In this document: one piece after another, positions 1 to 64,000 of the stretch
Numbering within the stretch: position 1 is the first letter of the stretch
How the letters are laid out: each line of letters starts with the position of its first letter
Origin: Pilasporangium apinafurcum
Taxonomy: Eukaryota > Oomycota > Peronosporomycetes > Pythiales > Pythiaceae
DNA: 64,000 nt
NCBI GenBank assembly: GCA_001600495.1
Contig: BCKE01000005.1
Span: 916,888-980,887, forward strand
Direction of reading: 5' to 3'
Notes under the pieces: generated by a model
What the model saw: the letters and a program-made list of their open reading frames with translations, nothing else
What the model was told of the DNA's origin: nothing
The model's database searches: none
Program-made: the position numbers and the translations under genes

Positions 1-3
1 GAG

Positions 4-1362
4 ATGATGAATGGGACGACGAACTACGGCGATCGACCAGATGGCCATCTGTCCCATCGGAACATCATCAACTATCGCCCCAAACAAGAACACCATGAGC
101 CAGAGTCAAAACAGACAGGAGAAGAAGAGGAAGAGGACAGCAACGGTTCTGGATCATTCGAGGCGACACAACTACGTAAGGCGTACCCGTGCCAATATGC
201 TAATTGCCACAAGTTCGCACAAGCCGGTGGATTCTGTATCAGCCACGGTGGTGGCAAAAAATGCCAGACCCCGTTCTGCCCGTTTTTCAATCTCCGCACG
301 TGCCCTGAGCACGGCGGTTCGAAACGGTGCGGTGTTGCTGGGTGTACAAAAGTAGCACTCGGTGCGCTGGGGCTCTGCTGCGCGCACGGTGGCGGACGTA
401 AGTGCAGCATCAAAGTCTGCACCAAGTTTGACGCCGGATTAGGGTACTGTCTCTCGCATGGTGGCGGACGGAACTGCTCAGTGGACGGCTGTACCAAGAA
501 ACAGATCCGTTACGGTTTCTGCAGCGGTCACGGTGGACGCGCGCGCTGCAAAGTCGAGGGCTGTGAGAAATACGATCGCGGACAGGGCAAGTGTAAGGCC
601 CACGGTGGCGGGTACTTTTGTAAGGTTGAGGGCTGCACCAAAAAAGACAAAGGCGGTGGGCTCTGTGCTGCCCATGGTGGTGGTAAGAAATGTTCGGTCG
701 AGGGTTGCCGTACGCCCTGTGTTGGTGGTGGACGCTGCAAATTACACGGCGGTGGTAAACGCTGCCAGGCTGAAGGCTGTCGGAACTGGGCGTTGAATGC
801 GGGGAAGTGTAAAGAACACGGTGGCGCTGGTAAACGTTGTTCACACCGTGGCTGTGATAAGCATGACCAAGGCGGTGGGCGATGTCTTGCACATGGAGGA
901 GGCTACAAATGCAATGAACCAGGCTGTCCAAAGAAGCAGGTATGATGTGGTTTATTAATGACCATCCAATAGTCTGAATACTGAAAAATTGTTTTATATC
1001 TTCGCTTACAGATTCGTGCTGGTTTTTGCTGTGCACACGGTGGAAAGCCTCGCTGCTCTGTGGAAGGGTGCAAACGACTGGCACAGAATCGCGGGCTTTG
1101 TAAGGGGCATGGTGGGTCGAAGCCGTGCATGGTCCCTGACTGCACGCGAAAGGCGAATAGTGGTGGGCGTTGCATCACGCATGGTGGTGGTGGACGATGC
1201 CGATCAGAAGGGTGTACGAAGACGAACCGTGGCGGCGGGTATTGTAAAGCGCACGGCGGTGGGAAGAAGTGTAACGTGCCGGACTGTAAAGAGTGGGCCA
1301 TCGGCGGAGGAGCCTGTCCACAACATGAGATCTTTGGTTCCTCGTCCGTGGTGTGTGTATGA
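4..1362 (+). CDS. WRKY19-like Cys/His-Gly repeat protein
   Basis: Two exons (4-939 and 1012-1362) joined by a 72-bp GT-AG intron in phase 0 give about 429 residues. After an acidic, low-complexity N-terminus (about 1-55) the protein is built of about 14 tandem units of roughly 24 residues, each with the pattern C-x3-GC-x(7-10)-G-x-C-x2-HGGG-x2-C. Such units occur at the N-terminus of Arabidopsis WRKY19 and in many oomycete proteins annotated 'WRKY19-like zinc finger'. No WRKY domain is present here. The Cys and His spacing suggests one small metal-binding knuckle per unit; DNA or protein binding is inference. The window begins 3 bases before the ATG, so an upstream exon cannot be excluded. 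Confidence 0.8.
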
Positions 1363-1503
1363 CACATTGATAATGTTAGTAGTAGTTGCAAGCGAAGAGT
1401 TGATGTTTATCTATGTAAAATGTTGGATTTGTATTCTGTTTGTTTTGTTGTTCTTGCCGGCATGAAGACTTCTTTGTCGACTAGGTCTTTCCTTTTTTTT
1501 TAT

Positions 1504-1794
1504 TTACAAGAACGCGATGCCGGAGTTAATGGCATTTATTTCCGACGACGACAGTGGAATACGTTTCACGTGGTGGAATGGCAGGACATTGGGTCCAGAT
1601 GGCTTGGCAGCAGTCAACGGCTGACGAGCGGCATTCGAAGTCTGCGTAGTTGCTGGGGCAGCTGGAAGCAGCGATCGTTTACCTAAAAAGCGAATGAGTG
1701 GGGTACGTGGCCCCGCAGCAGCGAATTGATTCACAGAGGATGCATGGAACCCACGTCTTAGTGGCGACTTGATTAACAGCGACGAACTCTGCAT
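1504..1794 (-). CDS. KGD4: KGD4/MRPS36-like subunit of mitochondrial 2-oxoglutarate dehydrogenase complex
   Basis: This single-exon gene encodes 96 residues. The N-terminus is rich in Ser, Arg and Leu with an RGFHASS stretch, typical of a cleaved mitochondrial presequence. Residues 31-40 (TPLIRFLGKR) match the conserved 'P-x-I-x-F-x-x-R' block of the Kgd4/Ymr31/MRPS36 family. The C-terminus (LSSSEINAINSG, about 81-92) matches the family's 'PL-x-x-x-EI-x-AINSGG' end. In yeast and animals this subunit anchors E3 (dihydrolipoamide dehydrogenase) to the E1-E2 core. The E1 gene lies about 3 kb away in this window. Small size and short motifs limit certainty, but both motifs in the right order plus a presequence make this the best call. 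Confidence 0.72.
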   Translation of the reverse strand: MQSSSLLIKSPLRRGFHASSVNQFAAAGPRTPLIRFLGKRSLLPAAPATTQTSNAARQPLTAAKPSGPNVLPFHHVKRIPLSSSEINAINSGIAFL

Positions 1795-2095
1795 CCTTCG
1801 CTTCTCTTTCTTCCTTCTTGGTCAGTTTGCTGGTGGGGTTATGGGGTTACGCAAAGGTTACGACACAGGATGAGTTTCAGCAAGGATCATATCCTACTTT
1901 AGCATTTGATATTGGAATATTACAAAATTTATATAAGAACAAAATAGAATTGGTATCTAAGAACATGTTCTTAAAAATGCTATTTTTCTAATGTGTTCTA
2001 TAATAGAGGGTTATATTTTGAAAATTTCGAGAAGAAATTCGTTAACCATCATAGTATCGAACAGCATCTAACCAATTGCGTCATTTTTTTCGTCA
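1795..2095. promoter_or_regulatory. Bidirectional intergenic region between KGD4-like and FGGY kinase genes
   Basis: About 300 bp separate two divergent start codons. The segment is AT-rich (about 1905-2060) and holds no convincing ORF or RNA gene. A TCATTTTTTTCG stretch about 15 bases upstream of the kinase ATG resembles the oomycete initiator (TCATT followed by pyrimidines); this is a weak match only. Confidence 0.35.
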
Positions 2096-4146
2096 ATGAA
2101 GCTGCTGACACCCTTGACCGTGGCGGCGGCCGCAGTCTCTGGTGCTGCATTGATATTTGCACAGCATCAGAAGCAGCGTAGAGCACATGAAGCATATGTT
2201 GCACGTGTGAAAGGGTTGGCGCAGCCGCAACAGTATCGGAACGCGCCGCTGGTGATTGTCATCGATGTTGGAAGCTCCTCAATCCGTACGAGCTGCTTTG
2301 CATTGCTGAAGATCGAGACCGAGGCGCTGTGGGTGCTTCTCGACGGATCACTACAGCAGCAGCATGTTGCCTCCATTAATGACAATGGTGAGGCTGATAT
2401 CTACCAGATCAGCGCTATTGTCGAGCGTCTGCTGGATCAGACGCTGCATTTCCTGCGTGCGGCGGAGCTCGTCGATGGTGTTGTTGGTGTGGGGTTCAGC
2501 ACGTTTGTTATGAATGTCGTCGGTGTGGATGAGCAAGGGAAAGCTGTTACGCCTGTGTACACGGTATGATTGTTCATATAATTTTCCGTCATTTGGTTTA
2601 GTAGGTAGTTGACATTTGTTCTCGTAGTATGCTGGACGGCCATCCACTGCGGCTTGTGCACGTCAACTCCGGCAGTTGCTGTTTAATCAAGGACGGATTG
2701 CTGAATTTCATGATCGAACAGGTGGGTTTTCTTCTTTATGTTTATAAATGACACAACATCTTAGTAATCTTCTTGTGTCTGGTCTTCAGGAACGGTGATT
2801 CATCCAGCGTACGCACCGGCAGAATTTCTGCGTCTGCATCAGGAAGAACCTGCTACGCTCCAGCGCGTGTTTAAATGGCAGAGCATATCTGGATATCTCA
2901 TCGCTAAGTGGACGACAGCAGCGCAGCACAGCCCCAATCGTTGTATGCCCATCAGTTTCTCCGAAGCGTCGTGGATGGGACTGCTTGACTTTCGACGGTG
3001 CCAATGGGACCACCAGTTGCTGAAACTTGTGCACATGGATTTGTCGAAGATGCCTCCACTAACCGACTCCTCTACCCCGTTCACGGGACTACGCGCGGAA
3101 TTTATCAGTAGATGGCCGGAGTTGAAGAACGTACCATTCTTCTTGGGCATAGGTGATGGCGCTGCAGCTAACATTGGCTCTAAGTGTATCGATCATTCGT
3201 ACGTCCACGTTGCTTTAGATAGAAATAGAGTCGCAAGGATGCTAACACTGAAGCTTGTCGTAACACGTGTAGCCGAATTGCTGTGACCATCGGCACGAGT
3301 GCCGCTGTGCGTGTGGTGCTGGATGCCAAGGCCATGCAGGATGCTAAGATGCCCAAGGGGTTATGGTGTTACCGCATCGACAAAGAGTATGTGATGCTTG
3401 GCGGGGCATTGAACGATGGAGGCTCTGTCTACGAATTCTTTCGCAAATGTCTGCGTCTACCAGATGAAGGTACGCTCTGGACAAAATCACGTTTGCATAT
3501 CACTTGCTCTGTGTTCACATGGCTTACATGGACTGGTAGATTTGGAGAAACAGCTCTTGCAGATTCGCCCGAACCAGCATCACGTCACGATCCTGCCGTT
3601 CTTAAGTGGCGAACGCGCTCCTGGGTGGTTAGAAAACGCCTCATGCACAATTAGTGGCATCAACAAATGGGTGTCGCCCATCGAGATTCTACATGCTGGT
3701 TTGGAATCTGTTGCACTGCGACTCAGTATATTGGTCTCACTATTAGGTATTCAAAACCACCATCAATGCCTCTATAGCTTTATGTTAATGTCCAAGCTGA
3801 CTATGTATCTTGATGGTCACTAATAGCACCGTACGCTGATCCAAACGCCATGATCGTCGCCAGTGGCACGGCGTTGGCGTCCTCGAAAGTATGGCGGCAA
3901 ATGGTAGCGGACTGCATCGGCAAAGAGCTCGTCCTGGAAAAAAACGCCCATGAGATAACCTCACGTGGCATTGCAGTGTTTATGGGCACATATTTGGGTC
4001 TCCATTCCTTTCAGGAGACTGCAGGATTTGCTTCGAACGTCAATCAGCTCACCTACTCTCACCCACGCAGTGTTGCACATGCCGCGTACTTGGCGGCGCG
4101 TCATGAGCAAGAATCGCTTTATCGGAAGCTTTACGCGGAGACATGA
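2096..4146 (+). CDS. FGGY-family carbohydrate kinase with N-terminal membrane anchor
   Basis: Six exons (2096-2563, 2628-2721, 2790-3198, 3273-3469, 3540-3746, 3827-4146) give 564 residues with all phases closing. Residues 6-22 are hydrophobic and followed by a basic stretch, suggesting a signal anchor or mitochondrial outer-membrane-type anchor. The kinase core begins near residue 52: a DVGSSSIRTS phosphate-binding loop (about 57-66), the FGGY catalytic-Asp motif GIGDGAAANIG, a TIGTSA loop, the C-terminal signature LPFLSGERAPGW and an ASGTALASSKVW segment near the end. The family phosphorylates sugars such as gluconate, xylulose or glycerol; LSGERAPGW is most like gluconokinase/xylulokinase members, but the substrate cannot be fixed from sequence. 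Its 3' end faces OGDH 322 bp away. Confidence 0.85.
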
Positions 4147-4468
4147 AGAGAGTAATGAAAAAAGAAAAGCAACCGAGAGAGATAAAGAATTTGGAAAGCT
4201 TTTAGAAATGACCCACCATCACTGTGCTTGGGGGATGTAAATACAAAGCTCGTGCAATGATCCATGCTAACAGGAGGGGAAGAAATGAATATTTATGTGG
4301 GTAATCGACAGTCAGGTGCATACAAATCCTGACCTGGCACAAGTATATGCTTAAAAAATTGTCAAATGCTCGCGAAAACCACAGAAAACGTAAAAGTCTA
4401 GGAGAGAGACAAGCAGACGCGTGGGGGACTAAACTTACGATTATTTTGCATTTGTACAACAGAGCTCA
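4147..4468. other. Convergent intergenic spacer, no gene seen
   Basis: The two flanking stop codons face each other across 322 bp. I see only short out-of-frame ORFs and no RNA gene; it should contain both polyadenylation regions. Confidence 0.4.
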
Positions 4469-7967
<3,499 letters not shown>

Positions 7968-8267
7968 CTTCCCCAATGCGCTGCAACTGAAAACTCAATA
8001 ACCAGATACCGATATCATACCGGTATTTTGTGCTAAAATAACGAGCAGTAAAAAAACACAAAAATAAATTACGGATCAGTACCTGATTGCATCATCTGAT
8101 TTCTTAGATCTGATTCTGGTCATCATCAGCGCGATTATGGCACACATGACATAGCCTGCACAGGTCATTCGCTTCGGTGCATGACCAAGGAACAGATTTC
8201 AAATTCCCCGCCCCACTCACACCGCTAGAAACCCCGCTGTCGCCCGCAAAGGTACTCTTAGTCGCTG
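7968..8267. promoter_or_regulatory. Divergent promoter region, OGDH and DUF924 genes
   Basis: About 300 bp lie between two divergent ATGs. A 66-codon ORF at 8177-8377 overlaps the DUF924 start in another frame and has no family resemblance, so I treat the segment as regulatory. Confidence 0.35.
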
Positions 8268-8912
8268 ATGACGATCCAGCAGGATCTGCTCAAGTTCTGG
8301 TTCGGTTCTGTCCGGCGTGCCGGATTCTCGGCCACTTCGATGCAATCTGCTATGAAGAAATGGTTGGGGATGTTTGATAACCCGGAAGAACGGCTGCAAT
8401 TCGATCAGGAGATCCGCGAGAAATTTGGTATGCATTTAGAAGCAGCCGCACAGGGAAAATACAAATCTTGGCGCAACGACAGCGATGGGATCTTGGCATT
8501 TTGCATCCTCTGTGATCAGTTCTCACGCAACATCCACCGCGGCAAACCACAGGCATTTGCCATGGACCTACAAGTCGTGGAAGCCGTCAAGTACGCGTTC
8601 GACCGACAATTAGACAAGCAGGTTCATGTGGTGGAGCGTATGTTCCTGTATTTGCCGCTAATGCATTCAGAGCAGCTACCGGATCATGTACTCGCAAAAG
8701 AAAAATTCGAAGAATTGGTCGCTGCTGCTGCAAACGAACCAGAACATGTTCAGATGATCGGTAAACACACACTCGCTGCACTGGAGGAGCATACGGTACT
8801 GTTGCAGCAGTTCGGTCGGTATCCGCATCGGAATAAGGTGCTAGGTCGAGTAAACACGGAAGAGGAGATCGTGTACATGGCTTCAGAGAAGTACAAATCT
8901 TTTGGACAATAA
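8268..8912 (+). CDS. DUF924 family protein
   Basis: One exon encodes 214 residues that align along the whole length of the DUF924 family: an FWFG start (about 10-13), a Trp-rich segment, LCDQFSRNIHRG (about 81-92), YLPLMHSEQLPD (about 127-138), and the terminal FGRYPHRNKVLGR followed by a T-x-EE motif. The fold is a TPR-like helical bundle known from bacterial and eukaryotic members; its biochemical role is not established. The start is the ATG at 8268, just two residues before the conserved N-terminal helix. The family is widespread in bacteria, fungi and oomycetes. Confidence 0.9.
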   Translation: MTIQQDLLKFWFGSVRRAGFSATSMQSAMKKWLGMFDNPEERLQFDQEIREKFGMHLEAAAQGKYKSWRNDSDGILAFCILCDQFSRNIHRGKPQAFAMDLQVVEAVKYAFDRQLDKQVHVVERMFLYLPLMHSEQLPDHVLAKEKFEELVAAAANEPEHVQMIGKHTLAALEEHTVLLQQFGRYPHRNKVLGRVNTEEEIVYMASEKYKSFGQ

Positions 8913-9128
8913 ACAACCAGGGCAACAATGCATTATACCTCATCAAAACGAAAGAAAACACATGCGTGCAAATTTATTTTTGGTGTTTTTTGTGTGTGTC
9001 TCTTCGTGAGCCAATTACGTTATGACCACTGTCTTTACCTCGAAACGACGCGGTTCTTTTTGACGTACCAATCCAAGCGGCGCCAAACCAAAAAGGATTT
9101 GCGTTAGTATCTTATTGCATATGCGCAC

Positions 9129-12100
9129 ATGGAGTCAAAGCATCCAGATGGTCAAGTACACAGCAGTGGCGAAGACGATGGGTCTGGCAGCTTCACTATC
9201 GAATTACATAGTCTCGCATTGACAAACTCTTCTTTACTTCCTGTGAAGCAGCAGACAGTCTGGATATTTGTGCAGCTCCTGACGGCAACTGGTGCCCCAC
9301 TCAACAGCGTTTGGTTCAGTGATGAGGACGACAATCTCTTCACCCGTAGTGTCTCACTCCCAATAGAAAATGGAGAAGCAGAAGAAATAGCAACAACAAT
9401 TCCACTGCACTACAGTCAGCCCTCCAAACGCATCCCACTTACCAAAAACTCATTATCGATGTTGCTCCAGGCGAAGCTACAACTCTCGCTCTACAGCGGC
9501 TCGACTCGCTCTACAACGACCGACGACTGTCTAGGAGTCCAACAAGTTTCACTTCGACCGGCGATCATAGCAGCGCAGTGGGAAACGAAAGTGACTTTCA
9601 CGGCTAAAACTGATGCGCCAGTAATTGCGGTGTTGATGTCAGTGCAGTGTGACGTAGATTTGGCAGATTTCACACTCGGTAGCCGATTGCTGACCTGGCA
9701 AGCGTTAGAAATTATCAATTTACCAGCAGAATGGACAGCAACAGCAACGGCGGCCTGTGAAAGTGATGAAGACGCGGTGCAGTTCTGTGCCGCGGTCGAT
9801 CGAAATACTGTGACGTACGACTTGACGTGTATGCTACCAGAATGCTTATCCGATGAAAGACTTACGGAGGAGATGGAAATTTTTGCTGTCCAAGGTGGCA
9901 AGCTTAGTTACGAACCCAGCTCAGATTCGTCAGTATTAGAATGGGAACGCGATCATAATACTGTTGCAGTGGGAGCAGCAATAGATGAACCGCTATCTTC
10001 GAGTAACAAACTCACTGGAGTATGGAAGGTGGCATTCCCTCAGGAATCAACAGCAACCATCTTCACCAAACTCTACTTCAAATCTGCAGTAATTCGCCTG
10101 ATAGAATTTCTGACGGTACAAAAGCACGTTACTGTGGTGCTCAAGCGTGCGAATCCTGTTGAAGGCGGCAAAGTGCCTGATATCCTCACGACTCGCCTGA
10201 GCGTCGACCTCTCACAGCTGCTTACACCTGGAGCCACGCGTATCAACCTCAACGTCCAAATCCCGGCAGTGACACCAGTGACGAAGGAGGCGCTAGAACA
10301 AGAATTGGCCTCGGCGACGACCTCGGATGACAAGAAGCGATTGCAGGCCGCATTAGCAGAATATGACACAGTGACATTGCCACAGGCAGCCGCGGTATCA
10401 GCGTCAATGGCAGCTGCAAATACGCAGTTGACGGGTATAGTAGAGATCTTGGAGACGCCATTGATGCGGCTTCCGCCGGCAGATGTGGTTGTTCCTGACG
10501 TCGAAATGCACCAACTAATTCCGCCACGAGATCTATTAGAGGAGCGTGAGCAACAACACGACGTGCTGACAGATTTACGTAACGAGATCCGCCGCGTCGT
10601 GCTGACATTGTTGCATGAATACGAGAACTGCTTCCCTCAGCCGTCAGCGGATGCAATTGCAGCAACTTCACCGTCACCAACACAAGAAGAGAAGAAGCAG
10701 AAATTTGTCTACCGCCTTAATACACAAGGTGCGTACCATACATTTAAGGAAACACTCAAGAAGCGCATCATCCCCGTCATTCGCGACCGATTCGCGCGAC
10801 CAGATCTTCCGGAAGAAGATGACGATGAAGAAGATGAGGATGTAACTGAGGGTGATCAGCAACAGTATCAACAGCGTCTTGCCACTCAAACGCGAAAGGA
10901 ATCGCGCGCGAACGAAAAGAAGAAAGCGTACATGGGTCAAGTTTACACGTTACTGATGGAGGAGGTGCAACATTTGTTACATGAAGCCATTTACGGTGAT
11001 ATTGACGCTCTAGCAAAAACCAACACGGCCATGCAGGGCAAACCCACGCAGACTGAAGTCTCAAAAACACTGGACACGTTAAGGCTCAAGGCGCTGGAGA
11101 ACAAAGTGAACGGCGATTTGGATAAATGTGAGCGACTGCATCTCGATCGTATTGCCTACGCGGACGAGTTCGCAATCGAATCTCTCGAGACGCTCGTCGC
11201 TGTGCGATATGATTACGCGTGTTTCTGCCTCATGCGTGGGAAATTGGACACAGCAGGAGCATCTCTCGAACTATGTCTGGCGCTAAAGAACACGTCGCTA
11301 TCACCTTTACTGACATTTGTAGCGCTGCACTGTGAGCAGAAGGACTTTGCACGCGCGGAAGTCCTGGCGAAGCATGCTGTTATACAAGCGCTGGCCAATT
11401 ACAGCTCTACATCTACGTCTTCAAGTACGTCAAGAAGAGAAAGAAAAGGCGACGACCTTGTGCTTGCGCATGCGCTTCTGGCATTCTCCTTCACGCACTC
11501 GGGCAAAGATCCCACGGGGAACTTGGCGCTCTTTGAGCTGCTCAAGGCGCAACAGTTTCTTCAGCAACTCTCTTCGAGACCTGGAGATGTCACATCGGCC
11601 AACAACCCATCTAAGTCTGTGAGCGCAGTGTGGTTGTTTCTAGCCGATTTTGCCAACAAGCTGAGGCTGCACGCGCTTACACAGCGAGCTCTACATCTTG
11701 CCGACCAGCAAAAAGCTCCACGCGATGCACTAAGTAGCGAGGAGCGTATGATGAAACGTGCATTAGCGGCCGAACTTTCTTTGCTTGGTGGTGAATTAGA
11801 ACCCACAGTTAGGCTGCTACAGGAGGCTCTTGAAATCGATGCCTCCCATCCACTGACGTGGCTGCTTCTGGGAAAAACGTACTTGCAGCACCGTCATCAC
11901 TCACCAACAACAGCTGAGACGGCGATTGAATGTTTTCAGCGCGCACTTGAGAATCGCCATCATCCGCTATTTCAGTCGCGAGAAGAGCTTCGCCTAGAAT
12001 TGTACCTCAACTTGGGGCTTGTATTACTTCAGAACACGCAGTTTGCCGCGGCGAAGGGTGTTTTCCTGCAATCTTGCGACGAATTTCAGATTGCTTCCAA

Positions 12101-12695
12101 CTGGTTAGGAGTTGGGATTGCGTGTATGCGCATGGAGAAATTCGATGCCGCTCACTTAGCGCTGGCCGAGGCAAATCGCCTAGACTCTACAAACGCTGAT
12201 GTCTGGGGGTATCTGGCGCTTCATGCACTTACTGCGTCAGCGAGTGCATCTCACTCGCGGATCTCTGCACGTGAAGAACAGGACGCGAAGCAGTTTGTGG
12301 TACAGGCGCTGCGATATAACCTTAGTAATCCTGTATTGTTGCGCGAACTGAGCAGTGGTTTCGTTGCAATCGATCGCCTCGAAGACGCCGAACGACTACT
12401 GCGCCGGTCGCTGGCGTGTCAGGATTCGTCACTCACTCGCAAGACTCTCGCAGATGTACTCGCTGCGCAAAACTGCGCCGAGGACGCCCTACAACAATAC
12501 AAACAATCGCTTGATGAATGGGACACCGTGAGCGAGCGATGTGATCTGCTGGAGAAATGTGCCAGACTACTGGTGACGCTGGGGCGGCCAGAAGAAGCAA
12601 GTGAGTATCGAAAGATGGCGAACCAATTTCACGTCGAAATGGAACGCAGAGGAGATGAAGATGGCAAAAGTGAGACATTGGACCCTGTAATATAG
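9129..12695 (+). CDS. CFAP70: Cilia- and flagella-associated protein 70 (TPR axonemal protein)
   Basis: A single exon encodes 1188 residues, close to the animal CFAP70/TTC18 length. The first half is beta-rich without repeats, as in the C2-like N-terminal half of the family. A segment near residue 525 (YRLNTQGAYHTFKETLKKRI) matches the conserved Y-x-LN-x-x-G-x-Y-x-x-FKE block. The second half (about 690-1180) is tetratricopeptide repeats, including the diagnostic NWLGVGIACMRMEKFDAAHLA block near residue 995. An acidic run (about 562-575, mostly D and E) separates the halves. CFAP70 sits in the axoneme at the outer dynein arm region and regulates beating, so the organism probably makes flagellated cells. 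The 3' end is about 40 bp from the convergent IP6K stop. Confidence 0.9.
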   Translation: MESKHPDGQVHSSGEDDGSGSFTIELHSLALTNSSLLPVKQQTVWIFVQLLTATGAPLNSVWFSDEDDNLFTRSVSLPIENGEAEEIATTIPLHYSQPSKRIPLTKNSLSMLLQAKLQLSLYSGSTRSTTTDDCLGVQQVSLRPAIIAAQWETKVTFTAKTDAPVIAVLMSVQCDVDLADFTLGSRLLTWQALEIINLPAEWTATATAACESDEDAVQFCAAVDRNTVTYDLTCMLPECLSDERLTEEMEIFAVQGGKLSYEPSSDSSVLEWERDHNTVAVGAAIDEPLSSSNKLTGVWKVAFPQESTATIFTKLYFKSAVIRLIEFLTVQKHVTVVLKRANPVEGGKVPDILTTRLSVDLSQLLTPGATRINLNVQIPAVTPVTKEALEQELASATTSDDKKRLQAALAEYDTVTLPQAAAVSASMAAANTQLTGIVEILETPLMRLPPADVVVPDVEMHQLIPPRDLLEEREQQHDVLTDLRNEIRRVVLTLLHEYENCFPQPSADAIAATSPSPTQEEKKQKFVYRLNTQGAYHTFKETLKKRIIPVIRDRFARPDLPEEDDDEEDEDVTEGDQQQYQQRLATQTRKESRANEKKKAYMGQVYTLLMEEVQHLLHEAIYGDIDALAKTNTAMQGKPTQTEVSKTLDTLRLKALENKVNGDLDKCERLHLDRIAYADEFAIESLETLVAVRYDYACFCLMRGKLDTAGASLELCLALKNTSLSPLLTFVALHCEQKDFARAEVLAKHAVIQALANYSSTSTSSSTSRRERKGDDLVLAHALLAFSFTHSGKDPTGNLALFELLKAQQFLQQLSSRPGDVTSANNPSKSVSAVWLFLADFANKLRLHALTQRALHLADQQKAPRDALSSEERMMKRALAAELSLLGGELEPTVRLLQEALEIDASHPLTWLLLGKTYLQHRHHSPTTAETAIECFQRALENRHHPLFQSREELRLELYLNLGLVLLQNTQFAAAKGVFLQSCDEFQIASNWLGVGIACMRMEKFDAAHLALAEANRLDSTNADVWGYLALHALTASASASHSRISAREEQDAKQFVVQALRYNLSNPVLLRELSSGFVAIDRLEDAERLLRRSLACQDSSLTRKTLADVLAAQNCAEDALQQYKQSLDEWDTVSERCDLLEKCARLLVTLGRPEEASEYRKMANQFHVEMERRGDEDGKSETLDPVI

Positions 12696-12733
12696 CATCA
12701 AACCCTTGATTTCTACTTTTCTCTTGTAGTTGT

Positions 12734-14193
12734 CTATACCTGAGCGAGTTCTGTTGGTCGCCGCATGAGGATATTGGAGAAGAATTTAATCAGATTCTGC
12801 AGCCCTAGTAGTAGCCCTTCGTCCGGAGAATCGAGCGTTGCGCTCATCTGGCAGTGCGCAAAATCAATTAGTCGCACATCTCCATGGGACGATGGTGCAT
12901 GACGTTCAGCGCCTTCGTAGATGATCAGCAGCGACGACCCCCAGAAACGCAATCCGCGTGTCTGTTCAATGGCGTTATAGAGCTCCTGGATCTTGTTTAC
13001 CAGTGTCACCAGTATGTCCCATCGCACGTTCGAGCCATCCGAGAGATACTAGAAGTGAAAGAGAGCTGCTTTATCATGTCTTGTAGATCTATTTTCAAAC
13101 GAAGAAAACCTTGCTTACCGTTTCTAATGCTGGCTCAATGGTGTCCACAGCCAACTGCCTTCCCCAGTGTTTATCGTAGAGAATATAGCGATCATCGCTC
13201 TGGTGGTAGATCTGCATGCCGCACAGCCGAAGCCCCAGTGCAAGCGATGTTGTGGCGGCACACTTGGCGCTGTGGCTGCGCACTTTGGCCGGTGGCGCGT
13301 CTTCTCCATGCTGCCGCGTCCCCATTTTAATATCGAGCACACATGGTCGCATGTAATCGTGTGTGAGGTCGCCTAACACGAGGTAATGTAAGCCACCAAG
13401 CAATCAAAACCGTTAAGGAAACAACTGATCGTAATAATGCACACGCCACTGTAACCAGCAACAAGCGAAATAGAAATGAAAGGATATCCTTGAACGCGCC
13501 TGTGCTGTTGGCTCGACTAATGCCACCGTGCATCTTCCACAACTTTGCGCTATAGCTGCTCGTTGTTGACGCCGAGGGCGAGTCGACATGCGGGAGTAAT
13601 GGTATCACCAACTTTCGTTTCTTCCCGAAATTGTTGCTATTTGGACTTCCATCTTTCTTCATTTTCAATCGTGCCGCATCATTTATTTCATTGCTAAGAG
13701 CTGCAGGTGCCGAAGAAGCTACATTAGAATTTGATTCCCTAGGATCTTGATGCAACCTGACAGTGACTTTCCGCAGAAATGGTGGTAGAAACGGTTTGAG
13801 CTGCGGGTATGAATGTTCGATGGACTCATAGAATTTAAGCTCCAGTGGAATGGCCGGTTTGCAGACCTCACCGTAGGCACTTCGCAGAAATGGTTTATGG
13901 CCACCAGCCTATATGGAGACACAGATGAGTGGAAAGGCAGGTACGTGTGAGACGATTGAACAAATTTTCTGACCTGGTGGCTGTAAAGGTAAAAATCTGT
14001 GCCGCTGTCGGAACGAGCGACGATGCCGTTTTGAGTGACCATTTCCTCTACGCCGTGAGCACCCACTTCTTCGTCTCCGTCTGCCATGCTGTGAATAGGA
14101 GGGACGTGACGATGCGTTGGGTTAAATGCCGATAGTAGATGCAGAAACCGCCTTACCTTGACGCCGTTTCATGCGGGAGAAGACAACAGCCAT
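12734..14193 (-). CDS. IP6K: Inositol hexakisphosphate kinase (IPK family)
   Basis: Five exons on the minus strand (14193-14157, 14080-13974, 13908-13488, 13387-13119, 13048-12734) give 382 residues. The IPK family signature PCVLDIKMG lies at about 203-211, preceded by HQAGGHKPFL near residue 48 and followed by LRLCGMQIY, SLLIIYEG and RLIDFAHC (metal-binding Asp). It should phosphorylate InsP6 to 5-InsP7, or act on lower inositol phosphates. The intron between exons 3 and 4 is not GT-AG but AT-AC with minor-spliceosome signals; only this splice joins FKD to YLVLGDLT in phase. The 5' end is less certain: a strong AAG|GTAAGG donor supports the first exon starting at 14193, but the ATG at 14087 is an alternative giving 372 residues. 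Confidence 0.92.
13388..13487 (-). other. U12-type (AT-AC) spliceosomal intron in IP6K
   Basis: Read on the minus strand, this 100-base intron starts ATATCCTTTC, the U12 5' splice-site consensus. It contains TTCCTTAAC, the U12 branch-point consensus, about 25 bases before the end, and it finishes CTTAC. No AG acceptor can place the conserved residues YLVLG in frame, because the frame has a TGA upstream and no AG in between. Splicing AT-AC leaves phase 1 on both sides and rebuilds an Asp codon, aligning exactly with other IP6Ks. The branch-to-acceptor distance is longer than usual for U12 introns. Confidence 0.85.
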
Positions 14194-14718
14194 GCGAACT
14201 TCTTATTGAAGTACGAAATACCCCGTTTTAATGACATTTTCGACAACAACGACATAAAGTATACTCTATGGCGCTGGATATTAAAAAGATCGTATAAAGG
14301 CCATTGATTGCACAATTGTGTGCAACTAGAATGTATTTCCATGATACTCTCCCACTTAGCATGTGTCAACTCATAATCCTTCGGTTGTGGACACTTTCGT
14401 AATTGGCCCTAAGTTTAGACGTCGTCTCGACTCCTGACGCGTGGCAAACATACTTAATGTTCATATGCAATGTCACTCAAACGCGGTATTCCGTATTTTG
14501 TAGGTTTGCTCGAGTTATTTATGGGTTTTATAGCGGGTTTATCATAAAATGGGTTTGATGACCCGTGGGTTTATTAACTATGAGAAGCTTCAATGCGTTT
14601 ATTTTTGCTGAGGAGCGCCACTTGGAGTACGCACAAGCGCAAAGATTGAAGGGATCACGTGGGGAAATTCAGCGAGTAAAGGGCGAGTTTAAAGCGCACA
14701 TAATTAGCAAGAGAAATC
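14194..14718. promoter_or_regulatory. Divergent intergenic region between IP6K and KDEL receptor genes
   Basis: About 525 bp without a supported gene. Positions about 14500-14575 carry several GGGTTT/GGGTTTTAT motifs, including a pair around TGACCCGTGGG, which could be a local repeat. Otherwise nothing recognisable is seen. Confidence 0.35.
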
Positions 14719-15554
14719 ATGAATATCTTCCGTTTTGTGGGTGATATGTCGCATCTTGCGAGCTTTTTGGTGCTGCTTCTGAAGCTACTGGCGACGCGCT
14801 CGGCTACAGGTGACGTATCGCCCACATCCTCTCATTAATTCAGGCGACGCATCTTGGTCAATTTATATGCAGTTTACTTATTTGCTCTTTTAAATGGTTC
14901 CCATTATTGGACAGGCATTTCGCTCAAGTCGCAGGAGCTGTTCTTTTTGGTGTTTTTAACGCGTTATCTGGATTTGTTCACACACTTTGTCAGCATCTAC
15001 AACACCGTTATGAAGCTGCTCTTCTTGGTGTTCTCGGGTGCGATCGTGTACGTGATTCGCATGCGTGAGCCTTTCAAGAGCACGTACGACAAGTCTCACG
15101 ACACGTTCCTGCATATCAAATTCGCGGTGCTGCCTTGTGCGTTGCTGGCGCTGATCTTCAACGAGCAATTTGAAGTGATGGAGATTCTCTGGACATTCTC
15201 GATATATCTGGAAGCAGTGGCGATAGTGCCGCAGTTAATTCTTCTGCAACGCCACGGGGAGGTGGAAAACCTCACGAGTAACTACGTTGTATTGCTTGGT
15301 GTCTATCGTGGCTGCTACATCTTGAACTGGATCTATCGAGCAGCGACTGAAAAATCGTACCACTTTATCTGGCTCATGTTCATCGCCGGGATGGTGCAAA
15401 CAGCGTTATATGTGGATTTCTTCTACTACTACGCCATCAGGTATGTATTAGAGTTATTGTATGCCATTTTGAAGTGTAAGTGTCTTAGCGTGATTGTTCC
15501 CTCTATTCTTCTTTTAGCAAGTACCATGGCAAGAAAATGACGTTGCCATCATAA
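14719..15554 (+). CDS. ERD2: ER lumen protein-retaining receptor (KDEL receptor)
   Basis: Three exons (14719-14809, 14915-15440, 15518-15554) give 217 residues, the standard ERD2 length. The first exon starts MNIFRFVGDMSHLASF and the join creates TGISLKSQELF, the family's conserved first loop. Seven hydrophobic segments follow, with RYLDLF, the LEAVAIVPQL segment, and HFIWLMFIAGMVQT typical of the family. The short last exon supplies the C-terminal tail after the DFFYYY helix, with two Lys residues near the end. The protein cycles between Golgi and ER and retrieves soluble residents carrying a C-terminal retention signal. It starts 525 bp from IP6K on the opposite strand. Confidence 0.97.
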
Positions 15555-15794
15555 AATCTTCGCACCCTTTCGAACCAGGGATAGAGCGGAGAAAAAGAGC
15601 GTGAAACAACACAACCAAGCAATATGGAAGCAAGAGGAAGATGGAAATTGGCTTACTGTACTTACAAGCAAACGAACAGAGTGACGAAAATCAATCGATA
15701 GACGCTGCTTGTCTTCTGCTTTGTGCTGTAATTGTGTTATTGTTGTACTCAATCATTCATAGATGTGGATTGTTGGTAATAATTTGCTTGCCTT

Positions 15795-17220
15795 CTAACC
15801 ATCTAAAAAGCTGAAATCGCAATGCTTGGAAACGTGATCTGCCGCCATCTCCAATCGTTTCTTGTCATTGACCCGCAGTTTGGCCGTGAAGCTCGCTACA
15901 CGCGCGGTAAGTGTGTAACTGTCTGCTTTGTCTGGAGAAACGTAGATGCATGGGATGTTGTCTGCATCAAGTCGTTGGGCGAGTTCAGCGCTAGGTGGAT
16001 TCCAGCCGGTCATGATGAGTCCGGGCTCAAGTTTCTTTCCCGAGGCTTCCTGGTTGCCGATGATAGCATCAATGACATCCTCACGACCGCTATGCTGAAG
16101 GAACAAACAAGAGTCGAGTCAGTCGATTAGTTCTAAAATATCAGGGATGTTATTGGCAGCAAACAACTCACCGTGATAATTAACTGGTTGGGAATAGCTT
16201 TGAAGAGATTGTTGCTATCAACAGGGGCAAGAGCAAGCCGAGTGCTAGTGAAGTAGCGCATATTGGCGTCATGTCCTACCACAAAGCAGAGAAAAACCGT
16301 GAACACATATAACGAGAATTGGCAAAAGAACGAGACTATCTGTTTTACCCGAGATCATCTCCGATTTGAGTAATTTGCTGTAATCAGCCATGGTAGGGCA
16401 CGATAGATCCTTCAGCTCTGGAATACAACCCACGAGTGGGATATCCCAACGCTTTAATGCGCGTGAGAAGTAATCCTGAATCATATCCATTTTCGCTGGA
16501 TTCACTTTATTCAGAATCACTCCACGCATGCGCACGTTGTGTTTCACAAGAAGCTCTCGATTCATCGCCAATTGGTCAAACGACTGGCCAATGCCACCCA
16601 ACGCTATGCAGACGACATCCATGTTTAACTGGGCTATAGAATAAAATAAAAACAGTCTCACAGAATCAGCTTGAGAAGTCAAGTAGCTGCTTATGAGAAC
16701 ATCAAAAACTTACAAGCAACCTGGGCATTGTTGAGTTCGCAGATCGATCCAACTCCCGTATGACCCGTGCCTTCACAGATGAGGAAGTCACTTTGGTTGT
16801 AGAGGTTCTCGTGCGCCCTGCGGATAGACGCTGCGAGTTCTGCTTCTGTGACTTTACCGTCGATGAAATTGCGCGTGAATCCATCAGGAAAGATCACGGG
16901 TGACATGTCCTTGTAGTCATGGACTAGACCGAAATGCTCTCGAAAAAGGAACGCATCCTAGACAGTAAAAGTTGGTATTAATGATCTCTAGCAAATGAGC
17001 ATATACTACTAGTGCCAGGTATGCGATTTGTTTATCATTCAACCTTATCCACACGTAATCCTCCGCCTACGGGCACATGTTGCTGGCCAACAGGTTTGCA
17101 GTAGGCCACTTTCTTCTGTGTGCCCTGAAATTTCGTCTGCAAGCTCTTAACGAGGCCGAGACTGACAGTCGTCTTCCCAACGTGCTGTCCCGTCGACAGC
17201 ACTAGCAAATGCTTCGTCAT
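15795..17220 (-). CDS. BioD-like P-loop ATPase with DRTGG domain (phosphotransacetylase N-terminal type)
   Basis: Five exons (17220-17044, 16957-16714, 16633-16349, 16275-16172, 16094-15795) give 369 residues. The first 220 residues are a dethiobiotin-synthetase-like domain: a P-loop GQHVGKTT at 12-19, an ICEGTGHTG Walker-B-like segment and GVILNKV. The last part (about 230-369) fits the DRTGG domain. This pair of domains forms the N-terminal regulatory half of long bacterial phosphate acetyltransferases; the catalytic PTA domain is absent here. Stand-alone copies are known in cyanobacteria and some eukaryotes, with unproven function. The first donor reads GTTGAA, a weak site, but phase and alignment support it. 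Confidence 0.82.
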
Positions 17221-17794
17221 CTTGAGCGGAAATAAATGTGGAGCTCCTTGGATATTCTTCTACTCACGGTTTTCAACAGGTAAGGGGTAGGGAAACACAC
17301 AACAAAGACATGGCCGCATAAGCACCCCATTATGTATCCCTAGGGCTTGTTTGGATACTTATTCAAGGTAACATAAAGTTTACAGGCTTTGACCCACCAT
17401 CGCTTCCTTTGCGAATGTGAGTGCAGAATATCGCGTTGCTAGCAAGTTCATGCATCTCCTGCCTTCTTCTTTGAATCGCTTAACGTGCTACATTTTGAAA
17501 ATGACTGCCATCTCACACTCATTGATTACTTAGTTAAGTTTCTAGATGTGTGTGTTTTCCTTTTTGTTTCCATCATTCACGCATTGTTTCATCAACAATT
17601 CCCTCGTTCAGCAACTCTGCAACAAATGAGATCGTGTTTGATGCTGCTACAGAAGTGCTACACCCATATACTCTGCCCAACAACAAACTACGCCGAGAAA
17701 AAATGGCGCGTTCAACATAGTGACATTTCAAAATTGGCGGGTAACTTTTTAATTTTATATTATCACACTGTGGTTTCCTTCGATCAGAAAACCA
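17221..17794. promoter_or_regulatory. Divergent intergenic region between BioD-like and SNM1A genes
   Basis: About 570 bp. A 110-codon ORF runs from 17485 to 17817, but it overlaps the SNM1A start in another frame and shows no family resemblance. No RNA gene is evident. Confidence 0.35.
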
Positions 17795-20131
17795 ATGACA
17801 ACATCTCACCTAAATGAAATGGAAGATGAGGAGAACGAAGTGGAACTCACGCAGGTGACAACAGCTGATACTGCTGCTGTAGATACAGGAACATCAAGCA
17901 CTCAAAGCGCAGCTCCTGTTTCGACTGTAACGGTGCAGTGTGCGGTTTGTTCGCTGGATGTCACACACTGGTCCATTTTTGAGCGTGCGCGTCACATGAA
18001 CGACTGCCTCGATGCGTCCACGCTAAGCGTGGAATACGACTGCCCTACGTGCGGGAAGCAGTTGACCGAGTATAATGAAGAACGGCGCATGGCACACGTC
18101 AATCTCTGTATCGATAGACTAGCTACACAGGCTGATGCAAGTGATTCTAACCTACCATCGGCAACAGTTACACACTCATCTCTACAGGAAGAAACAAAAG
18201 CATCCACTGCCACAGCAGATGCATATTTATGTAAAATCTGCGGTATCAATATTTCTGACAAAGATTTAGACGGCAAGATCCGGCACGTCAAACGATGTGG
18301 TCAACGGTTTGGTGTGCGTCCAAGCGATTTGGAGACAGTATTACCCACAGCAAATGAAGAAACAACAGGAGAGGAGGCTTTTGCCTCCATCTACTCTGTT
18401 GGCGTTGACAGTACAAAAACAGTAGTAACGCAAGACCTACAGCAAAATAGTGATGGCGTCGTAAATGCTTTCACTCACATGATGCAGGCAGCGTCCATAC
18501 CATCAATCTCGACGCGCGTGGGTATGTCAGGGCTACGTACAGTCTTTTATTTCATTCGTATAGCAACTAATGTATTGTGCTGGCTGACTAGGAAATGTAA
18601 TGTCAAATGCATTTGATGTGTTAATGAAGAGCTCCAAAACACAGATGGTGCTGACAGCGGCAGTACCTCCTCCATCAACAGCAAGATTCACACCTAATGC
18701 TGCTCAGCTCAGCAACAACAAAAAACGTAGACTTGGAGGAGCTGGATCCACTTCTGCACGCTCCTACCGACGACACTCATGTCCGGATTTCAAGCGTATC
18801 CGAGGCACTTCGCCGCCTTTCATTGTCGATGGATTTACTTACGCCAGCAAGACACTTTCCAGTATCTACTTCCTCACGCATTTCCATTCGGATCACTATG
18901 TCGGGTTGCAAAAGGTAAGCACACAGTTTGCACATGTAATCCCAACATGGGAGTGCGGACATCCTAATCGCTTATATGTCTTTTATCAAAATCCAAGAGC
19001 TTTGACTGTGGGATCATTTACTGCAACCAAGTCACTGCTAGTCTCGTGGTGCAAGAGCTTGGAATCGACAGCAAATACGTCCATCCGTTGCCGATGAATA
19101 CGCCTGTTATGGTCCAGGACGTCCAGGTGACATTCATGGATGCGAATCATTGTCCAGGTGCGGCAATCATTCTATTTCGCTTGAAGAATGGACAGGCCTA
19201 TTTACACACGGGCGATTTCCGCTTCCATCGGAAAATGCTTGAATACGCACCACTTCAATCGTATCTTTCTCAATCGTCATCTTCTTCTACAATCTCAGCA
19301 ACAAATACCTCGTCTTGCCGATTGGATGGGGTTTACCTCGATACAACTTACGCCGATCCAAAGTACACGTTTCCAACGCAACAGGTGGCGATTGATCACG
19401 CGCTGAGTCTCATGGAAAAATACATCATGCAGGACAAGGTGCTCTTCCTCTTTGGCTCGTACTCCATTGGGAAGGAACGACTTTTTTTGGAGATTGCTAA
19501 CAAGTTTGATCGGAAAGTGTGCGTCTCGAAGGCAAAGCTCAAGATCATTTCCACATTTGGATGGCCACCGGAGCAGATGCGCCTTTTAACGACAGAAGAT
19601 TCTGTGACCAAGTACGTTACTTTATAAGCAGGTTTGCATAACTCTTTGCATAGCTGACAAACACGTGTTCATGTATGTTACCATTGTATGCATATAGCCT
19701 ACATGTTGTTCCCATGAACGATCTCAAGCTAGAGCACCTTCAAACGCTACTACAGAAGCACCGCCTGCGTTTCCATCAGATTGTTGCGTTCCGTCCAACC
19801 GGATGGACCTTCAACAAAAGCAGTACGCAAAGCATCTCAACCTGTCGAACAGATCCTACTGGAAAGATCAAAGTCTACGGTATTCCCTACAGCGAACATT
19901 CCAGTTTTGCCGAGCTCTGTGAGTTTGTTCAGGCTACAAACCCCCATACCATCATCCCAACGGTGCTGTATTTCATTTACGATGGTGGATATGAAATCTT
20001 AGCTGGCTCTTATTTTCAAAATGCCCTTCGATGTGTAGGTGAATTGCCACTCAGAAAAACAAGTGAAGAAACAGATCGATGCGTTGCGACGTGTGGCGTT
20101 TCATAGTATCGGGAACCTGTTCCAGCAATAA
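17795..20131 (+). CDS. SNM1A: SNM1A/DCLRE1A-type DNA cross-link repair nuclease
   Basis: Five exons (17795-18521, 18592-18914, 18998-19611, 19698-19962, 20039-20131) give 673 residues. The N-terminal third carries three C-x2-C...H-x(3-4)-C modules (CAVC..., CPTC..., CKIC...), resembling ubiquitin-binding zinc fingers. The C-terminal half is a metallo-beta-lactamase/beta-CASP nuclease: HFHSDH at 339-344, DANHCPGAA, HTGDFR, DTTYADPKY, the GSYSIGKE helix, FRPTGW and YSEHSSF, then IIPTVNC. The last intron is often missed because the frame runs on to 20106, but splicing restores the conserved VNC and a basic tail. The family degrades DNA 5'-3' past interstrand cross-links. PACRG starts 77 bp downstream on the same strand. 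Confidence 0.94.
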
Positions 20132-20208
20132 AACGCGTCATCGTCACTATTTAACGACCAGCCGCCGATTAGGACTTTCAGCCAAGCGTCGAGAGATACC
20201 CAGACGGA

Positions 20209-20871
20209 ATGTCGACGAGAGGATATAGTGGCAACGCCCAAGTGCTTTCTTTTGATACGAACGAGCCGTCAGTCTCACAAGAACAAAAATCTCGCCCAAC
20301 AACATCCTCTGGTCGCTCGAAACAACCTAAGATTAGTGAATTCCGGCAGTACCTGGAGCAGGAGGAGCTTCCGCTGGCGATTGAGACCAAGCATGGCCTA
20401 CGCCGCGTCACATGGACCGTGAACATTGAGCAAATGGATTTTTCGCATTTCCTTCCGATCTGCTTGGGCGGTTTGCAGGAGACACTGGAGCCATACCCTT
20501 CATTTGCGTTTGAAGCGGCGATTCAGTTGCTGGAGAATGGCAGGAAGGACACCCGGGTACTACGTACACTGCCGCAGGTGATGAATCAGATTAAAACAGC
20601 GCTGAGTACTCGTGAGAAAGCGGTTGTACATAGAGTGTTGCTCATTCTCCAGCAGCTGACGGTTTGTGAAGGTGTAGGCGAGGCGCTGACCGATTATTAT
20701 CGCGCGATTCTGCCGCTTTGTAACATTCTACAAGACAAACACTTAGGCACAGGCGATGACGCGACGAAGGAGATGGTCACCGAGGCGTTAGAAACGATGG
20801 AAGCGTATGGCAAAGACGACGCGCATATTATGATCCAACAGTATGTACCGTCGTTCCAGAGTTGTGTGTAA
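20209..20871 (+). CDS. PACRG: PACRG-family flagellar protein
   Basis: One exon encodes 220 residues. After a polar N-terminus (1-45) the rest is the all-helical PACRG domain: FRQYLEQEELPLAIE, then ...IEQMDFSHFLPICLGGLQE, LPQVMNQIKTAL, DYYRAILPLCNI, and the ending AYGKDDAHIMIQQYVPSFQSC. The YYR-x-ILP block and the YVP-x-x-x-SC end favour PACRG itself over the PACRG-like paralogue. In cilia and flagella PACRG forms the inner junction between the A and B tubules of doublet microtubules with FAP20. It is the second axonemal gene of the window. It converges on the opine-dehydrogenase gene 132 bp away. Confidence 0.9.
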   Translation: MSTRGYSGNAQVLSFDTNEPSVSQEQKSRPTTSSGRSKQPKISEFRQYLEQEELPLAIETKHGLRRVTWTVNIEQMDFSHFLPICLGGLQETLEPYPSFAFEAAIQLLENGRKDTRVLRTLPQVMNQIKTALSTREKAVVHRVLLILQQLTVCEGVGEALTDYYRAILPLCNILQDKHLGTGDDATKEMVTEALETMEAYGKDDAHIMIQQYVPSFQSCV

Positions 20872-21003
20872 GAGTGAATAATTAAAAATGAGCACAGCAA
20901 TATCCAAAGTAGGCAAAATCGGGAATTGTATCATGTCCAAATTCGTTGGAATGCTTCTCCTCTCTGTTTTCTGACTCTTCGTTGCATCATTACGCGAACG
21001 CGT

Positions 21004-22554
21004 CTACATTCGCGAGCGAGGGTGGCGATAGCCATGCATTTCCTTTGGCAGCGACGTGGCTACCAGATCTTCCAAATGATGGATACCATACTTATTTGGT
21101 GCACCCGTTCGCCAGAGCTCCTGCGGATTTAGCTGGCCGTCAGCGTTCAGGAACATCACATCCATGTACTGCTGGTGCCATCGAATCATGAAGTCGATGC
21201 GCGGCGTAGGGAAGTTGCCTAGCATTTCGGCCATGTTCTTGAGAATGCAGAGACCGTACGGGATATCTTCCCAGAAGAGTCGACTGTTGACTGCAGGGTG
21301 GAAACGACCTGGCTCCACTTCAGCTAGCGGCGTGGCACAGCCAGCATAACCCAAATTCGTAGCAAAAATCTGGCGTAAGGACGACCGATCGGCTACGTCT
21401 TCACCATATTGCTTCACCACACGCTCACCCATGGGAAGCACGTCGGAGAGATCCAACGCGGGAAAGCGCTGCAACAGTGCATACTTAATCTGCTGCAACT
21501 CGTTGTCAAGCATCGAGAGTTGTTCAGCCGAAAATTCGTCGAAATCCGCGTCTAATAAAAGAAGCAATCAGAAAGCAATACAATGCAAGATCAGTTTTCA
21601 GTAGGCATCCATGCATGGCCCAATTAAGTAGTTACTTACACAAGGTCATGCCATGACGCTTCTCGAGTTCTTCAAGCGTGTAAGTGCGCTTCCCGTCCCA
21701 GTCGCGGAAAATCGCGTAGTAACGCGCTGGATGAATGATTTGGTTCGATGGTGTGAGCGTCAAGTTGAGGAAGTTGGCGACAGTCTTGCAAGGAATGTCA
21801 AAGAGCGTTTCCATGAGCTTTGCGGCATCATTCTTCCTCTCGACGGGGTAACACGCCACATAAAGGCACTTCTTTGGCCCAATAATCTTCGCTTTGTGAC
21901 TAAAATATCATCAGCAAACAATACAGAAATTCAAATCAATTGACAGCAAATTCTGACATTGCTTCACTTCACCCATTGCACTTACCCATATTCATAGGCC
22001 TTGCAGATCCATGGGATGTTCTGCAATCCGAAGAGCTACGCAGAACGATAAACAATGGTCAACCAATTAAGCCACCCACGTTCACTTTTGTTCTTAATTT
22101 CTTTTACCAAATCCACACACGCGAGCTTGTTGCCCAGTGCTCTTTTCGCTGCCCAGTCAAAACCTCCCTGCGCAAACAGTGCCCCAAGCGCTACACCTTG
22201 TTTCAAATATGGCGCTACATCCGCGAGGATCGCTGGGTGAGCATTGGCTGGTGCCGCCACGATCACCACGTCCGACTGCGGAATAACGTTTTTGGCGTGC
22301 TTGGACACCAGATGTATGCGGCCAACAATTGTGCCCTTGTGCTCCCAACTACTGCCCTTCGTGGTCACATGGATCTCGTCACCCCAGCGCTCCGGCTGAC
22401 GTGTGAGGATCTGGACACGCACCCCCGTCGCGGCCAAGTATGCAGCCGCCACGTGCGCGCCGTTGCCACCTCCACAGATGGTGACCGTACCCACAGCGGT
22501 CTTGGGTACATGTTTTTCTAGTTGAGCACGAGCGGTGGCCACCGAGAGCGTCAT
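21004..22554 (-). CDS. Opine (octopine/nopaline) dehydrogenase-family oxidoreductase
   Basis: Four exons (22554-22108, 22035-21986, 21899-21640, 21551-21004) give 434 residues. The N-terminal Rossmann fold has the dinucleotide loop CGGGNGAH (about 27-34), followed by VVIVAAPANAHPAIL. The C-terminal octopine-dehydrogenase domain has LFGLQNIPW and LNLTLTPSNQIIHPARYYAIF; the NQ-x-x-HP block is the catalytic and substrate region. Intron 1 begins GTAAAAG after VDL; without it the frame runs to a false end. Family members reductively couple an amino acid to an alpha-keto acid with NAD(P)H. The substrate here is unknown. The frame is open about 65 codons upstream, but the ATG at 22554 best fits family N-termini. 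Confidence 0.87.
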
Positions 22555-22777
22555 GTTTGCTGCTGTTGTTTCAATGTGAGGAGCTACGTGGATTCGTTTA
22601 CGAGGATGACGTCGATGTAACCACCACGCGCCCAAGCAAAAAGTGAGTTTGTAACCCTGGTTACATTTTTTTCTGCTTGGAGAGAGTGGACAGAGATAAC
22701 CGTAACTTGGGTTACAATTGCAAAACAAAACAAAGGAATAGCTCAAAAACCCCATTTTATTTGTTGTCTACGATTCC

Positions 22778-24747
22778 TTAAGCCATCAAAATCTTGGCCT
22801 GCAAGTGAGTCTCAGCAGTGACGCGAATGGCGAAGAGCTCCTGGAGCTCGTCGTTGCTAAATGCATAAACCACAGCCTTATCGATTTGCTCGATGGCGCG
22901 TCCGTACTCCTGCATGGCCATATACACCTGCGCCAAGTGGCAATACGCAAACTTGGACCGTGGACACATCTCTGCAGCTTTTTCAAACAGTGCCACAGCT
23001 TCGAGGCCATGTTCGGCACCTTTCTGTACCAACAGGTTGCCCTTGTTGATGTACGCCATGGGATATGTTGGGTCCAATTCGATGGCTTTGTCAAACATTT
23101 CTTCGACCATTGTGCTTGGCATCTGCGCCATTTGCATGTACGTCTCGCCTAGGTAGTTATAGATCTCCGGCACATTCGGTGTAATTCGAGCCGCCGTCGT
23201 CAAATACTCTATGGCGCCCTGGAAGTTGCCGCTTCGTGCATGTGTGACGCCCAACTGAATGTACGCCATCGAAAAATCTGGGGTAAGACTGATGCATTTC
23301 TCCAAGTCATGAAATGCCAGAGCCACAGAGGCTTCGTTGGGGCTACCGTCTGGTTGCATATCGATCGAATGGAGCTGTCCACGGTGGAAGTACGCAGTCG
23401 AACAATTCGATTTCTCGGCTAACACCATATCAAACCATTCCAATGCCTTTTTCAAGTCTTTCTGGTCAAAGCAAAGACCACCCATACGAATCTGGATAGA
23501 AGTATTGTTTAGATTAGTTGTACTACAACATCAGCAGCCATTTCGAGGTCTTACCTTGGCAAAGACTGATTCTGGCTTAGCGACCAGAGCTTCTTCAAAG
23601 CACTTTTGAGCCGCTTCGAACTCACCACGGAGATGGTGATACGTTCCATTTTCAATCTGTACTGTGTAGTAAGCAGGGTCTTCACGTTGGACAAGTGCAC
23701 AGGCTGCATCGAGATCCTGGGCAGCGCGTTCGTATTCCTTTTCTTTTTTCAATGCCAACGCACGCAGCGTCAAAAGCTCCGCTCGTTCCCGCTGAACGCT
23801 TGCGCTATCACCAAGAGCCTCCAAATCGGCACTATACTCTGCGGCCGACTTTTCAGCGACCAAGTCGTTTTCATCATCATTCACGTGGAAAGACGAATAG
23901 TATGAAGTGATAAAGAACTGGTCAGGCAGGTATCGCTTTGGGTTCTGCTTGTTTTGCTTTGCATCTTCGATTTCCTTGGCAGTGACTTCAGTGTGGATGC
24001 GTGCTATTTCCGTCGCCAACGATTCATCGACCTGTTCTTGCTTCTCCTCCGAGATCACCAGCAAACAAACATAATCCACAAGCGCACCACCATAATCCCC
24101 GGTGGCAGCCTTCGCTTTTGCTCTGCGCAGATACGCCTTTGGATGTCTAGCATATGGTACAGCCAAAATAGATAGGCGTCAACAGAACTGATGTGTGTAG
24201 CACGATGCAATGTATAGAAGATGTAACCTCACCTCTTGTCTAGTTTCAATGCCTTCGTGCAATCTTGTATGACATTTTCGTGGTCTTCCAGTCGTTCGTA
24301 CGCAGCCGCACGATTCGAGTACATTACCTTCAGGTTGCGCACGTCCACGGGCACCGCAACTTCACATTGCTTGATCGCAAGTGAGTACAGCTCGATCGCT
24401 TCTTCGTACGCTCCAGCTTTATATTTCTTCGTCGCCAACGTTGCTTCTTCCTGACCAACGTTCACCGCAGCAGGTGCTGTTGCTGCTGGTGGTTTCTCTT
24501 GTGTTTTCTTCTGACTAGTGGGGGCAGGTGCTGCTTCTTTCTTTGGTTGCTTTGGTGCATTGTGTGCAACCTCCTTAGATGCAGTAGGGTCCACGAATGC
24601 GGTTGCCTTCTGCGCGTGCTTGCGCTCTTCAGCATCGCTTAGCCGCTGCTGTTGTTGTTTCTTGCGGTAGATTCCGTACCAAATGAACGTGCCGATGGTC
24701 GCAAAAGACGCCAAGACGGCAAGCTGCACCACCACGCGCTGCTCCAT
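22778..24747 (-). CDS. TOM70: Mitochondrial import receptor TOM70
   Basis: Three exons (24747-24233, 24146-23555, 23491-22778) give 606 residues, the usual TOM70 length. A single transmembrane helix lies near residues 7-27 followed by RKKQQQQR, so the protein is N-anchored with a cytosolic body. A low-complexity linker (about 45-100, rich in K, P, A, T) leads into a three-repeat TPR clamp (about 102-215; YSNRAAAY and HPKAYLRRAKA), then a second TPR array to the C-terminus. The YLPDQFFITSYYSSFH segment between them is the conserved TOM70 linker. It receives Hsp70/Hsp90-bound carrier-type preproteins on the outer mitochondrial membrane. It is transcribed away from SNU13. Confidence 0.94.
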
Positions 24748-25093
24748 GATGGCTTCTCGTCAATTTCTATCCTCACAATCAACGAGTGTGTAGATATCAT
24801 TCAGTCGACACTACCACACTCTTATTTTGCATCCGGACAAAGTCGGAACCGTACACAATATACGGATGCGCCACTTGTTGCTCCTTTAGGGGGGCTCAAA
24901 TGTGTAAAAACAACCAAATAGTGTAATTACGATATATTTTTACGGATTGGCTGGCAGCGAGGAAACTATTGGACGAAACAACGCCGCTTTCTGTTGGATG
25001 TCGATGGTGGTGTAGCTGCTCATTCTTAAAAGAAGTGTGGCAGTGATCCCTCTCGGTCGTGAGCCTGTTCAAGTCAATCCATTTGCCAAAACA
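24748..25093. promoter_or_regulatory. Divergent promoter region, TOM70 and SNU13
   Basis: About 345 bp. A GCTCATTCTTAAA stretch at 25018-25030, about 65 bases before the SNU13 ATG, resembles the oomycete initiator element (GCTCATT then pyrimidines and A/T). This is a motif match only. Confidence 0.4.
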
Positions 25094-25480
25094 ATGTCCG
25101 ACGCCGCTGTGAACCCCAAGGCCTACCCGCTCTCGGACGCCAAGTTGACCGTCAGCATCCTCGATTTGGTGCAACAAGCCACCAACTACAAGCAGATCAA
25201 GAAAGGTGCCAATGAAGCCACTAAGACATTGAACCGTGGTATCTCGGAATTCATTGTCATGGCGGCTGACACCGAACCTTTGGAGATCCTGCTCCATCTC
25301 CCACTCTTGTGCGAAGATAAGAATGTACCATACGTGTTCGTTCCATCGAAAGTCGCGCTTGGACGTGCCTGTGGCGTCTCGCGTCCGGTCATTGCTGCTT
25401 CCATCACTTCAAACGAAGCTTCGCAACTTGGCCCACAGATCCAGAGCATGCGCGAACAGATCGAGCAACTTCTAATTTAA
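25094..25480 (+). CDS. SNU13: SNU13/NHP2L1 (15.5K) small RNP protein
   Basis: One exon encodes 128 residues that match the L7Ae/SNU13 family end to end: [22 protein letters not shown] (RNA-contact helix), [32 protein letters not shown] in segments, and [12 protein letters not shown]. The frame is open upstream to 25037, but family N-termini begin [13 protein letters not shown], which fixes the ATG at 25094. The protein binds kink-turns in U4 (and U4atac) snRNA and in box C/D snoRNAs. Its presence fits both spliceosomes being active, and an AT-AC intron occurs about 11.6 kb away in IP6K. It converges on SNIP1 131 bp downstream. Confidence 0.98.
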
Positions 25481-25611
25481 ATTTAGTGTCTTCGACTGGG
25501 AAGCGAAGTGCAGCGCTAGCGTTGTTAATGTATAACTCACTAGTGTAATGAAACTGCGAACTTTGCACTTGAAATCTTTTTTTTTCTATTGTCGTTCTTG
25601 ATTGCTTATGC

Positions 25612-26541
25612 TCACGACGCATCCATCAGAACATATTCCCGCGTGCTTTCGCCAAATTTGAGCACATCCTTAATTTTCAGCTCGATATATCGCGAGTCTT
25701 CGATCTTCTCTCCATTCAGATACGTGAAATTGGTGCTATTGAGGTCCATGATGTACGGCCGCACCTCGGTTTCATATCCCAATCCATCAATGGATGGTTT
25801 CTGATACAAGCGGTACTGGAGCACGGCGTGCTGCTTCGAACAGGACTGGTGTTCCGTTAGAATGTCTGCGACGGCCTTATCACGGCCGATGAGGAATGCG
25901 CTTTTGCGATGTACATGCAGTGTTGCTATATATCCACCAATCAGTCAGTGAATGTAACATCAGACGACAAGCAAGGATTAAAGAGTTCACAAGGAAAAAA
26001 GTAACGTACAGATCAGCTCTTCGCCTTTAAAGACGTATAATCGATACCGTTTTTGCGGCACTCGTGCTTCCGGTGGCTCTGACCATTTCAACACCACACC
26101 ATTCTGTGTGTTGCCAGTGACTTGATCCTTTGCCAGCGCACCACTCAGACCAAAGTTGGGTTTCTCTACGGGCACTTCTGGTTCCTTGTCTTCCTCTTCG
26201 TTATCCTCTTTCTTTCCCCACCTGTGCATCACATGTCATGCACATAATATCAAGTCTTTTATACAGCAATCACAACAAACATGTACACTCGCAAGCACTT
26301 ACTGTACAAGATGCGCGAAATCTTTAGGTTTCTTGTTGTCGTTTTTGCTCTGTAGTGGTGGAGATGCACCACGCCGTTTCCTTTGCTCGTTTCTTATTCT
26401 TCGTGGAGATTGAGATCGAGATCGCGATCGTGAGCGTGGACGCGTGCGTTTTTCCTCCCAGCGGCTTCTTCTTCGACTGCGTGAATTTGCAGGGGAACGA
26501 GAACGCGAGCGCGACCGTGAGCGTGCATGTTGGCGCGGCAT
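25612..26541 (-). CDS. SNIP1: SNIP1/DAWDLE-like FHA-domain protein
   Basis: Three exons (26541-26303, 26221-26010, 25925-25612) give 254 residues. The start is the ATG of MPRQHARSRS; an upstream TTG is ignored. Residues 5-65 are an Arg/Ser-rich domain. A conserved linker PNFGLSGALA and VVLKWSEPPEARVPQKRYRLY leads into a C-terminal forkhead-associated domain (about 135-245) with the phosphopeptide loop residues SAFLIGRD, SCSKQHAVLQYR and DLNSTNFTYLNG. Human SNIP1 and plant DAWDLE bind phospho-Thr proteins in spliceosome and microRNA-processing complexes, so a nuclear RNA-processing role is expected. Confidence 0.95.
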
Positions 26542-26752
26542 CTGTATGTTGGTGTTCCTTCTGCGAGTGATCAATAGACAGTGGTGGGTTTGAATAAAGC
26601 CATGACGGGCTGGGTTTCGACAAAGTTATATTTGATATTACTATGTAACATGTACCCAGTTTGGAGGTGGTAGATAAACCCGACCCATCTGAATCTGGTT
26701 CATTCAGCTATGCATCAATCTATCAACTGCACCAAGAGCGGCATACATTACA

Positions 26753-28634
26753 ATGGAGAACGAGTCATTACCTGCACAGCAATCACCACCACCGCTACCT
26801 GAGGTGACGCTAACGCATCTGTTCCAACAGCAGATGCTTCATAAGGCTGTGGAGCATCTCCGCTCGGCGGACTCAGCGTTATTGAGGCAGGAGATCATCG
26901 CTGCTTTTGCAGCGCTCCCATCAGCACCGTCCTGCTTCCTACAGTGTATCAATCTTTATGCACAGGTGGGCACATTCTATAATAATATAGATAGCTATAC
27001 GACAACTAATCCATCCGACTTGGCCAACTAATACATAGGAGAGAGACGTGATGAGTATTCTGGGCTGGATCGGTATCGCTGTGGGGTGCATGCAGTTGAA
27101 GACACACGATAGGCAACTCACTGATGCGGACCGTCAGTTGGCGGCATCTATTTTACCTACATTCGCCAAGTGTCGAATGTCTTTTGTCTCTGCGTTCGCA
27201 CTTGCCTATCAAATCGAGCCACAGGAACTATCAGTGTTTTGTGCGAACATGCTGGGGTCGAGTGTTACGTCCGCTGTGCAGTTAATGGAAAGTTTACAGA
27301 TGAAGTATTTGCTGCCACCTACCGACGTTCTCCTTGCCGCAATTGAACAAGACGACATTCACGCAGCGGATAAATTTGTAAGGGGCAACAAAGAACACCA
27401 AATGATGTTTGTGAATTTGCTTATCACCAGAAATGCAGCGGATAAAGTCATCAAACGACGCATTTCCATGTTCAAAATGGATCCTACAAATTTTCCTGAA
27501 TATCACGAACGGTAACAATGCCAATGTTTTCAATCAGTTGTGGCTCCAGCTATATGAGGATTCTAACTGTTAGTTTCTCCCATTTCCCTATGTAGGAAGC
27601 AAAAGAGAACATTGCATTTCTTAATCCGTTCGCAGCAGTATGAAGATGCGCTAAAGTTCGTAGATGACTCCAAGAATTTGCAATCCTATGCCTGCAAATT
27701 TCTAGTCCATCAGAAAGGAGTCGATGATCCGGTCACGCGTCAATTTGTGTACCGGTTGGGTTTATCGGATCTCTTTCATGAAGTCGACATAAGTGGAGAG
27801 GAAGGGAACAGCTTACCTATTCAAAGTGATTTCTCTCCCCTAGACACTTGCATCTCGCTAGCAGATGTCATTGGAGAAAACAACATTATATTCGTAGACA
27901 CACTAACCGCGCTTCAATCCTGTATCGATCATCTTATGACACAGCAAGTGATTGGCTTTGACACCGAATGGAAGGCGGTGCACGTGGCCTCAAGCGCCAA
28001 TGATTCCCCAAATTCATGTGCCTTGCTGCAGTTGGCGTCTGAAACGAAAGCATTTGTGATTGACGTGCTAGCGCTACAAGGGTACGGTCCAATGCTGTCA
28101 TCGCTGTTTATATCAAACCAAATAGTAAAGTTGGGATTTGATACGAAGGGTGATGTGAAAGCATTACGCTATTTTTTGGCACCAATGCATAATGGCAACA
28201 CTGTTGTTGTATCTAAGCTGCTGGACATCCAAGTCGTGGCCCGTAAGCTCCTTCTTCAGGGCGTTGTGGATATTTCCAAAGACGACAATACTATGGAAAG
28301 AAACGAAGGTGGAGATCAAAGCAAAGAAGATGTCAAACTACCCGCTCGTACTAATCATAAGAGAAACCGGAAAAACAAAGGCAAAGACAACAATTTAAAG
28401 ACAAACTTCTCACAGTCCCTGACATTCTTAGCTGAAGCATATTTGGGTAAGCCGCTGGATAAACGAGCGCGCATATCTGATTGGGAACAGCGCCCATTGA
28501 CCAAAGCGCAACTTCATTATGCAGCCTTGGATGCGCATGTGCTCGTTCAAATCTATCGAGAAATGCAAGAGCGATACCCTCCGAAGCTGTTGATCCCAAT
28601 TGTGAATCGATGTACACAGAAGAACATGAAATGA
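26753..28634 (+). CDS. Mut-7/EXD3-like 3'-5' exonuclease
   Basis: Three exons (26753-26965, 27039-27511, 27596-28634) give 574 residues. The first half is helical and resembles the N-terminal region of Nibbler/EXD3/MUT-7. The second half is a DEDDy exonuclease: IGFDTEWK (Exo I, D and E), LGFDTKGDVKALR (Exo II) and HYAALDAHVLV (Exo III, Y and D). A basic, low-complexity insert (about residues 490-515, NHKRNRKNKGK) splits the fold between the second and third motifs. The C-terminal Mut7-C RNase domain of animal MUT-7/EXD3 is absent. Relatives trim the 3' ends of small RNAs; a WRN-type exonuclease role is the alternative. The stop faces the GBP-like gene 82 bp away. Confidence 0.87.
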
Positions 28635-28716
28635 AGCGCGCACGCACAGCAGAATATCAACCAAATCTTTACGGAACACTATCACCTGTAATGAAGGGGG
28701 GGAGCTTACGTCGTTT

Positions 28717-30747
28717 TCATTCGCTCATAAAACTTGTAAGAGCATCGGCAAAGTGTACTTGGTCTCCATTGTCCAAGCAAAAAAGATGCTGCTGGATTGC
28801 TTCGGGAAGAGCAGTCACCTTGAGGAAGAACTCACTCAACTTTTTTTGCAGTTCGTCCTTTTCCTGGTAAATTGACCGCATTAATCATAATACATAAGTC
28901 AGTATGAAATTTTTATGCTTTTGGGTATAAAATATATGTAAAGTTCGTACTTCGGTTGTTTTCCTCAGTTGCTGAGTCAGTTCTTTTAGCTCGCCTTGGA
29001 TGCGGAAGGATTTTTCGCCGACTTCGTACTGTAGCTCGTCCAGTTTCATGTGTAATGCTTTTTTCTTTTCGTCCGCAGCTTTGATTGTCTCTGCCAATGT
29101 ATCAACTAATTCAGCACGACTAGTCATTTCTTGACGCACGGCTGCCTCTAATTCAGCCACTTTCCGTTCAAGTACTCCCTTCTGATTCTCCGCATCCTGA
29201 TGCGCATGTTCTAACACAATGCTTCTGCTCTCTAATTCGGTATTAAGCCGCCTCGCTTCACTCAATTCTTCGCGTAACCGCTTCATTTCGTTTTCATCGA
29301 TTTTCACGCGAGAACTCTTGGCCTGGTGAAGTTTCTGCATCATCTCGATCTCTCTGGCCATACACATACGCAATTGACTTTCCTCTTGCTTAAAATGTTC
29401 TACCAGTGCTTCCTTCTTCGCATCAAAATCATTCTCGAGTTGTTCACGTAGTTCTTTCAAGTGTGTTTCACTCATTTGATCTTTGACGATGCTTTCGAGT
29501 CTCTGGAAGACATGAATCGCTTCCTGCTGGTAGAATTCTCGCAGCACTGCCTCCTTCTCTGGTCCTCTCGCTTTTGCTGTGTATTGCTTATCGAAGTCTT
29601 GAATGGCGTGTAAAATGGCACTAAAGGATGTGCTGTTGGATTCTGACGAAAATGGAGCTGTGATTTCAGCCCACACACTCTCACGAACTTGTTGGCAGTA
29701 ATCTCGTGAGTTTCGCCATAATACCCCCCGTGCGTCCTCATACTTGGTTCTAATATCCGCTTTCAATCTGTTTCGAACAGTGCGGCGTCGTGTAGATTTG
29801 AATTTTGCTCCTTCGTGATAGACATCCATACTGAGTCGCCAAATCTCGTCGTGTAATTTACTAAAGTCCTGCAGTTCCATGGGTGGCGACTCGCGCACCG
29901 CACCGTCAATGCAATCGACGTAAGTTACTATGGCGTCTTCTGCAACTGCAGAGCATTTCTGCTCAACAAATTCATCCCACGCGCAACCTAAATCGGGAAC
30001 ATCGGTGCTCTGTACGTCTTGCATGAAATGCAGAAGCATGAAATGCAAAAGCTCTCCTGAGAGTTCGCTGCTAAAGAGATTCGTCACAGATACGTGCGGA
30101 GCGAAGAAATCGAGCTGGTGTGTTTCTGCCTGTATGGCTTGTGCGTCTACAACTCTCAAGTTCTTCAATTGCAGCATTCCGTCCAAGGAGGTCCCGGTAT
30201 GAAGCGACTGTTTCAATGATGTATGTTGGATATTTTCCTCCCTTACTAGCGCTCGACCAGGCGTGAAATCAACTGTGAAAAACTTTGGTAATAATTCATA
30301 GATCTCCACTACCGCAAATTCTTTTGATATCGTATGGAAGAATGATTGAAACGGTGGTAGCGTCACCAGATTTGGTTCGTTTTTGCTGTCATTGGTGCAC
30401 CACAATACTAGTGAAGACATCGCAGAGAGACCACCAAGAAGCTTCCAACCGATAGATCCATCTGTTATGTTTGCATCAATCACAAGCACTTGGTAGTCTT
30501 CTTCTGTGTACGACATGCAAGCCAATAGCGAGACTGCATGATCATCAAGCGATCCGATACTGGCAGAGGGTTGGTCCAGGAGTGCTGCCATCCATTGTGT
30601 GCGTTTTGCTAACGTCGAAGGCGGTCCACAAAGTGTGATTACTGCCAGTCGGTCGTCCGCGAGTTCCTCTTTTAGAAGCTTCGTCCCTACAGTCGTAAGC
30701 GTTCCTGTCGCTGTTATCAGCGACACATTTCGCCAGGTCACTTCCAT
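28717..30747 (-). CDS. Divergent GBP-like coiled-coil protein, P-loop lost
   Basis: Two exons (30747-28951 and 28863-28717) give 647 residues. The overall plan resembles guanylate-binding proteins: an alpha/beta N-terminal domain of about 200 residues (VITLCGPPS, YQVLVIDANIT, SLVLWCTND), a helical middle with Tyr/Cys-rich helices, and a long C-terminal coiled coil (about 395-600). The place where GBP has G-x4-GKS reads GPPSTLAKRT, so nucleotide binding is probably lost. The similarity is faint and rests on domain order and the 'LVID...VLW' pattern; the protein may instead belong to an unrelated coiled-coil family. The coiled coil is clear, the function unknown. Confidence 0.55.
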
Positions 30748-30903
30748 CAGCTTCAGGTTTTGCGCAGGATGGAATGGTCTTTTGAAATTTGGGTTTTATT
30801 AAATAATTTTTTCAATGCGAGATTAGAATTTGGTTTATTCCAAATATTAATCTTTATTGATCGAGAAACTATAGAAATATAACAATCCCCATCATTTTGT
30901 CTG

Positions 30904-31128
30904 TTAGTGTTTATGCACTCTCAGTTGGGTGTCCAGCTTGAAGCACTTAGCACACTGGCAATCAATCAAGCTCCACTCATCACACAGTCGGTCTCTCTGC
31001 GTTAGCTCAATATTCTGAGAATTGTGTCTTAGAAGTTCTGTATCGTGTGGCAAGGGTTCTTGCATATCAGCGATCATTGTGGATATAAACTCAGTGACTA
31101 TTTGGTACATCAAGCGATCTGATTCCAT
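30904..31128 (-). CDS. Small hypothetical ORF
   Basis: Seventy-four codons with an ATG. The predicted protein is acidic to neutral with three Cys residues near the end (CQCAKC). It matches no family I recognise. It lies between the GBP-like gene and a transposase relic, so it may be a leftover last exon of a disrupted gene or a chance ORF. A possible acceptor (TCTCTGCAG) sits just upstream. Confidence 0.2.
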   Translation of the reverse strand: MESDRLMYQIVTEFISTMIADMQEPLPHDTELLRHNSQNIELTQRDRLCDEWSLIDCQCAKCFKLDTQLRVHKH

Positions 31129-31279
31129 TGGATCATCGCGAAAACTAATAAGTGCTGCAGAGAACCTTTATATGGAATTGCACGTATATGTAAATTCAAT
31201 TATGCCATAAATGCATGACAATGTTTGCAACCGGATAATGTGTATATCTTACGTATACTATACATCTGTGGTATATTTT

Positions 31280-31374
31280 TTTATTCTTCGATTATTTGGT
31301 AATTTTTATTTTTCAACTATTTAGTATTTTATTTTTATTTTCCAATCATTTGGTATGTTCTATTTTCCAATTAG
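31280..31374. repeat. Degenerate AT-rich tandem repeat, about 26-bp unit
   Basis: Three and a half copies of a unit like TTATTTTTCxAxTATTTGGTAT follow each other in AT-rich DNA between the GBP-like gene and the transposase relic. Copies differ at several positions. Confidence 0.45.
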
Positions 31375-31688
31375 CCTGATATATAGCTTTATTACCAAAA
31401 GAATCGAAACTGTCACCCTAAAAATTCCTAAGATGTTCCCTCACATTTGCTTTCGGGCTTTGTTCTAATACCATAGCGTATGGCTATCCTAAAAGAGGGA
31501 CTAGCCTCCCTGGGGGTACTCGTGGACACGTTATTCTTTCTACGTTCTGCAAGCTAATCAACTTGCGCTAGAGATTGCAGTTGCATCATAATTACTACCA
31601 GTAACATTGTCTGGCTTTTCTTCTGTGGTCACGTCTGTATGGGTAGCAACTTCTTGCTTACCGAGTTCACACTTCCTGAAAATAAGCA

Positions 31689-32228
31689 TCAATCAACGCC
31701 ATTGGGTGAGGCTGCTAAGATTAACGAATATAAATTTTCTCGTCTTCCTGGTTTTCTCACAAAAGCTCCTTGACCCTTCACACTCCATGCATACTTTCGG
31801 CTGTGATTGAGAAAGAATGCTGGTTCATCCAACGCTATCCACTTTTTCCCTGTATGTTTGGATAATGATGACAAAAAATGACGTTGTTGTGTGCTACAGG
31901 CTTCTTGATAAGCAATGGAAGCTTTTTTGTACGTGATTTTATGTTCTAGCAAGATGCGCTGGACTGTTCGTAGAGAGACATCAACATCATACGTATTTTT
32001 CACGAAAACAACTCCGTCACCAAGTGTGCTTGTATTACGACTGAGAAAAAAATTGACGAGTTGGTTGCGCTGGTTGTCATTCAATTTTCGCAGGTGAGAT
32101 CGATTGAGAGGTCGTGCTGCAAACTTAACACCATTGAGCCAACGTTGAACGGTCCGTTTGCTTATATCAGTAATCTCAGCTATCTTGATGAGAGTGAATC
32201 CTTGGGTCCGAAGATGAAAACAAATTTG
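31689..32228 (-). pseudogene. DDE transposase relic (Tc1/mariner-IS630 type)
   Basis: An open frame of 180 codons lacks an ATG at its start, where a TGA interrupts it, and is cut short at the C-terminus. It holds a helix-turn-helix (IAEITDISKRTVQRWLNG), a second winged-helix part (SLRTVQRILLEHKITYKKAS) and the first catalytic block KWIALDEPAFF followed by YAWSVKGQGAFV, typical of DDE_3 transposases. The later catalytic Asp and Glu/Asp region is missing. No terminal inverted repeats were identified. It lies 144 bp beyond the BLOC1S4-like stop. Confidence 0.75.
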
Positions 32229-32371
32229 TCATCCAACAATCAATTTCATGGCTATATATTTCTATGGATAAAAAAATTGACATTCTCGCTGCAACCCATA
32301 ATAATTAACACTATGCCGACACTCTCGATGCCCTTGGTAATAATTGAACAATTAAAAAAAAGGAATGACAA

Positions 32372-33050
32372 TTATTTTTTTTCAACTGCTGTGGATGGCA
32401 CAGCAGCAATTGAGACCCCTAAATCGCGCGCATTTTCCTTTTCTAGACGATCCATTAGCTCCTTTGTGTTGAAATCAAACTCCACTGGCTCCCATTTCAT
32501 ATCAGAATCGCTGGTTCCACGCTACATGAGAAGCAAGCATGCCCAAGGTCACTTTGTATGCAACTTCTCCAGAATAATACAAAACCAACACTTTACCTTA
32601 GTCGTAAGCGTACGAAACAAATTCGTAACTCCACTTGTGTTAAACACTGGAGCTGCAGCGCGACTCACTGTGTCCATGCGCTTTTCTAATGTGCACGTGG
32701 TTTCATGCATTCGATTGACAAACCGCTGTACGTGGGCAGACAACTCCATGTAACCAACCACTGACAAACTTCCAAGCTCAAAGGGATACAGTCACTACCT
32801 CGATAAGATTAATGCGTAGAAAGATATCTTCCAACTCGTTGCAATTTGCTAGTAGTGACTCCAACACTTGCTCTTGGGACTGCACTGCGTCCATTCGTAC
32901 CGTGTCGATCATCGCACACGCCTCATCGATTTTGAATAGTGCGAGGCCGATCCGTTCGTCCATTGGGTGAGTTAACTCTGCAGCTTCGTCCACCAGTTCC
33001 TCATACTCACCACATAATTGTTGGAACGCGCGCTTCAACTCGGTCGACAT
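32372..33050 (-). CDS. BLOC1S4: BLOC-1 subunit 4 (cappuccino)-like protein
   Basis: Three exons (33050-32799, 32743-32597, 32521-32372) give 182 residues, mostly helical coiled coil. Residues 30-80 (IDEACAMIDTVRMDA, then LLANCNELEDIFLRINLIE) and the helix LSAHVQRFVNRMHETTCTLEKRM follow the pattern of the cappuccino family, and GVTNLFRTL matches the family's terminal 'PSLF' region. The first intron is 55 bp with a weak ATGGAG acceptor, chosen because it alone restores phase and continues the helix. BLOC-1 acts in endosome to lysosome-related organelle traffic. Identification rests on a short coiled-coil protein, so an unrelated coiled-coil family remains possible. Confidence 0.6.
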
Positions 33051-33226
33051 TCTCGTTTTTCGTTTGAGCTTTTCATTCCATCATGTGATCTTTTTACCAA
33101 TAATAAGGTAATTACGTTCTATTTTTACGGACCCATCTTTCAATTGTTCCTACCCAACCGAACCGACAAAGCGAGCGATCTAAAGCTCCCACACAGACCT
33201 CTTGCCTGCAGTTGTTAGCGGACGAC

Positions 33227-34444
33227 ATGAGTACCAGCAACGTCCCACAGGACATCGCACCGGAGAAGAAGAAGGAATGGGAAGCCAGCTCTGACTTTGC
33301 CAACTACTTTTGCACGTATGCGTACATTTACCATCAGAAACAGATGCTCTCGGACGGACTGCGCATGCAATGTTATCGTGACTCCATTTTTGAGAATCCC
33401 AACCATTTCAAGGATAAAATCGTGCTTGACGTTGGCACGGGAAGTGGGATCCTCGCGATTTGGGCTGCGCAAGCTGGTGCGCGGAAAGTATATGCAGTCG
33501 AGGTACATTGTGCGAAATTGTTCCTATTAAAAGCTGCGTGGTTCTGTTTGGCGTAGTTAACGTGCTGTATTTTTGAACCATAGGCTACAGACATTGCCAT
33601 CCAGGCACGCAAGGTCGTGAAGGCAAATAATCAAGACCATATCATCACCGTCATTCAATCCAAGATGGAAGACGTGGAATTGCCTGAGAAAGTGGATGTG
33701 ATCATCTCGGAGTGGATGGGGTACTTTTTGTTGCGCGAATCCATGTTTGACTCAGTGATCGTTGCGCGTGATCGATGGCTGAAACCTGAAGGTGCCATGT
33801 TTCCATCACATGCATCTATGTACATTGCACCAATGTGCAACGAAGAAGACAGTAACAAGCGCTACCACGAATTTTCCGTTGCCATGGATGGTTGGCGGAG
33901 CTTCGTGGAAGCTACGAAGGTATCCTGGGGAGTTGATATGTCTGTATTGGGTCACTCCTTCCGCAAGGAACAGGAACAGTATTCATTGCACACCTCCGCA
34001 TGGGCCGAGCTCAGTCCGTCGGATTTGATTGGTGACGAAGCCGAGATTGGGTCATGGGATCTAAAGACCTGTACGATTGACGACATCAAGACTGTTCAGT
34101 CGTCTTTCTCGTTGCAAATTTCGTCTATGTCTCGCTTTGGTGGTATCGCTGGATGGTTCGACGTCGAATTCAAAGGGTGCCCAGAAAACCCAGCGGAGAA
34201 GGAGGTGACACTGTCAACGTCGCCGTTTGTGCAGCCCACGCACTGGGGTCAGCAAGTGTTTCCTCTCTACCCACCCACACAGGTGTGTGATGGAGATGTT
34301 GTGGAAGGAACGGTCGCTGTGGCACGCCGCTCAGACAATCAGCGGCTTATGACCGTCAAGTTGGACTTCCAGATCCGCCGGCCAGATGAAGAAGATCAGA
34401 TGATGCCTCCACAACCGACCACTGCCGTGTTTCAGATTGAATAG
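33227..34444 (+). CDS. PRMT10: Protein arginine N-methyltransferase, plant PRMT10-like
   Basis: Two exons (33227-33502 and 33584-34444) give 378 residues. The SAM-binding motif VLDVGTGSGILAIW, post-I KVYAVEA, the double-E loop SEWMGYFLLRESM and the THW loop PTHWGQQVFPL are all intact, so the enzyme should be active. The N-terminal NYFCTYAYIYHQKQMLSD segment and DRWLKPEGAMFPSHA resemble plant PRMT10 more than animal PRMT1. Arabidopsis PRMT10 is a type I (asymmetric dimethyl) enzyme. The start at 33227 follows a 5' region with no upstream in-frame ATG. Confidence 0.93.
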
Positions 34445-34559
34445 TTAATATCACGCCTTCTTTTGATAATTGAAATTATCCATTTTCATGCTACTGATTC
34501 ATAAATTCACTTTTTTCAGTTCATTTCTCTGTTTAAAGCTTTGAGGCATTGACCAAAAA

Positions 34560-36030
34560 ATGCCGCCTATGCTATTTGAGAAGGAGCAGCACACGCGCTA
34601 TTTCCTTAAGAATCTGCGCTCCCTACCAGGACCGTACGCTTCACAGGACTCACAACGTGTTGTCATTGTGCGTTGTGTTCATGTATTCGTTGGATTGTTT
34701 AAGCAGGGAGCAAGTTCATGTGCATTTGTGTATTTATTTGCAGGCATTTTTCTGTATTCATGGACTTGCTCTGCTCAAGGAATTGCATCGCGTTGACCGA
34801 GAGTCGATCATCGAATGGGTGTATTCACTCCAGGTCCACCCAGATCGGAACGATCGAAGTACGTGGCATCAGAACGTGATTATTAGAGTCAATGGTGATG
34901 ATGGATAGTCGGATCATCACGACATGGTTCCCGTGTTCGTCTCAGGATTAAACGCCGGTGACTGTGGTTTCCGCGGTAGCCCCTTTATCGGCAATCAATT
35001 CGGTCAAGCATCAGTACGTTGTCCCTCATCTTGTGGCTTTGGAGATAGCTTTTGTTGATGCTTGTGGCTCATGAATAAGTAGACTGAGTACGAAAGCGAT
35101 TTGTACGATACGAGCAACATTGCATCAACGTATACGGCGATCTGTATCCTAAAAACGCTCGGAGATGATCTCAACCGTGTCAACAAACCTGCGATCATTG
35201 GTGCGTTGCGTCATTTGCAAAATAAAACGACAGGAAGGTATAAACGGCTGTCCAACCTGTATAGGGTCATTTACAGCACTCTCTTATACACAACTTTTCA
35301 ATGTATAGCTTCTCAGCTGTGCGCTACGGTTCTGAGGAAGATATGCGCTTTATCTTCTGCGCTTGCGCAATATCATATATCCTGGGTGACTGGTCAGGTG
35401 TTGATGGAGCTGCAATGGTTCGATACATCAACTCGTGTGTGGTCAGTGAGCAATCTTTGGAATTCAGACTGTAGCGAGAAGCTGCTTGATAAATTTGATA
35501 TCGCTGTTGTTGTATTTTTTTAGAGCTATGATGGGAGCATCGGTATCATTACAGATGCGGAAGGACAAGGAGGAGCGATGTATTGCGCGATTGCGTCGCT
35601 CGTGCTCTCTGGAAGACTCCTTCAACTCAATTGTGACCAGTCAGATCTGATTCGCTGGCTAATGTTTCGGCAACAAGAAGGTTTCCAAGGCCGATGCAAC
35701 AAAGATCCCGACTCATGCTATGCATTCTGGAATGGTGCAACACTAGATTTGCTGGGCAAGCACTCCTTGGTGGACGTCAAGAGCTGTCAAAAGTTTATCT
35801 ACTCGTGCCAATTCCCCTTTGGCGGAATATGTAAATACCCGGATGTTGTTCCTGATGTTATGCATTCCTACTACAGTCTTGCGTGGCTAAGTATCGCGTC
35901 GAACGCCGCCAAAGGTAAGGACAGTCACAGCGACGACACAAACGAGGAACAGCTCGAGCTACCAGACTTGGCTCCACTGGATACAAAACTGCAAGTGCCA
36001 TTCTTTCCAAAGCCGGTATCGAAAAAATAA
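34560..36030 (+). CDS. PGGT1B: Protein geranylgeranyltransferase type I beta subunit
   Basis: Six exons (34560-34667, 34744-34858, 34946-35013, 35083-35237, 35309-35441, 35524-36030) give 361 residues, the expected size. Recognisable blocks are AFFCIHGLALL, ESIIEWVYSLQV, CGFRGSPFIG, STYTAICILKTLGDDL, DMRFIFCACAISY, RQQEGFQGRCNKDPDSCYAFW and DVMHSYYSLAWLS. The Asp and Cys of DSCY and the His of MHSYY are the zinc ligands. With the shared alpha subunit it transfers geranylgeranyl to CaaX proteins ending in Leu. Exon 1 uses a weak GTGCGT donor, chosen because it preserves the conserved SQRVVIAFF join. It ends 51 bp from the convergent MetAP gene. Confidence 0.94.
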
Positions 36031-36081
36031 AAATGTTGTCACTTTGTTTAGCCTCTATTTTGCCTTTTACCATGGAACCAT

Positions 36082-37125
36082 TCAAGTCAAAATTTCTACA
36101 CCATCTTCGGTAATGAGAACTGTATGCTCAGCCTGTGCGCACCGCAATCCATCCACTGTTGCTGTAGTCCAGTCATCATCCCAATGCAATATCTAGACAG
36201 CAGCATTAACGAATATAAGTCTACTGCAGCTCCAATGCCAGTACTGTCACATACAATCATCGTGAACGCACCTCTGGACTACCTTCACACACCGCTGGCT
36301 CCACTGTAAATGCCATCCCAGGCAGCATTGTCCCCTTTTCACCATTACGATGATGCAGGATAAATGGAAGGGAATGAAATTCCTGTCCGATACCATGACC
36401 AGTGTACTCGCGGATGACATCAAAACCTTCTTTCTCCACGAGATCGTGCACAAATGCGCCAATGGAGGAAAATCGGTTGCGAGGCTTGCAACAGTTGGCG
36501 ATCGATCCCATGAGCGCTTCATTTGTCACCTGAACAAGACGTTTTCCTGCGTCATCCACATTACCAACAAGAAACGTTTGCGATGTGTCTCCATGAAACC
36601 CATCCAAGTACACGGAGATATCGATGTTGATCAGGTCACCATCTTCTAATGGTCGACTGTTATGGCACAAATTCAACGTTAACTCTTTTGTCATCATTTG
36701 TGTGAGTATTACCACTCTATATCTTTTAACATAGCGCACCTGTCAGGAATGCCATGGACCACGATCTCATTGACAGATGTACAGAGTGACTTAGGAAAAC
36801 CGCCGTAATTAAGCGGCGAAGGATACGCACCATGCCGCAGAATTTCTTCGTGCACAATGCGATCGATCTCATCGGTCGTTTGTCCGACTTCTACGAGCGT
36901 CTGCGCAAAGTCGCGGATTTCCTTTGCCAGCGCACATGCCGTGCGCAGTCGCTGTTGCTGCACCTTGTCGAGAATGGGGATGAACGGTTTGAGCTGCGAC
37001 ATGCCACCACTGGCTGCATATGGAGGATGCGAAATGTGGGCAGGTACGGTGCGTTGCGGAGACACCCGACCTGCGCAGACAGGTGCGCGACGGACATTAC
37101 GATTGCTAAACCAACGGCGCATCAT
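36082..37125 (-). CDS. METAP1D: Type I methionine aminopeptidase, probably mitochondrial
   Basis: Three exons (37125-36740, 36656-36272, 36192-36082) give 293 residues. The N-terminus ([13 protein letters not shown]) is Arg-rich and lacks acidic residues, as in an organelle targeting peptide, and there is no zinc-finger extension of cytosolic MetAP1. Metal ligands are present: Asp in [15 protein letters not shown] (two), His in YTGHGIG, Glu in FTVEPAV and Glu in AQAEHTVLI. It removes initiator Met from nascent organelle proteins. The second intron's removal is needed to keep the [10 protein letters not shown] block. It shares strand and order with the FAM210-like gene upstream. Confidence 0.94.
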
Positions 37126-37305
37126 GACGGTTGTTCAGGTGGCTTTACTCACCACAACCATCCAATGCAGGATGCCGATTGGAGGAAAATCGGATGAGAG
37201 GCACTGCAACAGGAAGTAGCACTATGGTGATTAGAATGCATCATCCTACTTGAACAGTATGTTGGATTGATAGGTATGTGTGATATGTATTTTGTTTATC
37301 TACTT

Positions 37306-37718
37306 TTACTTGCCGATGCGACGGCCGCGGGTAAATACACGCGCGAGAAACGGAGCAGCCGCGATCGTCAACGCGCCGCGTGCAGGACCTAAGCAGAAAA
37401 AAAGATCGTAAAAGGAGGATGAGCAAACATTTGACTCCTGCTCTCTCTCATGAACATCTATTGTCTGATCTACGCTGCCGCAAGGAAGAGAAGCGTACCA
37501 GTAGCGAGTGTAGAAACGTAAGCGAGCGCAAGCGTCCCAGCGTTTGGATCGAGTTTGGAGGCGTCTACAAATGGTAATCGCTGGAGCATGTGTTGCACAT
37601 CCACGCCGTGGCGGATGGCCGCATAGGAACCGCCGAGGGTGGTAAAAAACACGGATGAGTGGAAGAGTACCGCCACGCGGCCATAGGTCTGCAGTACGTG
37701 CTTGACGCGTTCTTTCAT
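37306..37718 (-). CDS. FAM210/DUF1279-like small membrane protein
   Basis: Two exons (37718-37499 and 37388-37306) give 100 residues. The pattern LQTYGRVAVLFHSSVFFTTLGGSYAAIRHGVDV matches the DUF1279 core 'YG-x-x-x-x-x-(Y/F)HS-x-x-x-x-LG', and the spliced end LATGPARGALTIAAAPFLAR matches the family's second helix and P-x-R motif. The donor lies inside ACTGGTACG; reading on gives a false C-terminus. FAM210 proteins are mitochondrial in animals and fungi. Two membrane helices are likely. Confidence 0.75.
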
Positions 37719-37832
37719 TGCAACCGAATATTGCCTTGTTCCGCGTCAATTTAGTACTGAAAATTTGGTTTATACAGAAAACTTGTATAGAATTTTCAAA
37801 GACATTCACTCTTCTTTTCCTTTTATGCTGTA

Positions 37833-38456
37833 CTAACGGCAGTTCTTCTGGTCATTCCGACATCTACTGCTGCTCTTCCTGCTGCTACCGCTACTATGAC
37901 TACAACTACTGTTGCTACTGCTGGACCGGGTATTGGATGGTAACATGGCGAACGGCCGTGTTGCTGCTACCGATGGCTGCTGCTTCTGCCGGTCATCGAG
38001 CTCTTGCTGGACGCGCTGGAGTTCCTCTTCGATCGCACTCTTTCGGGTCTCCAAATCACGTAACGATACGACTGGATTGATATGTGAAATGTGTCAGTTT
38101 ACCAAAAGAAAGTTGTCTACGTTAATGTGGAAATGTGAATAAGAGCGTACATGTCGTGGCAATAGAAGTCGATGACTGCGTCAACTGGCTCCTGGACGTC
38201 CGGGAACTGGAGTGTGCGAACGAAACAACGGACGCAGTCTATAATTGCGCGAAGAAAGCAAGTCAAATGGCAAAACAACAGGTACATATATGATGAAGAC
38301 TTCTGCCAAAAAGACCTCGTCATCATCTATCGTCAATGCATCGCGATTCGAGTGATTTGAGCTGCTTCGGAAAGTGCTACTACTTCGTACACTCTGTGTA
38401 TCGCTGGATCGCTTCACTCTGCTGCAGCAGCGATCACAGTAAGTGACCATCACCAT
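37833..38456 (-). CDS. Ser-rich coiled-coil hypothetical protein
   Basis: Three exons (38456-38286, 38238-38151, 38071-37833) close in phase and give 165 residues. The N-terminal part has CDRCCSR and Ser/Thr-rich runs, the middle exon is again Ser/Thr-rich, and residues about 88-115 form a short coiled coil (SLRDLETRKSAIEEELQRVQQ). The C-terminus is a long Ser-rich tail. The matching composition of all three exons supports the model. I do not recognise a family; the start codon is uncertain. Confidence 0.45.
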
Positions 38457-38683
38457 GATGAACCTTTATCACATCCAACTTGAATGAGAATACCTAGCTG
38501 CTGTGCTAATAGAGGATGGCATGGCCTCTTCTCTTGCACTGGGGGCTTACTTGAATCGTTGTACTAAGAGTGAGTCGAGTAAAATGGCGCGACTCTTCGG
38601 AGCAATAGTTCTTCCTCTATTTTTCGCTCTCAAGACCTGCAAACGAAAGTAGTTCATGCGTGGAAGCAACTCTGTGCACAAAT

Positions 38684-41600
38684 ATGGACAACAAGATTCA
38701 CCGAATGGTATGGGCTCTCAGGAAAGTGTCCCAAAAATGACTTAACCAACGCCCAGTTTTATTTATGTGAACGTAGAAACCAAGCGAGCTCCTTCATGCT
38801 TTTTCGACCGCGAAAGTCAAAGCTGCTCGTCATGTCACCAGCAGGATTATTGATTTTGTCAACGCTGGCGACCACACATCAAATGTTACTAGCACGGTGC
38901 CCTTGCACAAACCGCTATTTGAGCCCACACCTGCAGAAGTTTGGATCGACGATTATACACCATTCCATCCTGTCACTATCAAATTGAGCTTCCGGAATTG
39001 CGACTCTGTCGCGAGACGTCTCAAAATCGAGCCACCAAAATCGCCTTGGTTTAAAGTGCTCCCATGGACTAACAAATCGTGTAGTCAGGAGAACAAAATC
39101 GACGGGAAAATCGCCGCTGGTATGGAAAAAGCATTCCAATTGGAGTTTTCACCTCAAGAAATCCGAGAATATGCAGAAGACCTTATTTGTTGTACGGAAC
39201 GTGAACGATTTCTTCTACCTATTCGGGTTCGTGGGCGATATGCAGCCTTGGATATACCAGATGAAATTGATTTTGGTCTCTGCCCTGTCAAAATGACAAC
39301 GCAAAAAGTACTTACAGTTCGTAACGTCGGATCACGAGGCGCCAAGTTTGCGTTTAAAACCAGTGAAAATTTCCATATAACACCGTCAAGTGTGGTACTC
39401 GAACAGGGTGGTGTGGTTCAGCTTGAATTGAGCATCTTACCGCCCACTTTAACGACCAAGGAAGGTGAGCTTGCTGTCACAGATGATGCTGGGCAAGTGG
39501 CTGTCGTCCATCTCCACGGAAAGGTTGCAAACGTAGATGTTTATCTGAGTCAGCCAATTGTAGAACCGTCTCCGTCGTATATATCTCTTTCGTCTCGAAA
39601 GACTATCAAGATCTGCAACGAGAGCGAGTTTACACTCGAATTTTGCTGGAAAGCCTTTGCGGATATTACAGGGGAGGAGCTAGAACGTGACCGTTTGCTG
39701 GAAGAGCTGGCAAGGATGGAAAACGCAGAGCTCGAGCAACTCATACACGATCCTGATCAAGATTCGTATCCTCTTTCTTCGTCCCAGTCACCGTTTGATA
39801 CCAGGAAAACTATCGAGAACAAGTATAAGCAATTGCGGAAGGCGACGATGGAAGATGCAATGCAGTTTGTGAACGAGTGCTTTTCGCTTGTTCCAATTAA
39901 AGGGCGAGTGTGGGCGCATTCTGAAGTGGATGTAGTGGTTTGTTTCTCCCCTGCGATTGCACTCCAGTACTCATGTTGTGCCTACCTTGAAATCTCTGGC
40001 CAAGAATCACGGCTGCCACTGCAAATTCGTGGTAGAGGCATCGGCCCTAAAGCCAAAGTCGTTTATAATGAGTTGCTGGATTTTGCCGATGTCTTCATTA
40101 ATGATGAAAGAACACGCGATTTCACAATACAAAATAAAGGTGAGATTCCTGCTGAATTTGAGCTGGTTCCAATCTCCATGGCTCCTGGTATAGTATTGGA
40201 TGTGCAGCCGAGCGCAGGCACGCTTGAAGTGAATGCAATGCGTAAAGTTGAGGTTACGTTTTGCTCCCATCAGCTGGGTCAAGCATTCTATCCTATTCAC
40301 TTCAGTCTTCGCGGGTCTGAAGAGCAACTAATCGTTCGATTAAAGGCGAATGTAATTCCACCAATATTTCATTTCGATACCGACCAAATTGATTTTGGAG
40401 CTGTGTCATATTCTTTTCCGCAGACCAAGACTTTGAAACTCATTAATGCCTCCAAAATTGCTATCAAATACTCGCTAAAAATTCCAGAGGAAGCAAACTA
40501 CAAGCAAAAAGAATTTGAACTATTTCCTGTTCACGGCAAGTTGGATGCATTTGGGGAGCAAGAAGTTCGTATCAACTTCACTTCATGTAATGTCAAGACC
40601 TACGAATATCACCTTGTAGTAGGAGTGGCGGGAATCGGATCAGACCTGCTTAGTATTCCTATCAAGGCTCAGTGTTTCGTTCCTGATATTGTTGTTCAAC
40701 AGCCACAAGAACTCGATTTTGGTGCTTGCTTCCTCCGTTATCCACACACTCAAACGCTTGTGCTCGAGAATAAGTCATCGCATTTGTATGGCCGGTTTGA
40801 AATTGGTGAACAGGATGATCACTCACGCGCCATTGCGACATACAACGCAAGTGAATTTTCAGGCACAATTCCTCCCGAGGAGCGAGCGGCTGTCGACATT
40901 TATCTGTCATGTGAAAAACTAGGAAGTATTCGTCTTCCAATGGCCGTAACAATTCCAGGAAGCACAGATTTGCCTCTAGCAGTGACATTGACTGCCGTTG
41001 GAACAGGGCCAAAGGTTGAGCTCGACCAGACAGAAATCAATTTGGGGAACTGCATGTGCCTTGTCGATCACGAGCGAATTCTAAGAATGACTAATACGTC
41101 CCTCATACCTGCACACTTCAAAACTTTTATTCGAAATGCTCGGTCAAAGTTTCAAATTGACAAGAAAGAGGGTACCTTACCACCAGGGGAAAGCGTCGAG
41201 TTTGTTCTTATAGCAAACTTGGACGATACGATACTATTCAAAGATCAACTTCACATTTTGATCACTGAGGGTGAAAATCTGGTGATCCCACTATCGATTA
41301 AAGGTATTGGAACTACGATGTGGTCTCCCAGCGAATTACGTGTGATCGATTTTGGCCATCAGATGACCAATACTGAATGCGAATGGAGATGTACACTCGA
41401 AAATAAAGGCAAGCGTCCTCAAGTTCTCTCTTGGGTAAATAAATCAGCTAAACTCGCTTCAGACACAAGATCTTCAATATCATCGACGAAACGAACTGGC
41501 GTATCAAATCCCAAGAAACCCTCTGATGCCGCTGCCATTACGGTGACTGAGTCCTCGAATAACACAAATCGTTATCGAGATGTAAACAGTAGCAAAAATG

Positions 41601-44600
41601 CAGATGATGACGAACGCCTTCCTGTATTTTCAGTATTTCCGTGCACCATCGAGCTGAAACCTCGCACAGCCTGCGTCTTTGTATTCAAAGGACTTTCTCT
41701 TGTCGCAGGATCTGTTCGAGAAGAACTGGTTTGTGAGACGCGTGTCGGTAAAGAGAAAGCCAACAAGATTGCATTTGTCACAGAAATTCGTGGGAATTTT
41801 ATGGACCCAAAACTTATACCATCGTCTCCCAGTTTAGCCTTCGAGTATGTTCACGAGCCAAAACTAGGAAATGAGATTCCTCGTCAATCTCAGCCACTCT
41901 CCTTCACCAATGGGTGTGAGTTACCTTTATCATTTACGCTTCGCACCCAAGCTCCCTTTTCGCTGGACTGCTGGGAGGCGGTACTTCAGCCAAATGAGAA
42001 ATTGGATCTCAACGTCGAGTTTTACCCAGGCTACAAGGATGACCAGACATGTCGAGTGATCAACGGAAAAGTACTGATTGTTTACACGGGCCATCCACAG
42101 AAGGACACCGTCGACCTTGTTGGTGATATCAGCTTTCCAAACATTGAGTTTGAGAGCTCCAAAATTGACTTCGGCTGTATCCTCAATGACACGCAGAATT
42201 CCATTCGCATCAATATCAAAAACGTATCGAAAGTCAATACAGCTTTTCGGTGGGTGTTTATTGAAAACGAGCAGGAATCAAGAAATAATGCGACATCCAA
42301 GAAACCTTATATCCCTATCAACCAAGTATTTGATATCTTACCGATTTGTGGCTTGTTAAGGCCATCTGAAAGTGAAGTTGTGGAGTTTATTTATTATGGT
42401 CATGCTAATCGTAAATTCAAGAGTACGGTGGTCTGCGAGGTGGAAGGTGGTCCAGAGTATGAGCTCGTCTTATCGGGAGAAGCGTCTTCATTGGTCTATA
42501 AGCTTGATAAACAATGTCTGGATTTTGGGCAAGTAGTGTATAATAAGATTGAAGACCGCGAATTTTCGATCATCAATGTGGGCAAAGTGCCTTTTGCATT
42601 CAATATCGCCACGGATATGATCTCGCAGAGAGGTGGCCGATCGGTGGAAGTCACACCAACAAGCGGAAAAATTGCCCCGAACGATAAATTAAAGGTTCTT
42701 GTACGTATAAAGCCTGGGATTCCGGAGCAGTTTGACGAAACAATATTGCTAGAAATTGCACATTTCCAGCCAATGGAGTTTAAATTATATGGTAGTGGAA
42801 TATTCGCATCAGTATTGATGAATCTTCCACGGGAAAATCATGCAGCGTGTACAATCCAGGGTGAGTATCCGAATTGGAAAGAGTTGAAGAAGCACGCACG
42901 ACAGAGCATTGAAATGTCTACAATGACTGCAGCAATGGCGGCGGGAATAAACAGTAAAAGTATGTCGTCATCGGATTCGAAGTCCACTATTTCTACCACA
43001 GTGAAAGGGTTAGAAAAAAACAATGGAACGGGTTCCTCATCTTCAATCCCACCCTCGTCGGTTGGAAAGTCCGTGACACGGCCAGCAAACAGCATTGTTC
43101 GTGGACATGGTAATAGTATGTTAAATTCCGTGGCTCAAATTGACAATCTGGACATTGAAATTGAGGCATGTCGACTGTTTTTTGCCGATTATCTCCTGGT
43201 TCATGGAATGAAAAAATTGGAGACGAAGAGCCCGGATCGTCTCGATGGTCTTCCTGTGCCTCACACGGAGGACATCCGAAATGAGAAGGTCTTGAGCAAA
43301 GGAAACACTATTTCTATTAAAACCATCAAGAAGCGTGCCCCAGAATCTTTGGCGTTCGTGCTGTCCCAGTTTGTCTTAGATTTCGGGAATGTCATTCTGG
43401 GAACGCACAAAATCAAGAAATTTAGTGTTACGAACATCGGTCACTTGCCTGCATCGTTCCAGTTCGACAAAAACCTTGCGCTATCGAGCGGCTTTCAAAT
43501 CGAACCTGAACGAGTGGTTCGTTTACCGGAGAAGCAGGCAATTGAATTCTCAGTCACATTTCAGGCACGAAAGAGCAATGACATGGGGGTTCATGAAGTC
43601 CAGCTCCCAGTTGTGATGAAGAATGGCCCACCATGCATAGTTACAATCCGGGCGATGGTAACAGTCCCAGATATCTCCATTTCCACGGAAATCCTGGATT
43701 TTGGAAAGATCACAGTCAGTACTTGCCATACTGTGTTTACACAATTGCAAAACATATCCGTCGTCCCAGCAGAATGGGCAATAAAGAAGCCGATGGGCTC
43801 CATAAAAGATGTAATGAATTTTCGAATCGCACCTCAGCAAGGTGTGCTTGCACCAGGACACAAAGTGAACTTGAAAGTGGAATTCATACCAAGTGACGGT
43901 CGCCTTTACATGGTCAAATTGCCCGTAAAGGTAACTGCGAATCCAAAAACGCGGTCAATCACGTGCAAAGGAGAAGGCTCAGAACTTCGGTTAAGTTTTC
44001 ACCCGCCCGTTGTCGATTTGGGACCAATCTTGCCTTGTTCATCACCTGCTGAGGTAATCGTGGAAATGCGGAACACTTCCGACTATCCTGTTGAAGTGTT
44101 TTCGCTTGATTTCGATCCAAATTATAAGAAAGACGAGGAATTGTTACGGTCCTTGAATGCTTATGACCCAGAAGGAATGATGCAACTACCAATATACACA
44201 CCTGGTCAGCCATTGCACGACTATCTCTCCACTTGCGGTTTGCTTCCAACAGAGACTGTTAAAGCTCCCGATGTCCCATTTGCGGAAGATGAAGTGGAAA
44301 CAAATGTCCTCTCTCAAGATGAGACAGTGGATAGTTTTGTAGATCCAGCGACAGAACCTACTTCAGCTGAGCCGGTATTAATTTCAGAGCCACCAGCAGC
44401 TCATGTACGGAGGGGTACCGATTACATTTTACTTGGTCCACCACGGTGTGGGAAATCGACGCAAGCCCAACTGCTTGCTGAAAAGGAGAATATAACCATG
44501 TGGACTATAGACGACGCAATTAAATCTGTCTTTGTCGACCAAAGTCCGATCGGTCAAGCTACTCGGATAGCTTTGGGTCTTGAAGAAACCACTGAAGACA

Positions 44601-47600
44601 GTCAAGTTGAGTCATCTGAAGAGATCTCAGTAAAATCTGAGGCTTTGACTAACTATCCTCATGTAGCAACATCGGAGTCTCCAGAGACGGAAGAGGGGAA
44701 CCAAGCACCAATAGATGATACCCTTTTGGGAGACAAGCATTCAGCTCCATTGGCTGCCTTATTGGATCAAATACTCGTATGGCGCATGAGCCAACCTGAC
44801 TTGCGTGCCGGTGGTGTTCTTGACGGGTTTGATAATTCTTTTGTACCGTTTGACGCAACGGTAAAAGCATGTGCGAAAATCTTTTCTTCCGCTCGAATTA
44901 TTTGGTTGAACTTCGACGAAGAAAGCTACGAGCTCATGTCTGCTTTTATAGAAGAGCAAGAAGCAAACACAAAACCCATCAGTATTTTACCAACGTCTTC
45001 TTCTAAAGAAAACGCGATTGCTATGTCTTCCATGGATCATATAGTTCATGGTGCAAATCATGTTGACAGCGATGAAATGGATAGCGCGACACCTGAAGTA
45101 GGCAAACCCATTGACCTCGGAAACAACGCAAGTGAGCCCTCTCAAACCATAATCGGGGCGGACCAACCTCTTTCTTTGAATATATCACAAATAGAGCGAT
45201 CCGTCCACGAAATGAAGCTGGAGGAGCTAATTTCGCGTGCTGATATAACATCTGAGATGAGACCAAAATCATTCATGGAATATTTAGACTCATTAGAAAG
45301 TAGAAGGCGTCAGGTGATTACGTTTCTGGTTCATGACTTAAATGCAGATCAAAGTGATGGAAGACAAGAACTAAATACCAAGATTTACAACGATCAGGAT
45401 CTTCTTGAGCAGCAACAGAAGGATCGAACGGCTCCAAACAATTTTCTCTTGAATATTCCAATTACAGAACCTGGTGCACCGCTTCTGATTCATACTTTGA
45501 TTCATTCATCCCTAGACAAGTTTGTTCGTGAATTTGAAGCAACACACCTTCCAATACCACTGCCAGCAAAATATCAGCTTATTCGCCGCCCTACAGAGCG
45601 ATTTGCGAGAAAACCTGTGGTTCGCTTTTCGCTATCAGCACCAAGTGAGACGAACGGTTATCAATCAGCGTCTGCTGATATGAACAGAATCAGCATGCGA
45701 TCTGATGAGATAGAAGCGGAAAGCATTAATCCAGTAGTGAAGCCAGTCTCCTCCAACTTACCCGGTTATCGTTGGGTTATTCCCCCAAATGAAATTGCTC
45801 CACTAGCGATTCGCTTTGCCTCTTGTGACGTGGGTGTATTTGATTGCAGTTTGGGCTTTGAAATTGTTGGAGTTCGACGAGAGTTCACACTCTTTTGTCG
45901 CGCAATATGCAGTGTTCCGACGATCAATGTCGATCCCAGAAATGTGTTTATGCACCGCGTAAAGAGCCGTCCTGAGGGACAATTTGTTCAGAAGAAATAT
46001 GTGCTTTCTCGAAATCAATTTGAATTTGGACCGCTAATTGTTTCCACCCAAAGTGTTAAGCCTCCAGAAACGGAAGTAGAATTCTTGGAGTACCAAAAGT
46101 CTAGTCCACAAAACATGGAGATATTTCGGATGTCAAACAACAGCAAATTTCCTCTTCGCATTGATTTCGCAATGGAAAAAAACGTTGATCATACGTTTGC
46201 CGTGTACCCCCCGTCTTTGGACGTAGGAGAAGGAGAAACTGGCGAAGTGAAGGTGTGGGCATATCCGCCCACGGATGGACTGCACGAGAACAACCTAGTC
46301 TGCTGTATCAGTGATAACCCGGAGCCAGTAGTTTTCGCGGTCAGTTGCTATGGCTGTACTCCAAAACTTACGCTTCGTGGCCCGTGGGAACAACCATCAG
46401 CCATTAGCACATCTGAAACGAAAGATCATCAATTGGCGGATGCAAACATACAGGAGCAAACTGTTTCACCAATTCTTGATTTCGAGCAACTTCTTTTGAA
46501 GAAACAAGACGATAAAACCTTTTTCCTCGAAAATGAATCACCAGTGGCTATCTGCTGGCGCTTTGTCAATATCACCGAGTTGCCATCCGATTTCCGCGTT
46601 TTCCCAGTCGATGGGCAGATCAAAGCATTTCAAAAAGCCCCTGTATTAGCAGTGTTTACTGCTACAAATGAAGCAATTCATCGGTTTGAGCTAAAGGTTG
46701 AGTATTCTGCGGCGGAATCTGGATTTCAGATCGAAGAACAAAATCGGGTGATATCGATAATTCTATCTGCAGAAGCTTATAAAATTGATGTTTGCTCGTT
46801 TGAGCAAGATAATACTGAATTGGGTGATGCATCTGGTATAAACAACAGGAGCGGAGATGGAAGCATTGATTTTGGCCTTGTTCGAGTTGGTGAACGCCAT
46901 TCCCGAGCATTCACTATTCGCAATAAAGGCAAGTACAACATCAAGTATGTCATCAGTATCCGCACACCTGCTTCGAAGGAATACTTTCAAGTGGAGCCAA
47001 CTGAGATGATTTTGGAGCCCAGCAAGGTTGCAACTGTAAATGTTTTCTTTCAGTCCAAGAATGAGGTTACTCTGAAAGAATGTAAAGACATAAAGTGCAC
47101 GATCATCGAGATGATATCAGGTGAACCATGTCGTGAATTTTACGTGTTTACGAGTGCTCGAGCGGTCTTTAGCCAGTTTCGCCTTCAACCAAATCGTGGA
47201 ATTAACTTTGGACCACATAAATACAATGAGCAGCCGAAACCAAAGCGAATTGAGATACGAAATGATGGAGAGTTCCCCTTTAAATACCGCATCAAGGCTT
47301 CATTTACGACATTAGCGGAAGCAGAGGCACAAGAACCACCTTTGACATCCGAGTCAACCCTATATCCATCTACGTTGAATGTCGGTCAGTTCTCGATTTC
47401 ACCAGATTGTGGCACGATTGATCCTGGGGTGACCGTTGGTTTAGAAGTTGTCTTCCAGCCCAAGAACTGCCGAGTGTACCAAGAAGTTGTTTGCATTGAC
47501 ATTTCAGGTCGAAACATTCTTAATTCAACTGAAGCTGATTTGCTTCATTATGAGCTAATCGGGGAAAGCTGTTATCCGAGTATCAACACTACGAATTATG

Positions 47601-50600
47601 AAAGCATTTTTGAGGAGCAAATAGTTGTGCGAACAATTGGAGTCGAATCGTCTATGACATCTTCATCAGGAACTGGAGCACTTGGTGCGATAGGTTATCA
47701 GCATGTCGTCTTTGCTGAGAACGAGAAGGTGTTTTCATTTGGTGCGGTGATAGCTGGTATACACGCGAAGGGAACAGTAGAGCGGTTTAAGATTTCGAAC
47801 CCAACCAAAGTGAGTACTACGGTGCAGTTCCAAATCATCCCCGATTTAAATAGTAAGAATTCGACTCTTGGAATGAGTGACGGGAATACTGTCATCCAGG
47901 CATTCACGGTGCAGCCGGCTGTATGGGAAATCCCACCACTTGAGCATCGCTTTGTGAGCGTCTACTTCAAACCGACAACAATTGCATCTTATCACGCCAT
48001 CTTTAATGCGACTGTAGACGACAGTCCTGAGCAAAGTGATCCACAGGATACCCGTTTACAGTTTCAATTGCGTGGAGAAGGCACTATGCCTTGCATTACT
48101 GTGATTGATCCGATCCAGCGGGACCCAGAGGGTGCTTTACACCTCAATTTTGGGAGAATTCGTCTTTCAAAAGGGAAAGAGTTACCGCTTACGCTCAGGA
48201 ACGACGGAATCTTAGCAGCGACAGTTCTCTTTACGATTCAATCAAATCCAAACTTTATCTTTTCACTAGCAAATGGATCAATTATCATACCTCCCAAGGA
48301 AACTGAATCGTTATCGATTCAGTTTAAGCCTCAAAAAACGCATGAAGAACCAACAACATGTATTCTAAAGATTGCGGTTCAAAACAATCCGTTTGATGAA
48401 ACGATTGTGAAGCTTACAGGTGTTGGGTATAAAGAAGATTTGACTTTCGAAGATTTGCCATTTGGACACGATGACGAGCTTCACTTTGATGATATTCTCT
48501 TACAAGCATTAGCAACTGACAAGGACAGATCTAACTTCGATGTCAAAGATGTCAAGGTATTCTCGTTATGCAATCCATCTAATGAGGTGGTTCGCTTCGA
48601 GTGGCCCAAGATGCCTCCGTTTCACTTCTCTCCAAAGATCGGGCATTTAAAACCCAGATCCTACAAGCTTATCACAGCGGAATTTGTCCCCAGTACCACA
48701 AATGCAGTCGTCTACAATCTCCATCGTGTTTCTCTCCATGCGCAGCGAATTAGATACAGAGATTCGTCATTGATGGAGCACACCAGTGATTGGGACGAGA
48801 ATATTCGTACCGTAACATTTCAGGCAGAGCGAGGCACAGGAGAAACTTTGAAAGAACCGGAGTATGACCCTGTCGGTATATCGTCTACAATTACGTTAAA
48901 CTGTTTCGCGGCAGCAGATGTACCAGCATACACATGTGATACCACCACGATCAAATTTCGACGAACATTTATGCTTCAAGTTTGTAGCCACCGCATCACA
49001 GTCGTCAATAAAAGCAAGATCAAACTACCGTTCACGTGGCGATGGGAACGGGTCTACCCTCATCACGATTTGGGTGGAGGAGAATATTTCACGGCTTCGG
49101 CTGGTATAGATGCAGACGATGAGTGTCCCTTCGAGATTGATCCAAAAAGTGGTTGTATTCCTGCCGATGCCACTGAAACATTCACTATCAAGTTTGCACC
49201 GATGGAGGTTGACGATTTCCACTATAACTTGGTGTTTGATGGTCCACCAGGATACCAACACCATCACGATACAGAGAACCTGACTGCATTACGCATCTAC
49301 GTTGAAGGTAGTTCATTGCGGCCAGCATGCCACTTTGACGTTGAGCTAAGTGATTATGCGCAGCGCAGGGCTCCCAACCACGTCGGGCCAAATGGAGAAC
49401 TAGGTCCGTTAGATCCTTCTATCAAAGTGATCGAGATGGAATCGCTGGGTGTGCGCGTCCGCAATACCCGTCGATTCTACGTGGTAAATCCAACCAACGT
49501 ATCTTATGAGTTCTCATGGACACCAGAGTCAGAAACAAATCCGTGCTTCCGATGCGCCACCCCTAGAGGATTGATGCTTGCAGGTAAGCGTTGTGAGATG
49601 ATATTTGAGTTCACACCCCAACAACTAGAGCTACAGGAGATGTTTTGGCGTTTCAAGATTCCACATTTCCAAGTTAGTCAGCTCTTTCTCTTTGTGGGGA
49701 CAACTACCGAACCGCGTGTGACACTGGATCGTGGTAGTGTCAACTTCAACACACTTTTAACGGGCACGAAAGCATCTCAGAGCGTGGCGCTGGTCAATCA
49801 AGAACACATTCCATTTAACTTTGTGTTTGACAAAGCGTCACTCGATTTTGCAAGCGAGATCCCTGCTCTCGTTATCCACCCGCTCAGCGGCGTGATTCCT
49901 CCAAATGGTCGAACAGCGATTGAAATTGAATTCATGCCGACAGAAGAGAAGATGTACAATTTCAATGTGAATTGCATTATCAAGCGAAAACCCACACGAT
50001 TATCGCTCAATATCAAAGGAGAAGGGCATAGCATTCATGATGCACTCGTAATTTCTTCAGATGATCACAGCGAAACTCGACCAGCTCTGCTTGGTTCTGG
50101 GAACATTTTAGACTTTGGTGCCGTGCGTATGAATGAAGATTCACAGCGCATGATCACCATCCACAACTCTGGAAAATTTAATTTCGAATTCAACTGGAGC
50201 ATGATGAAGCAAGCGCCAGCGCTGTCCATTGAACCGATGCAGGGAACAGTCAAAAAGAATGATAAAGTGATTTGCCGGTTGACATTCGCGCCAACCAAAC
50301 AATCGTCTGTTGATGGTAGACAGATTACCTGCACCATAGCAGGATCGAAGAACTACGTATTTACTGTCCACGGGACTGCTGTGCCGCCTTCGTTGCAGTT
50401 TTCCTTCACGTCATATGATTTTGGTCCGTGCTTCATCGCAGAACCAGACGCACTCCCCATGTCCGAGACTGCATTACTCAACATCTTCAACATGGACCCT
50501 GACGCTGGTGTTGACGTGGACTGCTTGCTTGAGAAGAAACCACATTTACGTGTAGATTGTCCGCCTATGGTGCTTGGCCCACGAGAATCGGTAAATATCC

Positions 50601-52915
50601 CCATAGTATTTACTGCGCGTGCCGAAATATCCTACTTGGACATGGTTCCATTTACTATCAATGGCTCTTCCACGGTGACCATCGCTATCCGCGGCGAAGG
50701 GATCTTTCCAAAAGTGGAATTGGTTAATACCTCTATGCGGAGCATCTCATTTGGTAATCTGCAGATCCAACAGCAAACTTCTCGAATAGTCAAGATCGTG
50801 AATCGCTCTAAGCGAAAAACGCTCGTCAAGATCCTAGATTCCCCGCAACCAGGTGTTCCGTTGCTCAGCCAACTAAGTATTTCCGTGTTTCCCCAGCAAG
50901 AGGTGATGTTGCGACCAAAAGAAAGTACCGATATTGAATTCAAGTTTTTTCCAACCCAGCGTATTCCCAGCTTCGTGAGTGATGTTTATATGGCGGTAGC
51001 TGGAAGTGAAAAGAAATTGTTGACGCTCTCTGGGTGCTGTCAAGGTATGGAAGTGATTTTAGACACCGATACGCTCCTATTTGGTACGGTTTGCCTTGGT
51101 AGTCAACTCGTTCGTAAAGTGCGGCTGCAAAACCGCGGCGATATCACCGCCAAATTCCAATGGAATCCGCGTGATTTTACTCCAGATTTCTCCATTTCAC
51201 CAAGCGAAGGAATGGTCGCACCAAATCATCACAAAATATTAGAAGTGACATTCAAGCCATCGGCAGTGAATGCAGACATTCGATATGATCACTTGGCTTG
51301 TGCGATCGAAGGAACAACTCCCGTGCTGCTGACATTGGTTGGCTCTTGTGCACTTCAGGCCCCATCCTCAATCCAGGACATTCACTTTTCGTCGCGGGTC
51401 CGCGAAACCACGACCAAGTCTATCATCATTGAAAACAAAACGACTTTGCCGTGGAATCTCTTTCCAGTCGTACAGGGCGAACATTGGTCTTGTCCAGAAA
51501 ACATCACTGTGCCAGCTGAGAGCCAAGCGACGATGGATATTATTTATCACCCCCTGAAGATGACATCAGAAAAGCAGAATGATGATTTCAATCGGCCAGA
51601 AACCCATGAAGGCTCGATCTTCTTCGCCCTTCCAGATGGAGGTGCACTGCTATATAATGTGTATGGAAAAGCGTCTTCACCATTATCCGCAGGTTCCCTG
51701 ACGCTCACGACATCGGCGAAGAAGTACTTACCGATCACGATCCCTCTTAATAACTGGTTGAAGGCGCCTCAAACATTTGTTGTAGAAATTAAGAAACCTG
51801 CAGAGAACGACTCCATCATTACTCAGGGACCAACATCGATCATGCTTCACAGCGGAGCTACCAGGCCCTATAATCTAAAATTCTTTTCTTACACGGAAGG
51901 GGAAGTAAATCTGCAAGTTCGCTTTATGAACATGGAAAATGGTGAGTATCTTGTGTTTGACGTCAATGTGACTGTGACGAAGGCGGCGGAGATCGAGACA
52001 CTACATTTAGAGGCACCGGTGCGCCAGTCAATTCGCAAGATACTGACGATTGAAAACCCATTTGATGCAAGTCGAGTTATCCATTTCGTCGACAAAAACC
52101 AATGGTGGAAGTGCACGAGTTCGACGATTCGAGTTCGCCAGGTCAACTCTATCAGTGGTCGACCAGAAGGATCATACGAAATTGAATACCGTCCGTTTAT
52201 TCATGTAGAGGCGGCAGTGGAGGCTTCTCTCACGATAGCTTTTGCTGAGTTGGGTGAATACACATATAAACTGATGTTGACAACACAACCGGCAGGAATC
52301 GACAAAGTTCTTCACTTTAAGGTTCCATTAGGTAGTTCTGAAACCCAAACGTTCACGTTTACATCGTATGCTGATAAAGCCGCGGATATGGCATGTACCG
52401 TGTTGCAGTCGACATTTTTCTCCGTTCCACCATTGTGTAGAGTCGAAGCCTCTAGCGAGTGGGAAGGGAATGTGTATTCAGTTCCAGTGAAATTTGAACC
52501 CGAGGCGCTGGGTGAGGTGCGTGACACCCTCACACTCTTTGCTGACTCGGTAGGGGATTACAAGTGCGCGCTGCAAGGGCTTTCGGTTCCACCTCTTCCG
52601 CAGGGACCATTCATCTTTGCGAATTCGAAGGATATTGAATTTAAGAATGTCTTCTCCTCTGCGAAAGATTTCGACGTGATGGTTGACAACTCGCTCTTCC
52701 TGTTATCCGCGCAGACTATTACCATTCCAGCTAAAACTGCAAAAACCATTTCCATCAAAGTCGACATAGCTGCTGCTGCTGCAAGCACTTCTTCAACTGG
52801 GAAGGCCACACAGGGAGTGAATAATATTACTGGCAAGCTCTTTATCTCGTGCCCATCGATGCAAACATTTCCTCCGTGGGTGTACTACCTAGAAGCGACG
52901 TTGCCATCAATGTAG
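38684..52915 (+). CDS. HYDIN: HYDIN-like giant axonemal central-pair protein
   Basis: A 24-base first exon (38684-38707) joined to one enormous exon (38777-52915) gives about 4720 residues; animal HYDIN is about 5100. The protein is an array of beta-sandwich ASH/MSP-type modules, each recognisable by phrases such as 'LDFG-x-V', 'F-x-I-x-N-x-G-x-x-P', 'G-x-I-x-P' and 'V-x-F-x-P'. Near residue 1890 an adenylate-kinase-like insert carries an intact P-loop GPPRCGKST (1895-1903), also found in animal HYDIN. HYDIN builds the C2b projection of the central pair. The first exon is inferred from the phase-matched GT-AG join and MKPSELLHAF start; the main exon is certain. It stops 67 bp before the convergent STN1 stop. 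Confidence 0.95.
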
Positions 52916-52982
52916 TTTTTTGTATTTTGCACAGAATATAGAGAACAGGGCTATTCAGATACTCTTCACGCAGTAAAGCAAT

Positions 52983-54487
52983 TCATGTGTTTAAATAGAA
53001 AAGTTGTGAATCTTCTTGCTGCACGATCTGTTGGTCCTGAAGAAGCTTCTGCAATGCTATCTCAAGCCAGCCAAGTGGTATCTGCTGAAATTGGCGCTGC
53101 ATAAAGATTGAGTCTGCTATTTCCGCTATGGAAATACCATCTACTCGGTCTGCAAATGAGGAGAAATATGCACAAGTCAGACACGAGTGTCAAATAACCA
53201 CCAAACTGCCTGCTTACCTTTCAATAAGAGCAGCAGCGCGGGCTTGAGCACATACTCACACGTCAACAAGATGTGGCGATCAGTGTCTGTATTCTCCAAA
53301 TACAAAAGTCCCGACGCACACAATCGATAGAAAACTCGTCGTAATGCTCGAAGGGCTTCCTTTTTCTCATCTGCTTGCAGCCCCTGATCACATAACTCGC
53401 TTACTAGCTCGAGAGCCTTGTTCTTATCACAAAAGATACAAAACCAGGCTACGTACCGTTTGAGCGTGCTCCAGCAGCTCTCTAAATGTGACACGAAGGG
53501 CATCGTCAGCCCTAACTCCGTCACTTCTAGTGGTTAGTTGTGTATGCTGTTTTTTCTGGCTCTTTTGCGCTGCCAGCACCAATTCAAGCGTTTCGAGAAG
53601 AACGTCGTCATGTGATTCCCGTGGATTTCGCGCTAGGAAGTGCTGCTTAGTCAGCGGATCGACGGACAAATGAAAAAATGCGTCCGAAACGATCGTCTCC
53701 CATTCATCTTTTACTTCATCTCCTCCTTCCTGATGAATCTCTTGAGTACCATTTGGTACAGAAGAAGAATAGATAGTGTCGCTAAGCTCCATCACCTGCA
53801 CCCAGTGAAGAAGCTCTTCATTCGGATCTTCGACCTTCGAAATTCGCACTAGTCGAACCTCGCGTATGCTGCAGACCATCACATCAAGAACAATCAACTG
53901 TCAGTCAGGAGCAGGTCATCCACTCTCTTTCTTCTGTCCCTAGTGTCCAGTTGACCACACATTCGCCTGCTTACGCTTCCGCAGTTTCCCAGTTCATGGT
54001 CATGTTGAGTTTGCCTTCAATGTGTACAAGATCGCCCAGCGTCACATCCTTCTCCCATGACGGACTCCAAAGCACGGCTGTGATGAATGCCGTTCCGTCG
54101 TCCACTAGAAACTCCACTACGACAATCTTAGCAATCCGATCAAACACACACAGGAAGATAATCTTAATGGCAGGAGCACTGACGCACCGCGGTCCACGCG
54201 CGTTCGAATGGATACAAGCACTCCGACGCATTGTGCTTTCGTGAGTAGCCGCGCGCGCCAGATATTACCTCTGCGCCACCGCCACGCATGGCTGGCAGGG
54301 ATGCCTTCAAATGTCTGTAGATCCTGCGCGATCTGCAGTCCGAAGAGCTTCACAAAGCTCTAAATACGTACAAGGAGAGATACGATAGAAGACCAAGAGA
54401 GAGAGAAACAGAGGAAATGAAGAGCCATTGAGACTTCGAGCGCAAATAGCGTACCCACGTCAACGGATCTCGACCAATTGTCCGCAT
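52983..54487 (-). CDS. STN1: STN1-like telomere OB-fold protein (CST complex)
   Basis: Six exons (54487-54455, 54359-54216, 54162-53975, 53868-53457, 53416-53218, 53149-52983) give about 380 residues. The N-terminus has GRDPLTW and FVKLFGLQIAQDL, then an OB fold with VVEFLVDDGTAFITAVLW and GDLVHIEGKLN, then IREVRLVRISKVEDPNEELLHW. The C-terminal third is helical with two winged-helix-like parts, as in STN1. Two introns are short and less certain: the second (53 bp, donor GTATCC) and the fourth (about 40 bp). STN1 works with CTC1 and TEN1 in telomere C-strand fill-in and replication restart. Its ATG is 98 bp from that of a divergent RecQ helicase. Confidence 0.82.
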
Positions 54488-54585
54488 GATTGATCGCAAA
54501 TTATCAGATCAGGTTCATTATAAAATTCATGCGTACTTAACACAATGACTACCTCGTACTTACCAATCCACGCTTGACTATAAAC

Positions 54586-56652
54586 ATGATGCTCCGTTCA
54601 TGTCAATGGCTGCACCACCAGCATCAGCAGCAATGGCGTTGGTTGTCCGGTGCGTCACACCAAACGGACATGCCCGTAGCAGCATTGGAGCACGTGTGTC
54701 GGACGCTCTTAGGTACGAGCGACGCTGATGTCGTTGCACTCACACATGCACAGCGCCGCGCGGTCACGTATGCTGTCGACGGGTTCTCTGTCTTCCTCCA
54801 TTTGCCCACGGGTGCAGGCAAGAGCCTCTGCTTCCAGGCCCCAGCGCTCTTGGCGCCGCCGGGAAAAACAACGGTTGTCGTGTCTCCATTGATCGCTCTC
54901 ATGCATGTACGTTATATGTCATCTGTAATGCATACAATGACTATCATATTCTGATGCAGATCAAATGGGCAGGACCAAGTAGCAGGGCTCAAACGTAAAG
55001 GCGTGAACGCCATCCAGGTTTCCAGCGATTCTAACAACAATAGCATTGGTGGTCGTAGAGCGTCCGCAATGTCAACGGCTAAGCCACGTTTGCCACTCGC
55101 ACAGCGACTCGTGAACCAGCGACTTATTTACACGACTCCGGAGTTCCTGCTACAGAACAGAGAGATGCGGGAATGGATCCACATGGCAGCGACAGCGAAT
55201 GCGATCGACCGCGTCGTACTGGATGAGGCGCATTGTGTGCTCGAATGGGGCCATTCGTTCCGTCCATCGTATTTAGAGCTCAGCGGATGGAAACTTCGCT
55301 ATCTCCCTCGTGTGCCCATGACATTAGCGACAGCGTCCGTGGCAGATGAGGACATTGCTGCGTTGGCACAACTGTTTCAGCTCCATCTATGCTCGTCTTC
55401 TACCAATAATGCTATGAAGGAAGATCAAATGATTCTCATCCAGGACGTTACTGATCGACCGAACCTGCAGATCGAAGTTGAACGCAAACACTCGTACGCT
55501 GCGGCATCGCCAGCTGCAAGGATTGCACAGCGTGTCAAAGATGCATCAACTATCGTCTACTGTCTCACGCGGAAAGAAGCTGAGGACGTCTGCCTCGCAC
55601 TCGTGCGGCTCGGTTGCCACGCAGGCGTCTACCACGGCGGTCTGCCACGAAAACGACGCGAGTTTGTACGCAAACAGTGGATGGGCGGTCAGCTTTCCAT
55701 TATATGTGCCACAAGCGCTTTTGGGGTGCGAATCAGCTCAACTGCTTGCCGCTTTACATCAATGCAGAGATTTGGTTCTTACTCTTGTTGGTGTTTTATA
55801 GATGGGCATTGATCGGTCAGACGTGCGATTTGTCGTTCATCACTCGCTTCCGCTGTCTTTGTCAGCCTATTCGCAACAAATTGTACGTGTGACTGGATGA
55901 ACCTGCATATCTGTGGAGATAACAATTGCATGCTGGATTGACTAATCGCTCTCGATGTCTTTGGGTTTTTAATCAGGGAAGAGCAGGTCGTGATGGTCAA
56001 CACGCCGTTTGTCTTTTGCTGTATGCGGACGAAGATAAAGCACGAGCAAACGCACTGACGACCGAACGAGACGAATTTGACACGGGCGTGCCAACATTCA
56101 TGACAGCAGGGAACTCGCGTGAGGATCTGGAGGAAGTTGTAGCGTTCTGTGAACTGGCAGGCGAGTGTCGGAAGGAGATGCTGTTCTCACACTTTGGCTT
56201 CCCATTTAATAGCAATGGATGCAATCGCAACTGCAATTGCAATACGCCTTTAGAAGAAGCTGCCGACACTGCATGGGTAGCAGAAGATTCATTTGCACCA
56301 CAACGTTTTGATGGTGACATGAACGTAACTGAAGCAGCTTCTGTCAATCGAAGAGGTGAAATCGAGTACTATTTCCAAAAAGTGCTGACAGAGACGAAGA
56401 AATTGAGACTGCCCAAGCGAGAAGGATTGTCTCGACGAGTGATTTTGGTACGTAAACTGTGTGTTTATTGTATTGATGAAATGAGATTTTTGAGAATGAT
56501 ATTGATTTTTGCTGTGTTCTACAATGGTGACGACATTGATATTTTGGTAGGAAATTCTCGAGAAGGAGCCATCGACTGTGGAAGAAATGGCGGCTATGCG
56601 AGGAGTTGGAGCTGAGAAAGCACGACGCTATTTCTCACTCTTTCGCTCATGA
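54586..56652 (+). CDS. RECQ: RecQ-family DNA helicase, short form
   Basis: Five exons (54586-54906, 54973-55725, 55802-55882, 55977-56447, 56551-56652) give 575 residues. Motifs are in order: LTHAQRRAV (motif 0 region), Walker A LPTGAGKSLCFQ (75-80 GAGKS core), SPLIALMHDQV (Ia), DEAH in LDEAHCVLEWGHSFRP, TIVYCLTRKEAEDV (IV), [23 protein letters not shown] (V, in parts) and QQIGRAGRDGQ (VI). Cys residues near 425-470 (C...C-x-C-x-C) fit a RecQ zinc region, and the C-terminal helix-hairpin MRGVGAEKARRY resembles an HRDC end. Motif III (LATASV) deviates from LTATA. It unwinds DNA 3'-5'. It shares a 98-bp bidirectional promoter with STN1. Confidence 0.94.
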
Positions 56653-56696
56653 TCAGCCAGCGCCAACTGAGGCGTGAAGACCTATTCGAGTCACTT

Positions 56697-58644
56697 TCAC
56701 ATTTGGCGTTCTTGTCGGCGGTTGCGTAAGGTGAGGATCTCGTGGTAGAGAAGACGGATGAGGCAGGCGCATGCGAGTAGCGTGCCAACTTCCAAAAGGA
56801 TAAATACTGGCCCCCACATACATTCTTGGTTGCAGTTGGGGTCGCTTGGATGGCACCCTTTGGGATGTTCATGGCATTGCGCCAAGTATCCGACGAGGTA
56901 TTGCACAAGTGCAGCACCGATGCTGCCAGTGCCATCGATGATGCCCGTGACCGTTGAGAGCGCAGCCGCATTCCCGCGGATGCTTTCGTGGGTACCGAGA
57001 TCTGCAGCAATAGCAGTGCTGATGAGTGTGGCAGGTCCCCCCATCATGAATCCGGACGTGAAGAGAAGAAATGCTGTCATGTTGTATGACGCGCCGAGGA
57101 AGAAATAGATCGTGAAGCTACACAAGGAATAAAACACGTAAGTTTGGACAGCGTAGCCAACAGTTATGTAAATAATCGTGCTCAGATTCATACCAGGAAC
57201 TGAGCAGCATTACCACCACAACTGGGGAGCGCACACCTATCTTATCAGATATGTATCCTCCGATGAAGCCGCCAAATATTTGTCCAAAATCGTAGAGCAT
57301 CTATAACATCGCACATTCAAGTTAATCAAACAAGTCTACCACGGAGAACTGTGCGTTCTAACCTACCGAAAACAATCCTGCCGTGGCGTTGTCCATTTTA
57401 AGTGAGACTGTCAGGTAAAACGGAATCCAAAAGAAAAGCGCGTAGTTTACGGATTTCAGACACGCATACGATAACGAGTAAGGAATCACCTGCATGTCAA
57501 AAAGGAGGACAAAGATCCACGTTACTCTGTACACTAGTCATTTCCCCCAGTCGTTATGCACGTACCCCAGGGATACACCACGCCTCTAAGAAGGAAATTC
57601 CCTTTTCTTCATGGTTTTTTGGGTCATCGCCATTGCTTATTTCGCTGATCTTTGGTGTGAGTTTCTGCTCACTTGCAATCTCAGGTTTGGCCTCTTCCAG
57701 CGCCTCGTGGCGATATGGAACATGTTTCGGGTCTGTGACCAAGAAGAAATGGATGAGCAAGCCGTGGAACGCTACCAGTGCCGCGGCAACTACCATCGCG
57801 ATTTTCCACGCAATCGTTTTGTCAAACGCGGCAAACATGAGCGCGACAAGAGCTGTGCCGACGATATTCCCAAAACAACCATTCCCGCTCCAGATACCCA
57901 GCACAGCACCGCGCTCGTTCGCGTCGAACCACTTGCCCCTACATAAAAAGTAGCCAAAGCTGGATTAGAAATTCAATTGATCGTGAAAGACAGCAGAAAA
58001 CGACGATCATTGTTACGAACATAACCGCGACATTCGCTGGCCATCCAGAGGACTGCACGAGACCGTTGACGCCCCACAAAACCGCGTAAAAGCCCAGCGA
58101 GTGGATATCGGCGATAGCGCCAAGCCCAAAGAGGAGGACAATGGCTGCCGTAGACCACATTCCGCCAGCGATCATCTTGCGCAGGTCAAAATTGTCACCG
58201 AGTATGCCACTGTTGTGGGCGGCATCAACAGCACAAGGGAAAACGAATGATGAGAGTTTAATATAGGCACAACCATACCAATAAGGAAAACACGAACCTG
58301 ATGTACAATCCGACGGCATAGAAACCCATGAAGAGTGTGTCCAGTAGGCCATACATCTCCGCTTGCTGCTCCTTCGAATACAGGCTCGATCGCATCCACT
58401 GCTCGTTGCTCATTTCGCCTTTGATGGCAGAGAACGATTTCCTGCTAGCGTGGAAGAGCACATAGCTGACGAAGGTAAGCAGGAAGACACCACTCTTGTT
58501 GGCCGCGCAGCTAGTGCACGATGTACGCCCATCCGGCTGCTCTGTCGTCGTCGCAGCTGTTGCCCCCATAGCGACCGTCGTGTTCGTCGCATATAATGGA
58601 GCGGAATCTGCCAGAGTGTCGTCACCTGAATGATTAAGAGACAT
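56697..58644 (-). CDS. SLC37-type sugar-phosphate/phosphate antiporter (MFS)
   Basis: Six exons (58644-58298, 58209-58021, 57938-57566, 57489-57367, 57300-57194, 57117-56697) give 519 residues with about 12 membrane helices. The SLC37 traits are SYVLFHASRKSFSAIK in helix 1, GILGDNFDLR, NGLVQSSGWPANVAVMGKWF, ERGAVLGIWSGN, then YISDKIGVRSP and an ADLGTHESIRGNAAALSTVTGIIDGTGS block in the last third. The loop from about 240 to 280 is acidic. In animals SLC37 proteins exchange glucose-6-phosphate for phosphate in the ER. Two donors read GTTCGT, a rarer form. The stop lies 44 bp from the convergent RecQ stop. Confidence 0.93.
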
Positions 58645-58677
58645 AACGAATCAGATCAGACCATCAAGACTCAGATT

Positions 58678-58695
58678 TATCCCACTGGTGGGATA
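58678..58695. repeat. Perfect 8-bp inverted repeat at the edge of the mobile region
   Basis: TATCCCAC and GTGGGATA are separated by two bases. It lies 34 bp upstream of the SLC37 start and about 115 bp before the first Fanzor-like frame, so it may mark the left side of that insertion or be part of the transporter's promoter. Confidence 0.45.
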
Positions 58696-58809
58696 TACTT
58701 TGACGTGTTTTTTCTCCCTATCAATAGAAACTTGTTTTCAATTCTCCATAATGACATCTTTTCTCCGCTATCCTTCTCTTCAAGAAAGGATGCAAGTCGA
58801 TAACAGTGT

Positions 58810-60274
58810 ATGCCCGAGGAGATCGACATTGGTTCCAGTCTCAAAGAAAGCAAGCCAGAACTGTCCAGATTGGTAGAAATGCCACCTAAAAAGCAGATCT
58901 TGAGGATTGTGATTACCATCCAAGACCGATTTGAGTACGGACTCCTCGCACAAATGTGTAAAGAGCATAGCATCCAAAACGTGGTTCACGCTGACCAACA
59001 ATTTCATCAAGACAAGAATGAAGATATGAAAGCAAGACAACGTCTCTAGTCTCATGTTAACGTCTTCGTTGTGAGAAGAAATGAAAGGAAGGCAGACAAG
59101 AATGCTCAGAAGACTCTGATCTCCGATCCCCAAAAGGATCAAACGATGCAAGATAGATAAACCAAGTCCAAACAGCATCTTGAAAGTGAGGTTGTATCCA
59201 ACAAAGGAACAGAAGCAACTTCTCAACAAGATGTTTGGTACCAGAAAGTATTGGAGTGTCCTCACTGACAGATATGTCAATGCTGCTAGAAATATCTTTT
59301 TCAAGAATGAACATCTCCAGCAGCGTCGTAAAAGAGAAAGACGAAAATATGATAGTATCTCCTGACAATTACGTTCTCGATACTGTCGTTGGGATCGATC
59401 CTGGCACGCGGTCGGTCTGCACTGCCACTCGTGTGTGAGAAGTTGATGTGGAAGAGAAGAAAGTGAAATGCAACGGAAGAGAACCCAAGCAGAATCAAGT
59501 GAAAGAGTCAAAGCAGAAACGACGAAAGGAGCGGAAGAGGAGACATAAGCACGGTGTTCGACGCAAGCGAGCCAGTAACCAGCGGTACAATGTTCAACAT
59601 ATATCTACGCGAGAGTACAGGCATCTCGCCGGGATGAAGAAGCACACGTTCTGGTACGAGAACTTGAAGAAGAGGGAACAGGAGTACGCTAGGATCATTC
59701 GAGAGATGCCTTCGTTTAAGACAGCGTCGTATGACCAGTATATGACAAACGTCAAATACGTGTGGAGGCATCTCGACTTCTTGGTGAGCTTTTGTGCATC
59801 GCATCCATTTCGTAAATGGCGTTTTCTTCAGTCGAGATTTAGTCGGAAGACGTTGGCACATCTGGCATAGCTGTTGGTACCCACGCCAAGTCCTCAGGTT
59901 TGCATTGGCCTCGGTGACTGGAGTCAACAGGACTTCGTCAAGAGTCACGCGCATGGACCCGTGAAGTGATTCACATGTGAGCTGGCAAAGCACGCGACCG
60001 TGGTACAAATCGACGAGTATCGCACGAGCTAGCGGTGCTCCGAGTGCTACCAGCAGCTTGAGGAGACTTTATTTCCGATAAAAAAGCTGATGGAAGCGCA
60101 GACGTCAATCTTTCCCGTCAGATTCTCCGTTGTAACAACAGCGAGTGCAAAATCACGTGGGAGCGAGATGTGAATGCGTTGAAAAGCATCCTTACACTCG
60201 CTATATGTCTCCTACATGGATTTCCAAGACCCCCAGAGTTGCAACGAGGAAGAAAGAATGTAGGAAGAGAATAG
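58810..60274 (+). pseudogene. Decayed Fanzor/TnpB-like RNA-guided nuclease gene (copy A)
   Basis: Fragments of one protein lie in order on the + strand but in all three frames with several stops. There is a leader (MPEEIDIGS..., 58810-59049), the OrfB-type start KVRLYPTKEQKQLLNKMFG (from 59180), the RuvC-I block VVGIDPGTR (near 59386), then a long basic and aromatic region (HLAGMKKHTFWYENLKK, ...MTNVKYVWRHLDFL) to 59868. The GLGDWSQQD block is near 59910, zinc-ribbon Cys pairs (CSECYQQ and CNNSEC) lie near 60032-60150, and the RuvC-III block WERDVNALKSIL (Asp) is near 60165, ending at a TAG at 60272. The catalytic landmarks survive but the gene cannot be read as one frame. Family assignment is firm; activity is not expected. 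Confidence 0.82.
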
Positions 60275-60380
60275 AGTGTAAGAAGAGTATCCGTGAACAT
60301 TGGGAGAATCAACCGACTTTTCAAACGTGTTCACGCGGTTAGTCCGTGCTCTGGTAATCGCCATTAAAGATTTCAAACGC

Positions 60381-60400
60381 TCAGAGGGGTCAGCCCTCTG
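60381..60400. repeat. Short inverted repeat upstream of the HTH fragment
   Basis: CAGAGGG and CCCTCTG flank a five-base loop (GTCAG). It lies between the end of copy A and the start of the helix-turn-helix fragment, where an element boundary is expected. Confidence 0.4.
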
Positions 60401-60443
60401 GTTGTTGGTGTTGACCCTTATATTGTCATATAGCACCAATACC

Positions 60444-60578
60444 ATGAGACCCAAAGCCGAAGATTACAAGCTGGCTGCTGTCAGGCACTTCCTGGAGGTG
60501 TCTCATTCACGTGAAGCGACCTGTAGAGCCCTGCATTGCTCTTANAGGTCTCTGAATCGGTGGATTGACAGGTATTAG
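60444..60578 (+). pseudogene. Transposase-type helix-turn-helix fragment
   Basis: Forty-four codons from an ATG to TAG encode YKLAAVRHFLEVSHSREATCRALHC and RSLNRWIDRY, the N-terminal HTH of Tc1/IS630-like transposases. One base is N (60545). It is out of frame with the Fanzor-like reading frame that follows about 55 bases later, with a frame break and two further N in between, so whether it was once fused to that frame or was a separate transposase cannot be told. Confidence 0.55.
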
Positions 60579-60633
60579 CAGACAAGTCGGGTGCAGAGNC
60601 ACAACAGATCTTNCGTCGAAAATAAAAATCTAA

Positions 60634-62613
60634 TACAGGGATATAGTCGGATGGAGTTCGGGGACAGACCCCCCGGACCCTAACTTACCGTACTACAAAG
60701 CGATCAAGACCAGCCTTGCCTCTGTCCTCAAGACTCCGGAAAAGCAGCCGGTGATCGGTCGGGCAGCGGTGATAGTCAACCGCATCGTCATTCGATCGCC
60801 CCTATTCCTCAGGCTGCACTTGATGCACCACAAGGATACACCACCNATTGTGAATGCCGAACTGGTAAACACAGTGTTCAAGACAATTTGTCAGCAGAAG
60901 GCTAGAGATAGACCGCGTTCGGCCACCGCCAAAGCCCTACGGGACAACTTGACTGCGTTCTACAAGCAGCACTTCGAGCCCCTGTTGCCGATAGGAGACC
61001 AACCATCGTCCTAGACTCACCTCAACACTGTGCTCGACTATGCTTCCGTACAAGCGGTGATTGTCTTCGAGACCAATATCAAACAGCACTTCGTCGAGTA
61101 TGTAGAAGCATATGTCAACACGGTGCGGCAGAAAGACTACCTGGTAGAGCGCATCAGAGCTACTAGGATAACCAAAAGGGAGCGTGAGGCTGTGATCAGG
61201 AAGCTATGTGTTACTCTCCGGCAGCTCAAGAACGATCTGTTGAACGTCAGTTCAGAGCCTTTTCAGTCGCATCCCTTTTACCACTCATGGGTGAGGCAGC
61301 AGAAGAATCTAGTACTACCTACAAAGACCAGGTATGAGAAGGATCTGCTGTATTGCGACCTGCAGTGCAAGCCACAGGACTACTGATCCGGCATGCTGAG
61401 GATGACCGAGGTAATCGAGCAGCATGATAAGAAGCTCTGTAATTTCTGTCCTCTGAGGACCAGCGTTATTCCAAGGCACATCACACTGGGCATGACCACC
61501 CTGGTCCACCTGTTGTTCACCAAGGGGAACGGTACCAAGCCCAAGCTGCCGACCAAAGGAGAGCTGGTGTAAAACAAGAACGAGATATGGGAGACGTTCT
61601 TCAGGACTAACATGAAGGTGTTCAAGGCACGTGACTACTGGTTCAACCACATGATCAGCATCGATGGGGTCGCTCGCAGCATCCTGCTGATCAGACGCGA
61701 CCTGCACGATAAGAATACCCCAAAGAAAAAGCTCGTAGTGGCTCGGGAGCGGTACGTAGACGACCTGACAGTGGATGAAGCGCAACAGCTGAGCGAGCGA
61801 TGTGTGGTGGGAATCGACCCCAACATGAGCGACCTGCTGTTCTGCACCAACGAGGATGTCTCCAAGCAGCATCGTTACACTCAAAACCAGCGCAGGCAGG
61901 AGACCAAGGCCAAGAAGTATGCTCAGATCATGCTGAACGACAAGATGCACTCTTTAGTCGAGGGTCGCACGATCGTGGAGTGGGAATCGGATCTGTCGGT
62001 GTATGACCGCAAGACTGTCAATAGCGACAAGTTCAAGGCTTTCATCAAGGCTAAGCTGCTGCTGAACAGCAAGGTGACTAAGTTTTACGAGGGCGGACTG
62101 TATCGCAAGACGCGACTGAACAATTTTTACAACATACACAAGTCTGAACAGCGGCTGGTGCAACACTTCAAGGAGATCTTTGGCACTCCAGACAAGATAG
62201 TGGTGGGCATCGGTGACTGGGAGCAGAAGAAGCATCGCAAGTTCAAGGAGCCCACCAAGGGAAAGGGATTCAGGACTCTGTTGAGGAAAGCCGGCTATTC
62301 AGTGTACTTTGTGGACGAGTTCAAGACCAGCTGTCAGTGCTCTCACAGCCAAGCCGAGAGTGCCAAGTGCGAGAAGTTTCGTGTCAGGCTGGATCCAAAC
62401 ACCAAAAAGGCTGATGAAGACAGACAACTCCGACTTGTACATGATCTATTGTTGTGCCAACAGTGTTATAGGATGTGGAATCGAGATGTCAACTCTTCAA
62501 TCAACATAGCTCGCCCCACAAGGCAGGCTCTGATGGGAAGAGAGCGACCAGAGTATCCGAATTGCCAGATACAACTGCCACCAGCACACAGTGCTGTTGC
62601 GTCGGCAGCATAG
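60634..62613 (+). pseudogene. Fanzor2-like RNA-guided nuclease gene with three in-frame stops (copy B)
   Basis: One continuous frame of about 660 codons is interrupted only by TAG (61012), TGA (61384) and TAA (61570) and one N (60846). The segments match the Fanzor family in order: YYKAIKTSLASVLKTP, VNAELVNTVFKTICQQKA, NTVLDYASV...NIKQHFVEYVEAYVN, LRQLKNDLLNV, TTLVHLLFTKGNG, WFNHMISIDGVARSILL, then RuvC-I VVGIDPNMSDLLFC (Asp codon at 61816), RYTQNQRRQETKAKKY, GIGDWEQKKHRKFKEPTKGKG (near 62202), VDEFKTSCQCS, a Cys-pair zinc ribbon (CQCS...KCEKF; LCQQCYRMW), and RuvC-III WNRDVNSSINI (Asp codon at 62485). All catalytic landmarks are kept. The gene is unlike copy A, so the two arrived separately. 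Confidence 0.88.
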
Positions 62614-62821
62614 AACCATAATTTACATTGCACTGGGATGCTCGAACACTGCTTTTTTAGGACTCCCAGGGCATTTAAAATCTTCAACGGTGTAAAGAAG
62701 ATTTTCATTGGGTACTGGTAAGCAGAACACATGCTCTTAACATGTCCTAGAATGAGTTTCAAACATCATCTAAAAATGAAGTCTTATTATTGGCTGAAAA
62801 TATTTTTGATCTACAACATAT

Positions 62822-62852
62822 ATGTGTTCTGAGCCCTTATTTAAGAACACAT
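62822..62852. repeat. Inverted repeat, 9-bp arms, 13-base loop
   Basis: ATGTGTTCT and AGAACACAT are perfect inverted copies. They lie 209 bases beyond the copy B stop. Confidence 0.55.
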
Positions 62853-62997
62853 CGCGGAAGTATCATGGGCGAGGACTGTGTAGCAATGGGGTTTGCTGAT
62901 TGGACAAAAAGGCAGAATATGTAATTTGATTAGTTGAAATTCGGAAACTTGAAACTTGGACGGTCACCGCGCTCAAAGGAGAAGTTGTAACACATGC

Positions 62998-63061
62998 CTG
63001 ACCTCGCACGCAAGGGACAACCGTGGCATCGGCATGTGCCTGACCTTGCGTTCGAGGTCAG
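62998..63061. repeat. Long hairpin, 18-bp arms with one mismatch
   Basis: CTGACCTCGCACGCAAGG (62998-63015) and CCTTGCGTTCGAGGTCAG (63044-63061) are inverted copies with 17 of 18 bases paired and a 28-base loop. The GC-rich arms stand out in AT-rich DNA and would fold strongly as RNA or single-stranded DNA. Confidence 0.7.
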
Positions 63062-63142
63062 ACGACATTACATACCTTAAAGACATTTCAATACATTAAG
63101 AGGGAAAATAGTCAGAAATACATAGTTGCATATAAATACATG

Positions 63143-63513
63143 TGTAAAGGAAGAAAGNAGAAAGATGATCGTAATCAGATTAGGAAAACATGCATTCAAC
63201 GGAAGCTTAGATGTAGTGATAGCGAACTAAGTCCTCCATCTAATTCACTTTTCATTTTGCGTTCAAGTTGCCACCTCCGCTCACCAACGTCCTTCAAGTT
63301 CGTCGTATTTCAGCCAATCATAATTCTTCAAGTCGACTTTTGTCCAATCATCGTCTGCAAAAACCAGTAATCGTCACAGAAGTGGTGAGTTGTTGGCAAA
63401 ATGAAAAGTGAATTAGATGAAGGACTTAGTTCGCTAGCGCTACATCTAAACTCCCTTTGAATACATCTTTTCCTAATCTGATTACGATCATCTTTCTATT
63501 TTCTTCCTTTACA
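63143..63513. mobile_element. Foldback/MITE-like element with terminal inverted repeats of about 118 bp
   Basis: The left arm (63143-63260) begins TGTAAAGGAAGAAA and ends CACTTTTCATTTTGC. The right arm (63397-63513) is its inverted copy, beginning GCAAAATGAAAAGTG and ending TTCTTCCTTTACA. The arms differ at roughly a tenth of positions, with one N in the left arm at 63158. The 136-base centre has no coding capacity. The structure is that of a non-autonomous snap-back DNA transposon. Confidence 0.85.
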
Positions 63514-64000
63514 GATTTATGTGATGGACCGTTATCCATTACATAAGAAGGTGGAATCTGATTACAGATTCGTGTGTCACAACACCACCTTCTCTACGTA
63601 CATTGTGGGTACGGAGATGAGATATNGTTTGCGCAAAACATATCCCACATGTACAGATGACGTCACTCAGTCATCTGAGTACGTCATGAAGNTCTCTGTA
63701 CTAGTCAGTACAGAATGATGGTTCCTACTTTGGGAACAATGTTGATAATGAGGACGATGCGTCACTGAAGATTCATATGCGTGGCTCCAGCCAATCACAG
63801 AGCTTCATTTGAAGAAGATTCTCTTCTTCAACTGACTGAAAGAAGTTCTCTAGGTTCAACCTCACTTCCAGGAATGTACCCAAGGTTATATGTATCAGAT
63901 TCATAGGTTTTATATCACTTTAGTAGGTTCATTGCATTTAGCCCCATAGGCTCCTAGTGGTTTTATATTTTTAGGAATCATTGACATTTAATTTAGTTGC
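63514..64000. other. Structured non-coding repeat-like DNA, no gene identified
   Basis: A 65-codon ORF (63521-63718) contains two ambiguous bases and no family resemblance. Palindromes at 63696-63713 (CTGTACT/AGTACAG) and 63809-63831 (TTGAAGAAGA/TCTTCTTCAA), and a CRE-like pair TGACGTCA...TACGTCA near 63660-63688, suggest a repeat or a retroelement long terminal repeat. The window ends inside it. Confidence 0.35.

Follow-up and report, generated by a model that had tools for sequence, protein, structure and literature searches.

A decayed Fanzor1-like gene in a probable transposase-less mariner-type element of Pilasporangium apinafurcum

A long but interrupted coding frame near the end of a contig of the oomycete Pilasporangium apinafurcum raised the question of which kind of RNA-guided nuclease it had encoded, what had carried it, and whether an intact copy persists. 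The window, meaning the whole stretch of 64,000 nucleotides analysed here, forms the end of contig C5 in an assembly of 36.5 Mb and 136 contigs. Frame reading of 60634–62613 on the forward strand bore out the first-pass annotation, which had described about 660 codons broken by TAG, TGA and TAA: all three stops were found in frame (Table 1), followed by the terminal stop, and the final 346 codons were open. We consider it very likely that this ORF is a Fanzor1 pseudogene, formerly encoding an RNA-guided nuclease, that was carried by a Tc1/mariner-type DNA transposon, the transposase of which was lost by internal deletion.

Class and catalytic residues of the frame

The open C-terminal piece of 346 codons matched the OrfB/TNB zinc-ribbon profile PF07282 (E 1.1e-6, 29.2 bits, cut-off 26.3), in agreement with the TnpB/Fanzor family assignment made earlier from the letters alone. 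Comparison of this piece with PDB chains returned only two distinct sequences up to E 10, namely SpuFz1 from Spizellomyces punctatus (1.3e-23) and PpFz1, the Fanzor 1 of Parasitella parasitica (3.5e-21; PDB 9cf0), the latter being a distant sequence relative. A Fanzor2-type zinc-ribbon fragment from the same genome (L022:2851–3183), used as a control, had its best match in mimivirus L79 (2.2e-9), a TnpB-like protein which we take to be a Fanzor2, and also matched bacterial TnpBs; thus, Fanzor2 and TnpB structures were present in the searched PDB set.

The RuvC-I Asp, the GxGDW block and the RuvC-III Asp reported previously were all located in the window frame: GIDPN at 61810–61824 with its Asp codon at 61816, GIGDW at 62206–62220, and NRDVN at 62479–62493 with its Asp codon at 62485. 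Additionally, a RuvC-II-type Glu was present in VDEFKTS (codon 62317). In the alignment, counterparts were found for all four residues described as metal-binding in SpuFz1, D383, N385, E541 and D606 (PMC10432273). Because the PDB matches were to Fanzor1 alone and these residues have counterparts, the frame was assigned on sequence grounds to Fanzor1 rather than Fanzor2. The RuvC-I motif reads DPN where most Fanzors have DPG, a motif described as near exclusive in Fanzors (PMC10711439); SpuFz1 likewise has Asn at this position. The "alternative" RuvC-II Glu, described as preceding the zinc ribbon in Fanzors (PMC10711439), lies here in VDEFKTSC, five residues ahead of the first zinc-ribbon Cys. 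The two Cys pairs noted earlier were not both complete, one zinc-ribbon Cys being replaced by Ser in the window copy (CSHS vs. CSYC in L022).

Table 1. Features of the element in the window and deletion classes of its relatives (window coordinates).
Feature	Position	Strand	Basis or remark
Whole element, TIR-flanked derivative of a transposase/Fanzor1 transposon	60361..62696 (about)	+	Recurring sharp ends in blastn against 20 fetched copies
Left TIR, inner part	60361..60378	+	Relatives read TTTACACCGTTGAAGATTTCAAACG; GC-rich palindrome then to ~60402
N-terminal helix-turn-helix (HTH) of the lost transposase	60444..60575	+	HTH_23 5.1e-7 in sister copy L038; deletion junction near 60615
Fanzor1 pseudogene	60634..62613	+	Stops TAG 61012, TGA 61384, TAA 61570
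RuvC-I Asp-Pro-Asn	61816..61824	+	Aligns with SpuFz1 D383 and N385
RuvC-II "alternative" Glu	62317..62319	+	Aligns with SpuFz1 E541
Zinc-ribbon region	62332..62466	+	PF07282 1.1e-6; one family Cys is Ser in the window copy
RuvC-III Asp	62485..62487	+	Aligns with SpuFz1 D606
Putative omegaRNA scaffold, 75 nt	62622..62696	+	RNAalifold on 41 copies
Right TIR	62665..62696	+	
Putative guide start, if the SpuFz1 anatomy holds	62697..62711	+	By analogy with PMC10432273
885-bp deletion class	near 61168/62053		8/20 fetched copies
1617-bp deletion class	near 60714/62321		9/17 short loci
1659-bp deletion class	near 60816/62470		5/17 short loci
716-bp deletion class	near 61504/62217		4/4 mid-size loci, these picked by match pattern

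The element, its copies and the lost transposase

The frame lies within an element wider than the ORF first named. When the window was compared by blastn with 20 fetched regions, which were among the best-ranking places of the own-genome protein search with the window excluded, all or parts of 60361–62696 were matched, with the same ends and different flanks. These ends are inverted repeats (TTTACACCGTTGAAGATTTCAAACGCCCAGGG in relatives), of which the outermost ~6 nt on the left are degraded in the window copy. When up to 2 mismatches were allowed, the 19-nt terminal repeat had 83 hits in the genome, compared to 1 for the reversed control. Most element ends carry TTTA...TAAA; no target-site duplication outside this motif was seen by eye in the ends listed, and no empty site was found. 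The own-genome search with the window frame gave 121 matches (121 scored of 225 candidates). Those with at least 50% identity (83 rows, merged by hand to about 63 places) constitute family A, and confirm the suggestion that sister copies exist elsewhere in the genome; the remaining 38 rows (26–41% identity) belong to other families.

Downstream of the element, at 63136–63520, the window contains a MITE-like inverted repeat with 142-nt arms that are 87% complementary; in L023, a relative of this repeat begins ~140 bp downstream of the Fanzor copy. A literature search on Fanzor and MITEs returned nothing on Fanzor among the matches listed.

Upstream of the Fanzor ORF, the element encodes an HTH that the first-pass annotation had missed and that, in the window copy, does not share the frame of the Fanzor ORF. 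The probable start codon of the Fanzor1 pseudogene itself, at 60651, lies in this HTH frame. No DDE transposase is present in the window copy, which keeps only the HTH of the transposase. Family-A copies of the window type (form A) have the HTH at their 5′ end, and form B has another ~200 nt in its place. In L036, an ORF matching DDE_3 (4.3e-10) stands just before the Fanzor frame, and the form-B stretch corresponds to the tail of this DDE_3 region: the tail of L036 matches the 5′ module of 16 form-B copies at 73–90% DNA identity. The DDE fragment itself matched nowhere else in the genome (1 match of 4 candidates). On the same contig (C8), 8.5 kb upstream, L077 contains a form-A HTH (90% DNA identity to L038) that is not joined to Fanzor and continues into other sequence. 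L025 and L057 (2 of 42 copies) have a 105-bp piece of this post-HTH sequence, 88–90% identical, separating the HTH side from the Fanzor region, and represent a third 5′ form. L077 is cut by a 1.2-kb stretch that is 99.9% identical, inverted, to the L036 sequence upstream of the DDE part.

These inverted 1.2-kb repeats (L077:779–1998 and L036:928–2147), which flank 8.5 kb on C8, are probably the long inverted ends of a young element that landed within the transposase gene. The simplest reading is that C8 carries one transposase–Fanzor1 element split by this later insertion, and that the three 5′ forms are three kinds of deletion within the transposase gene. Judging from these comparisons, the ancestral element probably consisted of two genes, Fanzor1 being closely preceded by a Tc1/mariner-type transposase (HTH, DDE_3). 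The host element in the window is probably a mariner-type transposon that lost its transposase. The two-gene element was pieced together from several loci, since no copy with HTH and DDE uninterrupted was found, no outer left TIR could be recognised in L077 or ahead of the L036 DDE part, and two L077 pieces downstream of the HTH matched no Pfam family. DDE_3 transposases are present in the genome (59 matches, 89 candidates), so that mobilisation in trans is possible in principle.

The joining of the HTH to the Fanzor region could also be read as a fusion protein maintained by selection, in which a DNA-binding domain captured from the transposase anchored Fanzor1 to its own TIRs. Consistent with this, 27 of the 28 HTH places at E < 1e-7 adjoin family-A Fanzor matches, the remaining one being L077; 16 of the 19 form-A copies examined (counting L057, which belongs to the third 5′ form) have an HTH reading frame that continues as far as the junction, and the frame was kept in both of two junction variants located 30 nt apart. 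However, both parts were in frame in only 6 of these 19 copies, about one in three, as expected after C-tract slippage, and private changes gave no sign of selection at the protein level. We therefore regard a selected fusion as unlikely; equally doubtful is the proposal that a deletion in a mariner–Fanzor1 element made, in frame, a chimeric nuclease with the transposase HTH as its N-terminal domain. Structure models were tried and not used, being too poor (mean pLDDT 42.5 and 39.4). The HTH–Fanzor form is now decayed, at 27 places, and no report of a transposase HTH joined to Fanzor was found in the available excerpts of the open-licence Fanzor literature, including work on oomycetes, Phytophthora and mariner elements.

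Many family-A copies are internal deletions with shared breakpoints, or "ghosts" (Table 1), and the family-B loci L071 and L072 have a 1918-bp deletion in common. Preservation of the reading frame by these deletions was considered as a signal and rejected: those of 885, 1617 and 1659 bp are in frame, but those of 716 bp and, in family B, 1918 bp are not. The smallest derivatives, L045 (about 145 bp), L041 and L043, keep 109–122 bp of the right end. Among four apparently unpaired TIR hits (L041–L044), two were small derivatives and two showed the repeat alone; no transposase was recognised in their listed ORFs, and one stretch of L043 had no Pfam match. The HTH and transposase-tail 5′ forms both occur within the 885-, 1617- and 716-bp classes (L030–L039, L050–L059 and L066–L070). 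This suggests that 5′ modules were exchanged between copies, a point that trees did not resolve. ORF-less, repeat-flanked "ghost" loci have been described in S. punctatus by Saito et al. (PMC10432273).

The right end kept by these derivatives contains a putative omegaRNA. Right ends were sought at 45 loci; none was obtained at 3 of these, and L033 was removed manually because its end had been mislocated, so that 41 copies could be folded. The predicted fold comprised a terminal helix of TTTACAC/GTGTAAA type and an inner helix of GAGAT/ATCTT type, with a further hairpin over the ORF end, and 93.7% of the cells were paired in the 41 copies. Covariation in these right ends did not exceed that of shuffled alignments (335 of 500 shuffles reached the observed score). 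The SpuFz1 scaffold is described as 75 nt long, with transcripts reaching 14–15 nt past the conserved region (PMC10432273); the predicted 75-nt segment after the stop would fit this anatomy in length and place.

Origin, age and assembly of the window copy

The frame had also been suggested to come from, or to spread with, giant DNA viruses, and a mariner–Fanzor1 element, PGv-1, is indeed known from Phaeocystis globosa virus (PMC3627910). Two scans of viral contigs gave this no support, although they constitute a weak test as they use few peptide patterns: the first found no relative, and the second found one remote TnpB-like ORF of 486 aa (53% over 30 residues). Two other genes of the window, for OGDH and a HYDIN-like protein, are of cellular kind, and we judge a viral connection slightly less probable still than a selected fusion. 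The HYDIN-like ORF (38897–52915) is a single uninterrupted frame of 4672 aa. It would point to a flagellated host, and a TPI–GAPDH fusion ORF found in the genome would point to a stramenopile, which makes an oomycete likely; a search of the assembly for 5.8S rRNA returned no match.

The earlier description of a dead, nearly full-length gene for an RNA-guided nuclease was upheld; its dating as recent was not supported. In 10 full-length copies, which include the window copy and omit L021, L028 and L029 (set aside as either almost duplicating the window or being extensively rearranged), private C>T/G>A changes per opportunity were about equal at synonymous (113/5050, 0.0224), missense (105/4970, 0.0211) and nonsense (10/528, 0.0189) sites, and the coding sites of 18 copies differed from the column majority at 7–8%. 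The decay thus looks old and largely neutral. Pairwise dN/dS was 0.40 and 0.37 for the two halves of the 10 full-length copies and 0.50 for 8 copies of the 885-bp class; purifying selection as its cause was rejected, as simulated neutral evolution under the same C>T-rich spectrum, itself taken from the alignment that gave dN/dS, yielded 0.42–0.46. The total of nonsense changes fits neutral decay less well, being about half of the context-matched expectation (36 observed vs. 68 expected). In the full-length copies, shared nonsense changes (0.028 vs. 0.068) and shared A>G/T>C missense changes (0.013 vs. 0.034) were depleted, and coding indels were few. Because the copies were fetched by protein-search rank, which favours those with fewer stops and may explain part of these departures from neutrality, they were not taken as proof of selection.

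The expectation that sister copies might be intact did not hold for family A, in which the genome search revealed no intact member: the longest open frame among the matches scored was 500 aa, compared to the expected ~650. Eight of the other nine full-length copies have in-frame stops, and the ninth (L027) is free of stops but has frame-breaking deletions. Open frames do occur in other Fanzor1-like families, in L073 (681 aa; SpuFz1 2.5e-9, GtFz1 3.6e-5) and L075 (623 aa; altered zinc and RuvC-III motifs), placed by alignment only, with PF07282 below the cut-off. The Guillardia theta Fanzor1 (PDB 9cer), a distant relative, was matched by L073 and not by the window frame. At least 152 matches (150 scored of 693), fragments included, were obtained for families B and C together with their relatives. 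Among the matches listed in the separate Fanzor2-type search, one at C62:20513 lies inside an open frame of 504 aa. For a genome of 36.5 Mb, Fanzor-like places are many.

A further question was whether errors of assembly had created the three stops, in which case this locus of the window would hold an intact gene. The position of the window at the contig end, the location of all its 7 N bases within 60545–63692 (the last 3.5 kb), and its relation to L021 on contig C37 would allow for this. The interior is 99.8% identical to L021, where all three stops recur along with the element's four N positions, and the ends differ by about 16–17%; there were 5 differences over 60398–62527, compared to 28 over the last 169 bases and 6 over 60361–60397. 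This likeness possibly reflects gene conversion or assembly collapse of repeat reads; this assembly is therefore no basis for dating the stops. Nevertheless, the interior, even if borrowed from another locus, is itself dead, the other nine full-length copies are all disrupted as described above, the HTH and Fanzor frames disagree and one zinc Cys is lost, which makes an intact gene at this locus very unlikely.

That the frame is a Fanzor2 (IS607-type) gene, as it was initially called, is the least tenable reading and can practically be dismissed: Fanzor2-type matches are common in this genome (at least 150, with 150 scored of 800 candidates, fragments included) and one such remnant lies nearby (59180–59362, HTH_OrfB_IS605, 7.7e-8), but the structure matches of the frame were to Fanzor1 alone where the Fanzor2-type control went to L79, the surrounding element is TIR-flanked and probably of mariner type, and its HTH is of the HTH_23/28 and not the HTH_OrfB kind. 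The nearby remnant, a Fanzor2/IS607-type N-terminal part running into a C-terminal-like fragment, is apparently an internally deleted Fanzor2 element. Between it and the element lies a further Fanzor1 relic (59550–60077), which is interrupted by three stops and, at 47% identity to family B, represents a second family.

Relation to known Fanzor1 elements

Mariner elements with a transposase and Fanzor1 (PUl-1, PGv-1), as well as Fanzor1-only relatives (PUl-4), were described by Bao and Jurka (2013; PMC3627910), in whose list of Fanzor1 hosts oomycetes are included. The family studied here resembles PUl-1 and PUl-4 of Pythium ultimum and PGv-1 in its TIRs and in the location of Fanzor1 within a Tc1/mariner element (a probable one here) that may or may not keep a transposase gene. 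Compared by description, it differs from them in that no uninterrupted two-gene copy was found and that one deletion form joins the transposase HTH to the Fanzor region. With SPu-1, the element of SpuFz1 (Saito 2023; PMC10432273), it shares the TIR-flanked Fanzor1 organisation, a similar size, the D-N-E-D metal-binding set, a right-end RNA segment of ~75 nt (putative here) and ORF-less derivatives that keep the right end. Unlike family A, SPu-1 has intact copies, and no transposase was reported within its repeats (PMC10432273); compared with SPu-1 as described there, family A has deletion classes with shared breakpoints and an extra N-terminal HTH in the form-A protein. The window copy is an old, dead member of a known element type, which adds detail to that type rather than constituting a new system.

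Combining the parts seen across several copies, the ancestor would have been ordered TIR, transposase (HTH and DDE), Fanzor1 and omegaRNA/TIR. The transposase would have been lost by internal deletion, the window form keeping the HTH joined to the Fanzor region, a second form the last ~60 transposase codons and a third a middle piece. These derivatives, and smaller ones, kept their ends and were, most simply, moved by a transposase acting in trans. By analogy with SpuFz1, the active Fanzor1 would presumably have used the 75-nt right-end RNA and 14–15 nt of flank to cut matching DNA, and such cutting would favour retention or copying of the element. RNA-guided DNA cleavage is thus presumed for the ancestral Fanzor1, and the window copy encodes no intact protein.

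The family offers a view of a mariner–Fanzor1 lineage at a dying stage, in which a probable two-gene element gave way to transposase-less forms and to ghosts in which the right end survives. If binding to the element ends persisted in the HTH, the chimera, as an RNA-guided cutter tied to its own transposon, could have competed with or aided the transposase; provided that it ever worked, it would illustrate how a DNA-binding domain can be added in nature to an RNA-guided nuclease. Several Fanzor1 families occur in this small genome alongside remnants of Fanzor2 type, and open frames persist in some of them, so that P. apinafurcum may be useful for studying the role of Fanzor in transposition.
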